From Antarctobacter albus (GTDB lineage Bacteria; Pseudomonadota; Alphaproteobacteria; Rhodobacterales; Rhodobacteraceae): a DNA stretch of 64,000 nucleotides. Where the stretch lies: the NCBI RefSeq assembly GCF_900101505.1, contig NZ_FMZI01000004.1, forward strand, positions 239,670 to 303,669, read 5' to 3'. Positions 1 to 64,000 of this stretch are shown here, piece by piece. The stretch's first letter is position 1. Each line of letters opens with the position of its first letter. A model generated the notes under the pieces. The model was not told the DNA's origin. It saw only the letters and a list, made by a program, of their open reading frames with translations, and made no database searches. Made by a program: the position numbers and the translations under genes.

Positions 1-1382
1 TCGCCCAGACCGCGCTTCGGAGTATTGAAGATGCGTTCAAAGGCGAGATCATCGGTGGGCGAAACCACCAGCCGGAAATAGGCCATCGCGTCCCTGATCT
101 CCATCCGCTCGTAAAAGCGGGGGCCGCCGATGACACGATAGGGCAGGCCGATGGTCAGGAAGCGGTCCTCGAAGGCGCGCATCTGGTGGCTGGCGCGGAC
201 GAGGATGGCCATGTCGTCAAGGCTGTAGGGGCGCATCCCCCGCGTGCCGCCCTGCATGGATTCGATTTCCTCGCCGATCCAGCGGGCCTCTTCCTCGCCG
301 TCCCAATGGCCGATCAGGCGCACCTTCTCGCCCTGCTGTGCCTCGGTCCAGAGTTCCTTGCCCAGACGGCCCTGGTTGCCCCGGATCACACCGCCGGCCG
401 CGGCGAGGATATGCGGGGTCGAACGATAGTTCTGCTCCAGCCGCACCACATGCGCGCCCGGAAAATCCTTTTCGAACCGCAGGATGTTGCCCACCTCGGC
501 ACCACGCCAGCCATAGATCGACTGGTCGTCGTCGCCCACGCAGCAGATGTTCTTGTGCCCGCTCGCCAGCAGGCGCAGCCAGAGATACTGCGCCACGTTG
601 GTATCCTGGTATTCGTCCACGAGGATGTAACGGAACCAGCGCTGATATTTTTCCAGGATGTCCGGGTGGGTCTGGAAGATGGTGACCACATGCAACAGCA
701 GGTCACCGAAATCGACGGCGTTCAGTTCCAGCAGGCGGCGCTGGTAGGCGGCATAAAGCTCTGGCCCGCGATGGTTGTAGGCGCCCGCGTCAGAGGCGGG
801 GATCTTGTCCGGCGTCAGAGCGCGGTTCTTCCAGCCGTCGATGATATTGGCCAGTTGCCGCGCGGGCCAACGCTTGTCGTCGATGCCCTCTGCCTGGACC
901 AGCTGCTTGAGCAGGCGCAACTGGTCATCGGTGTCGAGGATGGTGAAGTTCGACTTCAGGTGCGGGCCTGCGCCTTCGACCACCGAATCGGCGTCGTCGG
1001 TGATCAGCTCCGCGTGGCGACGCAGCAGCTTCACACAGATCGAGTGGAAGGTGCCCAGCCAGGGCATCCCCTCGACCGTCTGGCCCAGCATCCCCGAGAT
1101 GCGATTCTTCATCTCGCGCGCGGCCTTGTTGGTGAAGGTGACCGAGAGGATTTCGTTCGGGCGGGCGCGCCCGGTGTTCAACAGATGCACAACGCGGGCG
1201 GTCAGCGCCTTGGTCTTGCCAGTGCCGGCGCCGGCCAGCATCAGGACAGGCCCGTCGAGCGTTTCCACCGCCTCGCGCTGCGCGGGGTTCAGCTCGTCCA
1301 GGTAGGGGGCCGGGCGCGCGGCCATTGCGCGCGCCGACAGCGAGGACGCCTCGAATGCGTCGAATTCATCGAAACTGCTCAT
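1..1382 (-). CDS. uvrD: ATP-dependent DNA helicase UvrD/PcrA, 5' part (runs off the left edge)
   Basis: Superfamily 1A 3'-5' helicase used in nucleotide excision and mismatch repair. About 460 N-terminal residues are present; the family is usually 700-800 residues, so the C-terminal part lies outside the window. Reading leftward, the protein shows motif Q/I (LNPAQREAV, then AGAGTGKTKAL, the P-loop), motif Ia (TFTNKAAREM), motif II as VDEYQDTN, motif III as GDDDQSIYGWRGA and motif IV-like NYRS. The start is the ATG complementary to 1380-1382, giving MSSFDEFDAFEAS. A LexA-type box sits about 40 bases upstream, so SOS induction is likely. The next gene upstream on the same strand ends 101 bases away. 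Identification is certain; only UvrD versus PcrA naming is a convention. Confidence 0.95.
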   Translation of the reverse strand, partial: MSSFDEFDAFEASSLSARAMAARPAPYLDELNPAQREAVETLDGPVLMLAGAGTGKTKALTARVVHLLNTGRARPNEILSVTFTNKAAREMKNRISGMLGQTVEGMPWLGTFHSICVKLLRRHAELITDDADSVVEGAGPHLKSNFTILDTDDQLRLLKQLVQAEGIDDKRWPARQLANIIDGWKNRALTPDKIPASDAGAYNHRGPELYAAYQRRLLELNAVDFGDLLLHVVTIFQTHPDILEKYQRWFRYILVDEYQDTNVAQYLWLRLLASGHKNICCVGDDDQSIYGWRGAEVGNILRFEKDFPGAHVVRLEQNYRSTPHILAAAGGVIRGNQGRLGKELWTEAQQGEKVRLIGHWDGEEEARWIGEEIESMQGGTRGMRPYSLDDMAILVRASHQMRAFEDRFLTIGLPYRVIGGPRFYERMEIRDAMAYFRLVVSPTDDLAFERIFNTPKRGLG

Positions 1383-1422
1383 GACGCCAATCTAGCGTCA
1401 ATGCGCGCGCAGGGAAAGCCGT

Positions 1423-1437
1423 GTTCGCCTTGTGTTC
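1423..1437. promoter_or_regulatory. LexA (SOS) box upstream of uvrD
   Basis: The bases GTTCGCCTTGTGTTC form GTTC, seven bases, GTTC. This is exactly the direct-repeat SOS box recognised by alphaproteobacterial LexA (GTTC-N7-GTTC; established knowledge of the group). It lies 41 bases upstream of the uvrD start codon, where an operator for a DNA-repair helicase is expected. Seen directly; LexA binding is inferred. Confidence 0.75.
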
Positions 1438-1483
1438 CTTGCCCCGGCGCGGATTTTCAGGCCCCGCCGGGTTCTGCCTGCGC

Positions 1484-1972
1484 TCAGGCGTGCATGGCCA
1501 CCTCTGTCAGCATGACAGGTTTTCGCCGCGTGGTCGAGAAGACCGGCAGCGGCACCTCTTGGGCCGGCTTTGGCGCGGCATCGGCGCGCACCGGGGTCAT
1601 CTTGCAAGCCGCGCGGCCCGCGAGCGAGGCCTGCGCCATGCGCGCCACCATGCGCGGGGACACGCGCCCGTCCAACACGCAATGCAGCGAGGTCACGGCG
1701 TCGGAATAGAGATCCGTCGCCTCCCCCACGTCACGGGCCAGCATCAAGGTGACAAGCCGCGGATTGCGGCGCTGCGCCAGCGCGGTCAGCGCCGCGATTC
1801 GTTCCGGACCGCAGCCATCGTCCAGCACCAGCACATCGACCACCGCCCGTTTCAGACAGGTTTCAGCCACGGCATGACTGCCGGACCCGGTGACGTGAAT
1901 CCCCGCCTCCAGAAAGGCGATCTGGCTACGTTCAAGCCGGGTGGCATCGTGGTCGACGATCATCGCGTGCAT
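1484..1972 (-). CDS. orphan response-regulator receiver-like protein
   Basis: A 162-residue protein with a receiver-type fold: MIVDHDA at the N-terminus supplies the acidic pair, and VLVLDD around residues 48-53 supplies the candidate phospho-acceptor aspartate. The C-terminal 50 residues are alanine/proline-rich and contain no recognisable DNA-binding output domain. The ATG at 1972 is preferred over an in-frame start at 2002 because AAGGA lies seven bases before it and the family begins right at the MHAMIVDHD stretch. No histidine kinase is adjacent. It is transcribed toward uvrD and divergently from the hydroxy-acid dehydrogenase. It may act as a stand-alone receiver or protein-interaction module; its partner is unknown. 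Confidence 0.7.
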   Translation of the reverse strand: MHAMIVDHDATRLERSQIAFLEAGIHVTGSGSHAVAETCLKRAVVDVLVLDDGCGPERIAALTALAQRRNPRLVTLMLARDVGEATDLYSDAVTSLHCVLDGRVSPRMVARMAQASLAGRAACKMTPVRADAAPKPAQEVPLPVFSTTRRKPVMLTEVAMHA

Positions 1973-2095
1973 GGGCTGTCCTTTCCGTGTCGATGCCCAC
2001 ACACTCCGTCACGGCACTTAAAATAAGTTGAAGATTTGAGGCGAATGCAGGCCAGCCCGCTTGCGGACCACGGCTTTCCGACGCCAGATACCCGC

Positions 2096-3253
2096 ATGGA
2101 CCTGCACAGCCGCTACATGACTGTCGCCGATCTGCGCCGCGCCGCGCGGGCTCGCGTGCCACGATTCGCCTGGGCCTACCTGGACACGGCGACGGGAACA
2201 GAGGCCACCGCCCGGCGCAATCGCGCGGCGCTCGATTCGGTCCTGTTCACGCCCTCGATCCTCGACGGCGAGGTCGCCCCGGATTTCGCTGTCTCCCTGT
2301 TCGGGGAAACCCACCCCCTGCCCTTCGGCGTGGCGCCCGTGGGCCAGTCCGGGCTGCTTTGGCCCGGCGCCGAACGGATGCTGGCACGCGCGGCGACAGC
2401 GGCCGGCCTGCCCTACACGCTGTCAACCGTGGCCAATGCCACGCCCGAGGAGGTCGGCCCCGAGACCGGCGGCAAGGGCTGGTTCCAGCTTTACCCGCCG
2501 CGCGACCCCGAGATGCGGCGCGACATGTTGGCGCGTGCGAAGGCCAGCGGCTTTCACGTTCTGGTGGTGACGGTGGATGTCCCCGTGGCCTCGCGCCGGG
2601 AACGACAGGTCAAGGGCGGGCTGGTTCAGCCACCCCGGATCACGCCCCGGATCGCGCTGCAATGTGCGATGCGCCCTGCCTGGTCGCTGGCCCGCCTGCG
2701 CGCCGGGATGCCGCGAATGAAGACGCTCGACCGCTATTCGCAGGACATGGCCAGCCGAGACCCGACCGCGCACATCGGCTACCTGCTGCGCACGGCGCCG
2801 GACTGGGACTACCTGCGTTGGCTGCGCGAGGCCTGGGACGGGCCGCTGGTGGTCAAGGGTGTGCTCAAAGCCGAGGACGCAGAACGGCTTGAGCGCGAAG
2901 GCGTGGATGCGATCTGGGTCTCGAACCACGGCGGGCGGCAGTTCGACGGGGCGCGCGGCGCGGCCTCTTACCTGCCCGCAGTGCGGGCCGCCACGCAGTT
3001 GCCAGTGATCTTCGACAGTGGAATCGAGGGCGGGCTGGACATCCTGAGGGCCGTGGCACTGGGTGCGGATTTCGTCATGCTGGGCCGGGCCTGGCACTAT
3101 GCCGTTTGCGCGCTTGGCGCTGCAGGCCCCGCGCATCTGGTGGAAATGCTGCGCCGCGACATGGCGGCCAATATCGGGCAGTTGGGTGCCGCGCGGCCTG
3201 TCGATCTGCGCGGGAAAGCCGAGTTTGCAAACGCGACCGTCACGCGGGAATAA
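2096..3253 (+). CDS. lldD: FMN-dependent alpha-hydroxy-acid dehydrogenase (lactate dehydrogenase/glycolate oxidase family)
   Basis: TIM-barrel flavoenzyme of the LldD/glycolate oxidase family, oxidising a 2-hydroxy acid (L-lactate is the common substrate) to the 2-oxo acid. With the ATG at 2096 it is 385 residues, normal for the family. Visible features are the N-terminal DLRRAARARVPRFAWAYLDTATG segment, PLPFGVAPVGQSG near the FMN site, YTLSTVANA, the active-site SNHGGRQFDGARG with its catalytic histidine, and DSGIEGGLDILRAVALGADFVMLGRAW for phosphate binding. In-frame starts at 2036 (TTG) and 2045 would add non-conserved residues. The product feeds pyruvate directly to pyruvate carboxylase, the next gene, if lactate is the substrate (inference). 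Substrate specificity cannot be read from sequence; other hydroxy acids are possible. Confidence 0.85.
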   Translation: MDLHSRYMTVADLRRAARARVPRFAWAYLDTATGTEATARRNRAALDSVLFTPSILDGEVAPDFAVSLFGETHPLPFGVAPVGQSGLLWPGAERMLARAATAAGLPYTLSTVANATPEEVGPETGGKGWFQLYPPRDPEMRRDMLARAKASGFHVLVVTVDVPVASRRERQVKGGLVQPPRITPRIALQCAMRPAWSLARLRAGMPRMKTLDRYSQDMASRDPTAHIGYLLRTAPDWDYLRWLREAWDGPLVVKGVLKAEDAERLEREGVDAIWVSNHGGRQFDGARGAASYLPAVRAATQLPVIFDSGIEGGLDILRAVALGADFVMLGRAWHYAVCALGAAGPAHLVEMLRRDMAANIGQLGAARPVDLRGKAEFANATVTRE

Positions 3254-3349
3254 TTTGCAAACCCCCCTTGCGCTGCGTCGCGGCATACCCTCAAAGTAAT
3301 AATATTGCGCAAAACACGCGCAGCTGTGCCGGAGAAGGACCCTCGACAC

Positions 3350-6300
3350 ATGGCAGATTTTGAAAAGATCCTGGTCGCGAACCGGGGCGAAATCGCGATC
3401 CGCATCATGCGTGCGGCGAACGAGATGGGGAAGAAGACGGTGGCCGTCTTCGCGGAGGAAGACAAGCTGGGGCTGCACCGCTTCAAGGCGGATGAGGCCT
3501 ATCGCATCGGCGAAGGGCTTGGCCCCGTTCAGGCCTATCTGTCGATCGAAGAGATCATCCGCGTGGCCAAGGCCTCGGGCGCCGACGCGATCCACCCGGG
3601 CTATGGCCTGCTGTCGGAAAACCCCGATTTCGTGGATGCCTGTACCGCGGCCGGCATCACCTTTATCGGGCCCAAGGCCGAAACCATGCGCGCCCTGGGC
3701 GACAAGGCCAGCGCCCGCAAGGTGGCTGTTCAGGCCGGCGTGCCCGTGATCCCCGCGACCGAGGTGCTGGGCGACGATTTCGACGCCATCACCAAAGAGG
3801 CGGAGGAGATCGGTTATCCACTGATGCTCAAGGCCTCCTGGGGCGGCGGCGGGCGGGGCATGCGCCCGATCGAATCCTCCAAGGAACTCAAGGACAAGGT
3901 GCTGGAAGGCCGGCGCGAGGCCGAGGCGGCCTTTGGCAACGGCGAGGGCTATCTCGAAAAGATGATCACCCGCGCCCGCCACGTCGAGGTTCAGATCCTC
4001 GGCGACAAGCAGGGCAACATCTACCACCTCTATGAACGCGACTGTTCGGTCCAGCGGCGCAACCAGAAAGTCGTGGAACGCGCCCCTGCCCCCTACCTGT
4101 CCGAGGCCCAGCGCGAAGAGCTCTGCGAGCTAGGCCGCAAGATCTGCGCCCATGTGAACTATGAATGCGCGGGCACCGTCGAATTCCTGATGGATATGGA
4201 GACGGGCAAGTTCTACTTCATCGAGGTGAACCCCCGCGTGCAGGTGGAACACACCGTCACCGAGGAAGTGACCGGCATCGACATCGTGCAGGCACAGATC
4301 CTGATCGCCGAGGGCAAGTCGCTGGCCGAGGCCACCGGAAAGGCGTCGCAGTACGATATCCGCCTGATGGGCCACGCGTTGCAGACCCGGATCACGACCG
4401 AGGACCCGTCCAACAACTTTATCCCCGACTATGGCCGGATCACCGCCTTCCGCTCGGCAACGGGCATGGGCATCCGCCTGGACGGCGGCACCGCCTACGC
4501 GGGCGGCGTCATCACCCGGTTCTACGATTCGCTGCTGGTCAAGGTGACGGCCAAGGCCCCGACGCCGGAAAAGGCCATCGCCCGGATGGACCGGGCGCTG
4601 CGCGAATTCCGTATCCGGGGCGTGACCACGAACATCGAGTTCGTGATCAACCTGCTGAAACACCCGACGTTCCTGAACAACCAGTACACGACCAAGTTCA
4701 TCGACACGACGCCGGAGCTGTTCGACTTCAAGAAGCGGCGCGACCGCGGCACAAAGGTGCTGACCTATATCGCGGATATCACGGTGAACGGTCACCCCGA
4801 GGTGCAGGGCCGTGCCATGCCGCACCCGGACCTGAAACCTGCGCGCCCGCCGAAGGTGCCGCTGGAGACGCCGCCCGCAGGGACAAAAAACCTGCTGGAC
4901 GAAAAGGGCCCGCAGGCGGTCGCCGACTGGCTGGCAGCACAGAAACAGGTGCTGATCACCGACACCACAATGCGGGACGGGCACCAGTCGCTCTTGGCGA
5001 CGCGGATGCGCAGCCTCGACATGATCCAGGTGGCGCCGGCCTATGCGCACAAGCTGCCGCAGCTTTTCAGCGTCGAATGCTGGGGCGGGGCGACCTTCGA
5101 CGTGGCCTACCGCTTCTTGCAGGAATGCCCCTGGCAGCGCCTGCGTGACCTGCGCGAACGGATGCCGAACCTGATGACGCAGATGCTGCTGCGCGGTGCC
5201 AACGGGGTGGGCTATACCAACTATCCCGACAACGTGGTGCAGTTCTTTGTCAAACAGGCGGCCGAAACCGGCGTCGACGTCTTCCGCGTCTTCGACAGCC
5301 TCAACTGGGTCGAGAACATGCGCGTCGCAATGGACGCGGTGCTGGAAACCAACAAGATCTGCGAAGGCACGGTCTGTTACACCGGCGACATCCTTGATCC
5401 CGACCGGGCCAAGTACGACCTGAAATACTATGTCGCGATGGGCAAGGAACTGCGCGACGCGGGCGCACATATCCTTGGCCTCAAGGATATGGCCGGTCTC
5501 TTGAAACCCAATGCGGCGGCGGCACTGGTCAAGACGCTCAAGGAAGAGGTCGGCCTGCCGATCCACTTCCACACCCATGACACCTCGGGTGCGGCGATTG
5601 CCACCATCATGGAGGCGGCCCGCGCGGGCGTGGACGCGGTGGATGCGGCAATGGATGCGCTCTCGGGCAACACCTCGCAGCCGACGCTGGGCTCGATCGT
5701 CGAGGGCCTGCGCTTTACCGAGCGCGACACAGGGTTGGACATGGCCGCGATCCGAGAGATCTCGAACTACTGGGAGGCGGTGCGCGGCCAGTACGCGGCC
5801 TTTGAATCGGGGATGCAGTCGCCCGCGTCCGAGGTCTACCTGCACGAGATGCCGGGCGGCCAGTTCACCAACCTCAAGGCGCAGGCACGGTCCCTGGGAC
5901 TTGAGGAACGCTGGCACGAGGTGGCGCAGACCTATGCGGACGTGAACCAGATGTTCGGCGATATCGTCAAGGTCACGCCCTCGTCCAAGGTGGTGGGCGA
6001 CATGGCCCTGATGATGGTCAGCCAGGGCCTGACACGGGCGGATGTCGAGGACCCCAAGAAGGACCTCAGTTTCCCCGACTCGGTCATCGACATGATGAAG
6101 GGCAACCTGGGCCAACCCCCGGGCGGCTGGCCGAAGAAGATCCAGAAGAAGATCCTCAAGGACGACAAGCCCTTTACCGAACGTCCGGGCCTGAAGGCGG
6201 CGCCGATCAACATCGACGACGCCCGCAAGGAACTGGAAGGCAAGCTCGAAGGTGTCGTCTTCGACGACGAGGACCTGAACGGCTACCTGATGTATCCCAA

Positions 6301-6793
6301 GGTCTTTACCGACTACGCAGCCCGGCACGAGACCTACGGCCCGGTGCGCACCCTGCCCACGCGGACCTTCTTTTACGGGATGGAGCCGGGCGAGGAGATC
6401 ACCGCCGAGATCGACCCGGGCAAAACGCTGGAAATCCGCCTGCAGGCGGTGGGCGAAACCCATGACGATGGCGAGGTGCGGGTCTTCTTCGAACTGAACG
6501 GCCAGCCGCGCACCATCCGCGTGCCTGACCGCAAGGCGCAAGGGTCCAGCGCGGCGCGCCCCAAGGCAGAGCTGGGCAACCCCTGCCACATCGGCGCCCC
6601 GATGCCGGGTGTGGTCGCGACGGTCGCCGTTTCCGTCGGCCAGCAGGTCAAGGAAGGCGACCTCCTGCTGACCATCGAGGCCATGAAGATGGAAACCGGC
6701 CTGCACGCCGAACGGGACGGCACCGTCAAGGCGGTGCATGTCACCCCGGGCGGCCAGATCGACGCCAAGGACCTGCTTGTCGAGCTGGAGTGA
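3350..6793 (+). CDS. pyc: pyruvate carboxylase
   Basis: Single-chain biotin enzyme of 1147 residues that carboxylates pyruvate to oxaloacetate, the anaplerotic route typical of roseobacters. In order: biotin carboxylase domain (about 1-450; ILVANRGEIAIRI at the start, ATP-grasp GGGGRGMRPI, the carboxylase signature around YFIEVNPRVQVEH), carboxyltransferase domain (about 530-800; ITDTTMRDGHQSLLATRMRS, a metal-site HFHTHDTSG and the biotin-accepting lysine region GLKDMAGLL), the conserved PC C-terminal region, and the biotinyl domain with EAMKMETGL, where Lys1113 is the biotinylation site. The ATG at 3350 follows GGAGAAGGA with proper spacing; an in-frame start at 3305 lacks conserved residues. 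A rho-independent terminator follows 25 bases after the stop. Confidence 0.97.
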   Translation: MADFEKILVANRGEIAIRIMRAANEMGKKTVAVFAEEDKLGLHRFKADEAYRIGEGLGPVQAYLSIEEIIRVAKASGADAIHPGYGLLSENPDFVDACTAAGITFIGPKAETMRALGDKASARKVAVQAGVPVIPATEVLGDDFDAITKEAEEIGYPLMLKASWGGGGRGMRPIESSKELKDKVLEGRREAEAAFGNGEGYLEKMITRARHVEVQILGDKQGNIYHLYERDCSVQRRNQKVVERAPAPYLSEAQREELCELGRKICAHVNYECAGTVEFLMDMETGKFYFIEVNPRVQVEHTVTEEVTGIDIVQAQILIAEGKSLAEATGKASQYDIRLMGHALQTRITTEDPSNNFIPDYGRITAFRSATGMGIRLDGGTAYAGGVITRFYDSLLVKVTAKAPTPEKAIARMDRALREFRIRGVTTNIEFVINLLKHPTFLNNQYTTKFIDTTPELFDFKKRRDRGTKVLTYIADITVNGHPEVQGRAMPHPDLKPARPPKVPLETPPAGTKNLLDEKGPQAVADWLAAQKQVLITDTTMRDGHQSLLATRMRSLDMIQVAPAYAHKLPQLFSVECWGGATFDVAYRFLQECPWQRLRDLRERMPNLMTQMLLRGANGVGYTNYPDNVVQFFVKQAAETGVDVFRVFDSLNWVENMRVAMDAVLETNKICEGTVCYTGDILDPDRAKYDLKYYVAMGKELRDAGAHILGLKDMAGLLKPNAAAALVKTLKEEVGLPIHFHTHDTSGAAIATIMEAARAGVDAVDAAMDALSGNTSQPTLGSIVEGLRFTERDTGLDMAAIREISNYWEAVRGQYAAFESGMQSPASEVYLHEMPGGQFTNLKAQARSLGLEERWHEVAQTYADVNQMFGDIVKVTPSSKVVGDMALMMVSQGLTRADVEDPKKDLSFPDSVIDMMKGNLGQPPGGWPKKIQKKILKDDKPFTERPGLKAAPINIDDARKELEGKLEGVVFDDEDLNGYLMYPKVFTDYAARHETYGPVRTLPTRTFFYGMEPGEEITAEIDPGKTLEIRLQAVGETHDDGEVRVFFELNGQPRTIRVPDRKAQGSSAARPKAELGNPCHIGAPMPGVVATVAVSVGQQVKEGDLLLTIEAMKMETGLHAERDGTVKAVHVTPGGQIDAKDLLVELE

Positions 6794-6818
6794 ATCCCGC
6801 CCTCATCCAAGATCTGAG

Positions 6819-6845
6819 AACAGCCCCGCAAGGGGCTGTTTTTCT
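6819..6845 (+). terminator. rho-independent terminator of pyc
   Basis: Perfect nine-base stem AACAGCCCC / GGGGCTGTT with the loop GCAA, followed directly by a T-rich run (TTTCTT). It lies 25 bases downstream of the pyruvate carboxylase stop codon. Confidence 0.9.
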
Positions 6846-6995
6846 TCCCCCCTTCGGGATATCCACAACGTTACGGCACAGGGTCCCCGCCCTGTGGACA
6901 AGCCGATTTCACCCGACAGCCCAAGACGTTGCCGCACGCGGGTCCGACGGCTATGATCCCCCTGCTGATATTCCAGAATCGGGAAGGATTCCCGC

Positions 6996-7580
6996 ATGCT
7001 CTTTCGCCGGACGACCGCCATGCTCTGCGCCCTTATGGCGCTTGCGCTTGCGGCTCGCAGCGCGACCGACGGCGAGATCCCCTTCGACACCCCCGGCCCG
7101 GTCATCGAGATCCCCGAGGACGCCCTGCCCCCGGGGGAGCTGGACGTGCTGAAGGTCCGCAGCAGCGACCCGGCGATGAACCGCGCCTTCGGGCTGGCCC
7201 GCGCGTCCTTGCCTGCCGCGCTCTCGGCCACGGAAAAGAAATACGGGTTCTTCTCGCCCTCGCTTGCGCTTTACATTGCGGTGCGGGTCGATGACCCGGA
7301 CAAGCGGATCGAATTCGTCTGGGTCGACAATATCCGGCGCAAGGGCAAAGGCTTCACCGGCAAACTGGCCAGCCAGCCGCGTTTCATGCCCGGCAAGCGC
7401 CTGCGCGCCCCGATCGACTTTCTGAACCCGCAGATCGCGGATTGGGCCGTGCAAGCCCGGGATGGACGCTATTACGGCTATTTCACCACGCGCGCGCGGC
7501 TGAAACGCATCGAAGAGCCGCTGGCCAGTGAATTGCGGGCCTTGCTGGTGGACACCCCCGTTCCGCAACTCTGGCAATAA
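6996..7580 (+). CDS. DUF2314 domain protein with N-terminal signal/anchor segment
   Basis: 194 residues. The first 25 or so (LFRRTTAMLCALMALALAARS) look like a signal peptide or membrane anchor. Residues 55-175 match the DUF2314/YegJ family pattern: a conserved DPAMNRAFGLARASL start, IEFVWVDNI, GFTGKLASQPRFM, PGKRLRAPI, then the IADWAVQARDGRYYGYFTTRAR end motif. The family has no established biochemical role. GGGAAGGA lies just upstream of the ATG. It is followed after three bases by a VOC-family gene, so the two are probably cotranscribed. I recognise the domain but cannot assign a function. Confidence 0.75.
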   Translation: MLFRRTTAMLCALMALALAARSATDGEIPFDTPGPVIEIPEDALPPGELDVLKVRSSDPAMNRAFGLARASLPAALSATEKKYGFFSPSLALYIAVRVDDPDKRIEFVWVDNIRRKGKGFTGKLASQPRFMPGKRLRAPIDFLNPQIADWAVQARDGRYYGYFTTRARLKRIEEPLASELRALLVDTPVPQLWQ

Positions 7581-7583
7581 GCC

Positions 7584-7967
7584 ATGCACCTGGCCCTTGT
7601 CGCGATCCTTGTCCCCTCCTACGATTCGGGCCTTGCCTTTTTCGTCGACGGGCTTGGCTTTGACCTGATCGAGGACAGCGACCTAGGTGGCGGCAAACGC
7701 TGGGTGCGCGTGGCCCCGAAAGCTGCACAGACCCAGTTCCTTCTGGCCCGCGCCGTGGGCCCACAGCGCGACCATATCGGACAGCAAGGCGGTGGACGGG
7801 TCTGGCTGTTCCTGCACACGCAGGATTTTGCAGGTGATCGTGACCGCCTGGTCGCTGCCGGCGCGCAGTTCGAAGAAGAGCCAAGGCACGAATCCTACGG
7901 CACCGTTGCCGTCTTTCGCGATCCTTTCGGCAATCGCTGGGACCTGATCGAACCCGCCGGGGACTGA
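7584..7967 (+). CDS. VOC-superfamily (glyoxalase/bleomycin-resistance fold) protein
   Basis: 127-residue single VOC module with two beta-alpha-beta-beta-beta units: LALVAILVPSYDSGLAFFVDGLGFDLIEDSD at the N-terminus and GTVAVFRDPFGNRWDLIEPAGD at the C-terminus, the latter being the standard closing motif with its metal-ligand glutamate-type position. Members include glyoxalase I, extradiol dioxygenases and antibiotic-binding proteins. Nothing here fixes which. It starts three bases after the preceding stop codon, indicating translational coupling with the DUF2314 gene. Confidence 0.8.
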   Translation: MHLALVAILVPSYDSGLAFFVDGLGFDLIEDSDLGGGKRWVRVAPKAAQTQFLLARAVGPQRDHIGQQGGGRVWLFLHTQDFAGDRDRLVAAGAQFEEEPRHESYGTVAVFRDPFGNRWDLIEPAGD

Positions 7968-8044
7968 GCCGCAGCACCTGTCAATTCTGCCAGTCTCGGG
8001 AAATCCCTACTGTCCTTTTCGACGCCGCTACGGAAAGTGTCTGC

Positions 8045-8941
8045 ATGACACATTTCGACGGCACCGCCCTGAAGGGCACCGAAAAATTCATTCCCTCAAG
8101 ACTGCTGGATTTCCTCGTCCGGCTGGAAGCAACGACCACAACCGAAGACGTCTGGGACCTGATCGTCTGCCTCGCCGACGGCATGGGGCTAGAGGTGGTC
8201 GATTATGTCTACGCCACTGATTTCCGAAACTGGGAGCAGGCGCAATTCATTCGCACGACGATCGACTCGCGCTGGTTCGATTACCTGCGCCGATTTCCGC
8301 ATATCCGGCACACCTCTGCCTTTCGGATGCATGGCTGCCGCTACCTGACCCCCATCATGGTGGGCGAGGAATACCTCGACGAGATGGGCGAGATTTCGGA
8401 GGACCGGCGCCGCCATGTCCGGATCGGCGCCGAGATGGGGATGCGGGCCGGGATCTCTATCCCGCTGCGCATGGGCGATCCGGGTCAGGCCGCGCTGATC
8501 ACGCTTGGCGGTGATCTGGACAGGGCCGATTTCGACGCCCTGCTGGAACGGCACGGCTGGACCATCCACGCCGCCATGTTGAGCGCCCACACGCGCTATA
8601 CCGAGCTGTTCAAGCTGGAATTCATCGAGCGCAACCAACTGACCGACAAGCAGAAAGAGATGCTGCGACTGGTCGGACAGGGCCTGATGGACAAGCAGAT
8701 CGCCCATGAACTGGGGATTTCGTTTTCCGCCGTGCGCCAGAGGATGGCCACGGTGCAGCAAAAGACCGGCGCACAGAACCGTGCCGACCTGGCGGCACTT
8801 GCGGCACGGGCCGGACTGGTCTCGGATCCGCTGCTGCGGGCGCATGGCGATGACCTGACGGTGTTCCTGTGCACCGGTGACGGCAAGACCGGGACAGAGG
8901 TCCGGCGCCCCGGTGCAAGCCCGCCCGCGGCCGCCGAATAG
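8045..8941 (+). CDS. solo LuxR-type transcriptional regulator
   Basis: 298 residues. The N-terminal 20-180 resemble the autoinducer-binding fold of LuxR regulators. A LuxR helix-turn-helix occupies about 199-258 (LTDKQKEMLRLVGQGLMDKQIAHELGIS, then a recognition helix FSAVRQRMATVQQKTGAQNR). The DPV-type motif that binds the acyl-homoserine-lactone headgroup is not present in the corresponding region (HIRHTSAF), so it may sense another ligand or none. No luxI-type synthase lies in the window. A roughly 40-residue C-terminal extension follows the HTH, which is unusual since the HTH normally ends the protein. Two tRNA genes follow. Confidence 0.85.
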   Translation: MTHFDGTALKGTEKFIPSRLLDFLVRLEATTTTEDVWDLIVCLADGMGLEVVDYVYATDFRNWEQAQFIRTTIDSRWFDYLRRFPHIRHTSAFRMHGCRYLTPIMVGEEYLDEMGEISEDRRRHVRIGAEMGMRAGISIPLRMGDPGQAALITLGGDLDRADFDALLERHGWTIHAAMLSAHTRYTELFKLEFIERNQLTDKQKEMLRLVGQGLMDKQIAHELGISFSAVRQRMATVQQKTGAQNRADLAALAARAGLVSDPLLRAHGDDLTVFLCTGDGKTGTEVRRPGASPPAAAE

Positions 8942-9039
8942 CCCTATGACAGGTGCACGGATCAAAAGCGACGGGCACGTGCATTTTCCTCTTGCACCCC
9001 CGCGCCGTAGAGGCTAATTCCGCGCTCACCATTTGGCAC

Positions 9040-9114
9040 GCGGGCGTAGCTCAGGGGTAGAGCATAACCTTGCCAAGGTTAGGGTCGGGCGTTCGAATCG
9101 CCTCGCCCGCTCCA
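9040..9114 (+). tRNA. tRNA-Gly (GCC), copy 1
   Basis: Cloverleaf with seven-base acceptor stem GCGGGCG/CGCCCGC, D-arm TAGCTCAGGGGTAGAGCA, anticodon stem AACCT/AGGTT around a loop carrying GCC, the T-arm motif GTTCGAATC, discriminator T and an encoded CCA. The anticodon GCC reads glycine codons GGC/GGT. Identical in sequence to the copy 143 bases downstream. Confidence 0.97.
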
Positions 9115-9182
9115 AATGGCCGGATTTCCTTGGGCGGCACCCACCGCCAAGACACAAGGGACCGGAACGACAAGATGGTTTC

Positions 9183-9257
9183 GCGGGCGTAGCTCAGGGG
9201 TAGAGCATAACCTTGCCAAGGTTAGGGTCGGGCGTTCGAATCGCCTCGCCCGCTCCA
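9183..9257 (+). tRNA. tRNA-Gly (GCC), copy 2
   Basis: Exact duplicate of the preceding 75-base tRNA, including the encoded CCA. The two are separated by 68 bases of unrelated spacer and are probably processed from one transcript. Confidence 0.97.
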
Positions 9258-9399
9258 TCTGTCACACTCTTCTGAATTGGAAATCCCAGCCCCGCATCCC
9301 ACCTGCGGTGCAATGCGCCGTAGATATCCCTCAGGGAATTGCCCGCAACTCTGTCGACGCTGAAGCTGTCCGCACCTGAACCACTTGCGCCATCAGTGG

Positions 9400-9428
9400 T
9401 TTACATGGCGCGCGACGCTGGTTAGCGT
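9400..9428 (+). promoter_or_regulatory. predicted sigma-70-type promoter of the first ClpP-fold gene
   Basis: TTTACA (9400-9405), 17 bases, TAGCGT (9423-9428), ending 27 bases before the start codon. The same layout with the same 17-base spacing occurs before the neighbouring paralogue. The -10 region also forms the dyad GACGCTGGTTAGCGTC (9414-9429), which may be an operator. Confidence 0.55.
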
Positions 9429-9455
9429 CACAAGGTTCGTACTAGGGGTATCGTG

Positions 9456-10505
9456 ATGAAGGCAATTTTCCTGGCCGTTGTTCTTGGCACCTGCGCGCTC
9501 ACTGCCGGTGCAGATCCCATGCGCTTTGAAAAACGCTGGTTGGGCGGAAACTGCATCAGTTGCGCGTGGACCTCTGCCGAGGGGGAAATCACCGAGGAGA
9601 CGCCAGAGGCGTTCCGGACGTATCTCCGGGAAAACGGCATTGGCTACAGTCTCAACCTGGATTCCCCCGGCGGCAATCTCGGCGCCGCCATCGCCTTGGG
9701 GCGTTTGTTCCGCGAAGAGGGCATTCGCACAACTGTCGGTCGCAGCGCGCCCATGCCGGACATGCCGCAATATGACCAGCGGATCGACGGCGGCACATGC
9801 GAATCCGCCTGTGTCTTTGCCCTGATCGGCGGAACCAGCCGCCAGGCAGACAGCGGCGAACTGGGCGTGCACCAGTTCCACAGCCCCGATGGCAGCAACA
9901 TCCCGACCGCCGCCACGCAGCAGATCATGGGCCAGCTTGTCCTCTACCTGATCGAGATGGGGGTCAGCGCGGAACTCTTGACCCTGGCCAGCAAGATCCC
10001 GGGAGACCAGATGCACTATCTGTCCGAGCCGGAACTAGCGCGCCTCGGCATCAGCACGGAAAGCAGCCGTTCGCCTCTCCGCCTCGAAACCGGGGATGGG
10101 GGGCTGGTGGCCCGCTGGGACTCCCTTGGCTCGGACGGCCATCTCGACAGGGCCTATAGCCTGCGATGTTCGCGTGGGCATTCGGGCTGGTTGCTCTCGG
10201 TCCTCGATACGGGAATCCGTGCAAACAACGGCGTGCCCGACCGGCAAAGAGGGGCACCGGACATGCAGGTCGCCCTGGGGGGCACGGCCTACCCGATGCC
10301 TTTTGACACTGTCATCGAACTGGGTCCCCGAGGAGACGACTATTTCCTCACGGTCCGCCTGCCCGCCGATCTGCATCGCCACGTCGGCAAAGACCTTCGC
10401 TTCCAGACCAACCGGATGACTAATTTCAAATACGTCCTCTCGGCGCAGGGAACCGTCCCGGACAAGACGACGCTGGATGTTCTCACCCGCGCTTGTGGGG
10501 ACTGA
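9456..10505 (+). CDS. secreted ClpP/crotonase-fold protein (COG3904-like), paralogue A
   Basis: 349 residues with a signal peptide (MKAIFLAVVLGTCALTAGA). Residues about 62-160 have a ClpP/SppA-like serine-protease core: LDSPGGNLGAAIALGRLF (oxyanion region, about 68-85), CESACVFALIGG with candidate nucleophile Ser117 flanked by Cys115 and Cys119, and ELGVHQFHSP with candidate catalytic His139. A second, poorly conserved half follows (about 170-349). Cys33 and Cys36 in GNCISCAW could form a periplasmic disulfide. The ATG at 9456 directly follows a GTG in frame. It is about 50% identical by eye to the next gene and shares its promoter layout, so the unit arose by tandem duplication. Proteolytic activity is inferred from fold only. 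Confidence 0.8.
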   Translation: MKAIFLAVVLGTCALTAGADPMRFEKRWLGGNCISCAWTSAEGEITEETPEAFRTYLRENGIGYSLNLDSPGGNLGAAIALGRLFREEGIRTTVGRSAPMPDMPQYDQRIDGGTCESACVFALIGGTSRQADSGELGVHQFHSPDGSNIPTAATQQIMGQLVLYLIEMGVSAELLTLASKIPGDQMHYLSEPELARLGISTESSRSPLRLETGDGGLVARWDSLGSDGHLDRAYSLRCSRGHSGWLLSVLDTGIRANNGVPDRQRGAPDMQVALGGTAYPMPFDTVIELGPRGDDYFLTVRLPADLHRHVGKDLRFQTNRMTNFKYVLSAQGTVPDKTTLDVLTRACGD

Positions 10506-10538
10506 CGGACGCGCCTCGACAGTACCTGCCATCAGAAG

Positions 10539-10567
10539 TTTACAGCGCACCCGACGCTGATTAACGT
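10539..10567 (+). promoter_or_regulatory. predicted sigma-70-type promoter of the second ClpP-fold gene
   Basis: TTTACA (10539-10544), 17 bases, TAACGT (10562-10567). It mirrors the promoter of paralogue A base for base over most of its length, including the dyad GACGCTGATTAACGTC at 10553-10568. Conservation between duplicated units, while the surrounding sequence has diverged, supports function. Confidence 0.55.
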
Positions 10568-10595
10568 CAGCGCGATTTCGACACCCGGAGTTTCC

Positions 10596-11633
10596 ATGAT
10601 GCGTTTCCTTCTTGCCACCGCCCTCTGCTTTGCGGCCGCCACCGCCACTTCCGAACCGATGACCTTCAAGCGCGCCTCCAGCGGCGGCATATGCGTCGGC
10701 TGCACCTGGGTCGCCGCCGCAGGAGAGATCACCGCCGAGACCCCCGACGCCTTCCGCGCCTTTCTCGAAAAGACCGGGGTCGAAGGTCACATCGAGCTTG
10801 ATTCACCGGGTGGGAACCTTGGCGCGGCCATCGCATTGGGGCGACTGTTCAGGGACCACGGTCTGACGGTCAGCGTCGGTCGCACTCAAATTGTTGACGG
10901 CTTTGCCGAAACCCTACAGGGCGAAGGCACCTGTGAATCCGCCTGCACCTTTGCCCTGCTCGGCGGGCAGGAACGCTGGGTCGAGCCCGGTCAGCTGGGC
11001 GTGCACCAGTTCTACGCCCCGGAGGGACAGAACCTGCCCACGTCGGCCACGCAGCAGATCATGGGACAGATCGTGCTCTACCTGGTCGAAATGGGCATCA
11101 GCGCAGAGCTTGTGACCCTGGCCAGCCGTGTCCCTCCCGGCGGCATGCACTATCTCGACGCGGCGGAGCTGGATCGCCTGCGCATTGCCTCGGCGCCTCG
11201 GGACACACGCCGCGTCGAAGTCGCCGAGGGCGGGCTGGTGCTGCGCTGGGAGATCCTGTTCGACAACGGCGCGCCGGAAAAGGAATTCACCCTGCGCTGT
11301 TCGCAAGAACAGGAGGGCTGGCTGCTGATGATCCGCGACCACTCGGCGCATGAGTACATCTACACCTTCGACCCGGCCAAGGCAGACAACATGGCCCTGA
11401 CCATCGCCGACAAGCGGATTCCCATGTGGCAGGCGCACAATATCGCCAGCGGCGTCGACGACGATGTGCATTGGATGACCCTAGGCCTGCCGGTCGATCC
11501 AAAGGCCCATGCGGACACACGCTTTTTCTTTGAAAGCAACGACCTGCCCCGCGAGCGGAGCGTTCTGTCCGGTGGCGGACAATTTCCCGACGCCGCCACG
11601 CTGGACGCGATGCAGCGCGCCTGCGGGGACTGA
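10596..11633 (+). CDS. secreted ClpP/crotonase-fold protein (COG3904-like), paralogue B
   Basis: 345 residues, same architecture as the upstream gene: signal peptide (MMRFLLATALCFAAATATS), GGICVGCTWVAAAGEIT with paired cysteines, LDSPGGNLGAAIALGRLF, CESACTFALLGG with candidate Ser115, and QLGVHQFYAPEG with candidate His137. The C-terminal 150 residues (LRCSQEQEGWLLMIRD and onward) form a second domain shared with paralogue A and not otherwise recognised. The CESAC motif keeps both cysteines around the presumed nucleophile in both copies. Own promoter, 29 bases from the -10 element to the start. Substrate unknown; a periplasmic protease or a protease-derived binding protein are both possible. 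Confidence 0.8.
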   Translation: MMRFLLATALCFAAATATSEPMTFKRASSGGICVGCTWVAAAGEITAETPDAFRAFLEKTGVEGHIELDSPGGNLGAAIALGRLFRDHGLTVSVGRTQIVDGFAETLQGEGTCESACTFALLGGQERWVEPGQLGVHQFYAPEGQNLPTSATQQIMGQIVLYLVEMGISAELVTLASRVPPGGMHYLDAAELDRLRIASAPRDTRRVEVAEGGLVLRWEILFDNGAPEKEFTLRCSQEQEGWLLMIRDHSAHEYIYTFDPAKADNMALTIADKRIPMWQAHNIASGVDDDVHWMTLGLPVDPKAHADTRFFFESNDLPRERSVLSGGGQFPDAATLDAMQRACGD

Positions 11634-11695
11634 GCGCCCTCCCCCTTTGACGCCGCCGCCGCCATGCCTATAAGGGGCCGACTTCAGGGGACAAG

Positions 11696-12286
11696 ATGAT
11701 GCGCACCGCCAAGATCACCCGCAAGACCGCCGAGACCGAGATCAGTGTCGAGGTCAACCTCGACGGCACCGGCACTTACGACAATGAAACCGGCGTCGGT
11801 TTCTTCGACCACATGCTGGACCAGCTTTCGCGCCACGCGCTGATCGACATGACTGTACGGGCCAAGGGCGACCTGCACGTCGACGATCACCACACGGTCG
11901 AGGACGTGGGCATCGCCCTGGGCCAGGCACTGACCCAGGCGATGGGCGACAAGACGGGCATCGTGCGCTACGGCTCCTGCCTGCTGCCGATGGACGATGC
12001 GCTGGTCCGCGCCGCGCTGGACCTGTCCGCGCGCCCCTTCCTGGTCTGGAACCTGGACCTGCCCAGCCAGAAGATCGGGACCTTCGACACCGAACTGGTG
12101 CGCGAGTTCTTCCAGGCGCTCAGCACGCATGGCGGCATCACCCTGCACATCGACGGCCTGCACGGCGTCAACAGCCACCACATCACAGAGGCCGCCTTCA
12201 AGGCCGTGGCGCGCGCCCTGCGCGACGCGCTGGAAACCGATCCGCGCAAGGCGGATGCGGTGCCCTCGACCAAGGGCGCGCTCTAG
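11696..12286 (+). CDS. hisB: imidazoleglycerol-phosphate dehydratase
   Basis: Sixth step of histidine synthesis: imidazole glycerol phosphate to imidazole acetol phosphate, with manganese. 196 residues, normal for the monofunctional enzyme. Metal-ligand motifs are visible as [27 protein letters not shown] and the C-terminal repeat [20 protein letters not shown]. An ATG pair opens the gene. First gene of the his cluster; hisH follows after 39 bases. Confidence 0.96.
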
Positions 12287-12325
12287 CCTGCCCCCCGAAA
12301 CGATCCGCTGACCAAGGAGGCCGCG

Positions 12326-12961
12326 ATGCTGACGGCAATCATCGACTACGAAAGCGGCAACCTGCATTCCGCCGAAAAGGCGTTTCAGAAGATGGCGCTG
12401 GAAACCGGGGCAGGCGAGGTGCGCGTCACCGACGACCCCGACATGGTGGCCCGGGCCGATCGCATCGTGCTGCCCGGCGATGGCGCCTTTCCCGCCTGTG
12501 CCTCGGCGCTGCGCAACTCTGGCTGTTTCGAGGCGATGATCGAGGCGGTGGAAACCCGCGGGCGGCCCTTCCTCGGCATCTGCGTGGGCATGCAGCTGAT
12601 GGCGCGGGTCGGCCATGAATACGCCAAGACGCCGGGCCTGGGCTGGATCGATGGCGAGGTCGAGGTGATCGCACCGACCGACAAGGCGCTGAAGGTCCCG
12701 CACATGGGCTGGAACGACCTGGTGATCGACAATCCGCACCCTGTTCTGGACGGGATCGCCACCGGCGAACACGCCTATTTCGTGCATTCCTACCAGATGC
12801 GCCTGAACGACCCGGCACAGCGGGTCGCCCATGTCGACTATGGTGGCGATGTCACCGCCATCGTGGCGCGCGACACCATGATCGGCCTGCAGTTCCACCC
12901 GGAGAAAAGCGCCGGGGCCGGACTGCGCATGATTGCAAACTTCCTGACCTGGCAACCCTGA
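12326..12961 (+). CDS. hisH: imidazole glycerol phosphate synthase, glutamine amidotransferase subunit
   Basis: 211-residue class I glutamine amidotransferase that supplies ammonia to HisF. The nucleophile lies in FLGICVGMQLM, the catalytic His-Glu pair in LQFHPEKS near the C-terminus, and the interface loop with HisF in PHMGWNDL. CAAGGAGG precedes the ATG. Its partner hisF is 2.3 kb downstream, separated by two opposite-strand DUF2147 genes and hisA. Confidence 0.96.
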   Translation: MLTAIIDYESGNLHSAEKAFQKMALETGAGEVRVTDDPDMVARADRIVLPGDGAFPACASALRNSGCFEAMIEAVETRGRPFLGICVGMQLMARVGHEYAKTPGLGWIDGEVEVIAPTDKALKVPHMGWNDLVIDNPHPVLDGIATGEHAYFVHSYQMRLNDPAQRVAHVDYGGDVTAIVARDTMIGLQFHPEKSAGAGLRMIANFLTWQP

Positions 12962-12995
12962 ACACGCCTTCCCGGCCCCTGCCTGGTCGGAACGG

Positions 12996-13063
12996 CTTCT
13001 TTGGTTTGAAAAATACCTCGGGGGAGTCGACCGGAGGGAGACGGGGGCGGAGCCCCCGCCCCG
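12996..13063. repeat. dispersed GC-rich repeat, copy 1 (intergenic)
   Basis: Begins CTTCTTTGG, an A/T-rich stretch ending in AAATACC, CTCGGGGGAG, then a hairpin with arms GGGGGCGGAGCCCCCG. The same order of elements recurs at 45867-45901 (inverted, shortened), 54901-54962 (inside a gene) and 59662-59732. It fills the space between hisH and the convergent DUF2147 gene. Confidence 0.7.
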
Positions 13064-13066
13064 GCC

Positions 13067-13459
13067 TCAGTGGGCGCGGACCCAGGTCTGGCCGTCGCAG
13101 ACCAGCCCCTTGCAGCCCGTCACGCGCAGCCTGTTGCCCGACAGTTCCGCCTTGGCATTGGCCTGGACATTCAACAGGGGCACATGGACGGTTCCGCCCG
13201 CATAGTTGCCCGATCCTGCGGGCTTGAGATCCCAGAACAGCCGCTTGCCGACATTCGCGGTCTGCACCTCGCGCCCCTGCGGATCAAAGGCCTTGAGCAC
13301 CGTGCCGCAAAGCGCGGCGCCGCAGGTGTCGATGCGGATCAGGCTGGTCAGGTTCTTGCGGTCGGGTTCCGTGCGCCAGAGACCGACGGCCGGATCGGCA
13401 AGAGCGGGGGCCGCCAGGCTACCGAGAACAAGCGGCAGAAACAGGCGAAAGCGGGGCAT
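13067..13459 (-). CDS. DUF2147 family secreted protein, copy 1
   Basis: 130 residues with a signal peptide (MPRFRLFLPLVLGSLAAPALA) and one DUF2147 domain: DPAVGLWRTEPD, RIDTCGAALCGTVLKAFDPQG, then the C-terminal VTGCKGLVCDGQTWVRA. Four cysteines in the pattern CGxxLC and GCKGLVC suggest two disulfides in the periplasm. Function of the family is not established. It lies opposite to the flanking his genes, next to a paralogue, and its stop is four bases from a dispersed repeat. Confidence 0.8.
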   Translation of the reverse strand: MPRFRLFLPLVLGSLAAPALADPAVGLWRTEPDRKNLTSLIRIDTCGAALCGTVLKAFDPQGREVQTANVGKRLFWDLKPAGSGNYAGGTVHVPLLNVQANAKAELSGNRLRVTGCKGLVCDGQTWVRAH

Positions 13460-13578
13460 GAGATGCGTCCTTTGATACAGAAGTTTCGGGACTGAACCCT
13501 AGCACGCATGTGGTAGCCGCGCGGCGCATTTCCAGAGGCCGAACGCCCGTCCGCAAGATATTGCCGGTCACAGCCCTC

Positions 13579-13962
13579 TTATTGTACCCGTCGCCAGGTC
13601 TGCGCCGAACAGATCAACCCGCCCGCCACGCAGCCGCGCAGTTTCAGGCGGCTGCCGTCCAGGGTCATCTTGCCGAGGTAGATCTTGTTGTTCGACGGAC
13701 GCCAGACCTTGCCCTCGTACTTGCCGTTGCCCTGCGGGACCATGTCGATCACCAAGGTCTTGCCCCTGGTCGGAGAGGCATATTCGCCGCCCGCGTTGAA
13801 GGTGCGCGCGATCTGCCCACAGATCTTGCCCCCGCAGGGCGCCATCACGATATGCGCATAAGAGCCGTCGTCGGGTTCGGTCTGCCAGGTGCCTTCGATC
13901 GGGTCCGCCGCAGCCGCACCGGCCGCCAATCCGCAAACTGCCGCAATCTTGAGTAGTTTCAT
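13579..13962 (-). CDS. DUF2147 family secreted protein, copy 2
   Basis: 127 residues, signal peptide [19 protein letters not shown], then the DUF2147 pattern [36 protein letters not shown] and the closing [18 protein letters not shown]. Same cysteine layout as the neighbouring copy, with which it shares a direction and domain but only modest identity, so the duplication is old. Transcribed divergently from hisA; the 135-base gap between them must contain both promoters. Confidence 0.8.
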
Positions 13963-14097
13963 GCCTGTCTCCTCCCGTTCAGGTCATTTCGACTGTGTCG
14001 GCGGCGCAAGTCCCCGATCAAGCATGACGCAAGGTCGCGTTGCATCTATCGTGGCGTCATACTAAGGCGCGGCAAAACTCTGAAAGGGCAGCCCGAA

Positions 14098-14820
14098 ATG
14101 ATCCTTTATCCCGCGATCGACCTGAAGGACGGCAAGGCCGTGCGCCTGCTGCGCGGCGACATGGACAAGGCGACCGTCTTCAACGACGATCCCGCCGCCC
14201 AGGCGCTGGAATTCGTGGCGCAGGGCTGTGAGTGGCTGCACCTTGTCGACCTCAACGGCGCCTTTGCCGGAGAGCCGGTGAACGCCGCCGCCGTCGAGGC
14301 AATCCTCAAACAGACCAAGACGCCAACCCAGCTGGGTGGTGGCATCCGCGACATGGCCACCATCGAGATGTGGCTGGGCAAGGGCCTGTCGCGGGTCATC
14401 CTGGGCACCGTTGCCGTCGAACGCCCCGAGCTGGTGCGCGAGGCGGCGCGCGCTTTCCCCGGACAGGTGGCCGTGGGCATCGACGCCAAGGACGGCCGCG
14501 TGGCCACCAAGGGCTGGGCCGAGGTCACGCAGGTGGATGCCGTGGACCTTGCGCGCAGCTACGAAGACGCGGGCGTGGCGGCGATCATCTACACCGACAT
14601 CAATCGCGACGGCGCCATGCAAGGCCCGAACGTCGAGGCGACGGCGGCCCTGGCCAACGCGGTGACGATCCCGGTGATCGCATCGGGCGGCGTGTCGTCG
14701 ATCAAGGACCTCAAGGCCCTGCGCGACTGCGGTGCCGCCCTGAACGGGGCCATCTCGGGCCGCGCGCTTTATGACGGGGCCATCGACCTCAAGGCCGCGC
14801 TCGAGGCACTCAGGGGCTGA
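14098..14820 (+). CDS. hisA: phosphoribosylformimino-5-aminoimidazole carboxamide ribotide isomerase
   Basis: Fourth step of histidine synthesis, an Amadori rearrangement on a beta/alpha barrel. 240 residues. Half-barrel phosphate loops are seen as [26 protein letters not shown] and [16 protein letters not shown], with catalytic aspartates in [11 protein letters not shown] and [11 protein letters not shown] hairpin (GCCGCC-TTCC-GGCGGC at 14858-14873) follows 38 bases after the stop but has no good T-run, so read-through to hisF is likely. Confidence 0.96.
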
Positions 14821-14917
14821 ACCACATCACAGGATCAGGTCGGGACTTCCTGACTGCGCCGCCTTCCGGCGGCTTGGTAAACATCCTTCCCAGACAAGTT
14901 CCCAAAAGGACCGTTTC

Positions 14918-15133
14918 ATGTTCATGGCCGCGATCTGGATCGTAAACGTGATCTTTTCCGTGCTGGAAAACCCGGAAAAAGGCGGGCCTTTCCGTCCGAA
15001 CGACCTGTTGTGGAATGCGCGTCTGCCGCTGGGCTACTACCTTGTCCCCGCCACCACCCTGCACCGCGTTGCCCGTTCACGGCCAAGCGTTTTCAGACTG
15101 AAGGTCTCCCGGGGCGCGCCCTCGCTTTCATGA
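14918..15133 (+). CDS. small hypothetical membrane-associated protein
   Basis: 71-residue frame between hisA and hisF in a 398-base gap. AAAAGGA lies seven bases before the ATG. The N-terminus (MFMAAIWIVNVIFSVLENP) is hydrophobic enough to enter the membrane; the C-terminus is basic and serine-rich. I do not recognise the family. The only support is the ribosome-binding site and position, so this may be a chance frame. Confidence 0.4.
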   Translation: MFMAAIWIVNVIFSVLENPEKGGPFRPNDLLWNARLPLGYYLVPATTLHRVARSRPSVFRLKVSRGAPSLS

Positions 15134-15218
15134 GCGGCCCGGGGCGTGCCCGCCAGAGCGGTCGCGCCCGGCCCTCTCCCCCCTTCCCTCGCCGGTCAAA
15201 TCGCGCTAACGCAACGCC

Positions 15219-15977
15219 ATGCTCAAGACCCGCATCATCCCCTGCCTCGATGTCGCCGACGGCCGTGTCGTCAAGGGCGTCAATTTCGTCGACCTGCGCG
15301 ATGCGGGCGATCCCGTGGACGCCGCCCGCGCCTATGACGCCGCCGGCGCGGACGAGATCTGTTTCCTCGACATCCATGCCACCCATGAGAACCGCGGCAC
15401 CATGTTCGACGTGGTCACGCGCACAGCGGAACAGTGTTTCATCCCGCTGACCGTGGGCGGCGGCGTGCGTACGGTTCAGGATGTCCGCGCCCTGCTGCTC
15501 GCGGGTGCGGACAAGGTGTCCTTCAACTCCGCCGCCGTCGCCAACCCCGACGTGGTGGCCGAGGCCGCCGACCAGTTCGGCAGCCAGTGCATCGTCTGCG
15601 CCATCGACGCCAAGACGGTCGAACCGGGCCGCTGGGAGATCTTCACCCACGGCGGGCGCAAGTCCACAGGGATCGACGCGGTGGACTTCGCCAAGACCAT
15701 CGCCGCCAAGGGGGCCGGGGAAATCCTGCTGACCTCGATGGACCGCGACGGCACCAAGGCGGGCTTCAACCTGCCCCTGACCCGCGCCATCGCCGACGCG
15801 GTGGACATTCCCGTCATCGCCTCGGGCGGTGTCGGCACGCTCGATCACCTTGTCGAAGGCGTGACCGAAGGCCATGCCAGCGCGGTGCTGGCGGCCTCGA
15901 TCTTTCACTTCGGCACCTTCACCGTGGCCGAGGCCAAGGCGCATATGGCGGCCGCCGGCATTCCGGTCAGGCTGTAA
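15219..15977 (+). CDS. hisF: imidazole glycerol phosphate synthase, cyclase subunit
   Basis: Fifth step of histidine synthesis: uses ammonia channelled from HisH to make imidazole glycerol phosphate and AICAR. 252 residues. Catalytic aspartates in [17 protein letters not shown] and [14 protein letters not shown]; phosphate loops [27 protein letters not shown] and [13 protein letters not shown]. The first of these loops is paralogous to that of HisA, as expected from their shared origin. A small protein gene starts 12 bases after the stop. Confidence 0.97.
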
Positions 15978-15988
15978 AGGGGGCAAGC

Positions 15989-16396
15989 GTGTTCAGCGAC
16001 GGCTCTGACGTCACCCTCCGCGAGGGCGAGATCGAAGAGACCGCCTGCACCTGCTGCGGCGCCCCCACCACCGTCGTCACCGGCTATCTCGAGGTTAGTG
16101 ACATGTCCGCCGGATGGTACACCGTCGGCGTGACGCTGGGCACAAAGGATCACCTGCCGCTCGTCCGCCTCTACATCGGTGACTGGACCGAAGGCGCGGG
16201 GCCGGATGAACGCTGGGGCCTGCGGATCGGTATCTCGCGCGATGGTCCCAGCCTGCTGGACTGGCCCGAGGCCGACATGGCCGAAGCCCGCCCGGTCTTT
16301 ACCCCGCTGAACCGGGCGCAGGTGCTGGGCACGCCGATGGAGGCACAGCTCTGGTCCCTGCTCGACACCATTCTGACCGGGGACAGCCGTCTCTGA
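15989..16396 (+). CDS. conserved hypothetical protein between hisF and hisE
   Basis: 135 residues from a GTG at 15989, with an AAAGGGGG ribosome-binding site overlapping the end of hisF. The N-terminal part contains ACTCCGAP, a cysteine cluster that could bind metal; the rest (VSDMSAGWYTVGVTLG, LYIGDWTEG, LRIGISRDGPSLLDWPEADM) has the look of a small alpha/beta protein. I do not recognise a named family. Its tight placement inside the histidine operon is the main clue, but that does not establish a role in histidine synthesis. Confidence 0.65.
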   Translation: MFSDGSDVTLREGEIEETACTCCGAPTTVVTGYLEVSDMSAGWYTVGVTLGTKDHLPLVRLYIGDWTEGAGPDERWGLRIGISRDGPSLLDWPEADMAEARPVFTPLNRAQVLGTPMEAQLWSLLDTILTGDSRL

Positions 16397-16419
16397 CGAC
16401 CGCCTGAAAAGGAACCGAC

Positions 16420-16725
16420 ATGACCCTGGACGATCTCGAACAGATCATCGCCACCCGCGCCGCCGCCTCGCCGGACGACAGCTGGACCGCCAAGCTCCTG
16501 GCCAAGGGGCCGGAGAAGGTGGCCGAAAAATTTGGCGAAGAAGCCATCGAGGCGATCATCGAAGCGGTCAAGGATGACCGCGCGAAGCTGGTCTCGGAAA
16601 CCGCCGACGTGCTGTTTCACCTGCTGGTCATGCTGAAATCGCGGGACGTGGCGCTGAGCGAGGTCATGGCGGAGTTGGCCCGGCGCCAGGGGCAATCCGG
16701 CATCGCCGAAAAAGCGGGGCGCTGA
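16420..16725 (+). CDS. hisE: phosphoribosyl-ATP pyrophosphatase
   Basis: Second step of histidine synthesis: PR-ATP to PR-AMP plus pyrophosphate. 101 residues, all-alpha MazG-like fold. The metal-binding motif is visible as [18 protein letters not shown] and the second helix pair as [16 protein letters not shown], with its ExxxD acidic residues. AAAAGGAA precedes the ATG. hisI is not in the window, so the following step is encoded elsewhere. Confidence 0.95.
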
Positions 16726-16734
16726 GACGATACC

Positions 16735-17262
16735 ATGTCCGACAGGCTGCACTTCACCGGCACGGTCCGGGATCTGAAACACGCAGCGATCTGCGCCCGC
16801 CTGCGCCGCCGCCACCAGCCCTGGCTGATGCGATGGGGGGTGCTGGCCGCCCTTGTCGTCTATGTCGCGGTCTTGCTGGGGCTGGTCATTCTCGCCAATG
16901 CGACCGACATGCGCCTGCCGGAATGGTCGTCGTACCTGCCCTTTGCCGCACTCATGGCCGCGCTGATCGGCTTGTTCGCCTGGCGCCGCCGCCACGTATG
17001 GGAGTCGGTCCGGAACGCTCCGGTCCGTCAGGCGCCGCTGCATTACCAGCTCTCCGCAGAGGGCCTGCGCATCACCGGAGAGGTGAGCGAGAGCCTGTTG
17101 CGCTGGCCCGCCGTGCTGGAGGTGATCGAAGACCCCGAGGGCCTGCTGTTCCTGACCGGGCAGATGGAGTACATCGTGATCCCGACAGCGGCCTTTGCGG
17201 ATGCCGCAGAAATGCGCGCGGCGCGCGAAGATTGCCTGGCCTGGATCGCCGCACATCGCTGA
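16735..17262 (+). CDS. YcxB-like membrane protein
   Basis: 175 residues with two membrane helices at about 35-57 (LAALVVYVAVLLGLVILANA) and 66-84 (LPFAALMAALIGLFAW), then a soluble C-terminal domain of the YcxB type (LHYQLSAEGLRITGEVSESLLRWPAVLEVIED, LTGQMEYIVIPTAAF). This matches small bacterial membrane proteins of unknown role. It starts nine bases after hisE and is likely in the same transcript, but nothing links it to histidine. Confidence 0.7.
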   Translation: MSDRLHFTGTVRDLKHAAICARLRRRHQPWLMRWGVLAALVVYVAVLLGLVILANATDMRLPEWSSYLPFAALMAALIGLFAWRRRHVWESVRNAPVRQAPLHYQLSAEGLRITGEVSESLLRWPAVLEVIEDPEGLLFLTGQMEYIVIPTAAFADAAEMRAAREDCLAWIAAHR

Positions 17263-17320
17263 GGCAACCCGGGGCCGTCATGCCGCGTTGGCCTGTCAGA
17301 CATTCGCGAAAGGACCCCGG

Positions 17321-18292
17321 ATGCAGGTTTTCAACTGCCCTGCTTGCCAGACCCCGCTCTGGTTCGACAATGACCGCTGCACGTGCGGACAGGAGGTCGG
17401 TTTCGACCCTCAGGCGCAGGTCATGGTGGCCGTCACGGCGCGCTGCGCCAATCACCCCGCCATCGGATGCAACTGGCTGCCCGAACCGGAGGCAGACGGC
17501 CTGTGCCGGTCCTGCGCGATGACGGAAACCGTGCCGGACCTGCGCGAGGCGGACAACCTGCCGCTCTGGGCGCGGACAGAGGCGGCCAAGCGCTGGATGC
17601 TGGCCAACCTTGCCCGCTGGGGCTGGTTTACCGACACGGACCCCGGCCCGCGTCCGGTGTTCAGCCTTTTGTCGGAAGATACCGCCCAGGGCGAACAGCA
17701 GGTCACGATGGGCCACGCCCAGGGCGTCATCACCATCAACGTCAGCGAGGCCGACGAGGCCACACGGGCGGAACGCCAGGACGACCTTGGAGAGCTCTAC
17801 CGCACCATGCTGGGCCACATGCGCCACGAATGCGCGCATTTCCTGTTCGAACGCCTGACCGTGCGGCCCGCATTTCTCGCCCGGTTCCGCGGCCTCTTCG
17901 GGGACGAACGCGCCGACTACGCCAAGGCGCTGGATAGCCACTATGCCGCGCCGCGCGATCCGGGCGAAACCCACATCACCCCCTACGCCACCGCTCACCC
18001 GCACGAGGACTGGGCGGAAACCGTCGCCCACCTTCTGCATCTCGTGGATATCGCCGACAGCGCCGCCGCGGCAGGGCTCTCCCTGCCGGAGGGACCGCCG
18101 CCCGGCTATAACGCCTATGCGGATGCCGACGCGGATCGCGTCTTGAACCACGCGGTACGCCTGTCCCTGGCCGTCACCCATGTGAATCGCGCGCTGGAAC
18201 TGCCGGATCTCTATCCGTTCGTGTTGACCCCATCGGTGCGCGGGAAACTGGGCTTTGCCCACGACCAGCTGCGCGCCGCCTTCAGGACCTAG
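17321..18292 (+). CDS. putative zinc metallopeptidase with N-terminal zinc ribbon (COG4307 type)
   Basis: 323 residues. Cysteine pairs C6xxC9 and C20xC22 form a short zinc ribbon, and C42, C50, C62 and C65 suggest a second metal site. The catalytic motif HExxH is present as HECAH at 169-173, and HEDWAETVAH near residue 227 resembles the downstream glutamate/histidine ligand of gluzincin-like enzymes. GAAAGGAC precedes the ATG. The family is conserved in proteobacteria and annotated as putative zinc-binding metallopeptidase; substrate is unknown. It is the last plus-strand gene of the his-region run. Confidence 0.8.
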   Translation: MQVFNCPACQTPLWFDNDRCTCGQEVGFDPQAQVMVAVTARCANHPAIGCNWLPEPEADGLCRSCAMTETVPDLREADNLPLWARTEAAKRWMLANLARWGWFTDTDPGPRPVFSLLSEDTAQGEQQVTMGHAQGVITINVSEADEATRAERQDDLGELYRTMLGHMRHECAHFLFERLTVRPAFLARFRGLFGDERADYAKALDSHYAAPRDPGETHITPYATAHPHEDWAETVAHLLHLVDIADSAAAAGLSLPEGPPPGYNAYADADADRVLNHAVRLSLAVTHVNRALELPDLYPFVLTPSVRGKLGFAHDQLRAAFRT

Positions 18293-18314
18293 CGCAGGCG
18301 GTCAAGGCGCCCCG

Positions 18315-18782
18315 TCACAGCTTGGACGAGATGATCCCGGTGTTGAAACCGCCCATGCGCAGTTCACCGAACAGGCGCTGGTACTCGATCTTGGGACAGC
18401 GATCCATCACCACGTCGACGCCGCGCGCCTCGGCCATCTGTGCCGCCTCTTCGTTGACGACACCGATCTGCATCCAGACCGTGCGCAGATTCGGAAGGAC
18501 TTCCAACGCCTCTTCGACGATGGGCGGCACATGTTCCGGCCGGCGAAAGATGTCCACCATGTCCACGGTGTCGGGGCAATCGGCCAGCGATGCGCGCACC
18601 TCTTGCCCGAACAGGCGTTTGCCAGCATGTCCCGGATTGACCGGGATCACCTTGAAACCCTTCAGCGAAAGATATCGGGCGACGTAGTAGCTGGGCCGTA
18701 CCGGATTCATGGATACGCCCACCACCGCGACGACCTTGGTCCGCGTCAGAATCTCTTTCAGCTTGTCATCCGAATAGCTCAT
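18315..18782 (-). CDS. CoA-binding protein (YccU-like Rossmann fold)
   Basis: 155 residues with the CoA_binding Rossmann fold: VVAVVGVSMNPVRPSYYVARYL for the dinucleotide-type loop, VIPVNPGHAG, and VDMVDIFRRPEHVPPIVEEAL. The family resembles the CoA-binding domain of succinyl-CoA synthetase alpha but lacks the active-site histidine domain. No specific reaction is known. It converges on the metallopeptidase gene. Confidence 0.85.
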   Translation of the reverse strand: MSYSDDKLKEILTRTKVVAVVGVSMNPVRPSYYVARYLSLKGFKVIPVNPGHAGKRLFGQEVRASLADCPDTVDMVDIFRRPEHVPPIVEEALEVLPNLRTVWMQIGVVNEEAAQMAEARGVDVVMDRCPKIEYQRLFGELRMGGFNTGIISSKL

Positions 18783-18807
18783 GCCCTCTCAAATATACCG
18801 GGATCGG

Positions 18808-18842
18808 GAAAAGAAAAAGCGCCCGGGCAAAAACCCGGGCGC
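18808..18842 (-). terminator. rho-independent terminator (leftward)
   Basis: Stem GCGCCCGGG / CCCGGGCGC (18819-18842) with a short A-rich loop; on the minus strand it is followed by CTTTTTCTTTTCC. It stops transcripts coming from the DUF2235 gene before they enter the CoA-binding gene. Confidence 0.8.
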
Positions 18843-18973
18843 CAGTCACGGAACGAGGGACAGTGAAGGTCTCACGGGGGTTCCGGCCCCGCGATCCTGA
18901 TAGAAAGATAGGCACCAAAGCCACAGTTCCAAGGTCTGTAAAGAAACTGTGAACATTTTTCTTGACTGCCCCG

Positions 18974-20023
18974 TCAGCCAACAGCCTGCGCCCCTGCGGG
19001 CGCCATCGACCCAACAAGGGTGGGGTGCAGGCTCTCCGAAGCATCCCGCCCGACACGACGCGCCCCGCGCAGGATGAACAGCTTGCTGACCCCCATCCAG
19101 GTGCCGACCGAGGGCGCATTTACATCGCAGGGGAACCGCGTCTTCCACCCTTCCGGCAGGGCCACGCCGCGGGCCTCCAGCCGGTCAAGCATCCAGACGA
19201 GCGGAATATTGGACAGGGGCCGCGCCGCATCGAAACCGCCCAGTTGACCGCCGATGTCCCCGTGTGTCCCCCGGAACCACACCTGTTCGACCTTGCCCGC
19301 CCAGCCCGGCGGGCATTCCCAGAGCACAGGCGCATAGGCGGCACGCGTCTCGTCATGGGCCAGCGCGTGATAGCCGTGCCGGATCGCGGGACCCAGCGAG
19401 TGATTGTGAAACTCGTGCTCGGATTCGGTCAGCCGCCAGAGCAGCGGGAGACGCAGGCCCAGCGCCTTGACCGTGTCCCAGACCCCGATCATTTCGACCG
19501 GCGACTCGGCATGGCAATTGCGCGCCGCAAAGGCCCGCGCGGCGGCCCCCTTGGGGGCGTATTGGTACAGGCGATAGATCTGGCGGATATTGCGTTCGGT
19601 GGCGCATTCCGCCCGCAAGAGCCCGACCATGTCGATGATCCCAGCCAAAGAGCGGACGGCGTAGGCGCCCCGCGAATAGCCCATCAGGAAGATGCGGTCG
19701 CCCGCCCGATAGCGCGAGGCGAGATAGCCATAGGCGCGGCGGATCTGCCGGTTGATGCCACGGCCCAGTGCCACGTCGGTGGTGGCGCCCCAGTCCGTCC
19801 ATTGCACCCCGGCCTCGTAATAGAGTGAGGAATGCCCGGCCTCTTTCAGCAGCAGGTAGGTCAGCCCGGCGTTGGTTTCCTCGCCGGGCGTGAGCGAAGA
19901 CATGGTGCCATCCAGAATGAGGACATGATCGACCGGCCCGCGCCGCCGCGCATACGCGGAATGGTCCGCCGAAGACTTGCGGCGGAGCCAGCCGAAAACA
20001 ATGTCACTCAGCTGCGATCGCAT
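18974..20023 (-). CDS. DUF2235 alpha/beta hydrolase (Tle1-like phospholipase fold)
   Basis: 349 residues. The DUF2235 pattern is clear: HVLILDGTMSSLTPGEETN at the N-terminus, the serine nucleophile elbow in FLMGYSRGAYAVRSLAGIIDMVGLL (GYSRG), GVWDTVKALGLRLPLL carrying an acid residue, HALAHDETRAAYAPVLW, and QVWFRGTHGDIGG with the catalytic histidine. The same fold is used by type VI secretion phospholipase effectors (Tle1), but no T6SS gene, PAAR/VgrG or immunity gene is nearby, so a housekeeping lipase or esterase is equally likely. The ATG at 20023 overlaps the end of the upstream molybdoenzyme gene by 20 bases. Confidence 0.85.
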   Translation of the reverse strand: MRSQLSDIVFGWLRRKSSADHSAYARRRGPVDHVLILDGTMSSLTPGEETNAGLTYLLLKEAGHSSLYYEAGVQWTDWGATTDVALGRGINRQIRRAYGYLASRYRAGDRIFLMGYSRGAYAVRSLAGIIDMVGLLRAECATERNIRQIYRLYQYAPKGAAARAFAARNCHAESPVEMIGVWDTVKALGLRLPLLWRLTESEHEFHNHSLGPAIRHGYHALAHDETRAAYAPVLWECPPGWAGKVEQVWFRGTHGDIGGQLGGFDAARPLSNIPLVWMLDRLEARGVALPEGWKTRFPCDVNAPSVGTWMGVSKLFILRGARRVGRDASESLHPTLVGSMAPAGAQAVG

Positions 20024-22301
20024 CACCTTCCAGCATGGCCCAGACGCGCGCCGGCGTGAAGGGCATGTCCACCTGTTTGATTCCACGCGCCCAGAGCGCG
20101 TCCTGAACCGCGTTCGACACCGCGGCCATAGACCCGACCGTCCCGGCCTCGCCGCAGCCTTTCATTCCCATCGGGTTTGCGGTCGAGGGCACCGGCTCTG
20201 TCTCGAACCCGATCATGGGCATATTGTCGGCCCGCGGCATGGCATAGTCCATGAAAGAGGCCGTGAGCAGCTGCCCATCCTCGTCGTAGACCACATGTTC
20301 GGTCAGCGCCTGGCCCAGCCCCTGCGCCACGCCGCCATGCACCTGCCCCTCGGCCAGCATCGGGTTGATCAGGTTGCCGAAATCGTCGACCACGCTGTAA
20401 CGGTCGCAGATCGTCTGGCCGGTTTCCGGGTCGATCTCAACCTCGGCGACATGGCAGCCGTTGGGATAGGACCGCCCCGGCAGGGTCGAGGTCGCCTGCC
20501 AGACAAGCAGATCCTCGCGCCCGGCTTCGCGCGCCATCTGCGCCACCTCCAGCATGGTCGGCGTCAGGTTCGATCCGTCCGCGCGGAACGTCTCATCGTC
20601 GAAGGTGATCGCCGCCGCGTCCACGCCCATTTCGCCCGCGAGGAAATCGGAGAAGCCCGCAACCATGTCGCTGACCGCCTGCAGGGTCACGTTTGTCTGC
20701 ACGGTGACGGAACGGGACCCGCCGGTGCCGCCGCCCGAGGCGATCAGGTCACTGTCGCCCTGCACCACCTCGATCTTCTCGGCGGGAATGCCGGTTTGAT
20801 CGGCCAGGAACTGGCGGAACACGGTTTCATGCCCCTGCCCGTTCGACTGGGTGCCGACATAGATCCTTGCGCCGCCGTCTTCGGTGAACTCCACCTTCAC
20901 ATCCTCGTTCGGGGCGCCCAGGATAGACTCGATGTAATAACAAACCCCCAAGCCGCGCAGCTTGCCCGCCTTCTCCGAGGCGGCGCGCCGGGCCGCAAAG
21001 CCCGCCAGGTCCGCCGTCGTCTCGGCATGGCCCATAACGCGCACGAAATCGCCCACGTCATAGTTTTCGCCGGTCACTGTCTTGTAGGGAAACTGGTCGG
21101 GCTTGATGAAGTTGATCCGGCGCAGCTCCAGCGGATCGACACCCAGTTCGCGCGCGGCCCGGTCCATCACACGTTCCAGGACATAGATCGCCTCTGGACG
21201 GCCGGCGCCGCGATAGGCGTCCACCTGCACGGTGTTGGTATAGAAGCCTTCCGAGCGGTAGAAAGCGGTCTGGATGTCGTAGGTGCCGGTCAGCACGCGG
21301 GCAAAGAGGTTCGACTGGATGAATTGCCCGAAATGCGAGTTGTAGGCACCCAGGTTCGACCGCGTGTGCAGCCGGTAGCCGGTGATGCGGTTGTCCGCGT
21401 CAAAGGCCAGTTCTGCCGTCGTCACCAGGTCACGCCCGCCGTTGTCGGACAGCATCGCCTCTGTCCGGTCGGACATCCAGCGCACCGGGCGGCCCGTTTC
21501 ACGCGCCGCGTAGGGCAGCACGAAATACTCCGGGTAGGGAAAGCCCTTCATGCCGAAACCGCCGCCGACGTCGGGGTTGGTGGTGTGGATCTGCTCGGGC
21601 TCCATGTGATAGGCGCGCGCCAGTTCGGCCTTCATGCCCCAGACGCCCTGCCCGCCAAAGCCAAGGTGGATGCGCCCGTCGGTCCATTCGGCAAAGGCGC
21701 CGCGCGGCTCCATCGAATTGACGATGATCCGGTTGTCGCCGATCTCCAGCTTGACGGTCTTCGCCGCCGCATCGAACGCGGCGTTCGTGGCGTCCTCGTC
21801 GCCGATGCCGAAATCGTAGGCCCGGTTATCGGGGGCCTCGGGGTGGATCGTATTTTCTCCGGGCGCCAAGGCCATCGCCACCGGCAGCTCGTCGTAGTCC
21901 AGCTCGATCAGCTCGGCGGCGTCGCGCGCCTGTTCCAGCGTCTCGGCCACGACCAGCGCCACCGGTTCACCGACATAACGCAGACGGCCTTCGGCCAAAA
22001 CCGGGCGCTTGGGCGCGGCGCCCTTGCTGCCGTCGCGGTTGGGCGCCAGCGCACCGGACATTCCGGTGTCGATGCCCGCCGCCAGCAGATCGTCCGACGT
22101 CACCACCAGATGCACGCCTTCCGCCTCGCGCGCGGCGCTTACATCCAGCGTCGTGATCTCGGCATGCGCCACGGGGGAGCGGAAAACAAAGGCCCGCAAG
22201 GCCCCCTCGGGCGCAACATCGTCCACGTAACGCCCGTGCCCGGTCAGGAAGCGCACATCCTCGACCCGTTTCACCGGCTGGCTCTTGCCGAACTTGTCCA
22301 T
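20004..22301 (-). CDS. molybdenum hydroxylase large subunit, form II CoxL / xanthine dehydrogenase family
   Basis: 765 residues. It has the MoCD-binding large-subunit fold: KRVEDVRFLTGHGRYVDD at the start, FGGQGVWGMKAEL, NPDVGGGFGMKGFPYPEY, and the active-site loop VDAYRGAGRPEA. AYRGAGR marks form II (or a related aldehyde/xanthine oxidoreductase); true form I CO dehydrogenase has AYRCSFR. The closing GEAGTVGSMAAVSNAVQDAL supplies the conserved active-site glutamate region. GGGAGA precedes the ATG at 22301. The iron-sulfur and FAD subunits normally cotranscribed with it are absent on both sides, so it must pair with subunits encoded elsewhere. Substrate unknown. Confidence 0.88.
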   Translation of the reverse strand: MDKFGKSQPVKRVEDVRFLTGHGRYVDDVAPEGALRAFVFRSPVAHAEITTLDVSAAREAEGVHLVVTSDDLLAAGIDTGMSGALAPNRDGSKGAAPKRPVLAEGRLRYVGEPVALVVAETLEQARDAAELIELDYDELPVAMALAPGENTIHPEAPDNRAYDFGIGDEDATNAAFDAAAKTVKLEIGDNRIIVNSMEPRGAFAEWTDGRIHLGFGGQGVWGMKAELARAYHMEPEQIHTTNPDVGGGFGMKGFPYPEYFVLPYAARETGRPVRWMSDRTEAMLSDNGGRDLVTTAELAFDADNRITGYRLHTRSNLGAYNSHFGQFIQSNLFARVLTGTYDIQTAFYRSEGFYTNTVQVDAYRGAGRPEAIYVLERVMDRAARELGVDPLELRRINFIKPDQFPYKTVTGENYDVGDFVRVMGHAETTADLAGFAARRAASEKAGKLRGLGVCYYIESILGAPNEDVKVEFTEDGGARIYVGTQSNGQGHETVFRQFLADQTGIPAEKIEVVQGDSDLIASGGGTGGSRSVTVQTNVTLQAVSDMVAGFSDFLAGEMGVDAAAITFDDETFRADGSNLTPTMLEVAQMAREAGREDLLVWQATSTLPGRSYPNGCHVAEVEIDPETGQTICDRYSVVDDFGNLINPMLAEGQVHGGVAQGLGQALTEHVVYDEDGQLLTASFMDYAMPRADNMPMIGFETEPVPSTANPMGMKGCGEAGTVGSMAAVSNAVQDALWARGIKQVDMPFTPARVWAMLEGDAIAAE

Positions 22302-22407
22302 GAGTGTCTCCCTCGCAATTGTCCTGTCGCGGCGGAGATTAGTCGTCATGGCGCGGGTGTCCAGAGGGCGCACCGCAGCCCGCCCCCGGTTTTCCCGGAG
22401 CGGCCGA

Positions 22408-23529
22408 TTATCGCGCCAAAGTCACGATGCGCCGGGCACCGTAACCATTGAACCGGGTGGCCAGCGCCGTGGAATAGGCGCCGCAGGCGTGGAACAGCAG
22501 GTAATCCCCCTCTGCCAGGTCCGCGGGCAGGTCGACACGGTCCGACAACCGGTCGAGGCTGTCGCAGGTCGGCCCGAAGACCTCTGTCGCCCGGATGGCT
22601 CCGGCCCTGGGCAACCCATCCGGAGCCAGGGCGCTGATCCGCGTTGCGGGGCCAAGATCGCGCCATTCGCTGAGCCCGCCATAGATGCCGTCGTTCAGAA
22701 AGACCGCGTCCCCGTCCCGCGCCTTGACCTGCAAGGCCAGCTCAAAGGCCTCGGCCACCATCGCCCGGCCCGGCTCGCAGACCAGCGCCGGACGGTCCGC
22801 GCCGAAGGCTGCCCCGACGGCCTCGTCGATGGCTCTGAAAAGCGCGGGCAGGTCGGGGGCCGGGTCCTCGCGGTGCGCCGGAAACCCGCCGCCGACGTTC
22901 AGCCGATGCAGGCGGATGCCATTGGACCGGGCGATCTCGGCCGCTGCCTGAATGTAGGAGACCCAGGCCCCCGGCGCGCGGCATTGCGTGCCCGGATGAA
23001 AGGTCAGCGAGGGGCGCCCGCCCCGGGCAACAACCGCGCGCAGCAATGCGCCGCACGCCTCTGGCCCCGCTCCGAATTTCGACCCGAAATCATAGACCGC
23101 CCCGGCCACCGGCAGCTTCAGCCGCACCGCCACCTCGGCGCCCTCCAACGGCCCCAGCTTGTCCAGTTCCGCCATGCGGTCAACCGACCACGAGGTGATG
23201 CCATAGCCCCGCGCCGCCGCCACCTCGGACCGGGCCCGGACCGGATTGTGATAGTGCAGTCGCGCGCGCGGCGCGACCGCCCGCACCAAGGCCATCTCCT
23301 CGGGAGAGGCCACGTCAAAGGCCTCCATCCCCGCCTCTGCCAAGGTCTCGATCACGCCCCGGTCGGGATTGGCCTTGACCGCATAGGTCACTTCGCCCGG
23401 AAACCGGTCAAGGAACAACCGCGCCACGTCGCGCAGCCGCCTGGGATCGTGAAAGAAAACCGGATCTTCGGGGCGCTCGCGCGCCAGCCAGAGCGCGGGA
23501 TCGCGCTGGAATGCCTCATGCAGCACCAT
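22408..23529 (-). CDS. PLP-dependent ornithine/lysine-type decarboxylase (alanine-racemase fold)
   Basis: 373 residues of the eukaryotic-type ODC / diaminopimelate decarboxylase group. PLP lysine in YAVKANPD (about 51-58), HxN-type region HYHNPVRARSE, the glycine loop NVGGGFPAH for phosphate, CEPGRAMV, and the C-terminal FGPTCDSLDRL with the catalytic cysteine-aspartate pair typical of ornithine and lysine decarboxylases. It would make putrescine or cadaverine. The ATG at 23529 follows CAGGAGG. It is divergent from an Lrp-family gene, which is the probable regulator. Confidence 0.88.
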   Translation of the reverse strand: MVLHEAFQRDPALWLARERPEDPVFFHDPRRLRDVARLFLDRFPGEVTYAVKANPDRGVIETLAEAGMEAFDVASPEEMALVRAVAPRARLHYHNPVRARSEVAAARGYGITSWSVDRMAELDKLGPLEGAEVAVRLKLPVAGAVYDFGSKFGAGPEACGALLRAVVARGGRPSLTFHPGTQCRAPGAWVSYIQAAAEIARSNGIRLHRLNVGGGFPAHREDPAPDLPALFRAIDEAVGAAFGADRPALVCEPGRAMVAEAFELALQVKARDGDAVFLNDGIYGGLSEWRDLGPATRISALAPDGLPRAGAIRATEVFGPTCDSLDRLSDRVDLPADLAEGDYLLFHACGAYSTALATRFNGYGARRIVTLAR

Positions 23530-23635
23530 TGCTCGTGCCTCCTGTTCGCCTGTGAAACCAGTCTGGCCCTTGCAACGCACGGATTCACCTGCAACTCTGT
23601 TCGAAATGCACGTCAATTATGGGCAAACTGACGAC

Positions 23636-24076
23636 ATGGACCAACAGATCGACGAAACGGACCGCGCCCTGGTGGCCGCCCTCGCGGAAAACGCCCGCGC
23701 GCCGGTGGCCGACCTGGCCCGCCGGCTGGGGCTGGCGCGCACCACGGTGCAGGCCCGGCTCGACCGACTGGAGGCGCGTGGCGCCATCGCCGGCTACACG
23801 CTCAAACGCGGCCCGGGCCTGCGCCCAGCCCTGCGCGCCACGGTGCTGATCTCGGTCGAACCGCGCGCCACGCCGGCGGTCCTGTCACGCTTGAAAAGCC
23901 TCACGGCGGTGGAAACGGTGCACACGACGTCGGGAAGGTTCGACATGATCGCCCAGCTCAGTGCAGAGACGACAGAGGCGCTGGACCGCACGCTGGATGC
24001 CATTGGCGAGGCAAAGGGCGTCAGGGCCTCGGAAAGCCTGATCCACCTCAGTACGAAGATCGATCGTGGGAGTTGA
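23636..24076 (+). CDS. Lrp/AsnC family transcriptional regulator
   Basis: 146 residues. Helix-turn-helix at about 4-50 (IDETDRALVAALAENARAPVADLARRLGLARTTVQARLDRLEARGAIAGY), then the RAM/AsnC effector domain (LISVEPRATPAVLSRLKSLTAVETVHTTSGRFDMIAQLSAETTEALD). Divergent from the amino-acid decarboxylase across a 106-base gap, the usual arrangement for a local Lrp regulator that senses the enzyme's amino-acid substrate. An upstream in-frame ATG at 23606 is possible. Confidence 0.9.
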   Translation: MDQQIDETDRALVAALAENARAPVADLARRLGLARTTVQARLDRLEARGAIAGYTLKRGPGLRPALRATVLISVEPRATPAVLSRLKSLTAVETVHTTSGRFDMIAQLSAETTEALDRTLDAIGEAKGVRASESLIHLSTKIDRGS

Positions 24077-24094
24077 GGGGGCAAAAGCCCCCGG

Positions 24095-24700
24095 TCACTC
24101 TTCGTCCGCGTCCTGGGTGCCGTATTGTTTGAACAGACCGCCCTGGAACATGAAGAACAGGAAAATCGCCACCGTGAGACCGAAAGTCTTGAAATAGACC
24201 CAAACCTCTGTGTCCATCGTGCGCCAGATCACCTCGTTCAGCACCGCCAGCAACAAGAAGAACCCGGCGACCCGCTTGGTCAGGATCATCCAACCCTCGC
24301 GCTGCAGGGGCACCAGCCCGTCCATGACGTATTGCAACCAGCTCTCGCCGCGCATCAGGCCGATCGCCAGTGCACCGCCGAACAGGAGGTAGATCAGCGT
24401 CGGCTTCATCTTGAAGAAACGGTCGTCATTCAGCCAGACACTGAGCCCACCAAAGACCACGATCAGCACCGCCGTGACCACCTGCATCCGGCTCAGATGT
24501 CCAGTCAGGGCCCAAAGCGCGCCCATGCAGACGAGGAACACCGGGATGAACCCCGCCGTAACCACGATGAACCCTTCGTATTCAGTGCCCCCGATCACGA
24601 AGATCCGGCCCTTCAGCCACAGGTAAGCCGCGAAGAACCCCAGGATCGGGCCGAACTCCAGCGCCGTCTTCAGCATCGGGTTGACCTGGCGTTGTTCCAT
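24095..24700 (-). CDS. yciB: inner-membrane septation protein YciB/IspZ
   Basis: 201 residues with about five membrane helices. Family hallmarks are the N-terminal ALEFGPILGFFAAYLW, the SVWLNDDRFFKMKPTLIYLLFG loop and NEVIWRTMDTEVWVYFKTFG near the end. YciB/IspZ affects cell-envelope integrity and septation in enterics and Shigella. AGAGGAG precedes the ATG at 24700. It converges on the Lrp gene and is followed upstream by a DMT transporter in the same direction. Confidence 0.93.
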   Translation of the reverse strand: MEQRQVNPMLKTALEFGPILGFFAAYLWLKGRIFVIGGTEYEGFIVVTAGFIPVFLVCMGALWALTGHLSRMQVVTAVLIVVFGGLSVWLNDDRFFKMKPTLIYLLFGGALAIGLMRGESWLQYVMDGLVPLQREGWMILTKRVAGFFLLLAVLNEVIWRTMDTEVWVYFKTFGLTVAIFLFFMFQGGLFKQYGTQDADEE

Positions 24701-24739
24701 TGCGCGCTCCTCTGACTTTGCCTGCGTCACATAGGTCTT

Positions 24740-25642
24740 TCAGCCGCCAAGCTCAACGATCACCGCCCCTGCCGCGATCAGGACCATCAGCGCGATGCGC
24801 CTTGGACCCACTGTCTCGCGCAGGATCAGCCAGCCGATGACGGCGGCAAAGACGGTCGAGGTCTCGCGCAGCACCGCCGCCTCGCCGACCTTGTCCAGCC
24901 GCGTGGCCATCATGACCGACCCGAAGGAGCCGTAGGCCACCAGCGCCCCCGCCAGCCCGCGCAATACCAGGGGCCGGAGGGGAAAGCCCGACACCCTGTG
25001 CCGCATGGGGGTCAGGAACAGCAGGGCCGGGAAATCCAGTGCCGACAGGAAAAAGAACCAGGCGAGGAAGGTAAAGGGATCGGCGGTGGCGCGGATGCCG
25101 TAGGCATCAAAGGTGGTGTAGAGCGCCACGAAAAACCCCGTCGCCAGCGCGTAGGCCAGGGCCGGACCCAGCGTCTCGCGCGCGGTTTCGAGAAAGATGA
25201 AGTTGTAGACCGCCAGGCCAAAGATCCCGGCCAGCAGCACGCCAAGACCCAACCACTGAACGCCGGTAAAGCTCTCGCCAAAGATCAGCCAGGCACCGAT
25301 CACCGTGAACAGCGGGCCCGTCCCACGCACGACCGGATAGACCACAGTGTAGGCACCACGGGTATAGGCCATCGCCTGCAACAGCTTGTAGGTGAAATGG
25401 ATCGCCATGACCCCGGCAAAGATCGGCCACATGTGCGGTTCGGGCCAGGGCACGAGGAACAGCATCGGAAAGCTGAGCATCACAAGCCAGCCGTCGATCG
25501 CCGCACGCGACACCCAGGGGTCGTGCCGCCCCTTCTGCAACGCGCCAAAGACCGCGTGCAGCAGGGCCGCCGTCAACGCCAGCATCAGCGCCGCCTGGTG
25601 GCCCGCCTCGGTGCCCTCCAGCGAAACCAGCCAATCGCTCAC
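24740..25642 (-). CDS. EamA/DMT-family transporter
   Basis: About 300 residues, ten predicted membrane helices in two EamA repeats (LLHAVFGALQKGRHD opening the first, LAYALATGFFVALYTTFDAYG opening the second). The GTG at 25642 follows GGAGG at seven bases and is preferred over longer starts with no conserved sequence. Such proteins export metabolites or amino acids; substrate not predictable. Cotranscribed with yciB is likely (39 bases apart). Confidence 0.88.
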   Translation of the reverse strand: MSDWLVSLEGTEAGHQAALMLALTAALLHAVFGALQKGRHDPWVSRAAIDGWLVMLSFPMLFLVPWPEPHMWPIFAGVMAIHFTYKLLQAMAYTRGAYTVVYPVVRGTGPLFTVIGAWLIFGESFTGVQWLGLGVLLAGIFGLAVYNFIFLETARETLGPALAYALATGFFVALYTTFDAYGIRATADPFTFLAWFFFLSALDFPALLFLTPMRHRVSGFPLRPLVLRGLAGALVAYGSFGSVMMATRLDKVGEAAVLRETSTVFAAVIGWLILRETVGPRRIALMVLIAAGAVIVELGG

Positions 25643-25713
25643 CGACGGCCCTCCGGACGCGCCCCATCGCACAGGTTGCGCGTTGGTGCTACGGTGAACG
25701 CAGAGAGGTCCCC

Positions 25714-26196
25714 ATGCTCGACAGCCTGACATCCGAACTGTACGGCGATTTTGCCGTGGTTCCCGCCTGGTCCGCCTTCCTGCGGCTCTGCGGAGCCGTG
25801 GTGCTTGGCGCCGTTATCGGGTTCGAACGGGAATGGCACCACAAACCGGCGGGCCTGCGCACGCATATCCTGGTGGCCGTGGCCGCATGCCTCTTTGTGC
25901 TGATCGGGCGCGAGTTGAGCGCGCTGGACTTCGGCGGCGCGGGTGAGCAACGCAACGATCCCCTGCGCATGATCGAGGCCGTCACGGCGGGCGTGGCCTT
26001 CCTCGCGGCGGGCGTGATCTTCCGCTCGGCGGACAAGGTTCACAACATCACCACCGGGGCCTCTATGTGGCTGGCCGGAGCCGTGGGCCTGGGCTGCGGC
26101 GCGGGGCGCCTGACGCTTGCGGCAATGGCCACGGTGATTGTGGTCATCGTCCTTGCGCTTCTGAAATGGATCGAGGACATCGCCCACGACCGCTAG
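25714..26196 (+). CDS. MgtC/SapB family membrane protein
   Basis: 160 residues with the MgtC N-terminal membrane domain: FLRLCGAVVLGAVIGFEREWHHKPAGLRTHILVAVAACLFVLIG, then VTAGVAFLAAGVIFR and TGASMWLAGAVGLGCGAG. The conserved GxERE and AGLRTH motifs are intact. The C-terminal ACT-like domain found in virulence MgtC is missing, as in many short homologues. Role probably in magnesium or envelope homeostasis. Divergent from the DMT transporter; convergent with ftsY, five bases apart. Confidence 0.9.
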   Translation: MLDSLTSELYGDFAVVPAWSAFLRLCGAVVLGAVIGFEREWHHKPAGLRTHILVAVAACLFVLIGRELSALDFGGAGEQRNDPLRMIEAVTAGVAFLAAGVIFRSADKVHNITTGASMWLAGAVGLGCGAGRLTLAAMATVIVVIVLALLKWIEDIAHDR

Positions 26197-26201
26197 GCCG
26201 C

Positions 26202-27320
26202 TCATTCCGTGTCGAGGCCGGTCAGCGCCGCGGCGAATTCTTCGGGGTCGAAGGGGGCCAGGTCTTCGATCTGCTCGCCCACGCCGATGGCATGGATCGG
26301 CAGGCCGAACTTGTCCGCAAGCGCCACCAGCACCCCGCCCTTGGCTGTGCCGTCCAGCTTGGTCATCACCAGGCCCGAAACATCGGCCAGCTTGCGGAAG
26401 GTCTCGACCTGGCTGAGCGCGTTCTGGCCGGTCGTCGCATCCAGCACCAGCAGCGTGTTGTGCGGCGCATCCGGGTCCTTCTTGCGGATCACCCGGACGA
26501 TCTTGGCCAATTCCTCCATCAGGTCCTGGCGGTTCTGCAGCCGGCCCGCGGTGTCGATCATCAATAGGTCCGCACCGTCCGCCTGCGCCTTGGTCATGGC
26601 GTCAAAGGCCAGGCTGGCCGGGTCGCTGCCCTCGGGCGCGGTCAGCACCGGCACATTGGCCCGTTCGCCCCAGACCTGCAGTTGCTCGACGGCGGCGGCG
26701 CGAAAGGTATCGCCCGCCGCGATCACCACCTGCTTGCCCGCGGCCTTGAACTGGCTGGCGAGCTTGCCGATGGTCGTGGTCTTGCCCGACCCGTTGACGC
26801 CGACAACCAGCACCACCTGCGGCTTTTTCGGATAGAGCGGCAGCGGACGCGCCACCGGCTCCATCACCCGGGCGATCTCGGACGCCAGCGCCTGCTTGAT
26901 CTCCAGCGAGGACAGACGCTTGCCGAACCGCCCCTCGGCGATGTTCGAGGTCACGCGCAGCGCCGTGTCCACCCCCATGTCCGAGGCGATCAGCAACTCT
27001 TCGAGCTGTTCCAACATCTCGTCGTCCAGCACCCGGCGTGCCACCGCACCCTCACCCGGCGACCTCCCCATGATCCGACCCAGCAGGCCGCCAGAGGGTT
27101 TCGCCTCGGCCGGGGTCTCTGGTTCAGGCACCGGCACCGGTTCGACCGGGATGGGTTTCGGCGCCGGGGCCTGGGGTCGAGGCTCTGCCGCCTCGGCCTT
27201 TGGCTCGGGTGTCTCGGCGACGTCTTCCTCACCGCCCTCCTGGACAATCGCGTCCAACCCCTCGTCCAGCTTGGAGGAGGATTTGAACAACTTGTTCTTG
27301 AGCTTGCCGAAAAAGGACAT
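26202..27320 (-). CDS. ftsY: signal recognition particle receptor FtsY
   Basis: 372 residues. The first 14 residues (MSFFGKLKNKLFKS) form an amphipathic membrane-targeting stretch, followed by an acidic, proline-rich A domain (20-75). The N domain spans about 95-160 and the SRP GTPase G domain follows: GVNGSGKTTTIGKLA (174-188), DTFRAAAVEQL, MIDTAGRLQN, TKLDGTAKGG and the closing GVGEQIEDLAPFDPEEF. It docks ribosome-SRP complexes at the inner membrane. Confidence 0.97.
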   Translation of the reverse strand: MSFFGKLKNKLFKSSSKLDEGLDAIVQEGGEEDVAETPEPKAEAAEPRPQAPAPKPIPVEPVPVPEPETPAEAKPSGGLLGRIMGRSPGEGAVARRVLDDEMLEQLEELLIASDMGVDTALRVTSNIAEGRFGKRLSSLEIKQALASEIARVMEPVARPLPLYPKKPQVVLVVGVNGSGKTTTIGKLASQFKAAGKQVVIAAGDTFRAAAVEQLQVWGERANVPVLTAPEGSDPASLAFDAMTKAQADGADLLMIDTAGRLQNRQDLMEELAKIVRVIRKKDPDAPHNTLLVLDATTGQNALSQVETFRKLADVSGLVMTKLDGTAKGGVLVALADKFGLPIHAIGVGEQIEDLAPFDPEEFAAALTGLDTE

Positions 27321-27442
27321 GGGCCGCGCCTGATGCTTGAGTTGTCTTCACCTAATACGCTTGCGCGCGCAATGAAAGGTGGCTTTCACCACGGCACCAG
27401 CCCGGAACCCCGGCCACAGCCCCCTTAGCACTTATCCCAAGC

Positions 27443-27479
27443 CAACAAAAAACCGTCCACAGGTGCCTGTGGACGGTTT
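27443..27479 (-). terminator. rho-independent terminator of the NuoE-NuoF fusion gene
   Basis: Perfect 14-base stem AAACCGTCCACAGG / CCTGTGGACGGTTT (27450-27479) with a two-base loop; on the minus strand it is followed by TTTTGTTGG. It lies 33 bases beyond the stop of the gene to its right and closes that transcript before ftsY. Confidence 0.9.
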
Positions 27480-27511
27480 CAGCTATCACCTTCCCGACTT
27501 TTTTCGGGAAT

Positions 27512-29197
27512 TCAGATCTCTTCCGGGAAATGCTTGATCGTCAGCCGGATCGGGTTCGGCGCCGCCTGTCCCAGGCCACAGATCGACGCATCGCCCATCG
27601 CCTGGCACAATTCCTCGAGCAGGTCGGTGTTCCAGCTGTCCGCGCTCATCAGCTTGACCGCCTTCTCGCAGCCGACCCGGCACGGCGTGCACTGGCCACA
27701 GCTTTCATCCTCGAAGAACCGCAGCATGTTCAGCGCGGCATCCCGCGCGCGGTCCTGATCCGACAGCACGACAACGGCGGCGGACCCGATGAAGGATCCA
27801 TGCGGTTGCAAGGTGTCAAAATCCAGCGGCACATCGCTCATCGAAGCCGGCAACAGGCCCGAAGACGGCCCGCCCGGTTGATAGGCCTTGAGGACATGCC
27901 CCTCGGCCATGCCACCGGCGGCCTCGATCACGTCGAGGATGGTCGATCCGGCGGGCAGGAGGTAGACGCCCGGTTTGGCCACCCGGCCAGAGACCGAGTA
28001 GGACCGCAGGCCCTTGCGGCCGTTTTTTTCGATTCCCGAAAGGATTTCAGGACCTTCCCGGCAGATCTTCGCAACCCAGTAGAGCGTCTCGACGTTGTGG
28101 ACCAGCGTGGGTTGATTGAAGATCCCGACCTGCGCGACATAGGGCGGACGGTGGCGCGGCAGACCGCGCTTGCCCTCGATCGACTCGATCATCGCGCTCT
28201 CTTCGCCGCAGATATAGGCGCCTGCACCACGGCGCAGGTCGATATACCCGGGTTCGACGATCCCCTCCGCTTCCAGCGCGGCGATCTCGCGGCGCAGGAT
28301 TTCCAGCACGGCGGGATATTCGTCGCGCATGTAGATAAAGCAGCGGTCCGCCTCCACGGCCCAGGCAGCGATCAGCATTCCCTCAAGGAAAACATGAGGT
28401 TCCCGCTCGAGGTAAAAGCGGTCCTTGAAGGTGCCCGGCTCGCCCTCGTCGCCATTCACGGCCAGGTAGCGCGGTCCGGGATTGCCACGGACGAAGCCCC
28501 ACTTTCGGCCCGACGGGAAACCCGCTCCGCCAAGGCCACGCAGACCGGAAGAGAGGACCGTTTCCTGCACCTCTTCCCAGTTTCCGCCCTCGCGCAGATC
28601 CTTGAGACGGGCATAGCCGCCATCTGAGGAATAGGTCGCAAACCCTTGATATTCCGGGACATGTGCGTGTGTATCGCCTGCTTCGATCGCGGCATGCACC
28701 TTGGCCACGTCGGCGTGGTCGATGTGGTTGTGCCCCAGCTCCAGCACCGGCGCCGTGTCACAGCGGCCCATGCAGGGCGCGCGCAAGACGCGGACCTGCG
28801 TCGGATCCATGCCCTCTTCCAGCGCGGCGCGCAGTTGCTCGGCCCCGGCCAGTTCACAGGACAGCGAATCGCAGACCCGGATGGTCAGCGCGGGCGGCGG
28901 CGTCTCGCCTTCTTTCACGATGTCGAAATGGGCGTAGAAGCTGGCCACTTCGTAGACCTCGGCCATGCTGAGGCGCATTTCCTCGGCCAGGGCGCGCAGA
29001 TGCGCGGCCGAGAGATGGCCGAATTCATCCTGGATCAGGTGCAGGAATTCGATCAGCAGGTCACGGTTGCGCGAGCGGTCGCCCAGTAGCGCCTTCACCT
29101 CGGCCTGGGCCGTATCGTCGACCTGGCGGCCCTTCGGCGTGTGACGCCCCTTGCCCTTACCCGATTTCCAGACGCCCTTGCGTTCGTCGAGTGCCAT
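27512..29197 (-). CDS. fused NuoE-NuoF-type protein (NAD-dependent formate dehydrogenase gamma/beta, FdsG-FdsB)
   Basis: 561 residues. Residues about 30-150 are a NuoE/FdsG thioredoxin-like 2Fe-2S domain (cysteines in VCDSLSCELAGA and APCMGRCDTAP). The rest is NuoF/FdsB: GLRGLGGAGFPSGRKWGFVRG and VNGDEGEPGTFKDR for NAD and FMN, the SLBB domain, and the 4Fe-4S ligands ESCGQCTPCRVG. It transfers electrons between NAD and a partner, most probably a molybdenum formate dehydrogenase. The catalytic alpha subunit is not in the window: a terminator follows on one side and a divergent gene lies on the other. GGAGG precedes the ATG at 29197. A NADH-dependent hydrogenase module is a less likely alternative. 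Confidence 0.85.
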   Translation of the reverse strand: MALDERKGVWKSGKGKGRHTPKGRQVDDTAQAEVKALLGDRSRNRDLLIEFLHLIQDEFGHLSAAHLRALAEEMRLSMAEVYEVASFYAHFDIVKEGETPPPALTIRVCDSLSCELAGAEQLRAALEEGMDPTQVRVLRAPCMGRCDTAPVLELGHNHIDHADVAKVHAAIEAGDTHAHVPEYQGFATYSSDGGYARLKDLREGGNWEEVQETVLSSGLRGLGGAGFPSGRKWGFVRGNPGPRYLAVNGDEGEPGTFKDRFYLEREPHVFLEGMLIAAWAVEADRCFIYMRDEYPAVLEILRREIAALEAEGIVEPGYIDLRRGAGAYICGEESAMIESIEGKRGLPRHRPPYVAQVGIFNQPTLVHNVETLYWVAKICREGPEILSGIEKNGRKGLRSYSVSGRVAKPGVYLLPAGSTILDVIEAAGGMAEGHVLKAYQPGGPSSGLLPASMSDVPLDFDTLQPHGSFIGSAAVVVLSDQDRARDAALNMLRFFEDESCGQCTPCRVGCEKAVKLMSADSWNTDLLEELCQAMGDASICGLGQAAPNPIRLTIKHFPEEI

Positions 29198-29361
29198 GCG
29201 TGCCTCCATTCGTTCCGCCAGACCCTAACGCCGAAAGCTTCCGGGCAAGGGGTGAAAAACGACCGAATTGGGCAGGCGAACGCCCAGAAAACCCCTCGAT
29301 TTCGTCGCAAGGGGAACGGAAAGTTCCGATATGTTAAATTCCGGATCGTATTGGAGCGGTG

Positions 29362-30381
29362 ATGCTGCGTTTCACACTGGCAACCCTGGGCATGGTCGTT
29401 CTGCTGGCGCTTGCGCTGGTGGTGGATGGCCCTTTTCCGGCGCTGGCGCTGGTCTACATCACCGTCTTTACCTACGCGATGGACAGACTATCGGCACTGG
29501 CCGCCCCCGACCATCCGGAACAGGAATTTCCCGCCGGGGACGGGCTATCAACGCTGCTGGCAATTGCGCATTTTCCTCTGCTCTACGGCGGCGTCTGGAC
29601 CTTGGTGCATTCCACCGCAACAACGACCGACAAGATTTTGATATTCCTTTCTCTTTCACTGTTTATCGGTCAGGTTGGAAACTCCAACGCGCATGAGTTG
29701 ATCCACCGCTCGTCCCGCATACTGCGGCGCCTGGGAACGGCGGTCTATGCCTCCTTCCTCTTCGGGCACCATGCCTCGGCCCATGTCCGGGTCCACCATG
29801 TCCACGCCGCGACGCCGCGCGATCCGAACTCTGCCAGACCCGGAGAGAGTTTCTACGCCTTTGCGCCGCGCGCCTGGATCGGCGGGTTCCGGGCAGGATT
29901 GCGTGCCGAATCGCGGCTGCGGCAAACCCGCGGGTGGCATCCCTATGTCGGCTATGTCGGGGGTGCAGCGGCATCCGTGTTCGTGGCGGCCCTCATCGGT
30001 GGGGCCGGTGGCGTGCTGGCACTGCTGGCGATTGCGGCCTACGCCCAGGCGCAATTGTTGCTCAGCGACTATGTCCAACACTACGGCCTGCGCCGGCGCG
30101 AACTCACGCACGGGAAATTCGAGCCGGTCGGGCCGCAGCACAGCTGGAACGCACCGCAGAGTTTTTCCTCGGCGCTGATGCTGAACGCGCCGCGCCATTC
30201 GGATCACCACGCGCATCCCTCCCGGCCCTACCCGGGGCTCGACCTGGACCGGGACAGGATGCCGATCCTGCCGCACTCCCTGCCGGTCATGGCGGTGATC
30301 GCCCTGGTGCCCCCGCTCTGGCGGCGCCTGATGGACAGGCGCGCCCGAAAATGGCGCGAGCCGGAGCCCGCCTATGGTTAA
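29362..30381 (+). CDS. alkB: AlkB-type alkane 1-monooxygenase (membrane di-iron hydroxylase)
   Basis: 339 residues, integral-membrane fatty-acid-desaturase/hydroxylase fold. Histidine boxes are HELIH (111-115), HHASAHVRVHHVH (136-148) and RHSDHHAHP near residue 285, together with NAPQSFSSALMLNAPRHSDHH, the alkane-hydroxylase version. It is shorter than Pseudomonas AlkB (about 400 residues) but typical of roseobacter homologues. GGAG lies a few bases before the GTG/ATG pair. No rubredoxin, rubredoxin reductase or alkane regulator gene is adjacent, so the electron donor is encoded elsewhere. Substrate may be medium-chain alkanes or another terminal methyl compound. Confidence 0.85.
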   Translation: MLRFTLATLGMVVLLALALVVDGPFPALALVYITVFTYAMDRLSALAAPDHPEQEFPAGDGLSTLLAIAHFPLLYGGVWTLVHSTATTTDKILIFLSLSLFIGQVGNSNAHELIHRSSRILRRLGTAVYASFLFGHHASAHVRVHHVHAATPRDPNSARPGESFYAFAPRAWIGGFRAGLRAESRLRQTRGWHPYVGYVGGAAASVFVAALIGGAGGVLALLAIAAYAQAQLLLSDYVQHYGLRRRELTHGKFEPVGPQHSWNAPQSFSSALMLNAPRHSDHHAHPSRPYPGLDLDRDRMPILPHSLPVMAVIALVPPLWRRLMDRRARKWREPEPAYG

Positions 30382-30436
30382 CCATTCATTAATACCCGAC
30401 TTCCGGTAGAGCGGGGATTCTGGCAGGCTCCGGCGC

Positions 30437-30835
30437 ATGAAACAGATCTACGCCATTGCCCTGACCTGCCTGACCGCTCTGCCCGCGTTGGCGGCCGAGC
30501 CGATGTCGGCCACTGATTTCGAAAGTTATGTCACCGGAAAAACGCTTTATTTCGGCCTCAACGGTGAGGCCTACGGCGTCGAGAAATACCTGCCCGACCG
30601 CAAGGTGCAGTGGTCCTTCCTCGATGGGAAATGCAAGGACGGCTTCTGGTACGAACAAGCGGGCCAGATCTGCTTTGTCTACGAGGACAACCCCGATCCC
30701 CAGTGCTGGAGCTTTTTCCGCGAGGGTTCGGGCCTCAGGGCCGTGTTTGAAAACGACCCTTCCAGCACGGTGCTCTACGAGGCGCAGCAGAACGACGACC
30801 CGATGCTGTGCCACGGGCCGGACGTCGGTGTCTGA
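30437..30835 (+). CDS. small secreted protein of unknown function
   Basis: 132 residues with a signal peptide (MKQIYAIALTCLTALPALAA). The mature part has four cysteines (in GKCKDG, QICFVY, PQCWSFF and MLCHGP) that could form two disulfides, and many aromatic residues (YFGLNGEAYGVEKYL, WSFLDGKCKDGFWYEQ). Not recognised as a named family. It ends three bases from the convergent LysR gene. Confidence 0.7.
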   Translation: MKQIYAIALTCLTALPALAAEPMSATDFESYVTGKTLYFGLNGEAYGVEKYLPDRKVQWSFLDGKCKDGFWYEQAGQICFVYEDNPDPQCWSFFREGSGLRAVFENDPSSTVLYEAQQNDDPMLCHGPDVGV

Positions 30836-30838
30836 CCG

Positions 30839-31684
30839 CTAAAGCGACGCCATGCTCTGCCGGATATCCTCGCAAAGCGCCCGCGTATAGGCCGCCTGCC
30901 CGCTGCCCTGGTAGAGATTGACCTTCATCATCCCCAGGTCAGGAAGGTTGTGGCAATCGACATAGGCAAGGTAGGGCGCCAGGTGCCCTTCCAGCCGCGC
31001 GGCAATGGCCAGGTCGGCGCTGACGGTCGCGTCGATGGTTGTTTCGCTGTCGGAATCCACCGCCAGTTCCCAGGGAATATCCGCCTCGTCGAGACGCCGC
31101 ATTGCCTCGTCCCGAAAGACGCAGGTGCGCGCCATTGCGATCCGCAGCGGGCGTTCCCGCCAGGCCTGCCCCTGCGGCGCCCCGACCCAGCGGACCGGCA
31201 CGTCCAAAAGGGTCTCTCCGCCCGCCTCGACCCCGGTTTCCGTGGTCAGGATCACGTCCATCTCGCCGCGCGCGAACTGCGCTTTCAGAACGCGCGTGAA
31301 TGAGCTGACAAGCTGCACCTTCACCCGTGGAAAACTGCGCGCCATGCGTTGCAAGACCAGCGGAATCACCGGGTAGACGATGTCCACCGGCACGCCGAGG
31401 CGAATTTCGCCTTCCCAGCTCTGGTCGGTCAGCCGGGTATAGGCCTCGTCATTCAGCGACACGATCTTTTCCGCGTAGCCCAGCAACTGCCCCCCCGCGG
31501 GTGTCAGGGTCACGCCCCGCCCCGTCCGGTCAAGCAACTGCAGGTTCAGCATTTCTTCCAGCCGCTTGATCTGCATCGAGACCGCGGATTGCGTCAGGTT
31601 CAGGAACCCGGCGGCACGGGTCACGCCCCCCGCCTGGGCCACCGCCACGAAGGATCGCAGCGTCGTTACATCGAGATTTCGCAT
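30839..31684 (-). CDS. LysR family transcriptional regulator
   Basis: 281 residues. N-terminal winged helix-turn-helix (LDVTTLRSFVAVAQAGGVTRAAGFLNLTQSAVSMQIKRLEEMLNLQLLDRTGRGVTLTPAG, 4-63), then the periplasmic-binding-like effector domain (WEGEIRLGVPVDIVYPVIPLVLQRMARSFPRVKVQLVSS). A 19-base perfect palindrome abuts its start codon and may be its own operator. The divergent partner is a small frame of doubtful status, so the target gene is uncertain. Confidence 0.92.
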   Translation of the reverse strand: MRNLDVTTLRSFVAVAQAGGVTRAAGFLNLTQSAVSMQIKRLEEMLNLQLLDRTGRGVTLTPAGGQLLGYAEKIVSLNDEAYTRLTDQSWEGEIRLGVPVDIVYPVIPLVLQRMARSFPRVKVQLVSSFTRVLKAQFARGEMDVILTTETGVEAGGETLLDVPVRWVGAPQGQAWRERPLRIAMARTCVFRDEAMRRLDEADIPWELAVDSDSETTIDATVSADLAIAARLEGHLAPYLAYVDCHNLPDLGMMKVNLYQGSGQAAYTRALCEDIRQSMASL

Positions 31685-31703
31685 TCATCACCCCTTGTGA
31701 TGA
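31685..31703. promoter_or_regulatory. palindromic operator candidate at the LysR start
   Basis: TCATCACCCCTTGTGATGA: seven-base perfect arms around five bases, containing the T-N11-A layout of LysR sites. It begins immediately beside the LysR start codon, a position suited to autorepression. Function inferred. Confidence 0.45.
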
Positions 31704-31806
31704 GAGAGGTCACATACATTCACTTCCAATATCAAGCACGGATCGCCACATTCATCAACGAAGAAGATACCAACCCGGCCTGCAATCATTTCTCGTGAAG
31801 GATGCC

Positions 31807-32007
31807 ATGATGATCCGCGCCCTGCCCGCCCTGTTCCCCCGCCCGTTCTTTCGCGCTGACCATTCGGCGCAGTCCGCCCAGCCGGTCCGCCACCTTGCGC
31901 GGTTGCGCCACCCTTCCGCAGCGTCGGTTGCTGTGGGGAAACCTGCCTCCGAGGCGCCGCGCTGGGACGCACCGGCCCATTGGATCGAGCCTGAACGCGA
32001 ATGGTGA
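31807..32007 (+). CDS. small basic hypothetical protein, divergent from LysR
   Basis: 66 residues from ATG 31807 (or the next ATG at 31810), with AAGGA just upstream. Composition is rich in arginine, proline and alanine (ALPALFPRPFFRADHSAQ, WDAPAHWIEPEREW). The position opposite a LysR gene is that of a regulated small gene, but I do not recognise the family and the coding evidence is only a ribosome-binding site. The 450-base region 31685-32135 contains nothing else I can identify. Confidence 0.35.
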   Translation: MMIRALPALFPRPFFRADHSAQSAQPVRHLARLRHPSAASVAVGKPASEAPRWDAPAHWIEPEREW

Positions 32008-32135
32008 CAAATCGGGGAATCTTATTGACCCGTTTCCGACCCGAAGTTCTTGAAAATCCCCTGCGTTCCTCCAATATCTAGCGTGAAGTGCGGGGGCCTT
32101 GGGCCCCCGGACCTATGTCAACATCGGAGGCTTAC

Positions 32136-32921
32136 ATGGCAGAATATGATACAGTCCGGGCAGCTGGCGTCTCCGGCGCACGCGCTGCCCAGATTGACGA
32201 GGGGCTGCGCGCCCATATGAACAAGGTCTACGGCACGATGTCCGTGGGCACTTTCATCACCTTCCTGGCAGCCTGGGCCATTGCCGGGCTTGCGGTCACC
32301 AGCGATCCGTCGGGCGCCACCGCGATGATCCGCGACGGCCAATACCTGACCAGCTTCGGCGAGGCGATCTACATGTCGCCGCTGAAATGGGTGATCATGT
32401 TCGCGCCGCTGGCCTTCATCTTCTTCGGTTTCGGTGCCGCCGTGAACCGCCTGTCCGCCGCTGGCGTACAGCTTGTGTTCTACGGGTTCGCCGTGCTGAT
32501 GGGTCTGTCGCTCAGCTCGATCTTCCTGGTCTTCACCGGCTTCTCGATCATCCAGGTCTTCCTGACCACCTCGATCGCCTTTGCCGGCCTGTCGCTCTGG
32601 GGTTACACCACCAAGAAGGACATCTCCGGCTGGGGATCGTTCCTGATCATGGGCGTGATCGGCCTTCTGGTCGCCTCGATCATCAACATCTTTCTCGGCT
32701 CGCCCGCGATCCAGTTCGCGATCTCGATCCTTGGCGTGCTGATCTTTGCCGGCCTGACCGCCTATGACACGCAGAACATCAAGAACACCTACATCGCCCA
32801 TGCTGCGCATGGCGACAAGGAGTGGCTGGGCAAGGCCGCCATCATGGGCGCGCTGAACCTCTACCTCGACTTCATCAACATGTTCATGTTCCTGCTGCAA
32901 CTGCTGGGCAGCCGCGAATAA
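32136..32921 (+). CDS. Bax inhibitor-1/YccA family membrane protein
   Basis: 261 residues with seven predicted membrane helices after a short cytoplasmic N-terminus. Typical BI-1 features: MNKVYGTMSVGTFITFLAAWAIAG in helix 1, GFSIIQVFLTTSIAFAGLSLWGYTTKKDISGWG, and the closing ILGVLIFAGLTAYDTQNIKNTYI with its conserved TAYDTQ. Relatives act as pH-sensitive calcium leak channels or interact with FtsH. ATCGGAGG precedes the ATG at 32136. Monocistronic, with a terminator 40 bases after the stop. Confidence 0.93.
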   Translation: MAEYDTVRAAGVSGARAAQIDEGLRAHMNKVYGTMSVGTFITFLAAWAIAGLAVTSDPSGATAMIRDGQYLTSFGEAIYMSPLKWVIMFAPLAFIFFGFGAAVNRLSAAGVQLVFYGFAVLMGLSLSSIFLVFTGFSIIQVFLTTSIAFAGLSLWGYTTKKDISGWGSFLIMGVIGLLVASIINIFLGSPAIQFAISILGVLIFAGLTAYDTQNIKNTYIAHAAHGDKEWLGKAAIMGALNLYLDFINMFMFLLQLLGSRE

Positions 32922-32960
32922 GCCCCCGGGCAACATCGCGACCCAAACATGCTATAGCGA

Positions 32961-32990
32961 AAGGGCCGGTCTTCTGACCGGCCCTTTTTC
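32961..32990 (+). terminator. rho-independent terminator of the Bax-inhibitor gene
   Basis: Eleven-base perfect stem AAGGGCCGGTC / GACCGGCCCTT with loop TTCT, followed by TTTC. Confidence 0.9.
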
Positions 32991-33020
32991 GTGTTGGGCC
33001 AATGGGCCGTGGGGGACAAC

Positions 33021-33482
33021 ATGCCAATCATCACCAAAGACTCCGTCCAGAGACGATCGGGCGACGGCGCGCTTGGCAGTTTCGAGGCGCTGCTGTTCAG
33101 CGAATCGGGAGGACTGACGCAGTTCGGCGCACTGGTCGAAATCCTGGCGCCCGGGTCCGCCTCTTCCTTTGCGCATTGGCACGAGGCCGAGGACGAGATG
33201 GTCTACGTGCTCGACGGCACCGTGGTACTGGTCGAGGGCGACAGCGAGCAGGAGATGGGCACCGGCGACGTCGCCACCTTTGCCGCCGGGGTCGAGACCG
33301 CGCATCGCCTTGAAAACCGGGGCGACAGGCCCGCGCGTGTCCTGGTGATCGGCACCCGGGCCACCCGCGACCGGGTGCATTACCCCGGCCACGACAGGGT
33401 GCAGCTGATCGAACGCAGCCACGGCGAGGAGCGCCGCTGGACCAAGGCGAACGGCGCCCCGGCAGAGCCCCTGAAAGGCTAA
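33021..33482 (+). CDS. cupin-domain protein
   Basis: 153 residues with a single beta-barrel cupin: LAPGSASSFAHWHEAEDEMVYVLDGTVVLVEGD (metal ligands HWH and E) and GTGDVATFAAGVETAHRLENRGDRPARVLVIGTR (final histidine). Likely a small metal-dependent enzyme or sugar/acid-binding protein; no substrate is implied. It ends with a four-base overlap with the convergent GNAT gene. Confidence 0.85.
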   Translation: MPIITKDSVQRRSGDGALGSFEALLFSESGGLTQFGALVEILAPGSASSFAHWHEAEDEMVYVLDGTVVLVEGDSEQEMGTGDVATFAAGVETAHRLENRGDRPARVLVIGTRATRDRVHYPGHDRVQLIERSHGEERRWTKANGAPAEPLKG

Positions 33483-33991
33483 GTCCGGAGCGGGCAGGTC
33501 ATGAAGACCGCCGGAAAGGTTATGCCTCCCCCGAGCGGCACCGTGATCTCGTGCCGTGGCTGGAACCCCATTCTTTCATAGAAGGGGCGCGCGGTCAGCG
33601 TGCTCTGGCAATGCATCTCCTGCAGCCCTTCGGCCCGGGCTTCTTGCAGAATATGGCCCAGCAACTGGCGGCCGACACCGCGCCGTGTCGCATCGGGATC
33701 GGTGGCGACATGGCGCACATGGCCGATCCCCGGTGTCGCAGGCCGTCCACCCGGCCCCTGGACAGACCAGCCGCCCGCGCCCAACAGGCGCCCGGCATCA
33801 TCCTCGACAACGTAGAACCGGCCAGAGGCGACAAGCGCGGGCTGCGCCCGTCCGATCACCGGGACCGCCGTAATCAGGGTCGAAGGCGGATAATCAGGCG
33901 CCAGCAGCCGCGCGTAGCTGCGTTGAAACAGGTGATCCAGCGCGCCGATGTCCTCTTTTCGGGCGCTGCGCAGCGTTGTCTGGCCGGACAT
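33479..33991 (-). CDS. GNAT family N-acetyltransferase
   Basis: 170 residues, acetyl-CoA-binding GNAT fold: RSARKEDIGALDHLFQRSYARL at the N-terminus, then IGHVRHVATDPDATRRGVGRQLLGHILQEARAEG, containing the R/Q-x-x-G-x-G/A P-loop (RRGVGRQ), and the C-terminal STLTARPFYERMGFQPRHEITVPL. Acceptor unknown. Confidence 0.9.
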   Translation of the reverse strand: MSGQTTLRSARKEDIGALDHLFQRSYARLLAPDYPPSTLITAVPVIGRAQPALVASGRFYVVEDDAGRLLGAGGWSVQGPGGRPATPGIGHVRHVATDPDATRRGVGRQLLGHILQEARAEGLQEMHCQSTLTARPFYERMGFQPRHEITVPLGGGITFPAVFMTCPLRT

Positions 33992-34023
33992 GGCACGACC
34001 TCCTGCCGAACATGTTCCAAAGA

Positions 34024-34054
34024 CGAAAAGGCCGCGTGGGGCATCCCCCGCGCG
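34024..34054 (-). terminator. terminator of rpmG
   Basis: Nine-base stem CGCGTGGGG / CCCCGCGCG (one G-T pair, four-base loop, 34033-34054); the minus strand continues CCTTTTCGTC. About 30 bases past the rpmG stop. Confidence 0.55.
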
Positions 34055-34084
34055 ACCCGAAAAAAGACCTTCGGCCAGAATGGC

Positions 34085-34252
34085 TTACTTGATCTTGCCT
34101 TCTTTGTACTCGACGTGCTTGCGCACGACGGGGTCGTACTTCTTGATCGTCATCTTCTCGGTCATGGTCCGAGCGTTCTTCTTGGTCACGTAGAAGTGGC
34201 CGGTGCCCGCGGTGGAGTTCAGGCGGATCTTGATGGTGGTCGGCTTCGCCAT
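34085..34252 (-). CDS. rpmG: 50S ribosomal protein L33
   Basis: 55 residues, complete: [16 protein letters not shown], then [14 protein letters not shown], ending [17 protein letters not shown]. This is the cysteine-free form of L33, which does not need zinc and is the usual alphaproteobacterial version. GGAGACGACAC lies before the ATG. Confidence 0.97.
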
Positions 34253-34357
34253 GTGTCGTCTCCTGCAACACCGGAAGATCGCCCGGTGTGAAATCTGTAT
34301 GAAGCCCGCCTTTTACCGCGTATCGCCCGCGAGTCAACACGGGATCGGGCCAAAAAC

Positions 34358-34795
34358 TCATGCGCGGAAGGCCTGTAAGCCGGATTCTGTTCTTGGGCGG
34401 GTTTCCCCGCCCTCAGACGACCATTCCTCTGGACCGCGCGTTGCCACGCGGCTCTAGCTGCCAACCCGGATCGCCGGGGCCGAAGCGGCCCTGCGCCCGA
34501 GGGCGCGCACGATCCCTATTCGGCATTGCTCCCGGTGGGGCTTGCCATGCGGGCGCTGTTGCCAGCCCCCCGGTGGGCTCTTACCCCACCGTTTCACCCT
34601 TACCGCCACAGTCTCCTTCGGTTTCACCAGAAGCGGACTTCCAGTGCGCACCTCCGGTGCGACGGCGGTTTCATTTCTGTGGCGCTTTCCGTCAGGTTGC
34701 CCTGCCCGGGCGTTACCCGGCACCGGTGCTTCGGTGAGTCCGGACTTTCCTCTCGCCAATGGCAAGCGGCCGTCCGGCCTTCCGCGCACGCCCCA
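34358..34795 (-). ncRNA. rnpB: RNase P RNA (M1 RNA, bacterial type A)
   Basis: Catalytic RNA of RNase P, which trims 5' leaders of tRNAs. On the minus strand the 5' end carries the universal GAGGAAAGTCCGGACTC (about 34738-34754), and the 3' end carries ACAGAATCCGGCTTACAGG (near 34375-34390). Helix P1 is formed by GCGCGGAAGGCC at the 5' end (near 34788) pairing with GGCCTTCCGCGC at the 3' end (near 34361). Ends are approximate, placed from P1. Confidence 0.95.
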
Positions 34796-34832
34796 CATAG
34801 GGACGCCGCCCGCGCCGGTCAATCCCGCAAAC

Positions 34833-35543
34833 TCAGCGCAAGAGCAGCGGTTTCGCCAGCCAGTCGCGCAGCGCCTGCGTGACCTCTTCGGGCTGTTCCA
34901 GGGTCGGCATGTGGGCCGCCTCCTCGATCACGCGCAGCTCGGCCTTGGGGATCATCTCGGCCATGAAGGTGTGGCGCTTGATCGGGCAGATCGAATCCTC
35001 TGCCCCGCAGAGAACCAGCGTCGGCACGTTGATACGCCGCAACGTGCCCTGCTGATCGCGCCGACGCTGCATTGCGCGGGACTGGCGGGCGAAGACCTCC
35101 ACCCCAAGGCCCAGTGCCATGTCCATGACCAGTGCGCCGATCTCGGCACTGTGGGGGCCATGTGCCAGGTATTGCGGGAGAAGGTCACTCGAAACGACCT
35201 CTCGCAGCTTGCCGGATCGCGCCCTGATGATCTGCGGATCGCGCAGCGCCGCCATCTGGGGAGGCTCGGGCAGCGGGCTGGTGTCCATCAGCGCAAGCCG
35301 TGTCACCCGGTCGGGGGCGCGGCGGTAAAGCTCCATCGCCACCATGCCGCCCATGCTGAGCCCGGCCAGGGCAAAGCGCATCGGCGCCACGTCCAGCACG
35401 GACGAGGCGATCTCCTCGATCCTCTCGCCCTGCGTGATCGGCACCGTCATCACCGCGTGATCGCGGGACAGATCCGTGATCTGCGGCCCGAAAAGCCGCG
35501 CGTCGCACATCATCCCGGGCAGAAAGACCACCGGCTCCGTCAT
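34833..35543 (-). CDS. alpha/beta-fold hydrolase
   Basis: 236 residues. VVFLPGMMCDARLF for the oxyanion loop, nucleophile elbow ALAGLSMGGMVAMEL (GLSMG), LVLCGAEDSICP with the acid, and EAAHMPTLEQPEEV with the histidine. Resembles the MhpC/BioH group but nothing indicates substrate. Starts just beyond rnpB, same strand. Confidence 0.88.
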   Translation of the reverse strand: MTEPVVFLPGMMCDARLFGPQITDLSRDHAVMTVPITQGERIEEIASSVLDVAPMRFALAGLSMGGMVAMELYRRAPDRVTRLALMDTSPLPEPPQMAALRDPQIIRARSGKLREVVSSDLLPQYLAHGPHSAEIGALVMDMALGLGVEVFARQSRAMQRRRDQQGTLRRINVPTLVLCGAEDSICPIKRHTFMAEMIPKAELRVIEEAAHMPTLEQPEEVTQALRDWLAKPLLLR

Positions 35544-35616
35544 GATCCTGCGGTGCCTGAACTGTGCTGCATGTCCTGCATCTGTATGGTTTCACCCCTG
35601 CCCGTGCGGCGGCACC

Positions 35617-36214
35617 CTAGGCCCCGCCCGGGCGCCGTGCAAGCAACAGCGAATGCCCGTTGCAGGCCGGGTCCTCGGGCACGAAATCCTCGACCGGAGC
35701 GCCTGCCTCTGCCAGAACCTCCGCGTAGTCCTCCGGAGACAGCGAGGCATGGTAGACAGGTTCCCCCCCGACTTTGCCCCAGGCCTCTCCGGCCTCCGGC
35801 CCGACCGTCAGCAACAGCCGCCCGCCCGGCGCCAGGTGCGCCACGATACGCGGCAAGGCGGCGCGCTGCTCCGCCTCCGTCAGGTGAAAGAAACTGCCCC
35901 AGCCGATGATCGCGTCGAAGGTCCGGCCCAGGTCCAGCGTGCGCATGTCCGCCAGCAAGGCCCGCGCACCGGGGACGTTTTGCGAAAACAGCGCCAGCAT
36001 GGCCGATGAGAAATCGACACCCGTCACGGCAAACCCCTGCCCCGCCAGGAAGACCCCGATCGGCCTGCCTGCCCCGCAGCCCAGGTCCAGAACGGCCCCA
36101 CCCGCAGGCACGTCCGCCAGCGCGCGGTCCAGCCAGGCGCGTTCGAACAGAGTCTGTCCACGCTCGGCATCATAGCGCGCCGCCTGCCGTTCGTAGGTCC
36201 TCGCGCAGGCTCAC
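35617..36214 (-). CDS. class I SAM-dependent methyltransferase, 5' end apparently frameshifted
   Basis: The SAM-binding core is clear: VLDLGCGAGRPIGVFLAGQGFAVTGVDFS (motif I), ARALLADMRTLDLGRTFDAIIGWGSFFHLTEAEQ (motifs II-III) and APGGRLLLTV. Homologues carry an N-terminal helix, and matching residues (YERQAARYDAERGQ, then LFERAWLDRAL) are encoded upstream in the same frame, but that frame has no start codon after the TGA of the preceding gene (36211-36213). A GTG overlapping that TGA (36212-36214), as in typical coupled genes, is one frame off and would give VSLREDL before the shift. So either a single-base indel lies around 36195-36205, or translation starts late at the GTG at 36111, giving 164 residues. 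Substrate unknown. Confidence 0.75.
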
Positions 36215-37173
36215 CCGGTCTGGGCCACGATCTGCGTCCAGACCGCCGCCTCGTCGTACAAGGTCCACTCCCGGCGCAGCCCGCCGGGGCCGAATTCCGC
36301 GTGGCTCATGCCCATGACATAGATGTCCGCGCCTGTTGGTGCCCCGAAGGCCCCCCAGCCTTCGTGCCGGCCCTTGAGCGACCAGCGCAGCGCGGCGCGC
36401 GGCGGCATCAGCGGTTCTTCCATGCCGATCCGGTGATGGACTTCGAACCGGGCCGAGGGCAGCGCCGCCCGGAGCCCCAGCCAGAAGCGATCCGCCGCCT
36501 CCGGCCCATGCGCCTCGACCCCGCAGGGATAATGCAGGTGGCAGGCCCGGTCGTACTGGTCGGGGATGATCGAGAGGTCGCCCTCCATCACCCGGATCAA
36601 CACGTTGGCAAAGCCCTCTCCCCACTGGTCGGCATTGCCCTGGCCGGTATAGGGGCCGGTGACGTCGACGCGGGGCGTGAAGGGCTGCGTATCGGGGTCC
36701 AGATGCGGCAGCCGTGCCCGCGCCCATTCCTCTGCCGTGCGGTCCAGCTGGCGCAGCAGCGCGCCGCTGTCGATCACCCGCCAGACATCGCTGATCTGGT
36801 CACGCTTGGCATAGCTGTCCACGATTTCGCGGTACTTCAGAGTGCGCCCCGTCGCGGGGCCAAGGGGGCCGTCCCCGCTATGGGTTGCGAGGGTCAGGAT
36901 GCGTTGAGACCCCAGCATGCCCACCCGGTCATGCCCCGACCAGATCACGTCCTCGCCCAGCAGGCGCCGGTCCGGCAGGCTGACCAGCGTGGCCATCGCG
37001 TCCTCGGCCACGGCACGGGCGCCGAACTGCACGCCTTCGGCGCCGCGCAGGATCACGTCGGGATGATAATAGGCCTGCGCGCGGGCGGTCAGGCCCCGCC
37101 CCTCCCAGATCTCGCGGGTCGCGGTCAGCAGGAAATCCGCGAAATCGCGGTTTTGTGGATCAAGGCCATGCAT
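36211..37173 (-). CDS. NTF2/SnoaL-like protein with two domains
   Basis: 320 residues. Two SnoaL-like (ester-cyclase) cone-fold domains: about 10-150 (TREIWEGRGLTARAQAYYHPDVILRG) and 175-315 (GQGNADQWGEGFANVLIRVMEGD, then EWTLYDEAAVWTQI). Such proteins hydrate, isomerise or bind small molecules, but single families vary widely. It is followed on the same strand by a methyltransferase whose presumed start overlaps its stop. Confidence 0.7.
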   Translation of the reverse strand: MHGLDPQNRDFADFLLTATREIWEGRGLTARAQAYYHPDVILRGAEGVQFGARAVAEDAMATLVSLPDRRLLGEDVIWSGHDRVGMLGSQRILTLATHSGDGPLGPATGRTLKYREIVDSYAKRDQISDVWRVIDSGALLRQLDRTAEEWARARLPHLDPDTQPFTPRVDVTGPYTGQGNADQWGEGFANVLIRVMEGDLSIIPDQYDRACHLHYPCGVEAHGPEAADRFWLGLRAALPSARFEVHHRIGMEEPLMPPRAALRWSLKGRHEGWGAFGAPTGADIYVMGMSHAEFGPGGLRREWTLYDEAAVWTQIVAQTG

Positions 37174-37293
37174 CAGCTGCGGTCCCCAGGGCGGGACATC
37201 TGAACGGATCTCTGCGGCGCGGGCGCCATCGCATCTCTCTTTGGTTGTGTTTTCCGCACGCTAGCCCCGGTCCACGGTCCTGTCCAGCACGGC

Positions 37294-37923
37294 TCACCCC
37301 GGAAAGGCAATGCCGCGGAACGGCGGGAAATCCCGGTAGCGCGCTGTCCGAACATCAGGCGGTTCGACGGGTGATGCCCCGGGTTTCAGCAGGCAGCCCC
37401 TGGGCGCGATGTAACTGTCGATCCGGCGCAAGGGCCTTGGCCGCCAGGCGATGTTGAAGGCGCAAAGTTTGGGAAAGAACCAGATTTCCGAGTAGTCGAG
37501 GTGGTCGTGCAGCCACCAGGCCAGGTCGCGCCAGTCGCGGCCCTGCGCATGGCGGTCCGCAAACCACGGGATCACGATCGAGGCGCCGGCGACGGGCCGG
37601 TCGGGCAGATCCCAGATATGGCATTCCAGCGGATAGTCGTTGCGCGCGCAGTTCAGCCGGTGCGCGTTGCCAAAGGCATTCAACCGGGCCGAGCGATAGC
37701 CCGACCGGACAAAGACCCGGCCAAAGGTTTCCTCCAGCGGGTCCAGCAGGGTCGCGGCAAAGGTCCGCCCACGTTCCAGCGCCAGGTCGGGATTGTCCGG
37801 GATGTTGCTGATCTCGTGAAAGTTGCCGATTTCCGAACAAAGGAACTCGCGCATCCAGAAATGCCGTGACAGGCGTTCGCGCCCCAGGGTTTCCAGGGAC
37901 CACATGGAGCGCGGGCGCCTCAT
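37294..37923 (-). CDS. peptidase M15-like (VanY/D,D-carboxypeptidase fold) protein
   Basis: 209 residues. LSRHFWMREFLCSEIG, ISNIPDNPDLALERGRTFAATLLDPLEETFG and FVRSGYRSARLNAFG match the M15A layout, including the SGYRS motif. The zinc ligands of active M15 enzymes (S/HxHxxGxAxD) are altered to a degenerate region (CARNDYPLECHIWDLPD), so catalysis is doubtful. A start at residue 7 is possible. It begins 12 bases beyond the stop of the VOC gene upstream. Confidence 0.6.
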   Translation of the reverse strand: MRRPRSMWSLETLGRERLSRHFWMREFLCSEIGNFHEISNIPDNPDLALERGRTFAATLLDPLEETFGRVFVRSGYRSARLNAFGNAHRLNCARNDYPLECHIWDLPDRPVAGASIVIPWFADRHAQGRDWRDLAWWLHDHLDYSEIWFFPKLCAFNIAWRPRPLRRIDSYIAPRGCLLKPGASPVEPPDVRTARYRDFPPFRGIAFPG

Positions 37924-37935
37924 CGCGCTGCCCGG

Positions 37936-38370
37936 TCAACCATCGCCGTAGCCTTCCCAGCGGAACTCCCCGTTCGGCCCCAGCCTGGAAAACGGGTTGT
38001 GCGCCACCTCCCAGACGTGGCCATCGGGGTCGGCGAAATAGCCGATGTGCCCCCCCCAAAAGACGTCATGCGCCTGTTTCAGGATCGTGGCGCCCGCTGC
38101 TTCGGCCGCCGCCTGCACCTTGGCCACCTCTGCCTTGTCACGGACATTGCAGGCCAGGGTCGCCGCCCCGGTGCCCAGGTCCTCCGGCGCGCGCCCCATG
38201 TCGCGGGCCAGGTCTTCCAGCGGATAAAGGCCCAGCGCCTGCCCGATCAGGTCAAAGACCACGATCCCCTCGGGCGTCTCGACCCGTTTCCAACCCAGCG
38301 CCTCGTAAAAGGCGCTGGCGCGCGCCATGTCCCGGCATCCCAGCGTGATAAGACTGACCCTCTGGTCCAT
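37936..38370 (-). CDS. VOC-family protein
   Basis: 144 residues. SLITLGCRDMARASAFYEALGWKRVETPEGIVVFDL opens the first module, and HDVFWGGHIGYFADPDGHVWEVAHNPF closes the second with the usual glutamate ligand. An SD sequence AAGGAG precedes the ATG pair. The closest known relatives are glyoxalase-like proteins of unknown substrate. Confidence 0.85.
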   Translation of the reverse strand: MDQRVSLITLGCRDMARASAFYEALGWKRVETPEGIVVFDLIGQALGLYPLEDLARDMGRAPEDLGTGAATLACNVRDKAEVAKVQAAAEAAGATILKQAHDVFWGGHIGYFADPDGHVWEVAHNPFSRLGPNGEFRWEGYGDG

Positions 38371-38395
38371 CATTCTCTCCTTGTTCGGCGTCATG

Positions 38396-39361
38396 CTATA
38401 GCCTGCGCGCCCAGTCGAGCATGGCCCCGGCCACCGGCTCTGACATGCGCGGCGACAGGACATCCCCGGCCACGAGGTGACGCGACGGATCATCCTGCGG
38501 CCCAAGGTCCAGTTCGTGCAGATCGGCCCGCGCGCCCCAGCGCGCGGCGACTTGGCGAGTTACACCGTGATCGACGATCCGGTCGCCGGGGTCGAAGACA
38601 AAAAGGGCGGGCACGGACAGGTCCTGGTGCCGTCGCCGATGCACCTCGCGCACCGCGGCCCCCATCGGCAGAACGGCCAGACTGGGATAGCGCGAGGTCC
38701 AGTATTGCCCGTGCATCTCTCCGCGCGGCTCAAAGCCGATCTCGCGCCCGGCCAGCAAGGGCACCCACCAGCGCGCGCCCGGCCATGTGATCAGCGCGCT
38801 CTTGGGATCGGCCAGTTTGTAGTTGGGAGAGACGAGGATCACACCCGTGACCTTCGCGCCCATCGACTCGTGCAGGGCCAAGGTGGCAAGCGTGGCGCCG
38901 GTGGAACAGCCCATCAGCAACACGCGGCGCCCGATACGATGCCCGATGGCCAGCGCCTCGGCCATGTCCTCCATCCAGCCCTCGACCGTGGCCTCTGCCA
39001 TCGCGGGGCCGTCGCGGCCGTGGCCCTTGAGCCGGGTGAAGACAAGGTTTGCCCCCAGCCCCTGCGCGACCATGTCCGGCACCGGCCGGATCTCCTGCGG
39101 GGCGGCGGAAAACCCGTGCACATAGACCAGTGCCCAATCCGTCTGCACCTCGGGCGCGCCAGCCCAGATCACCTGTTTCTGCGCGCCGGGGCGCAGGTTG
39201 GGCACCTTGGCCTCGCTCTCCGCCAGCCAGTCATCGATGCCGCCGTCCAGCTGCTTCGCGTCAAATCGGACGTCCGTCACCACGGGTTCGCGGGTGGCAA
39301 AGGCGCCATAGGCGCCACCCGCCGCGGCCAGCGCACCCAGCCCCCAGAGCAGCGCACTCAC
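38396..39361 (-). CDS. alpha/beta hydrolase with N-terminal membrane anchor
   Basis: 321 residues. GTG start at 39361 overlaps the stop of the preceding hydrolase (GTGA), so the two are translationally coupled. N-terminal segment ALLWGLGALAAAGGAYGAF is a likely membrane anchor. Nucleophile elbow in VLLMGCSTGATLATLAL (GCSTG), acid in LFVFDPGDRIVD, histidine in PSRHLVAGD. Lysophospholipase/carboxylesterase-like. Confidence 0.85.
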   Translation of the reverse strand: MSALLWGLGALAAAGGAYGAFATREPVVTDVRFDAKQLDGGIDDWLAESEAKVPNLRPGAQKQVIWAGAPEVQTDWALVYVHGFSAAPQEIRPVPDMVAQGLGANLVFTRLKGHGRDGPAMAEATVEGWMEDMAEALAIGHRIGRRVLLMGCSTGATLATLALHESMGAKVTGVILVSPNYKLADPKSALITWPGARWWVPLLAGREIGFEPRGEMHGQYWTSRYPSLAVLPMGAAVREVHRRRHQDLSVPALFVFDPGDRIVDHGVTRQVAARWGARADLHELDLGPQDDPSRHLVAGDVLSPRMSEPVAGAMLDWARRL

Positions 39362-40098
39362 CCCAGGACCTCGCGGATGGCCCGTTCGATCTGGGTCAGG
39401 CAGGCCGGCGTAGAAAAGCGGTGATCGGCGCCCTTGACCAGCGTCAGACGCACGTCCGGCCCCTCGATATGGTCCAGCAGACGCAGCGCGGTTTCGCGGC
39501 TGACCGCCTCGTCCAGAGTGCCCTGCAACAGACGCACCGGCCAGTCCATCGGCAGCGGAGAGCGCAGGACCAGGTTTCGCCGCCCGTCCTCGATCAGCTT
39601 GCGGGTCACGACATAGGGGTCCTCGTAGGCGGAGGGCATCAGGATCTTGCCTTCTTGCATGACCTGGCGCCGCGCCTGTTCGGAAAACCCGGCCCAAAAG
39701 CCGTCCTCGGTGAAATCCGGAGCGGCGGCAATGCCGACGAACCCGGTGATCTGCGGCAGGCGCCTGGACAGGATCGACGCGATCCAGCCGCCCATCGAAG
39801 AGCCGACCAGCACCACCGGCCCCTCAACCGCATGGGTGATGACCGCCTCGGCATCCGCGGCCCAGTCGCCGATACACCCCTCTTCAAAGACCCCGCCGGA
39901 TTGACCGTGCCCGGCATAATCCAAACGCAGGAAGGCCCGCCCCTCCGACTTGGCCCAGCCTTCGAGATGCACCGCCTTGGTGCCTTCCATGTCCGAGCGA
40001 TAGCCGGACAGGAAGACCACGCAGGGTCCCCGGCCCGAGGTCTTTGCATAGACCAGCCTGTCGCCGCGCGGACCTTCGACATGGGATACGACCGTCAT
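39358..40098 (-). CDS. alpha/beta-fold hydrolase
   Basis: 246 residues. CVVFLSGYRSDMEG for the oxyanion loop, VVLVGSSMGGWIASIL (GSSMG) for the nucleophile, MDWPVRLLQGTLDEAV with the acid, and KGADHRFSTPACL with the histidine. Resembles small acyl-protein or palmitoyl thioesterase-like hydrolases. Its stop overlaps the start of the next hydrolase. Confidence 0.88.
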   Translation of the reverse strand: MTVVSHVEGPRGDRLVYAKTSGRGPCVVFLSGYRSDMEGTKAVHLEGWAKSEGRAFLRLDYAGHGQSGGVFEEGCIGDWAADAEAVITHAVEGPVVLVGSSMGGWIASILSRRLPQITGFVGIAAAPDFTEDGFWAGFSEQARRQVMQEGKILMPSAYEDPYVVTRKLIEDGRRNLVLRSPLPMDWPVRLLQGTLDEAVSRETALRLLDHIEGPDVRLTLVKGADHRFSTPACLTQIERAIREVLG

Positions 40099-40195
40099 TC
40101 AGCCCCCTTTCTCTTCGCCCCGAACCATAGCGTCAGCGTTTCGGGATCGAAAACGGCTTTCCGGTTTCCTTTGGGGCAAGGCGGCCCCCCTGCCC

Positions 40196-40867
40196 TCAGG
40201 CGTCGACGCTTTGCGCCAGGACGCGGCTGATGACCGTCAGGTTTTCGCCGCTCTGGTCCTTCCAGGTGTTGAAGGCCGCCTGCACCGCCTGCATCGCCTT
40301 TTTCGACGTGGGCGCCTTGTCCACCACACCCTCTGCCACCAGCCGGGCGACGACCGACGGCGACAGGATAAAGCTTTCCTTGCCAAGGAACCGCAGCGTA
40401 TAGGCGCCGGTGGCCCCGCCCAGCCGGGCGCCGTTCGTTTTCATCCAGTCCAGCAGCCCGGCGAAATCCTCGGCCGGCCAGTCGCCCACCTTGCGCCCGA
40501 ACGACCCCGCCTCGGCGGACACCTCCTGAATGAATACGGCATTCTGCTGGATCGCCTGCACCTTGGGCGGGCTGCGCACGATACGCGGATCGGCCAGCAA
40601 TTCATCGAACCAGTCCTCGGACATCATCGCGGCGCGGCCCACGTCGAAACCGTGGAACGCCTCCTCGATGCCAGGCCATTTGTTTTCCACGACCTGCCAG
40701 CTGATCCCGGCCTGAAAGATGCCACGCGCCATCTGGGCAAGCCAGCGGTCATCGGGAATGGCCGCCAGCGCATCCGCATCCAGAACCGGCGGGATGTCGG
40801 CCAGAACAGCCGCGCGCCCGCCCTTGCGATCCGCCGCGAAATCGAGAATCTCTTCGTATGTCCGCAT
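40196..40867 (-). CDS. DNA-3-methyladenine glycosylase I family protein (Tag-like)
   Basis: 223 residues. The helix-hairpin-helix glycosylase region matches Tag: ARGIFQAGISWQVVENKWPGIEEAFHGFDVGRAAMMSEDWFDELLADPRIVRSPPKVQAIQQNA. The N-terminus differs from E. coli Tag: the CxW start, the YHDNEWG segment and the Cys/His zinc ligands are not seen, so it is a divergent branch whose activity on 3-methyladenine is uncertain. Confidence 0.75.
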   Translation of the reverse strand: MRTYEEILDFAADRKGGRAAVLADIPPVLDADALAAIPDDRWLAQMARGIFQAGISWQVVENKWPGIEEAFHGFDVGRAAMMSEDWFDELLADPRIVRSPPKVQAIQQNAVFIQEVSAEAGSFGRKVGDWPAEDFAGLLDWMKTNGARLGGATGAYTLRFLGKESFILSPSVVARLVAEGVVDKAPTSKKAMQAVQAAFNTWKDQSGENLTVISRVLAQSVDA

Positions 40868-40924
40868 GACGCCCCTCCCCCTGCTGGGGTCAGACTGCGC
40901 CGCGCGGCAAGGACAGGCAAGCGC

Positions 40925-42166
40925 CTATCGCTCGACCTCGTCGAGGCCCAGCGACAGCGCGGCCCCCAGCAGGCTGAGCAGCGCGAACCCCGCCAGCGCC
41001 ACCTGCGGCCCGAGCGCCGCCAGCGCACCGCCCAGCACGCCCACCACCAGAAGCAACAGGCCGATGGAGGTGTTCGCCAGCGCGGCATAGGTCGAGCGCT
41101 GTTCCCCCGGCGCGAAATCGACCAGGTAGACGGACCGCCCCTGACGCACCCCGTGATAGGCCAGCATCAGGCCGAACAGCAGCGCAGGGATGACCCAGGG
41201 CGCGCCCGCCCAGCCGGCAAGGTCGGCCAGCACCGCCAGTGCCATGAACAACGCCGCCAGCACGCCCGAGGCCGCCAGCACCAGCCGCGACGACCGATCC
41301 GCCAAACGCCCCCAGACATAGGACGACAGGAAAGAGGCCGCAGACGAGGCCAGAACCAGCGCCCCCAACGCCTGCAGGGCGCTTTGCCCTCCGCCCAGCA
41401 GGACGAAATAGGGCGGCGCCAGCGCGGTCACGGTCAGCGCGCCACGGGCGGCCACGAAGCGGCGCAGCCGCGCGTCCTCACGCAGCGGCGACAGGTTCAG
41501 CCCCGCGCCCTTTTCCGGCTCCGAGGCGTTTTCCTCCAGTGTCGAGAACAGGAGCGCGCCCAGCAGCCAGAGCGCCGAGGCCATGCCGATCGCCGCCATC
41601 ACCGGCCAAAGCGCCTGCCCCGGCCCCACCATCAGGATCAGCGCGAACCCAAGCACCGCCAGCGCCGAGACCGACCCTGCAATCCCCGTCACCGCACCAC
41701 GCCGGGTCTTGCCCACCGTCTTGCCCAGGATGTCCTTGAAGCTGACGGAACACAGCGATCGGCTGACCGCCAGACCGCCCAATGCCAGCGCCATCGCAAC
41801 ACCCGCCACCCAGCCGGACAGCAACACCGCCGCCAACACGATCAGCGCGGCACAGATCCCTTGTCCTGCCGACCCGGCAACCCAGGCCCATTTCCGGTGC
41901 CGCATCGCCTGCACCCGCCCCGCCAGCACGATCTGCGGCAAGAGCGCACCCGCCTCGCGGATCGGTACGAACAATCCGACGATACCGGCAGGCACACCAA
42001 GGGCGCCACCCAGCCAGCTGAGCACCAGCTTGGGGTCGATCAACCCGTCGGCGATCTTGGTCATGATCAGGCTGGTGGCGTGCCGCAGCCCGTTACGGGC
42101 CTCGCGCGCCTTGACCTCTTCGGCCCCCGTCAATCCTTCGTAGACTTCTGTGGTGCTATTGCTCAT
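40925..42166 (-). CDS. major facilitator superfamily transporter
   Basis: 413 residues, about 12 membrane helices in two halves joined by a charged loop ([13 protein letters not shown], then [12 protein letters not shown]). Visible MFS elements are [26 protein letters not shown] after helix 2 and [21 protein letters not shown] in the second half. Substrate unknown. Divergent from thrS. Confidence 0.85.
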
Positions 42167-42278
42167 CCCGCCCTCTTCCCGCTTGACTTCACTGACCCCG
42201 GGGGCCATTGCCCTTGGCATAACGCATACCCGCAACCGGGCGTTCCGTGGGCGCCAAACCGACGAGGAGACTAGGCCG

Positions 42279-44228
42279 ATGAGCCAGATTTCCCTGACAT
42301 TTCCCGACGGCTCGAAACGTGACTTCGACAAGGGCGTGACCCCTGCCGAGGTGGCGGCGAGCATTTCCAAATCGCTTGGCAAGAAAGCGATCTCCGCCAC
42401 CCTGGGCGAGGCCCACTGGGACCTGCAATGGCCCATCGAGGAAGATGCGCGCATCGCGATCAACACGATGGCCGATGACGCGCCCGCGCTGGAACTGATC
42501 CGGCACGACCTCGCGCATATCATGGCCCGCGCCGTGCAGGAGATCTGGCCCGACGTGAAGGTCACCATCGGCCCGGTGATCGAGAACGGCTGGTACTATG
42601 ACTTCGACCGGGCAGAGCCCTTCACGCCCGAGGATCTGGGCGCGATCGAAAAGAAGATGAAAGAGATCATCAACCGCCGCGATCCGGTGACCACCGAGGT
42701 CTGGGACCGCGAGCGGGCGGTGAAATACTACGAGGCCAACAACGAGCCCTACAAGGTCGAGCTGATCGAGGCCATTCCCGGCAACGATCCGATCCGCATG
42801 TACTGGCACGGCCACTGGCAGGATCTCTGCCGTGGCCCGCACCTGCAGCACACCGGCCAGGTCCCCGGCGACAGCTTCAAGCTGATGAGCGTGGCGGGCG
42901 CCTACTGGCGTGGCGACAGCGACCGGCAGATGCTGCAACGCATCTACGGCGTCGCCTTCAAGAACCGCGACGACCTGAAAAAGCACCTGCACATGCTGGA
43001 AGAGGCCGCCAAGCGCGACCACCGCAAGCTGGGCCGCGAGATGGACCTGTTCCACATGCAGGAAGAGGCGCCGGGCCAGATCTTCTGGCATCCGAACGGC
43101 TGGAAGATCTACACCACGCTGCAGGATTACATGCGCCGTCAGCAGACGCGCGGCGGCTATGTCGAGGTGAACACGCCGCAGGTCGTCGACCGCAAGCTTT
43201 GGGAACGCTCGGGCCACTGGGAAAAGTACCAGGAAAACATGTTCATCGTCGAAGTGGACGAGGAACATGCCCGTGAAAAGGCGATCAACGCGCTCAAGCC
43301 GATGAATTGCCCCTGCCACGTCGAGATCTTCAAGCAGGGCCTGAAGTCGTACCGCGACCTGCCCCTGCGCATGGCCGAATTCGGCTCTTGTGCGCGCTAC
43401 GAACCCTCGGGCGCGCTGCACGGGATCATGCGGGTGCGCGGCTTTACCCAGGACGACGCGCATATCTTTGCCACCGAGGACCAGATCGCGGCAGAAACCG
43501 AGCGTTTCATCGGGTTCCTGGCCGGGATCTATCGCGACCTCGGCTTCCCCTCGTACAAGATCAAGTTCTCGGACCGGCCCGATACCCGCGCCGGATCGGA
43601 CGAGATCTGGGACAAGGCCGAAGAGGCGCTCTTGACCGCAACACGCAAGGTGACGAACGACATCGAGCTGAACCCGGGCGAAGGCGCCTTTTACGGGCCC
43701 AAGCTGGAATTCGTTCTGACCGACGCGATCGGACGTGACTGGCAGTGCGGCACCTTCCAGGTGGATTTCGTCCTGCCCGAACGTTTGGACGCGCATTACA
43801 TCGGCGCCGATGGCAACAAGCACCGCCCCGTGATGCTGCACCGCGCGACGCTGGGGTCCTTCGAGCGTTTCATCGGCATCCTGATCGAGGAACATGCCGG
43901 CAAGCTGCCCTTCTGGCTGGCCCCGCGCCAGGTGGTCGTGGCCTCGATCACCTCGGAGGCGGATGACTACGTGGCCTATGTGGTCGAGACGCTGACCAGG
44001 GCCGGTGTCCGGGCAGAAGCCGACATTCGCAACGAAAAGATCAACTACAAGGTCCGCGAGCATTCGGTCGGCAAGGTCCCGGTCATCCTGGCCGTCGGCC
44101 ACCGCGAGGTCGAGGAGCGCACCGTCACCGTGCGTCGCCTGGGTGAAAAGCAGACCCAGGTCGCCACGCTGGACGAGATCACCGCCGAGCTTGGCCGTGA
44201 CGCGACCCCGCCCGATCTGCGCGCCTGA
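42279..44228 (+). CDS. thrS: threonyl-tRNA synthetase
   Basis: 649 residues. TGS domain at 1-60, editing domain ([35 protein letters not shown]), class II catalytic core with zinc-ligand cysteine in [13 protein letters not shown], motif 2 [30 protein letters not shown], motif 3 [18 protein letters not shown], and the C-terminal anticodon-binding domain. Charges tRNA-Thr and clears mischarged serine. The ATG at 42279 lies 113 bases from the divergent MFS gene. Confidence 0.98.
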
Positions 44229-44239
44229 CAGCCGCTCCG

Positions 44240-44267
44240 GTTGCAAGGATGACGTTGCAAGGATGAC
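44240..44267. repeat. 14-base tandem duplication after thrS
   Basis: GTTGCAAGGATGAC occurs twice head to tail between the thrS stop and its terminator. Probably a slippage duplication. Confidence 0.9.
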
Positions 44268-44270
44268 AAG

Positions 44271-44298
44271 GGCCGTCCCCTCGGGGGCGGCCTTTTTT
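44271..44298 (+). terminator. rho-independent terminator of thrS
   Basis: Stem GGCCGTCCC / GGGGCGGCC with one G-T pair and a short loop, followed by six Ts. Confidence 0.85.
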
Positions 44299-44626
44299 GA
44301 AATTCAAGCGACGGAAACCCCGACTTGACGCGTTACAGCCCTGACGAAACCCGTGAAGAGACCTGCCCGCCTGCCCGGGCGGGCCATGCGTCCTGTAACA
44401 TTCTGCCATGCAGCATGGGCATACGGGCAGCTATCGTTACAAATCCCCCCTTCCAGCGGCAGGAATCCCCCCTCTGACCTCTCGGGCACGACACGGGGGC
44501 TGACGGGCGCGTGATGCACAGGCCCGTGTATCGCGGCAATCCTTCCAGCGCGGCACCCTGCAGTCACCGACGGGCAAATCGGCCCGCGGCCAAGTTTCGC
44601 AACGTGCAAACACCGGAGGAACCCAC
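44299..44626. other. 328-base gene-free region upstream of the bufferin operon
   Basis: No coding frame with support. It carries three copies of the hexamer TGTAAC: plus strand at 44394-44399, and its complement GTTACA at 44332-44337 and 44436-44441. It also holds a perfect seven-base hairpin GCCCGCC/GGCGGGC (44365-44384, no T-run). TGTAAC-like -35 elements are used by several ECF sigma factors, so this is the likely control region of the operon, but I could not match a full -35/-10 pair. Confidence 0.45.
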
Positions 44627-44935
44627 ATGTCCTACACTCTGAAATCCGCCGCCCTCGTCGGCGCCGTCGCCGCCGCCATCGCCGCAACCGGCGCCCATGC
44701 CGACGAAATGGCACAGGAAAAGTGCTACGGCGTCAGCCTCGCCGGCGAAAACGACTGTGCCGCAGGCCCCGGCACCACCTGCGCCGGCACATCGACCGTC
44801 GACTACCAGGGCAACGCCTGGACGCTGGTCGACGCGGGCACCTGCACCGAGATCGAGCTGCCGGAAATGGCGGACGGCACCGCGCGCATGGGCTCGCTGG
44901 ATGCGCTGGAACGCGACCTGCCGATGGACTCGTAA
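44627..44935 (+). CDS. bufA1: DUF2282 bufferin-type RiPP precursor
   Basis: 102 residues. Signal peptide-like leader [25 protein letters not shown] (cleavage expected after residue 25). The mature part is a DUF2282 peptide: [33 protein letters not shown] and [10 protein letters not shown], with cysteines at 33, 44, 52 and 73. Known bufferins of this family are modified on cysteine to thiooxazoles by a DUF692 enzyme, exported and bind copper. An acidic tail ([20 protein letters not shown]) follows. First gene of a four-gene operon with DUF692, DUF2063 and DoxX genes, in the standard order. Modification sites and metal are inferred from family, not shown by sequence. Confidence 0.88.
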
Positions 44936-45012
44936 GGTCCATGTCACGGGGCGCCGCCGCGCGCGCGCCCCGTGGCCTCTTGCCCTTTCACGCCCCGATC
45001 CGAGTCAGAGCG

Positions 45013-45861
45013 ATGTTCGACACGACCAGCCCCCTCCCCCCCTTGCCCGGCGTCGGCTACAAGCCGCAGCACTATTCGGCCATCCACAACGATCCCGCCC
45101 CCGTGGGCTGGTTCGAGGTCCACGCCGAGAACTACATGGGCGATGGCGGCAGGCCGCTGGCACAGTTGCGCGCGCTGTCCGACCGCTTTCCGATTTCCGT
45201 ACATGGTGTCGGCCTGTCCATCGGCGGGCCGGACAGGCTGGACGCGGAGCACCTTGCCCGGCTGAAACATCTCGTCGGCTGGCTGAACCCGGCGAGCTTT
45301 TCGGAACATCTCGCCTGGTCGACCCATGACAGCGCCTTTCTGAACGACCTGCTGCCACTGCCCTATACCCCTGCCACGCTGGCCCGCGTCTGCGACCACG
45401 TCGACGAAGTTCAGGAGGCGCTGGGGCGGCGAATGCTGCTGGAAAACCCCTCGAGCTACCTGGCCTTTGCCGAAAGCACGCTGGACGAGACGGACTTTCT
45501 GAACGAGGTCGTCCGACGTACCGGCTGCGGGCTCTTGCTGGACGTGAACAACGTTTTCGTCTCGGCCACCAACCTGGGCTACAGCCCGCAGGACTACATC
45601 GCGCGCTTTCCGATGGCGGCGGTGGGCGAAATCCACCTGGCGGGCCATGACGAGGATCACGACGATTTCGGCGCGCCACTGCTGATCGACAGCCACGGAC
45701 GCGAGGTGGCGGACCCGGTCTGGGCCTTGCTGGACATGGTGCTGGATCGCGCCGGGCCACTCCCGCTGCTGATCGAATGGGACAACGACGTGCCGGACTG
45801 GCCCGTATTGGCGGCAGAGGCCGCGCGGGCAGCCGGGGCGCTGGCGCGCTTGACGGCGTGA
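45013..45861 (+). CDS. bufB: DUF692 multinuclear non-heme iron oxidative enzyme (MNIO), BufB
   Basis: 282 residues, TIM-barrel MNIO, the MbnB/BufB family that oxidises cysteines in precursor peptides. Family motifs are intact: [94 protein letters not shown] and LIEWDNDVP. The His, Glu, Asn and Asp residues in these motifs supply the iron ligands. The ATG at 45013 lies 77 bases beyond bufA1. A weak CAGAG is the only ribosome-binding match. Confidence 0.92.
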
Positions 45862-45866
45862 AGATC

Positions 45867-45901
45867 GGGGCTCCGCCCCCGCGTTATTTGGACAAAGAAA
45901 C
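45867..45901. repeat. dispersed GC-rich repeat, copy 2 (shortened, inverted)
   Basis: GGGGCTCCGCCCCCG followed by TTATTTGGACAAAGAAA, the reverse complement order of the longer copies at 12996 and 59662. It sits between bufB and bufC without disturbing either frame. Confidence 0.55.
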
Positions 45902-45916
45902 ACGAAGGAGCGCGCA

Positions 45917-46663
45917 ATGGCCAGCCATGCCGAGACAGGTTTTCGCACTGCGCTGCTGCGCGGGGACGCGCCTGTTCCCAAGGGCCTGACCGATGGTGCG
46001 GGGCGTCCCGCCGGGCGGCGGTTCAACGTCTATCGCAACAACGTGGCCGTGGCCCTGCGCGAGGCGCTGGAAGTCGGCTTCCCGGCGGTGGCGAAACTGA
46101 TCGGACCCGAGAATTTCGCCCGCGCGGCAGGGATGTTCCTGCGCGCCCATCCGCCCGCCAGCCCCTTGATGATGCACTACGGCGCGGGTTTTCCCGAGTT
46201 CCTGGAACGGCTCGAGGCGCTGCGCGGGATCGGCTACCTGGGTGATGTGGCACGGATGGAACTGGCCCTGCGCCAGAGCTATCATGCCGCGGACGCGCCG
46301 GCGCTGGATGCCACGCGTCTGGCGGGGATGGATGAGGCTGCGCTCATGAGGGCGCGCCTGGTGCCGGCGCCGGCCCTGCGGCTTCTGCGATCAGACTGGC
46401 CGGTGCTGTCGATTTACCGGTTCACGATGGAACCGGGCCAGCCCAAGCCCCCGGCCCGGGCCGAGGCGGTTGTCATCACCCGCCCGGATTTCGACCCCTT
46501 GCCACATCTTCTGCCGCCGGGCGGGGCCGGTTTCCTTGCCGCGCTGATCAAGGGCGGGACATTCGGCGCGGCGGTCGAAACCGCAGGCCCCGACTTCGAC
46601 CTTTCCGCCACGCTCTCGCTGCTGTTGCAGCAGGGCGCCTTTTCCGACCTGCTCACCGATTGA
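45917..46663 (+). CDS. bufC: DUF2063 partner protein of the MNIO enzyme, BufC
   Basis: 248 residues. The DUF2063 N-terminal domain is well conserved: FRTALLRGD, RFNVYRNNVAVALREALEVGFPAVAKLIGPENFARAAGMFLRAHPPASPLMMHYGAGFPEFLE and YLGDVARMELALRQSYHA. This family binds and presents the precursor to the DUF692 enzyme. AAGGAG precedes the ATG. Eight bases separate it from the DoxX gene. Confidence 0.92.
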   Translation: MASHAETGFRTALLRGDAPVPKGLTDGAGRPAGRRFNVYRNNVAVALREALEVGFPAVAKLIGPENFARAAGMFLRAHPPASPLMMHYGAGFPEFLERLEALRGIGYLGDVARMELALRQSYHAADAPALDATRLAGMDEAALMRARLVPAPALRLLRSDWPVLSIYRFTMEPGQPKPPARAEAVVITRPDFDPLPHLLPPGGAGFLAALIKGGTFGAAVETAGPDFDLSATLSLLLQQGAFSDLLTD

Positions 46664-46670
46664 GGATTCG

Positions 46671-47237
46671 ATGGACCGTCTCATCTCCCTTCACAATGCG
46701 ATCTTTGCCCCTGTCGAACGCCTGGGCAATCAGGTGATCCCGCTGCTGGCGCGGCTGATCTTTGCGGCGACACTCTTGCGGTATTACTGGAATTCCGCCG
46801 GAACGAAGGTCTGGGATCGCAAGGGCGAAGAGGGGATCCTGGATTTCTTCACGCTGGAATCCGGCACCTATGCGCAGATGTTTCCCAAGGCCTTCGAGGC
46901 GGCGGGCTACAATACTGCCAACATGGGGTTTCACCATGATCTGATTGCCATTGCCGGAACCTACGCGGAATGGCTTTTGCCCCTGTTGATCGTCCTCGGC
47001 CTGTTCACGCGGCTGGCGGCGCTGGGGATGATCGGCTTTGTCACCGTGCAGACCTGGGTCGACGTGACCGGGCATGGCGGCACGCTGGGCGCGCTCTTCG
47101 ACACACGCTATGGCCTGATCGACGAGCGCGCGCTCTGGATCGTCTTGCTGATGGTCATGGTGATCCGCGGCGCAGGCGTTCTGTCGCTGGACCGGCTGTT
47201 CGGACTGGCGCCTGTCGCGCGCCAGGTCCCGGCCTGA
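46671..47237 (+). CDS. DoxX-family membrane protein of the bufferin operon
   Basis: 188 residues, four predicted membrane helices: LLARLIFAATLLRYYW, LIAIAGTYAEWLLPLLIVLGLFTRLAALGMIGFV and RALWIVLLMVMVIRGAGVLSLDRLFG. DoxX proteins are found as the last gene of many DUF2282-DUF692-DUF2063 operons, where they may take part in redox handling or export. Convergent with the next gene; four bases separate them. Confidence 0.88.
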   Translation: MDRLISLHNAIFAPVERLGNQVIPLLARLIFAATLLRYYWNSAGTKVWDRKGEEGILDFFTLESGTYAQMFPKAFEAAGYNTANMGFHHDLIAIAGTYAEWLLPLLIVLGLFTRLAALGMIGFVTVQTWVDVTGHGGTLGALFDTRYGLIDERALWIVLLMVMVIRGAGVLSLDRLFGLAPVARQVPA

Positions 47238-47241
47238 GCGA

Positions 47242-47610
47242 TCAGAAATGCGCCTTGGGCTCGTCGGGTTTGCCCGCCGCGAGCGCCAGCACCCCGCCCA
47301 GCCCCGCGAAGGCGATGGGGAACATGGTAAAGACGTTGAAGCCGAAGGCATGGAACATCGCCGCCGCCGAAAGCAGCAGCAGAATTCCGCCCCACAGTGC
47401 GCGCGCCTTGGCCATCGCGCCACCGGCAATGGCCAGCAGGGGTGCCAGGATCGACACGATGCGCACCGTCTGGGGATCGTCGAACATGCCGAACATCTCC
47501 TCGACCTCGCCCACGTTCTTGACCAGTTCCGTGTAGCCGAAGCCGAAGAAGCCCACGATCATGCCGATCACACCGGCGATGATGCCCAGTGTCAGTGCCG
47601 CGTTGCGCAT
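47242..47610 (-). CDS. small four-helix membrane protein, unknown function
   Basis: 122 residues, four hydrophobic stretches (LTLGIIAGVIGMIVGFFGFGY, IVSILAPLLAIAGGAM, ALWGGILLLLSAAAMFHAF, MFPIAFAGLGGVLALAA). Not recognised as a named family beyond small membrane proteins of DUF4064 appearance. Starts 13 bases beyond the stop of the ArsC-like gene, so it may be cotranscribed. Confidence 0.7.
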   Translation of the reverse strand: MRNAALTLGIIAGVIGMIVGFFGFGYTELVKNVGEVEEMFGMFDDPQTVRIVSILAPLLAIAGGAMAKARALWGGILLLLSAAAMFHAFGFNVFTMFPIAFAGLGGVLALAAGKPDEPKAHF

Positions 47611-47623
47611 TTTCCTGCCTCCT

Positions 47624-47941
47624 TCAAACCACGCCGAGGGCCGACTGGGCCGCCTTGTCCCACCCCAGCACCATGCGCTGATCCTCGACGAAGAGCGGAC
47701 GTTTCATCACCGTCGGATGGGCCGCGATCAGCGCGGCGGGCTCCATCGCGCGCGTATCCTCGTCGAAATCCCGCCAGGTGGTCGAGCGCGTGTTGACCAG
47801 CTTGTCCCCGAACTGCGCCAGGGCGCGATCCAGGATCTCGGCCGGAACGCCCTCTTCGCGGACGTCGACAAATGTTGCCGCCGGCAACGCCTTGCGTGCC
47901 TTTCGGCAGGTATCGCAGGTCTTCAACCCGTAGATGATCAT
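47624..47941 (-). CDS. ArsC/Spx-like thioredoxin-fold protein
   Basis: 105 residues. MIIYGLKTCDTCRKARKAL gives the CxxC redox site (CDTC), and MKRPLFVEDQRMVLGWD is the closing motif of the YffB/ArsC-like family. The second and third arsenate-reductase arginines are not clear, so it may be a reductase of another thiol substrate. The ATG at 47941 has only a weak GGGA upstream. Confidence 0.85.
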   Translation of the reverse strand: MIIYGLKTCDTCRKARKALPAATFVDVREEGVPAEILDRALAQFGDKLVNTRSTTWRDFDEDTRAMEPAALIAAHPTVMKRPLFVEDQRMVLGWDKAAQSALGVV

Positions 47942-48169
47942 GCACAATCCCTTGGCAGTCCGCGGTTCAGGATCGTCAGATAGGCAAGTTTTCGTCGAAA
48001 TGCGAGAGTGGGACTCTTGTAATTCCCCTATCTGCGCTAATCTCACCTGCGTGATATTCGTACACCGGATGCTTGACGCCCCGGCGTCCTGCGGCCCTGA
48101 AAGGCGAATGTGACCTTCTCCGATCTGCACGGGGATGAACGCTAGGACTTGAATAGGAGCACGGGGATT

Positions 48170-48376
48170 ATGCCGAACGGCACCGTGAAGTGGTTCAACA
48201 CCACGAAAGGCTATGGATTCATCGCGCCGGACGAAGGGGGAAAGGATGTTTTTGTCCATATCTCCGCTGTCGAACGCTCGGGCTTGACCGGGCTCGCCGA
48301 CAATCAGAAGGTCAGCTATGAGCTGCGAGAGGGACGCGACGGCCGCACGATGGCCTCGGACCTCAAGATCCTCTGA
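48170..48376 (+). CDS. cspA: cold-shock domain protein
   Basis: 68 residues, single cold-shock OB fold: GTVKWFNTTKGYGFIAPDEGGKDVFVHISAVERSG carries RNP1 (KGYGFI) and RNP2 (VFVHI). RNA chaperone. AGGAG lies ten bases before the ATG. The 228 bases upstream hold no gene and probably a long leader. Confidence 0.95.
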   Translation: MPNGTVKWFNTTKGYGFIAPDEGGKDVFVHISAVERSGLTGLADNQKVSYELREGRDGRTMASDLKIL

Positions 48377-48418
48377 CCTGGACGCCGGTCACGAGCCCCG
48401 GCTTTCCGAATTAAAAAC

Positions 48419-48453
48419 AGGCCGGGCGGTCACGCCCGGAGCCTTATGTTTTG
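48419..48453. terminator. GC hairpin between the cold-shock gene and the next gene
   Basis: Stem CCGGGCG / CGCCCGG with loop GTCA (48422-48439), flanked by AGG and GCCT for extra pairing. Plus strand continues TTATGTTTTG; minus strand continues CTGTTTTTAATTC, so it may stop transcripts from either side. Confidence 0.45.
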
Positions 48454-48620
48454 ACTGTCTGCACATCCGAACAGGATGCGGCTGCCATTAGATTTGTCCC
48501 AAAATTCAAGATACTTGGCGCTTCGCCCCCACCGAAGGTCATAGTACCCTCACGGGGCCGGCGTGGGGTCCGGCCCGGGCGATCCGCCTGCCTTTTCGTG
48601 CACCCCTTCTGGAACCCGTG

Positions 48621-48926
48621 ATGCCGATCAGATGGATCACCGCTGCCACCGTTCTGGCGACCGTCGCCTTGCTGGTCGTCGGGGTGAACCAGCTGCCGCC
48701 TCTGACCGAAGGCGGGCTGCCGCGCAGCGGCCCGCCGCCCTTTGGCGCCGCCTCGGCCCCTGCCGACCCGGTCGCCTGGTGCCGGGCCAATCTGGCCGGC
48801 GTGGACTGCGGCTGTTTCGCCCAGAAGGCGGACGAGGTCATGAACGCCCGCCATGAACCGCTACAGAGCGTCGCCTATGTGAACCGATGGGATCTGGCCC
48901 TTGCCCAGGCGGACAAGGGCTGTTGA
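48621..48926 (+). CDS. small anchored or secreted hypothetical protein
   Basis: 101 residues. N-terminal hydrophobic segment (WITAATVLATVALLVVGVNQL), then a proline-rich stretch and a C-terminal cysteine-rich part (WCRANLAGVDCGCFAQKADEVM, terminal KGC). Periplasmic by prediction. Not recognised. Convergent with metR, four bases apart. Confidence 0.65.
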   Translation: MPIRWITAATVLATVALLVVGVNQLPPLTEGGLPRSGPPPFGAASAPADPVAWCRANLAGVDCGCFAQKADEVMNARHEPLQSVAYVNRWDLALAQADKGC

Positions 48927-48930
48927 GCAC

Positions 48931-49836
48931 TTACGCGGCCTGCAACCTGCGCGCCTCTTCCCCTGCCAACCGGATCAGCAGCTTCATGAAGGGTTTGTCC
49001 AGGTCCTCGGTCCGCACGGCCGCATATAGGCGCCGCGTCAGCCCCTCTTTCGTCAGCGGCCGCGTGACATAATCCGAGCTGTATTTCACCTCGCGGACGA
49101 CCCAATCCGGCAGGACCGACACGCCGCGGTTGGACGCCACCAGCAACAGGATCACCGCCGTCAGTTCCACCTGCCGGATCGCCGCCGGTTCCACCTTGGC
49201 CGGGGTCAGGAGCTGGCTGAAGATATCCAGGCGTGAGCGGTCCACCGGGTAGGTGATCAGCGTCTGGCCCCGGAAATCCTCGGCCTCGATGAAATCCTTT
49301 TCCGCCAGCGGATGCTGAGAGGAGGCGACGAAAACCGGGCTGTAGTCGAAGAGCGGCACGAAGGTGACGCCAGCCAGGTCTTCGGGATCCGAGGAAATGA
49401 CCACGTCCACCTCTTCCTTCATCAGCGCGGGCAGCGCGTCAAAGGCCAGACCGGGGCGAATGTCCACGTCCACGTCGCCGAATTTCTTTCGGAACCCTTC
49501 CAGCACCGGGAACAACCATTCGAAACAGGCGTGGCATTCAATGGCGATGTGCAGCCGTCCGGATTTACCCTCGCGCAGCCCCGCGAACTCGGCCTGCACC
49601 GCCTCAACCTGCGGCAGGATCTGTTCCGCCAGCCGCAACAGGCGAAACCCCGCCGCCGAGAGTTTCATCGGCTTGGACCGGCGCACGAACAACTCGACCC
49701 CAGCCTGGTCCTCCAGCCCCTTGATCTGGTGGCTGAGCGCCGATTGGGTGATGTTCAGCATCTCCGCCGCCCGCGCCACGCCGCCCGCGTCATGGATCGC
49801 CTTGATGGTCCGAAGATGCCGGAATTCGATATGCAT
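48931..49836 (-). CDS. metR: LysR-family regulator MetR
   Basis: 301 residues, LysR helix-turn-helix at 4-63 (IEFRHLRTIKAIHDAGGVARAAEMLNITQSALSHQIKGLEDQAGVELFVRRSKPM), then an effector domain with several stretches that match E. coli MetR: LHIAIECHACFEWLFPVLEGFRK, LFDYSPVFVASSQHPLAEK, TLITYPVDRSRLDIF and RLYAAVR. MetR activates methionine biosynthesis with homocysteine as coinducer. Divergent from metF, its expected target. Confidence 0.9.
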   Translation of the reverse strand: MHIEFRHLRTIKAIHDAGGVARAAEMLNITQSALSHQIKGLEDQAGVELFVRRSKPMKLSAAGFRLLRLAEQILPQVEAVQAEFAGLREGKSGRLHIAIECHACFEWLFPVLEGFRKKFGDVDVDIRPGLAFDALPALMKEEVDVVISSDPEDLAGVTFVPLFDYSPVFVASSQHPLAEKDFIEAEDFRGQTLITYPVDRSRLDIFSQLLTPAKVEPAAIRQVELTAVILLLVASNRGVSVLPDWVVREVKYSSDYVTRPLTKEGLTRRLYAAVRTEDLDKPFMKLLIRLAGEEARRLQAA

Positions 49837-49856
49837 GGGGGCTTTCCCTCATCCGC

Positions 49857-49882
49857 CTCATGTTGATCTTGAAATTTATGAG
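49857..49882. promoter_or_regulatory. possible MetR operator region
   Basis: Inverted repeat CTCAT ... ATGAG (arms 49857-49861 and 49878-49882) with a core TTGAAATTTATGAG that resembles one half of the TGAA-N5-TTCA MetR consensus. Weak match; position between the divergent genes is the main support. Confidence 0.3.
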
Positions 49883-49943
49883 TTTGTCTCACAATGCTGC
49901 ACGTGCGACAAGGGCTCCAACGTCATAGAGGACACCCCGGATC

Positions 49944-50813
49944 ATGCAGCGCCCCGAAATCTCCTTCGAATTCTTCCCGCCGAAAAACATCGAGGCCACC
50001 TTTCGCCTCTGGGACGCGGTGCAGGTTCTGTCGCCGCTGGCGCCGCGCTTCGTCTCGGTGACCTACGGCGCGGGCGGCACCACCCGGGACCTGACCCGCG
50101 ACGTGGTGGCCACGCTGCACAAGCATTCCGGCCTGCGCACGGCAGCGCATCTGACCTGTGTCAACGCCACCCGCGCCGAGACCCTGGCCATCGCCGAAGG
50201 CTTTGCCGAGGCGGGCGTCACCGACATCGTCGCCCTGCGTGGCGACCCGCCCAAGGGCGCGGCAGGCTTTACCCAGCACCCCGAGGGCTTTGCCAACTCG
50301 ATCGAACTGATCGAGGCACTGGCCGAGACCGGCAAGTTCACCCAGCGCGTCGGCGCCTACCCCGACTGCCACCCCGAGGCGGCGGACATGGACGCCAACA
50401 TCGCCTGGCTCAAGCGCAAGCTGGACGCCGGAGCGGACGAGGCGCTGACCCAGTTCTTCTTCGAGGCGGACACCTTCTTCCGCTTCCGCGATGCCTGTCA
50501 GAAGGCCGGGATCGACGGCGACAAGCTGGTGCCGGGCATCCTGCCGATCGAGAACTGGAACGGCGCGCGCCGCTTTGCCGAAAGCTGTGGCACCTACATC
50601 CCGCAATGGGTGTCTGACGCCTTCGAAAAGGCGCAGCGCGACGGGCGCGAAGACCTGCTGGCGACGGCGATCTGCACCGAACTGTGCAGCGACCTGCTCG
50701 AAGGCGGCGTGGACAAGCTGCACTTCTACACGCTCAACCGCCCCGAGCTGACCCGCGACGTCTGTTTCGCTCTGGGTGTCACGCCCGAGGTGGCACTGGA
50801 ACAGGTGGCCTGA
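49944..50813 (+). CDS. metF: 5,10-methylenetetrahydrofolate reductase
   Basis: 289 residues, FAD-binding TIM barrel: ISFEFFPPKN, VSVTYGAGGTTRDLT, AHLTCVNATRAE, DIVALRGDPP, ALTQFFFEADTFFRF and HFYTLNRPE. Makes 5-methyl-THF for methionine synthase. Divergent from metR. A terminator-like hairpin follows 35 bases after the stop. Confidence 0.97.
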   Translation: MQRPEISFEFFPPKNIEATFRLWDAVQVLSPLAPRFVSVTYGAGGTTRDLTRDVVATLHKHSGLRTAAHLTCVNATRAETLAIAEGFAEAGVTDIVALRGDPPKGAAGFTQHPEGFANSIELIEALAETGKFTQRVGAYPDCHPEAADMDANIAWLKRKLDAGADEALTQFFFEADTFFRFRDACQKAGIDGDKLVPGILPIENWNGARRFAESCGTYIPQWVSDAFEKAQRDGREDLLATAICTELCSDLLEGGVDKLHFYTLNRPELTRDVCFALGVTPEVALEQVA

Positions 50814-50848
50814 CCACCCTTCCCCGTTGACTCAATCGCCCCGCCCGG

Positions 50849-50870
50849 CCCCGCCGCGGCGGGGTTTCTC
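50849..50870 (+). terminator. terminator of metF
   Basis: Perfect palindromic stem CCCCGCC/GGCGGGG with a two-base loop, followed by TTTCTC. Confidence 0.65.
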
Positions 50871-50930
50871 GTGCTTGGCATTAGCCTTGGTGAGACCCAA
50901 AGCGGAAGGCCTCGACCAAAGCGCCCAAAG

Positions 50931-50999
50931 GGACGGTGGGCGGGGCGTCTTTCGCGCCGCGAGGCGCGGAACAGCGTCCGCCCCCGTCCCACCACCCAA
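50931..50999. repeat. imperfect GC-rich inverted repeat between metF and the Gfo/Idh operon
   Basis: GTGGGCGGGG on the left and CCGCCCCCGTCCCAC on the right flank a smaller dyad CGCGCC-GCGA-GGCGCG. It lies just past the end of the leftward operon (stop at 51006) and may end it. No T-run. Confidence 0.35.
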
Positions 51000-51005
51000 C
51001 GCCTC

Positions 51006-52163
51006 TCAGCGCATCATCGGCGGTCGCGCCTCCACCCAGGCGCCCTCGGCCTTGCCGCTCTCCGCCACCGCGAAAACCGCCGCCATGGACCGCAACCCGT
51101 CCTCCGCCCGCGGATAGAGATCCGCCGCCGGGTCGATCGCGCGCCCCTCGGCCCGCGCCCGGATCGCCTCGGCCAGGTCGGCGTAGATATTGCCGAAGGC
51201 CAGCGGCATCCCCTCGGCGTGGCCCACCGTCACCCGGCTGGCCCGCGTGGCCTCGGGCGACAGGCCCGGCCCGCCGCGTTCGATCACCTCCAGCCGCCCG
51301 CCCAGCGGCATCCAGTACAGCTGGTTCGGCTGCTCCTGTGCCCAGCGCAACCCACCCTTTTCGCCAAAGACCTGCAAGGTCAGCCCATGCTGCCGCCCCA
51401 GCGCAATCGACGAGGTCCAGAGCCTCCCCACCGCGCCGCCGTCAAAGCGCAGGTTCACCTGGGCGTCATCCTCCAGCACCCGGCTTTCGATACAGCTCAC
51501 CGTGTCCGCCGACAGCCGTTCGACCTCCTGCCCGATCACGAAAGAGGCCATGTGCAGCGCGTGGATGCCGCAATCGGCAAACTGCGCCGAAACCCCGGCC
51601 TGCGCCGGGTCATAGCGCCAGCGCACGCGCGGGTTGTCTGCATCCCCCGCATCCGCGTGATGGCCGTGGGCAAATTCCGCCACCACCATGCGCACCCGGC
51701 CCAGATCCCCCGCCGCCACCATCGCCCGCATCTGCCGGACCAGCGCATAGCCCGAGTAGCCATAGTTCACCGCGCAGATCCGCCCGGTCTCGCGCGCCAG
51801 GCCCACAAGTTCCTCGCCCTCAGCGACCGTCATTGTCATGGGCTTTTCGACCAGAACGTGAAACCCACCCTCCAGGAAGGCCCTGGTGATCTCGAAATGC
51901 GTGGCATTGGGCGTGGCCACGGTCACCAGGTCCACCCGGTCCGCGCGGCCCCGCTCGCTCTCCAGCATCTCGCGCCAGTCGCCATAGGCCCGGTCCGCGG
52001 CCAGCCCCAGCCGCCGGCCATAGGCGCGGCCCTCCTCGGCACGGTGATCCAGCGCCCCGGCGACGAAATCAAACGCCCCGTCCAGCCCGGCGGCCAGCCG
52101 GTGGGCCGGGCCGATCTGGCTGCCCTCGCCGCCGCCGATCAAGCCCCAGTTCAGTTTTCCCAT
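51006..52163 (-). CDS. Gfo/Idh/MocA-family oxidoreductase, distal copy
   Basis: 385 residues. NAD(P)-binding LNWGLIGGGEGSQIGPAHR (Rossmann loop), VEKPMTMTVAEGEELV with the EKP motif, and a second domain with CGIHALHMASFVIG (candidate catalytic histidine). Family oxidises sugars, sugar alcohols or inositols. The ATG at 52163 is preferred over an upstream GTG for spacing. Last gene of a five-gene leftward operon, 17 bases after its paralogue. Confidence 0.9.
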   Translation of the reverse strand: MGKLNWGLIGGGEGSQIGPAHRLAAGLDGAFDFVAGALDHRAEEGRAYGRRLGLAADRAYGDWREMLESERGRADRVDLVTVATPNATHFEITRAFLEGGFHVLVEKPMTMTVAEGEELVGLARETGRICAVNYGYSGYALVRQMRAMVAAGDLGRVRMVVAEFAHGHHADAGDADNPRVRWRYDPAQAGVSAQFADCGIHALHMASFVIGQEVERLSADTVSCIESRVLEDDAQVNLRFDGGAVGRLWTSSIALGRQHGLTLQVFGEKGGLRWAQEQPNQLYWMPLGGRLEVIERGGPGLSPEATRASRVTVGHAEGMPLAFGNIYADLAEAIRARAEGRAIDPAADLYPRAEDGLRSMAAVFAVAESGKAEGAWVEARPPMMR

Positions 52164-52180
52164 TCCCACGTCTCCCGGTC

Positions 52181-53281
52181 TCAGAAATCCGCCACCCGCG
52201 CCCAGGTCCCCGACACCGCCGCCGCGCGCGCCGCGGCCATCACCCGGTGCACCTCGACCCCGTCAGCGAACGTCGGCCAGACCGGCGTTCCGCCGTCGAT
52301 GGCCTGCAGAAAATCCTTCGCCTCGATGATGATCTGATCCTGGTAGCCGGTGCCATGCCCCGGCCCCGGACAGAATCCCCGGTAGTCGGGATGCGCCGGA
52401 CCGGTCAGGATCTTGGTAAACCCCGCCCGTTCCGCCGGGGCCGTCCCGTCACAAAGCAAGAGCGCGTTCTGATCCTCCTGGTCAAATCGGATCGCGCCTT
52501 TTTCCCCGGTCACCTCGTAGGCATAGCCCATTTTCCGGCCCGTCGCGACGCGGCTGGCGAAAAGCTGTCCGCTGGCCCCGTTCTCAAAGCGCAGCGTCAT
52601 CAGCACCTGGTCGTCATTAGTCACGGTCACGCCGTTGCGTTCGGGAAAGACCGTCTCGATCACAGCCGAAACCTCGGATATCTTTCCGCCCAGCGCCAGG
52701 GCGGCATTGATCGGATGCGGTGCCAGGTCGCCAAGACAGCCGTTGGCCGCGCCCTGCGATCGCCAGGGCGGCAGGATCGAGGTCAGGTGGAAATCCTCGG
52801 TATGTTCGATTCGCAGGTGATGCACCCGCCCAAGATCACCCCCGGCAATCAACTGGCGGGCAAAGCCTGTGGCGGGGGTCCGGCTATAGTTGTAGGCCAC
52901 CATATGCGCGACCCCGGCGCGCTCTGCCGCCGCCAGCATGGCCCGTGCCTCCTCCAGCGACAGCCCAAGCGGCTTCTCGCAGAGCACCGGCTTTCTCTGG
53001 GCAAAGGCGGCCTCGGCGATCTCGCGGTGCGTCGACTGCGGAGAGGCGATCACCACCGCCTCCACCTCTGGGTCCTCGACAAGCGCCCGCCAGTCGCGGG
53101 CAGCGCGATCGAAACCATAGGCCTCGGCATAGCGGGCCCCGCTGTCGGGCGTGGACCCGGCGATTGCCACCAGTCGCGGTTTCAACCCTGTCTCGAACAC
53201 CGTACCAACGGCGGCGAAGGCGGCGGAATGCGCCTTGCCCATGTATCCGCCGCCGACGATTCCGATCCCGATGCTGGCCAT
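52181..53281 (-). CDS. Gfo/Idh/MocA-family oxidoreductase, proximal copy
   Basis: 366 residues. IGIGIVGGGYMGKAHSAAFAAV, LCEKPLGLSLEEARAML with EKP, and the second-domain motif DLAPHPINAALALGG with its histidine. GGGAGGGGAC precedes the ATG at 53281. Two adjacent dehydrogenases of this family suggest two oxidation steps, or oxidation and later reduction, on a polyol or cyclitol-like substrate. Confidence 0.9.
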   Translation of the reverse strand: MASIGIGIVGGGYMGKAHSAAFAAVGTVFETGLKPRLVAIAGSTPDSGARYAEAYGFDRAARDWRALVEDPEVEAVVIASPQSTHREIAEAAFAQRKPVLCEKPLGLSLEEARAMLAAAERAGVAHMVAYNYSRTPATGFARQLIAGGDLGRVHHLRIEHTEDFHLTSILPPWRSQGAANGCLGDLAPHPINAALALGGKISEVSAVIETVFPERNGVTVTNDDQVLMTLRFENGASGQLFASRVATGRKMGYAYEVTGEKGAIRFDQEDQNALLLCDGTAPAERAGFTKILTGPAHPDYRGFCPGPGHGTGYQDQIIIEAKDFLQAIDGGTPVWPTFADGVEVHRVMAAARAAAVSGTWARVADF

Positions 53282-53343
53282 GTCCCCTCCCCCGATGTCA
53301 GCGCGCGACAACCCTGCGGCGCCGACCATCAGGGCGACAAGCG

Positions 53344-54255
53344 CTATCTTGGCGCGCGCTTGGTCAGACCCAGTTTTTCTCTCACCGCTGAGGGACCGAT
53401 GACCTTGGCGCCGAGAGTCTCGATGATCCCCACGGCACGCTCGACCAGCTGGGCATTGGTCGCCAATACGCCCTTGTCCAGGAACAGGTTGTCCTCCAGC
53501 CCGACGCGCACGTTGCCGCCCGCCAGCACCGAGGCGGCGACATAGGGCATCTGGTTGCGCCCCAGCGCAAAGGCACTGAAACACCAGTCATCGGGGACGT
53601 TGTTGACCATTGCCATGAAGGTATTGAGATCGTCCGGCGCGCCCCAGGGCACGCCCATGCAAAGCTGCACCAGCGCAGGCCCCTCCAGCACGCCTTCCTT
53701 CACCAGTTGCTTGGCGAACCACAGGTGGCCGGTGTCAAAGGCCTCGATCTCCGGCTTGACCCCCAGCGCGGTCATCCGCGCGCCCATGTCGCGCAACATG
53801 CCGGGCGTGTTGGTCATGACGTAATCGGCCTCTGCGAAATTCATCGTGCCGCAATCCAGCGTGCAGATCTCCGGCAGGCACTCGGCGATATGCGCCACGC
53901 GTTCGGCGGCGCCGATCATGTCGGTCCCGGCCGCGTTCACCGGCAAGGGCGCCTCGGTCGAGCCAAAGGTGATGTCGCCCCCCATGCCCGCCGTCAGGTT
54001 CAGCACCACGTCCACATCCGCATCGCGAATGCGTTCGGTCACCTCTCGGTAATAGGCCAGTTCCCGCGAGGGCGCCCCGGTCTCCGGGTCGCGCACATGG
54101 CAATGCGCCACCGCCGCGCCTGCCTTCGCGGCCTCGATGGCGCTTTCGGCGATCTCCCTGGGGGAGCGTGGCACATGCGGGTTGCGGTCCTGCGTCCCAC
54201 CCGATCCTGTCACCGCGCAGGTGATAAAGACCTCTCGGTTCATCTCAAGCGGCAT
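53344..54255 (-). CDS. beta-keto acid cleavage enzyme (BKACE, DUF849)
   Basis: 303 residues, zinc TIM barrel of the 3-keto-5-aminohexanoate cleavage family, condensing a beta-keto acid with acetyl-CoA to give acetoacetate and a new CoA ester. VFITCAVTGSG, the zinc ligands in AVAHCHVRDPETGAPS (HCHVR), NLTAGMGGD, LDCGTMNFAE, CMGVPWGAPDDLNTF and NVRVGLEDNLFLDKG are all typical. Start at 54255, with AAGGAG upstream; 11 bases overlap with the end of the upstream ligase gene. Its keto acid cannot be named from sequence; dehydrocarnitine is one known substrate of the family. Confidence 0.92.
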   Translation of the reverse strand: MPLEMNREVFITCAVTGSGGTQDRNPHVPRSPREIAESAIEAAKAGAAVAHCHVRDPETGAPSRELAYYREVTERIRDADVDVVLNLTAGMGGDITFGSTEAPLPVNAAGTDMIGAAERVAHIAECLPEICTLDCGTMNFAEADYVMTNTPGMLRDMGARMTALGVKPEIEAFDTGHLWFAKQLVKEGVLEGPALVQLCMGVPWGAPDDLNTFMAMVNNVPDDWCFSAFALGRNQMPYVAASVLAGGNVRVGLEDNLFLDKGVLATNAQLVERAVGIIETLGAKVIGPSAVREKLGLTKRAPR

Positions 54256-56398
54256 CGCCTTCTCCTTCCTGTCTTTCCGTCCTCAACTGGATCAGCGCAT
54301 CCGCCGCCACTGCCCGGTCGGGCGTGACGATCAGCGGGTTGATCTCCAGTTCCTCGATCCTGTCGGCATGGGCCGCGACGAAAGCCTGCACCGCCAGAAC
54401 GGCGGCCACAACCGCCGTTTCATCCGCCGCCGGCGCACCGCGATAGCCTGCCAAGAGCGGCGCGATCCGCAGGCCCGCCAGCGCGTCGCGCAGGTCCGCT
54501 TCACAGACCGGCAACAACCGCACCTGCGTGTCGCCCAGGATCTCGGTCCAGATACCACCGGCCCCCAGGGTCAGGACAAACCCGTGCGCCGGATCGCGGA
54601 CCACACCGACCAGCAGTTCCGCCACCGCGCCACCGACCATTTCCTCGACGAGGTAACCCTGCGCGCCCATCTCTTCCGCCGCCGCCCGCACCGCCTCCGC
54701 CGAAGCCAGGTTCAGCTTCACCGCTCCCGCCTCGCTCTTGTGAGCAAAGCCCTCGCCCTTCAGAACCACCGGGAAACCGATCCGCGCCGCCGCCTCCGCC
54801 GCCTCACCCGACGTTTCAGCGCGCGCGTGCGACGGCACCACAAGGCCCGCGCCCTCCAGAATCCGCTTCGCCTCGGCCTCCTGCAGAACGCCCCCGGCTT
54901 CTTCTTGGCAAAAATGCCCCGGGGGAGTCGCGGAACGCGACGGGGGCAGCGCCCCCTCCCCCCGCGCCAACAACACCGGCGCCGGGTCCACCGCGCGCCC
55001 AAGGAACGCCGCCGCCGCCATCGCCTCCAGCGCCGCCGGCAGGTCACAAAGTGGCACGATGCCCAGCCCCGCCAACCGTTCCGCCACATCCTCCGGCAGC
55101 GTCTCGACCAGGCTCGACAGCACCGCCAGCGGAACGTCGCCCCGCGCCCGGGCCAGGGCCTCGATCACCGGCTTCCAATCCGCCGTCGAACAGCGGTCAC
55201 CGCGCGGGAAATCCAGCACGACCACTCCGGCGCCCAGGTCTTCTCCCCGCAGCAGGCCGGCGAAACAGGCCGTCATCGCAGGCACGTCGCCCCAGATATA
55301 GGTGTGGTAATCCAGCGGGTTGGCCAACGCCACCTTGGGGCCAAGTGCTGCGCGCAGTGCCTCCCGCTGGGCGGCGCCCAGGGGCGGAAACGCGATGTCA
55401 TAACCCAGCCCGGTATCCGCCATCAGGCTCGCCTCGCCGCCCGAGCACGAGGCCGAGACCAGCCGGTTGGACCGCAAAGGCCCGGCCACATGCAGGATCT
55501 TCAAACATTCCAGCAAGGTCGACAAGGAAGAGACCTGCGCGACCCCGATCCGCCGCAGGAAGGCCCGCGCACCCGCATCGCTGCCGGTCAAGGACGCGGT
55601 ATGCGACACCGCCGCCAACCCCGCCTGTTCGGAGGCCCCCAGTTTCAGCGCCACGATCCGCTTGCCCAGCGCCCGCGCCCGCGCCGCCAGCGCCTCGAAT
55701 CCCCGGACATCCGCGATCCCCTCGATGTAAAGCCCCAGCGCCGTGATCCGTGGATCCTCCAGCAGCGCCATGCCAAGGGCACTCAGATCCACCTGCGCCT
55801 GGTTGCCCACCGTGCCCAGAAAGCCAATCGGCAGGCCGCGCCGCTGCATCGTCAGGTTCAGCGCCACGTTGGAGCTTTGCGACAGGATCGCCACGCCACG
55901 GTCCACCGGCACCAGCCCGTGCTGATCGGGCCAGAGTGCGACCCGGTCGAGCGCGTTCAGCATCCCGTAACAGTTCGGCCCCAGCACCGGCATCTCCCCC
56001 GCCGCGTCCAGAAGCGCCGCCTGCATGTCCCGGCCATCCGCCAGTTCCGCCTGCGCCTCGGCAAAGCCCGAGGCAAAGCAGATCGCGCCGCCCGCACCCC
56101 GTTCAGACAGCACCCGCACCGCCGCAACCGTGGCCGACCGGTTGATGCCGATATAGACCGCGTCCGGCGGCCCTGGCAGGTCTTCGATCCGCGCCACGGC
56201 CGGCAGCTCGCCAACCTCGGCGCGCGTCGGATGCACCGGCCAGATCGGCCCGCTGAACCCCATTCGGCGGCATTCGCGGATGACATTCGCGCACCAGCCC
56301 CCGCCGCCGATCACCGCGATGCTTTGCGGGCGCAACAGCCGCGACAATCGTCCGACCCCTGTAGGGTGGGTCATCGACCCACCACCCCCCGCCGCCAT
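54245..56398 (-). CDS. ADP-forming acyl-CoA synthetase (acetate-CoA ligase family)
   Basis: 717 residues. Alpha part: CoA-binding RLLRPQSIAVIGGGGWCANVIRECRRMGF, the succinyl-CoA-ligase-like region with VLGPNCYGMLNALDRVALWP, SQSSNVALNLTMQRRGLPIGFLGTVGNQAQVDL and candidate active-site His in AVSHTASLTGSDA. Beta part: ATP-grasp (RIGFPVVLKGEGFAHKSEAGAVKLNLASAEAV, then VRDPAHGFVLTLGAGGIWTEI). The linker, about residues 479-500, is encoded by a dispersed repeat that keeps the frame. ATG overlaps the stop of the acyl-CoA dehydrogenase by one base (TGATG). It activates a carboxylic acid for the next enzyme. Confidence 0.9.
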   Translation of the reverse strand: MAAGGGGSMTHPTGVGRLSRLLRPQSIAVIGGGGWCANVIRECRRMGFSGPIWPVHPTRAEVGELPAVARIEDLPGPPDAVYIGINRSATVAAVRVLSERGAGGAICFASGFAEAQAELADGRDMQAALLDAAGEMPVLGPNCYGMLNALDRVALWPDQHGLVPVDRGVAILSQSSNVALNLTMQRRGLPIGFLGTVGNQAQVDLSALGMALLEDPRITALGLYIEGIADVRGFEALAARARALGKRIVALKLGASEQAGLAAVSHTASLTGSDAGARAFLRRIGVAQVSSLSTLLECLKILHVAGPLRSNRLVSASCSGGEASLMADTGLGYDIAFPPLGAAQREALRAALGPKVALANPLDYHTYIWGDVPAMTACFAGLLRGEDLGAGVVVLDFPRGDRCSTADWKPVIEALARARGDVPLAVLSSLVETLPEDVAERLAGLGIVPLCDLPAALEAMAAAAFLGRAVDPAPVLLARGEGALPPSRSATPPGHFCQEEAGGVLQEAEAKRILEGAGLVVPSHARAETSGEAAEAAARIGFPVVLKGEGFAHKSEAGAVKLNLASAEAVRAAAEEMGAQGYLVEEMVGGAVAELLVGVVRDPAHGFVLTLGAGGIWTEILGDTQVRLLPVCEADLRDALAGLRIAPLLAGYRGAPAADETAVVAAVLAVQAFVAAHADRIEELEINPLIVTPDRAVAADALIQLRTERQEGEGDAA
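54901..54962. repeat. dispersed GC-rich repeat, copy 3 (inside the acyl-CoA synthetase gene)
   Basis: CTTCTTGGCAAAAATGCCC, then CGGGGGAGTC and a GGGGGCAGCGCCCCC hairpin, in the same order as the intergenic copies at 12996 and 59662. On the minus strand it reads in frame as a proline/serine-rich stretch (LPPSRSATPPGHFCQEEAGG) between the two halves of the ligase. Confidence 0.65.
56365..56383. repeat. palindrome in the start region of the acyl-CoA synthetase gene
   Basis: GGTGGGTCATCGACCCACC, eight-base perfect arms around ATC, preceded by GTAG. It encodes the first residues of the ligase (around the second candidate ATG) and could hide or expose the start. REP-like sequences of this form are common in the group. 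Confidence 0.6.
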
Positions 56399-57558
56399 CA
56401 CGCCCCCAGGGGGCGGAAGATCTCCCGCCCGATGATGTGGCGCTGGATCTCGCTGGTCCCGTCCCAGATCCGCTCCACCCGCGCATCGCGCCAGAAGCGT
56501 TCGATGGGGAAATCATCCATCAGCCCCATGCCGCCGAAGATCTGCAAGGTCGTGTCCGCCACCCGTGCCAGCATCTCGGTCGCGTAGACCTTGGCCGAGG
56601 CGATCTCGCGGTTCGCCGGCAGACCTTCGTCCAGCCGCCAAGCCGCGGCCAGGGTCAGCCAATCGGCAGCGTCGATCTCGGTCACCATGTCCGCCACCTG
56701 GAAGGACACTCCCTGGAACTTGGCAATCGCTTGCCCGAACTGCTTGCGCTGTGCCGCGTAATCCACCGCCATTTCGAAACAGCGCCGCGCCCGGCCCACA
56801 CTAAAGGCCGCCACGGTCAGCCGCGTGGCATAGAGCCAGGTGTTCATCACCTCGAACCCGCCATCGACCTCGCCCAGCACCTGGGCATCCGGCAGCCGGC
56901 AATCGGAAAACTCCAGGATGCAGTTCTTGTAACCCCGGTGGCTGACAGACCGATAACCATCGCGCACCTCGAACCCCGGATGGCCGCGATCCACCAGGAA
57001 ACAGGTGATCCGCTTTTTCGGCCCCTTCGGCGTCTCGTCCACCCCCGTGGCGATGAAGACGATGAAGAAATCCGCGTGATCGGCGCCCGAGATGAAATGC
57101 TTGGTCCCGTTCACCACCCAGTCGCCGCCCTGCCGCTGGGCGGTGCACTTCATGCCGCGCACATCGCTGCCCGCCTCCGGTTCCGTCATGGCCAGCGCAT
57201 CCATCCGCTCGCCCCGCACGGCAGGCAACAGGTATCGCTCGCGCTGCGCGCCCTCGCAGGCCATCAGGATGTTCTGCGGCCGGCCAAAGAAATGCGTCAG
57301 CGCCATGCTGCCGCGCCCGAGTTCGCGCTCGACCAGCGTGAAATCGAGGTGGCCCAGCCCCGCGCCGCCCACCTCCTCGGGGAAGTTGCAGGCGTAAAAA
57401 CCGAGATCGATCACCTTGCGCCTGATCTCTTCGCCCAGGCCCGGCGGCACCTCCCCGCTCCGTTCGACCTCGGCCTCGAAAGGATAGATTTCCTTTTCGA
57501 CGAAGCTGCGCACCGTCGAGACGATCATCTCCTGCTCGTCGCTCAATCCGAACTGCAT
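56398..57558 (-). CDS. acyl-CoA dehydrogenase
   Basis: 386 residues. N-terminal ACAD helix domain (FGLSDEQEMIVSTVRSFVEKEIYP), middle beta domain (LAMTEPEAGSDVRGMKCTA and NGTKHFISGADHADFFIV) and C-terminal domain (YAAQRKQFGQAIAKFQGVSFQVADM, IFGGMGLMDDFPIERFWRDARV). The final motif reads RIWDGTSEIQ: the position that holds the catalytic glutamate in most ACADs (YEGT) is Asp366. First gene of the leftward operon. Substrate unknown. Confidence 0.93.
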   Translation of the reverse strand: MQFGLSDEQEMIVSTVRSFVEKEIYPFEAEVERSGEVPPGLGEEIRRKVIDLGFYACNFPEEVGGAGLGHLDFTLVERELGRGSMALTHFFGRPQNILMACEGAQRERYLLPAVRGERMDALAMTEPEAGSDVRGMKCTAQRQGGDWVVNGTKHFISGADHADFFIVFIATGVDETPKGPKKRITCFLVDRGHPGFEVRDGYRSVSHRGYKNCILEFSDCRLPDAQVLGEVDGGFEVMNTWLYATRLTVAAFSVGRARRCFEMAVDYAAQRKQFGQAIAKFQGVSFQVADMVTEIDAADWLTLAAAWRLDEGLPANREIASAKVYATEMLARVADTTLQIFGGMGLMDDFPIERFWRDARVERIWDGTSEIQRHIIGREIFRPLGA

Positions 57559-57689
57559 CGCGCCCTCCCTGCTTTGGCCCCATCCAAGTCGAGTTTGGCG
57601 CGACCCTCAAACCGAAAACGCCCGATCCTCTCCTGAATGCGACAAAGCAGGCGAAGAGCTCTTGCCTTGACGTAGCGTCTTCTGGAAAA

Positions 57690-57699
57690 TGGTATACCA
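57690..57699. promoter_or_regulatory. GntR operator candidate, site 1 (between acyl-CoA dehydrogenase and transketolase operons)
   Basis: TGGTATACCA palindrome in the 162-base divergent promoter region, 21 bases before the transketolase start codon. Two further copies occur upstream of the GntR gene. Core matches FadR-type GntR sites. Confidence 0.7.
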
Positions 57700-57720
57700 A
57701 ATCGGACGAGGGAGGAGACC

Positions 57721-58572
57721 ATGTCCACCGAAACGCAACACGCGGGCGCCAATGTCAGCCTCGCGCGCAGGGCCTGGTCCATCCGGCGGCTGGCGCTGCG
57801 CATGGCCGAGGTGCAGGGACAGGGTTATATCGGGCAGGCGCTCGGCGTGGCCGACGTGCTGGCCGTCAGCTATTTCCACGCATTGAATTACAAGCCCGAA
57901 GACCCGGAATGGGAAGGGCGCGACCGGTTCTACCTGTCGATCGGCCACTACGCGATCGCGCTCTACTCCGCGATGATCGAGGCCGGCATCCTGCCCGAGG
58001 ACGAGCTGGAAACCTACGGCATGGACGACAGCCGGATGCCCATGTCGGGCATGGCCGCCTACACGCCGGGCATGGAGATCACCGGCGGCTCGCTGGGCCA
58101 CGGCCTTGGCATCGCCGTGGGTGCGGCGCTGGGGCTGAAGCGCAAGAAGAACCCCGCCTTCGTCTACAACTTGATGTCGGACGGCGAACTGGGCGAAGGC
58201 TCGACCTGGGAGGCGGTCATGTCCGCCAGCGCCCACCAACTGGACAACCTGATCTGCGTGGTGGATTTCAACGACCAGCAGGCCGACGGGCCGACCACGC
58301 AGGCGCTCGCCCGGGGCGACGAGGCACCGAAATGGGCCGCCTTCGGCTGGCACGCGCAAGAGGTGGACGGCAATGACCTGGACGCGCTGGTCACGGCCTT
58401 CGACACCGCGCGCACCCTGTCTGATCCGCGCCCCCGCGTCATCATCTGCAAGACCCAGATGTGCAAGGGCGTCCCCTTTCTCGAAGAGCGCGAGATCACC
58501 CATTTCGTCCGCGTGGACCCCTCCGAATGGGCGCGCGCTATCGCCATCCTCGACGACGCCATCCCGGCCTGA
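57721..58572 (+). CDS. transketolase-like protein, N-terminal (TPP-binding) subunit
   Basis: 283 residues. Thiamine diphosphate/magnesium domain: GYIGQALGVADVLAVSYFHALNYKP, YLSIGHYAIALYSAM, TGGSLGHGLGIAVGAALGLKRK, LMSDGELGEGSTWEAVMSASAHQLDNLICVVDFNDQQADGPT (GDGE-type motif as SDGELGEG and NDQ). Forms a split enzyme with the next gene, 25 bases on. Split transketolases of this type act on unusual ketoses or their phosphates. GGAGGAGA precedes the ATG. Confidence 0.92.
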   Translation: MSTETQHAGANVSLARRAWSIRRLALRMAEVQGQGYIGQALGVADVLAVSYFHALNYKPEDPEWEGRDRFYLSIGHYAIALYSAMIEAGILPEDELETYGMDDSRMPMSGMAAYTPGMEITGGSLGHGLGIAVGAALGLKRKKNPAFVYNLMSDGELGEGSTWEAVMSASAHQLDNLICVVDFNDQQADGPTTQALARGDEAPKWAAFGWHAQEVDGNDLDALVTAFDTARTLSDPRPRVIICKTQMCKGVPFLEEREITHFVRVDPSEWARAIAILDDAIPA

Positions 58573-58597
58573 GCCGGACCGACAAGGAGCCAGAGAC

Positions 58598-59653
58598 ATG
58601 CAAGACGCCCCCATCGGCCCGACCTCGCGCCGCAAGTCGAAATACACCCCCCGCGCCGTCCCCGTCTCCGAGGATGGAGAGCGCCTGACCACCTCCGCCA
58701 TGATCGCCTCGCTGGACGCCGAGGGCCGCGACACCGTCGCCGCTCCCTTCGGAAACGCGCTATGCGATCTGGCGGCGCAGCGGGACGACATCGTCGGCCT
58801 GACGGCGGACCTGTCGAAATACACCGACCTGCACGTTTTCGCCAATGCCTACCCCGACCGGTTCTATCAGATGGGCATGGCCGAACAGGTGATGATCTCG
58901 GCCGCTGCCGGGCTGGCGCGCGAGGGCTTTACCCCCTTCGCCACGACCTACGCCGTCTTCGCCTCGCGCCGCGCCTACGACTTCATCATCATGGCCATTG
59001 CCGAGGAAAACCTGCCGGTGAAAATCGTCTGCGCCCTGCCCGGCCTGACCACCGGCTACGGTCCCAGCCACCAGGCGACCGAGGATCTGGCGATCTTCCG
59101 CGGCATGCCCAACCTGACCATCGTCGATCCCTGCGATGCGACAGAGATCACCCAGGCCACCCACGCCATCGCGGATTTTCCCGGCCCGGTCTACATGCGC
59201 CTCCTGAGGGGCAAGGTGCCGGACGTGCTAGGCCAATACGGCTACAGGTTCCAGCTGGGCAAGGCGCAGGTGATCCACGGCGGCAGTGACGTGCTCTTCA
59301 TCTCCACCGGCTTCATGACCATGCGCGCGCTGGACGCCGCCAAGGCGCTGAAGGCCGAGGGCACCGATTGCGCCGTCCTGCATGTGCCGACGCTGAAGCC
59401 GCTCGACACGGGAACCATCCGCAAGGAAGCCGCCAAGACCGGGCGCCTGGTCGTGACGCTGGAAAACCACACCATCGTCGGCGGCTTGGGCGAGGCGGTC
59501 GCGGCGGACCTGATGCGCGCGGGCATCCACCCCGCCTTCGACAGCATCGCGCTGCCGGACGAGTTCCTCGACGCCGGCGCATTACCCACGCTGCACGACC
59601 AGTATGGCCTCAGCGTGCGCGCCATCACGGCCCGCGTGAAGACAAGGCTCTGA
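58598..59653 (+). CDS. transketolase-like protein, C-terminal (pyrimidine/C-terminal) subunit
   Basis: 351 residues. Pyrimidine domain: LTADLSKYTDLHVFANAYPDRFYQMGMAEQVMISAAAGLAREGFTPFATTYAVF, with the catalytic glutamate in MAEQ, then GLTTGYGPSHQATEDLAIFRGMPNLTIVDPCDA and a transketolase C-terminal domain (GSDVLFISTGFMTMRALDAAKAL). Partner of the previous gene. AAGGAG precedes the ATG. Confidence 0.92.
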   Translation: MQDAPIGPTSRRKSKYTPRAVPVSEDGERLTTSAMIASLDAEGRDTVAAPFGNALCDLAAQRDDIVGLTADLSKYTDLHVFANAYPDRFYQMGMAEQVMISAAAGLAREGFTPFATTYAVFASRRAYDFIIMAIAEENLPVKIVCALPGLTTGYGPSHQATEDLAIFRGMPNLTIVDPCDATEITQATHAIADFPGPVYMRLLRGKVPDVLGQYGYRFQLGKAQVIHGGSDVLFISTGFMTMRALDAAKALKAEGTDCAVLHVPTLKPLDTGTIRKEAAKTGRLVVTLENHTIVGGLGEAVAADLMRAGIHPAFDSIALPDEFLDAGALPTLHDQYGLSVRAITARVKTRL

Positions 59654-59661
59654 CGCCGCAT

Positions 59662-59732
59662 CTTCTTTGGTTTTTCAAATACCCTCGGGGGTGAATGGCC
59701 GCAGGCCAGAGGGGGCAGAGCCCCCTGCCCCC
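59662..59732. repeat. dispersed GC-rich repeat, copy 4 (between transketolase and SDR genes)
   Basis: CTTCTTTGG, TTTTTCAAATACC, CTCGGGGGTG, then GAGGGGGCAGAGCCCCCTGCCCC hairpin arms in the usual order. Located in an intergenic gap of the operon. Confidence 0.7.
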
Positions 59733-59752
59733 GACAACCACAGGACACCCAC

Positions 59753-60505
59753 ATGCTTCTCAAGGACAAGACCGCCGTTATCACCGGCGCCGCCAGCCCC
59801 CGAGGCCTCGGCAAGGCCACGGCGCAACTCTTTGCCGAACACGGCGCCCGCATCGCCATCCTCGACCTCGACGGCGAGGCCGCCCGCGCCGCCGCCGCCG
59901 ACCTGCCGGGCGAAGGCCACGTCGGCCTGGCCTGCGATGTCACCAGCAAGCCCCAGTGCGAAGCGGCAGCCAAATCCGCCATCGACGGGTTGGGCCAGGT
60001 CGACATCCTGGTCAACAACGCCGGCATCACGCAGCCGCTGAAACTGATGCAGATCGAACCCGAGAATTACGAGGCGGTCACGGACGTCAACCTGCGCGGC
60101 ACGCTCTACATGAGTCAGGCGCTGATCCCGCACATGCGCGCGCGCAAGACCGGCTCCATCGTCAACATATCGTCCGTTTCGGCCCAGCGCGGCGGCGGCA
60201 TCTTCGGCGGGCCACATTACTCGGCGGCCAAGGCGGGCATCCTCGGCCTGACCAAGGCGATGGCCCGCGAACTGGCCCCCGACGGCATCCGGTCGAACGC
60301 GATCTGTCCCGGCTTCATCGCCACCGACATCACCGGCGGGGCACTGACCGACGAGATGATGGAACAGATCCTGTCCGGTATCCCGATGGGCCGCGCGGGA
60401 CAGGCCAGCGACGTGGCGGGCTGCTGCCTGTTCCTGGCGTCGGAGCTCTCGGCCTATGTCACAGGCTCCGAGGTCGACGTGAACGGCGGTTCGCTGATCC
60501 ACTAA
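59753..60505 (+). CDS. short-chain dehydrogenase/reductase (SDR)
   Basis: 250 residues. Rossmann loop TGAASPRGLGKATAQLF, NNAG (ILVNNAGITQPLK), catalytic serine in ISSVSAQRG, YSAAK (catalytic Tyr/Lys) and the C-terminal SELSAYVTGSEVDVNGG of the FabG/sugar-acid group. Likely NAD(P)-dependent oxidation or reduction of an intermediate in the same pathway as the transketolase. Confidence 0.93.
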   Translation: MLLKDKTAVITGAASPRGLGKATAQLFAEHGARIAILDLDGEAARAAAADLPGEGHVGLACDVTSKPQCEAAAKSAIDGLGQVDILVNNAGITQPLKLMQIEPENYEAVTDVNLRGTLYMSQALIPHMRARKTGSIVNISSVSAQRGGGIFGGPHYSAAKAGILGLTKAMARELAPDGIRSNAICPGFIATDITGGALTDEMMEQILSGIPMGRAGQASDVAGCCLFLASELSAYVTGSEVDVNGGSLIH

Positions 60506-60509
60506 AAGG

Positions 60510-60575
60510 AAAGGGCCTTCAAAGGCCCTTTCTCAACGCTTTTGCAAAAGCGTTTCCAAGCGGCTTCGAAGCCGC
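60510..60575. terminator. three consecutive palindromes between convergent SDR and FAH genes
   Basis: First: AAAGGGCC/GGCCCTTT hairpin (60510-60531) followed by CTC, a likely terminator of the SDR operon. Second: AACGCTTTTGCAAAAGCGTT, a perfect 20-base palindrome (60535-60554). Third: GCGGCTTCGAAGCCGC, a perfect 16-base palindrome (60560-60575). The last two look like a repeated element rather than ordinary terminators; the FAH stop is 15 bases away. Confidence 0.6.
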
Positions 60576-60589
60576 CTGGATGCCCCGGC

Positions 60590-61435
60590 TCAGCTGGCCG
60601 CGACCGTTTCCTGCCGCTGTTCGCCCAGGCCCTCGACACGCACTTCCATCACGTCGCCCGGCTTCAGGAAGCGCTGCGGCTTCATCCCCATGCCGACACC
60701 CGAAGGCGTGCCGGTGGCGATGATGTCGCCCGGCTGCAGCATCATGAATTGCGACATGTAGGAAATGATCTCGGCCACGCCAAAGATCATGTCCGAGGTA
60801 TCGCTGTCCTGAACCGTCTCGCCGTTCAGGTCGAGCGAGAGTTTCAGTGCCTGCGGGTCCGGCACTTCGTCCGCCGTGACCAGCCAGGGGCCGGTCGGGC
60901 CGAAGGTCGGGGCTGACTTGCCCTTGATCCACTGGCCACCCTTCTCGATCTGGAATTCGCGCTCGCTCATGTCGTTGATGACGCAGTAACCCGCAACGTG
61001 GCTCAGCGCGTCCGCCTCGCTGACGTAGGAGGCGGTCTTGCCGATCACCACGCCCAGTTCGACCTCCCAGTCGGATTTGACCGAGTTGCGCGGGATCACC
61101 ACGGGGTCATAGGGCCCCGACAGCGCCGAGCTCGCCTTGGAAAAGAGGATCGGCTCCTTCGGCGGCTCCGACCCGGTTTCGGCGGCATGCTTGGCATAGT
61201 TCAGACCGATGCAGAAAAAGTTCGGAACGGAGGCCAGGCAGGAGCCGATGCGGCCCGGCTCGGCCACCAGCGGCAGGCTGGCCGGGTCGATGGCCCGCAG
61301 CGCCTCCAGCGCTTCCAGCGAGACGGAGGCCCCGGCAAAATCGGTCACGTGGGCCGACAGGTCACGCACCTGGCCGTCGCCGTCCAGCATGCCGGGCTTT
61401 TCCTGGCCCGCCGGGCCAAAACGCAGTAGTTTCAT
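60590..61435 (-). CDS. fumarylacetoacetate hydrolase (FAH)-family protein
   Basis: 281 residues. N-terminal cap (MKLLRFGPAGQEKPGMLDGDGQVRDLS) and FAH barrel: CIGLNYAKHAAETGSEPPKEPILFSKASSAL, metal ligands in DWEVELGVVIGKTA, GYCVINDMSEREFQ, KGKSAPTFGPTGPWLVTADEV and IIATGTPSGVGMGMKP. The family includes 2,4-diketo-3-deoxy-L-fuconate hydrolase and ureidoglycolate lyase-like enzymes; its pairing with an SDR is as in sugar-acid pathways, but the substrate is not proven. Confidence 0.92.
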   Translation of the reverse strand: MKLLRFGPAGQEKPGMLDGDGQVRDLSAHVTDFAGASVSLEALEALRAIDPASLPLVAEPGRIGSCLASVPNFFCIGLNYAKHAAETGSEPPKEPILFSKASSALSGPYDPVVIPRNSVKSDWEVELGVVIGKTASYVSEADALSHVAGYCVINDMSEREFQIEKGGQWIKGKSAPTFGPTGPWLVTADEVPDPQALKLSLDLNGETVQDSDTSDMIFGVAEIISYMSQFMMLQPGDIIATGTPSGVGMGMKPQRFLKPGDVMEVRVEGLGEQRQETVAAS

Positions 61436-61478
61436 TGATCTCCCAATCCTTGTTCCTTGGTCTTTCTTCTCTGGCCGC

Positions 61479-62159
61479 TCATTCGACCGGCTCCGGCGCC
61501 TCGCCGCCTTCGTCCTTCACGGACTCGAAGAAATCGGCCACGTTGATCAGCAGGTGATCCAGATGCGCCTGCACCTGGGCCTGGGCGGATTCCGCATCGC
61601 GCGCTCGCAGAGCGGCGACGATCTCGGCATGTTGGCGCAGCACCCGCTCGCGCGAACGTTTGCGACTGGCAGACAGATACCGCGCCCGCCACAGACGCGC
61701 CAGCAATGACTGGTGGACCTCTGCCAGAACAGGATTGCCCGCCGCGCGCGCGATGGCGAGGTGAAAACTCATGTCGATCTCGAAGATGTCCAGCATGTCG
61801 AGGCTGTCATATTGCCGGTCCATGCGGTCCGCGACCTCGGCGATGCTCTCGATCTCTTCGGCGCTGGCCCGCTCGCAGGTCAGCCGGGCCGACAGCACCT
61901 CCAGCGCCGACATCACCTCGATGTTGTGCGCCACTTCCTCGAAACTGGGCCTGGCCACGATCGGCGACCGCGCCGGGCGCAGCTGCACCAGCCCCTCTTT
62001 CGCCAGGATCCGAATCGCCTCGCGCAGGGGTGTGCGGCTGACGCCGAGTTCGGCGGCATGGTCGCGTTCCTTGACCGCCGTGCCCGGCGGCAGCACGCCC
62101 CGCAGAATGTCCCGGCGTAGCCGAGTCGCGATCTGTTCGGGCAGAGTCTCATGCGTCAT
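61479..62159 (-). CDS. GntR-family regulator (FadR/FCD subfamily)
   Basis: 226 residues. Winged helix at about 6-70 (LPEQIATRLRRDILRGVLPPGTAVKERDHAAELGVSRTPLREAIRILAKEGLVQLRPARSPIVA), then the all-helical FCD ligand domain (MSALEVLSARLTCERASAEEIESIAEVADRM, FEIDMSFHLAIARAAGNPVL). ATG at 62159. Expected to bind the TGGTATACCA sites at 57690, 62227 and 62284 and to be released by a pathway intermediate. Confidence 0.92.
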   Translation of the reverse strand: MTHETLPEQIATRLRRDILRGVLPPGTAVKERDHAAELGVSRTPLREAIRILAKEGLVQLRPARSPIVARPSFEEVAHNIEVMSALEVLSARLTCERASAEEIESIAEVADRMDRQYDSLDMLDIFEIDMSFHLAIARAAGNPVLAEVHQSLLARLWRARYLSASRKRSRERVLRQHAEIVAALRARDAESAQAQVQAHLDHLLINVADFFESVKDEGGEAPEPVE

Positions 62160-62226
62160 GGCGCAGTTCACCTCCCTGAATCCGCACCTTTTTTCCACCC
62201 GGAAGGGCGGCCTCCCATGAAGCAAA

Positions 62227-62240
62227 TTTGGTATACCAAA
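62227..62240. promoter_or_regulatory. GntR operator candidate, site 2
   Basis: TTTGGTATACCAAA, perfect 14-base palindrome 68 bases upstream of the gntR start codon, between gntR and dctP. Confidence 0.75.
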
Positions 62241-62283
62241 AATCCTTGCCTGTCGACATTGCTTTGGTTAGCTTGCCTTTACG

Positions 62284-62299
62284 GGATGGTATACCATCC
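62284..62299. promoter_or_regulatory. GntR operator candidate, site 3
   Basis: GGATGGTATACCATCC, perfect 16-base palindrome, 44 bases from site 2 and 62 bases before the dctP start codon. Two sites about four helical turns apart suit cooperative binding. Confidence 0.75.
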
Positions 62300-62360
62300 G
62301 GGTACGGGGTCCGACCCCGATAACCATCGGCGGGGGGGAGCCCGCCACAGGGAGGAACAT

Positions 62361-63371
62361 ATGAAAAAGATCCTGACGACGGCCGCGGCCGTTGCCATTG
62401 CCGCATCCGCGGCCCACGCGCAGGACGTGACCCTGCGCATCCAGACACACTATGCGTCCGAGCACCCCTCGGGTGTGCTGGCGGCGCAATTCGCGGATGA
62501 CGTGCAGGTGATGTCCGGCGGCGAAATCGCCATCGAGATGTTCTACAGCTCGTCCGTCGTGGCCACGACGGAAACCTTCGACGCGGCCATCAACGGCATC
62601 CTCGACTGCGACATGACCGGCGGCGCCTACCAGACCGGCAAGAACCCGGCGTTCCAGTTCGTCGGCGACATCATGGGCGGCTACGACACCCCCTGGCAGC
62701 AGATTTCCTGGCTGTACTACGGCGGTGGCTACGATGCCGCGCAGGAACTGTACAACGCGCAGGGCATGCAGCTGATCGGCTGGTGGCTCTACGGCCAGGA
62801 GTCGCTGTCGTCGTCCAAGCCGCTGGCCGGCCCGGACGATCTGAAAGGCTGGAAGTTCCGCTCGCCCCCGGGTCTGGAAACCGAGATCTTCACCGAAATG
62901 GGCGCCACGCCTATCGTGATGGACTTCACCGAGATCTTCACCGCGCTGGAAACCGGCATCATCGACGGTGCAGACGCCTCGGGCCTCTACAACAACGTTG
63001 GCCTGGGCCTCTATGACATCGTCAGCCATGCCACCTACCCCGGCTTCCACTCGATGCCGTCGGACCACCTGGCCTGCAACCAGGCCGTCTGGGACGGTCT
63101 GAGCGAAAAGCACCAGCGCATCATCGACACCGCGATGCAGAAACTGACCCTGCACACCGCCCTGTCGAACGAGAAGAAGAACGCCGAAGCCGCGGCAGAG
63201 CTGCAGGCCAAGGGTGTGACGCTTCACAACTGGTCGGCCAAGGACCGCGCGGACTTCCGCAAGGCGGCGCAGACCTCCTGGGACCGCTGGGCCGAAAAGA
63301 CGCCCGAAGCGGCTGCCCTGGTGGCAAGCCACCGCGAGTACCTGACGGCGCTCGGCCTGATCGCCGAGTGA
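62361..63371 (+). CDS. dctP: TRAP transporter substrate-binding protein DctP
   Basis: 336 residues. Signal peptide MKKILTTAAAVAIAASAAHA, then the DctP fold: LRIQTHYASEHPSGVLAAQFADDVQVMSGGEIAIEMFYSS, KGWKFRSPPGLETEIFTEMGATPIVMDFTEIFTALETGIIDGADASG and YPGFHSMPSDHLACNQAVW. GGAGGAA precedes the ATG. TRAP systems mostly take organic acids; the conserved arginine that grips the carboxylate is in KFRSPPG. First transport gene of the locus. Confidence 0.95.
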   Translation: MKKILTTAAAVAIAASAAHAQDVTLRIQTHYASEHPSGVLAAQFADDVQVMSGGEIAIEMFYSSSVVATTETFDAAINGILDCDMTGGAYQTGKNPAFQFVGDIMGGYDTPWQQISWLYYGGGYDAAQELYNAQGMQLIGWWLYGQESLSSSKPLAGPDDLKGWKFRSPPGLETEIFTEMGATPIVMDFTEIFTALETGIIDGADASGLYNNVGLGLYDIVSHATYPGFHSMPSDHLACNQAVWDGLSEKHQRIIDTAMQKLTLHTALSNEKKNAEAAAELQAKGVTLHNWSAKDRADFRKAAQTSWDRWAEKTPEAAALVASHREYLTALGLIAE

Positions 63372-63400
63372 TCGCCGGGCTGACCGCCTCGTGACCTCGC

Positions 63401-63432
63401 GGCGAGCCTTTCGCAAGGCTCGCCGTTTTCGT
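63401..63432 (+). terminator. attenuating hairpin between dctP and dctQ
   Basis: Perfect ten-base stem GGCGAGCCTT / AAGGCTCGCC with loop TCGC, followed by GTTTTC. Placed inside the operon, it would let the binding protein be made in excess over the membrane subunits. Confidence 0.7.
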
Positions 63433-63528
63433 CTCTGCCACATGCGCCCGCACGCAGGACGCGGAACGGCCAGGGGGACGGCACGGGCGACAGGCCAACT
63501 GCCACTCTTCACATCGGGGTGACCGCGC

Positions 63529-64000
63529 ATGCAACAGGACAGCGTCTGGCTGGGACCGCTCAGAAAGCCGGTTCAAATGGCCATGATCGGGTTTTCGGGC
63601 CTGACCATCGCACTCTTCATCTTTCTCGTCTTCCACCAGTTCATCTCGTCCGATGCCATCGGCATGCACGACATGATCCGCCCCCAGGGCAAACCGATCG
63701 TCACGGTGACGCTGCTCAGCCTCGCGCTTGCGCTGCTGTTCACCGCGCTTTTCCTCAGCGATGACAAGGGCACTATCGAGGTCGACCGCACGGGGCCCTT
63801 CGACATCCTCTCACTGGTCTGCGCCCGCCTGGCCATGATGTCGATCGCCTATATCGTGATCGTCATGTTCTACGAGGTGGTGTCGCGCTACGTCTTCAAC
63901 CAGCCGACCATGTGGGCCAACGAACTGTCGCTCTGGATCGCCAGCTTTCTCTTCCTGCTGGCCGGTCTCTACGCGATGCAGCAACGCAGCCACATCCGCA
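63529..64000 (+). CDS. dctQ: TRAP transporter small permease DctQ (incomplete at right edge)
   Basis: About 157 residues present. Begins MQQDSVWLGPLRKPVQMAMIGF. Two additional membrane helices (LTIALFIFLVFHQFI, VTLLSLALALLFTALFL) precede the typical DctQ part, ILSLVCARLAMMSIAYIVIVMFYEVVSRYVFNQPTMWANELSLWIASFLFLLAGLYAMQQRSHIR, with the conserved EVVSRYVFNQP and WANEL motifs. An N-terminal extension of about 90 residues is unusual; normal DctQ is about 160-180 residues. The gene and the large permease continue outside the window. Confidence 0.88.
   Translation, partial: MQQDSVWLGPLRKPVQMAMIGFSGLTIALFIFLVFHQFISSDAIGMHDMIRPQGKPIVTVTLLSLALALLFTALFLSDDKGTIEVDRTGPFDILSLVCARLAMMSIAYIVIVMFYEVVSRYVFNQPTMWANELSLWIASFLFLLAGLYAMQQRSHIR

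Follow-up and report, generated by a model that had tools for sequence, protein, structure and literature searches.

The less expected part of the DNA examined here, a window of 64,000 nucleotides from the genome of Antarctobacter albus, is a conserved promoter element upstream of bufA that excludes the sigma-F system; the bufferin operon that follows it belongs to a known kind. The element, called the box below, carries two palindromes and occurs about once per genome, and in the loci examined the box and the sigF/nrsF genes are mutually exclusive. The position of the palindromes suggests a predicted activator site, and the model that we favor, which joins Buf1 chemistry, copper sequestration, and an activator-driven promoter independent of sigma-F, has in our judgment about three chances in four of being correct as a whole. 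The features of the locus are collected in Table 1.

Table 1. Features of the bufferin locus, with positions counted from the first letter of the window.
Feature	Position	Strand	Description
thrS	42279..44228	+	threonyl-tRNA synthetase, named by eye; usual upstream neighbor, outside the system
Weaker upstream half-site	44491..44495	+	ACACG; 10 bp from distal palindrome; seen in column frequencies over 99 loci
Conserved promoter element	44501..44533	+	two palindromes, then ATCG; profile score 41.8 bits; conserved across the family
Distal palindrome	44501-44514	+	TGACG-N4-CGTGA
Proximal palindrome	44516-44529	+	GCACA-N4-CGTGT, imperfect in this genome
Presumed -35 region	44531..44536	+	adjoins proximal palindrome; role inferred from the -10-like element
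-10-like element	44554..44559	+	CACCCT; YANNNT in the family, at a nearly fixed distance from the palindromes
bufA	44627..44935	+	102 aa; PF10048 (DUF2282), E 2.8e-24, over Pfam cut-off
bufB	45013..45861	+	282 aa; MNIO (DUF692) maturase; PF05114, E 1.5e-105, over Pfam cut-off
bufC	45917..46663	+	248 aa; partner protein; PF09836 (DUF2063), E 7.8e-23, over Pfam cut-off
doxX	46671..47237	+	188 aa; membrane protein; PF07681 (DoxX), E 2.1e-6, 28.7 bits (cut-off 23.6)

The element before bufA and its presumed promoter

When this DNA was set beside that of relatives, a block in the thrS-bufA interval stood out. In this genome the element reads TGACGGGCGCGTGATGCACAGGCCCGTGTATCG. Its family consensus is TSACR-N4-YGTGA, one base, and a less complete NCACR-N4-YGTGA followed by N-T-N-G, with the centers of the palindromes 15 bp apart, and in the half-site that lies further upstream the commonest letters over 99 loci are TCAC and then A or G. 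Our 34-column profile was started from eight sites picked by eye and converged on 29 of 51 bufA upstream regions, which scored at least 23 bits; the remaining 22 did not exceed -0.6, and the best of 255 shuffled upstreams reached 6.1. The thresholds applied were >15 bits in the scoring of both locus sets, >13 for column frequencies, and >12.9 for the pooled set and the tree described below. The first set comprised 65 family genomes with the precursor, and 63 loci were scored, a set that includes those used to train the profile; the element exceeded 15 bits in 44 of them, between -103 and -169 relative to the start codon. The two family loci left unscored, of which one (G014) has a box site and the other (G082) has NrsF, had been missed by the precursor pattern, and so had six loci of other families. 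A second set, from named genomes, comprised the best 80 of 569 confirmed relatives, of which 79 were scored (L198 was left out) and seven were set aside as duplicates; among the remaining 72 further loci, 53 had the element above 15 bits, 93–145 bp before the start codon, and none of 2086 control windows from the named loci and none of 1440 shuffles reached that score. It is these 72 loci, together with the pattern scans of genomes, that provide independent tests of the profile.

Within the window, the pattern matched exactly once and, overlapping this site on the opposite strand, once more with three mismatches, 0.40 being expected at the three-mismatch limit. The site before bufA is the only match without mismatches in this genome, where one other match has one mismatch and two others have two; at up to three mismatches, 62 matches were counted versus 9 for a backward control, an excess that may reflect coding composition, and weaker further targets of the element in this genome are possible. 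The near-matches with one or two mismatches (L054, L055, and L056) lie under long open frames, and so does the true bufA site, so that a check of open frames does not discriminate between them. With a degenerate pattern at up to one mismatch, 35 sites were found in 34 of 147 relatives, compared to four for the backward pattern, and the 61 genomes that lack a DUF2282 match contained none. Among 395 family genomes that are at least 95 percent complete, which overlap with the set of 147 relatives, a slightly longer pattern yielded 106 sites in 105 genomes, and its backward control yielded one. Thirty of these 106 sites were fetched, and all lie at bufA. Twenty-nine are upstream of it; the remaining one, in G068, is located downstream of the start of bufA, about 300 bp past the codon of the first cysteine, and this genome has another, weaker site before bufA (23.1 bits). 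Thirty sites were also fetched from the scan of the 147 genomes, and 28 are accompanied by bufA according to the precursor pattern; at L100 a DUF2282 match lies just downstream of the site, and L105 (contig 4 of G070) is a site without bufA that may be due to chance.

Because thrS was present in the fetched neighborhood of 94 of 100 box loci, the box could be regarded as a functionless remnant, kept through shared ancestry, of the thrS-buf intergenic region, which here spans 398 bp. This explanation is scarcely credible, as several box columns are 95–100 percent one letter over 99 loci from many genera, with most of the flanking columns close to background, and G068 carries its additional box downstream of the bufA start. 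Six box loci had no thrS in their fetched DNA, to which we give little weight, as some loci are short.

Downstream of the palindromes, a YANNNT sequence begins at column 54 or 55 in 36/44 loci of the first set and in 47/55 independent loci, and at any other column between 34 and 74 never in more than five loci. If this sequence is taken as the -10, transcription of bufA would start near 44566, the -35 would coincide with the T-N-G after the proximal palindrome, and the two palindromes would be centered at about -43 and -58. Such positions relative to the transcription start are the place of class II activator sites. Within the presumed -35, only the T at the first position (97 percent) and the G at the third (80 percent) are well conserved in the family, and a plain consensus scan of 44200-47700 found no sigma-70 promoter, consistent with a promoter that requires assistance. 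The -10-like element of this genome departs from TANNNT. In our model, transcription would start at a promoter whose two TSACR-N4-YGTGA palindromes, centered near -58 and -43, directly precede a poor -35, and where a hypothetical activator with essentially one target would recruit RNA polymerase to bufA; we infer that an activator binds there and that copper is the inducing signal.

Two tandem palindromes are also a common form for cooperative repressors, and they might accordingly constitute a repressor operator, with derepression by metal, instead of an activator site. We consider this unlikely, as the palindromes lie upstream of the presumed -35 and leave the -35/-10 region uncovered, and as conservation of the -35 is low and the scan revealed no consensus sigma-70 promoter. 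The element could also act in RNA, as an attenuator or riboswitch leader in which the palindromes form hairpins, and paired purine/pyrimidine changes do occur at some loci (A-T in the distal palindrome at 4/44 and 9/55), but a DNA palindrome predicts these likewise and one-sided changes are as common or commoner. The predicted fold of 44496-44626 was unremarkable (z -0.67, with 53 of 200 shuffles as good), no Rfam match was found near the element, and the distance that is nearly fixed is the one to the downstream -10-like element, while that to the start codon varies from 93 to 169, all of which makes an RNA leader very improbable. Two further ways of parsing the region were dropped: a MerR-type promoter, with the dyad inside a long spacer and the trailing GTGAAT as -10, since the conserved YANNNT lies about 25 bp further down, and a TGTAAC...GTTACA pair further upstream, present in part of the loci only.

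The element and the sigma-F/NrsF system

In Caulobacter, two bufferin operons need the ECF sigma factor sigma-F, which is restrained by NrsF, and have the promoter GTAACC-N16-CGAA (PMC3511200). No NrsF (PF06532) match was found in the A. albus genome, and the pattern GTAAC[CGA]-N15-17-CG[AT][AT] was absent from the 600 bp before bufA; transcription of bufA here would not use the Caulobacter system. Given the lack of an NrsF match and the different look of the promoter, the copper induction known from Caulobacter is not simply transferable to this operon.

NrsF was searched for in whole genomes for the relatives, 25 of 147 of which have it, and in the fetched DNA only for the named loci. Among the 63 scored loci, 44 have the box without NrsF, none has both, 10 have NrsF without the box, and 9 have neither (Fisher 7e-7, with relatedness ignored). 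A sigma-F-type promoter is found at -75 to -89 in 8 of the 10 NrsF-positive loci, and its pattern in 2 of the 44 box loci, once at -249 and once across the box itself. When both sets were pooled, the 135 loci comprised 100 with the box, 18 with sigF, and 17 family loci with neither the box (>12.9 bits) nor sigF/nrsF, so that the box is not general; the fetched DNA of box loci contained no sigF- or nrsF-like gene in any case. In one genome (G088), NrsF and bufA are on different contigs.

A quick tree built from 134 MNIO proteins requires four changes to account for the box and sigF states, compared to a mean of 17 (range 14–18) in 200 shuffles; by parsimony, about four switches between box and sigma-F control would have occurred on this maturase tree. 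Only 22 of its 131 inner branches are well supported, and these alone force at least three changes for the sigF group. The fetched DNA contained thrS at 5 of the 18 sigF loci and not at the other 13, several of which are short, and the five loci indicate that both control systems can occupy one chromosomal neighborhood.

Among gene clusters common to at least 4 of 123 neighborhoods, the operon genes and thrS were the commonest, and two, nrsF-like and sigF-like as judged by eye and by search, were exclusive to boxless loci. No regulator gene adjoins the operon in these 123 neighborhoods, and for this reason the activator is hypothetical. Two more distant genes were considered and judged unlikely to be the regulator: a LysR-type gene (48931-49836 in the window) that lies about 3.8 kb downstream and has relatives in 21/123 neighborhoods, 19 of them at box loci, and an ArsR-like gene, named by eye, found about 3.6 kb upstream in 13/123 neighborhoods, all at box loci. 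Both are far from bufA and missing from the fetched DNA of most box loci, and their link to the box is discounted also because box loci make up the large majority of the set. A literature search, covering titles and the beginnings of abstracts with most subscription journals outside its scope, returned no description of such an element before bufferin genes. We put forward only tentatively, at somewhat less than even odds, that roseobacters possess an activator not described before, which controls essentially no more than the bufferin operon, binds the tandem palindrome abutting the bufA -35, and replaces sigma-F/NrsF.

The operon and its predicted product

The first-pass annotation of this DNA had proposed a complete bufferin-type operon of four plus-strand genes in the order precursor, MNIO enzyme, partner, and DoxX. 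Coordinates and family matches bear out the place and order of the genes, which correspond in content and order to the published Buf1 core (precursor-MNIO-DUF2063-DoxX; thousands of Buf1 and Buf2 bufferins have been collected, PMC12452194). Every frame is open, the intergenic gaps are 77, 55, and 7 bp, and the whole genome (5.26 Mb, 36 contigs) contains a single PF05114 match and a single PF10048 match. Against NCBIfam NF050167, "MNIO family bufferin maturase" (MNIO_BufB), bufB scored 378.8 bits (cut-off 310). Matches to other models were weak: 38.4 bits for bufC against NF050145 HvfC (cut-off 142), 22.8 for doxX against NF050144 HvfX (cut-off 80), 58.8 for BufB against the MbnB model (cut-off 325), and 18.4 for BufA against the NCBI BufA2 model (cut-off 60), the last of which agrees with BufA being a Buf1 and not a Buf2 precursor. 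Judged by sequence, this is a canonical Buf1 (DUF2282) bufferin cluster, bufA-bufB-bufC-doxX, with all four genes intact. It is also an ordinary one, given that its core arrangement is published and that the DUF2282 cut-off is exceeded in 86 of the 147 relatives searched; BufA is 96 percent identical to the precursor of Mameliella sp. CS4. In BufC, PF09836 covers residues 9-96 of 248, and the DUF2063 partner of Buf1 clusters is described as PME type 1, mostly of 250–260 residues and with an RRE-type domain. Searches of the PDB gave no match for BufA and two weak, irrelevant ones for BufC. A Pfam scan of ten other frames of the window gave a match up to E 0.001 for eight (one below cut-off) and none for two.

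BufB matched PDB 3bww with an E value of 5.8e-41, the best stretch being residues 30-217, and was similar, at lower scores, to PDB 8hci, which we take to be TglH, and to MbnB structures. The first of these entries is the MNIO of Histophilus somni (preprint PMC13419390). In HvfB, N175, D242, and H244 are reported by the same source as essential, and by our reading of the 3bww alignment they fall in the DVNN (177-180) and DSHG (226-229) motifs of BufB, both of which are intact.

The precursor has cysteines at 33, 44, 52, and 73, as counted on the translation and as previously annotated, and its N-terminus shows, by eye, a hydrophobic stretch and an AHA-DE junction that indicate a putative signal peptide of about residues 1-25. 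The conversion of its cysteines to thiooxazoles, also proposed in the first-pass annotation, holds for this type of system but is not expected for all four, because in published Buf1 the modification resides on the central two and a disulfide links the first to the last (Fig 3 legend, PMC12452194). By position, BufB, as a mixed-valent di-iron MNIO, would act with its partner BufC in the cytoplasm to oxidize Cys44 and Cys52 to 5-thiooxazoles, a cofactor and a product described in PMC13419390 and PMC13097082, and the modified BufA would then exit via the Sec pathway. The outer Cys33 and Cys73 would form a disulfide, DoxX would serve as an accessory membrane protein, and the product, whose modification, export, and copper binding we deduce from the comparison with Buf1, would sequester copper in the periplasm, probably soaking up its excess outside the cell membrane. 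Alternatively, the operon might serve mainly against another metal or stress, such as gold, chromate, cadmium, or oxidants, given that bufferin operons have also been described as gold-induced genes (PMC12452194) and that the sigma-F genes of Caulobacter respond to chromium and cadmium (PMC3511200). We regard this as distinctly unlikely, as Caulobacter Buf1 is described as a copper chelator that aids growth in copper (PMC12452194).

The stretch that follows Cys73 has 29 residues, 8 acidic and 2 basic, in keeping with the acidic tail of about 25 residues noted before, and ends in RDLPMDS. Such an acidic tail is family-wide, with a median length of 27 residues in both family sets versus 18 outside the family. 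The motif R/K-D/E-L/I/V-P occurs within the last 14 residues in 55/63 family precursors and in none of the 15 precursors that represent other families of the class; it is also found in 71/72 further named precursors, a set in which it is favored because LERDLPMD was among the six stretches used to search for these loci. The GSL/GST/GSM motif that precedes the tail is wider in distribution (55/63 and 68/72 in the family sets, and 12/15 outside the family). Four cysteines are found in 61/63 and 72/72 family precursors and five in the remaining two, counts that provide no independent test because the pattern used to pick precursors demands the cysteines.

Comparison with known systems

Of the known families of MNIO-modified peptides, bufferins are one of the largest, and our literature search found no description of how they are switched on without sigF-nrsF. 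A conserved, nearly unique site before bufA provides a handle on this question, as it could be used to fish for the regulator and to report on the signal, and two mutually excluding control systems before the same operon represent a clean case of regulatory rewiring. The closest comparison is with the Buf1 operon of Caulobacter vibrioides (CC3254-CC3257), which shares the DUF2282-MNIO-DUF2063-DoxX order (PMC3511200) but is preceded by the ECF sigma-F promoter GTAACC-N16-CGAA, with sigF-nrsF adjoining, whereas the A. albus operon has tandem palindromes in its promoter region and no NrsF in the genome. The gig operons, named for gold-induced genes, are bufferin clusters as well (PMC12452194). 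Oxazolin/fontiphorin (EGKCG) clusters, which are proposed captophorins, also combine an MNIO with a DUF2063 partner and yield a 5-thiooxazole product (PMC13097082), but their precursor belongs to another family, with EGKCG repeats in place of DUF2282. In methanobactin (MbnABC), as is expected here, an MNIO acts on cysteines and the product binds copper (PMC12452194); unlike the system described here, however, methanobactin has no Sec signal peptide, relies on the partner MbnC, and carries an oxazolone-thioamide.

Control elements of the bufferin operon across the family

At 17 of the 135 family loci (L170, L176, L182 and 14 more, three of the 17 being from Celeribacter), neither the box, a putative activator site of two palindromes before the precursor gene bufA, nor sigF/nrsF was found above threshold, and a third mode of operon control is possible at these loci.

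Upstream of the first of two tandem bufA copies on contig 18 of genome G012 (L139/L020) only a single palindrome (CTAACGGCCCTGTGAATAG) can be seen, as if the box lacked one 15-bp unit; the G022 locus (L120) is similar in appearance. An extra box copy occurs in G068 (contig 9, L237, 1501-1533), approximately 300 bp past the first cysteine codon of bufA, and therefore probably lies between bufA and the maturase gene bufB, which may have its own activator-dependent promoter there.

Hairpin and RNA genes in the window

Because five terminator-like sites were observed across 3.5 kb versus 2.2 expected, the hairpin separating bufB from bufC may be a chance occurrence; alternatively, it may lower expression of bufC-doxX.

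Non-coding features of the window
Feature	Position	Strand	Remark
Terminator-like hairpin, bufB-bufC gap	45866-45881	+	
RNase P RNA (class A)	34360-34785	-	ordinary
tRNA-Gly (GCC), two genes	9040-9114 and 9183-9257	+	ordinary

C-terminal tail of the precursor

Most precursors in the family of the window's bufA (44627-44935) carry a GSL...RDLP signature at the C-terminus, the RDLP part of which is absent from all 15 precursors of other families in the class; this signature is possibly a recognition or stability element.
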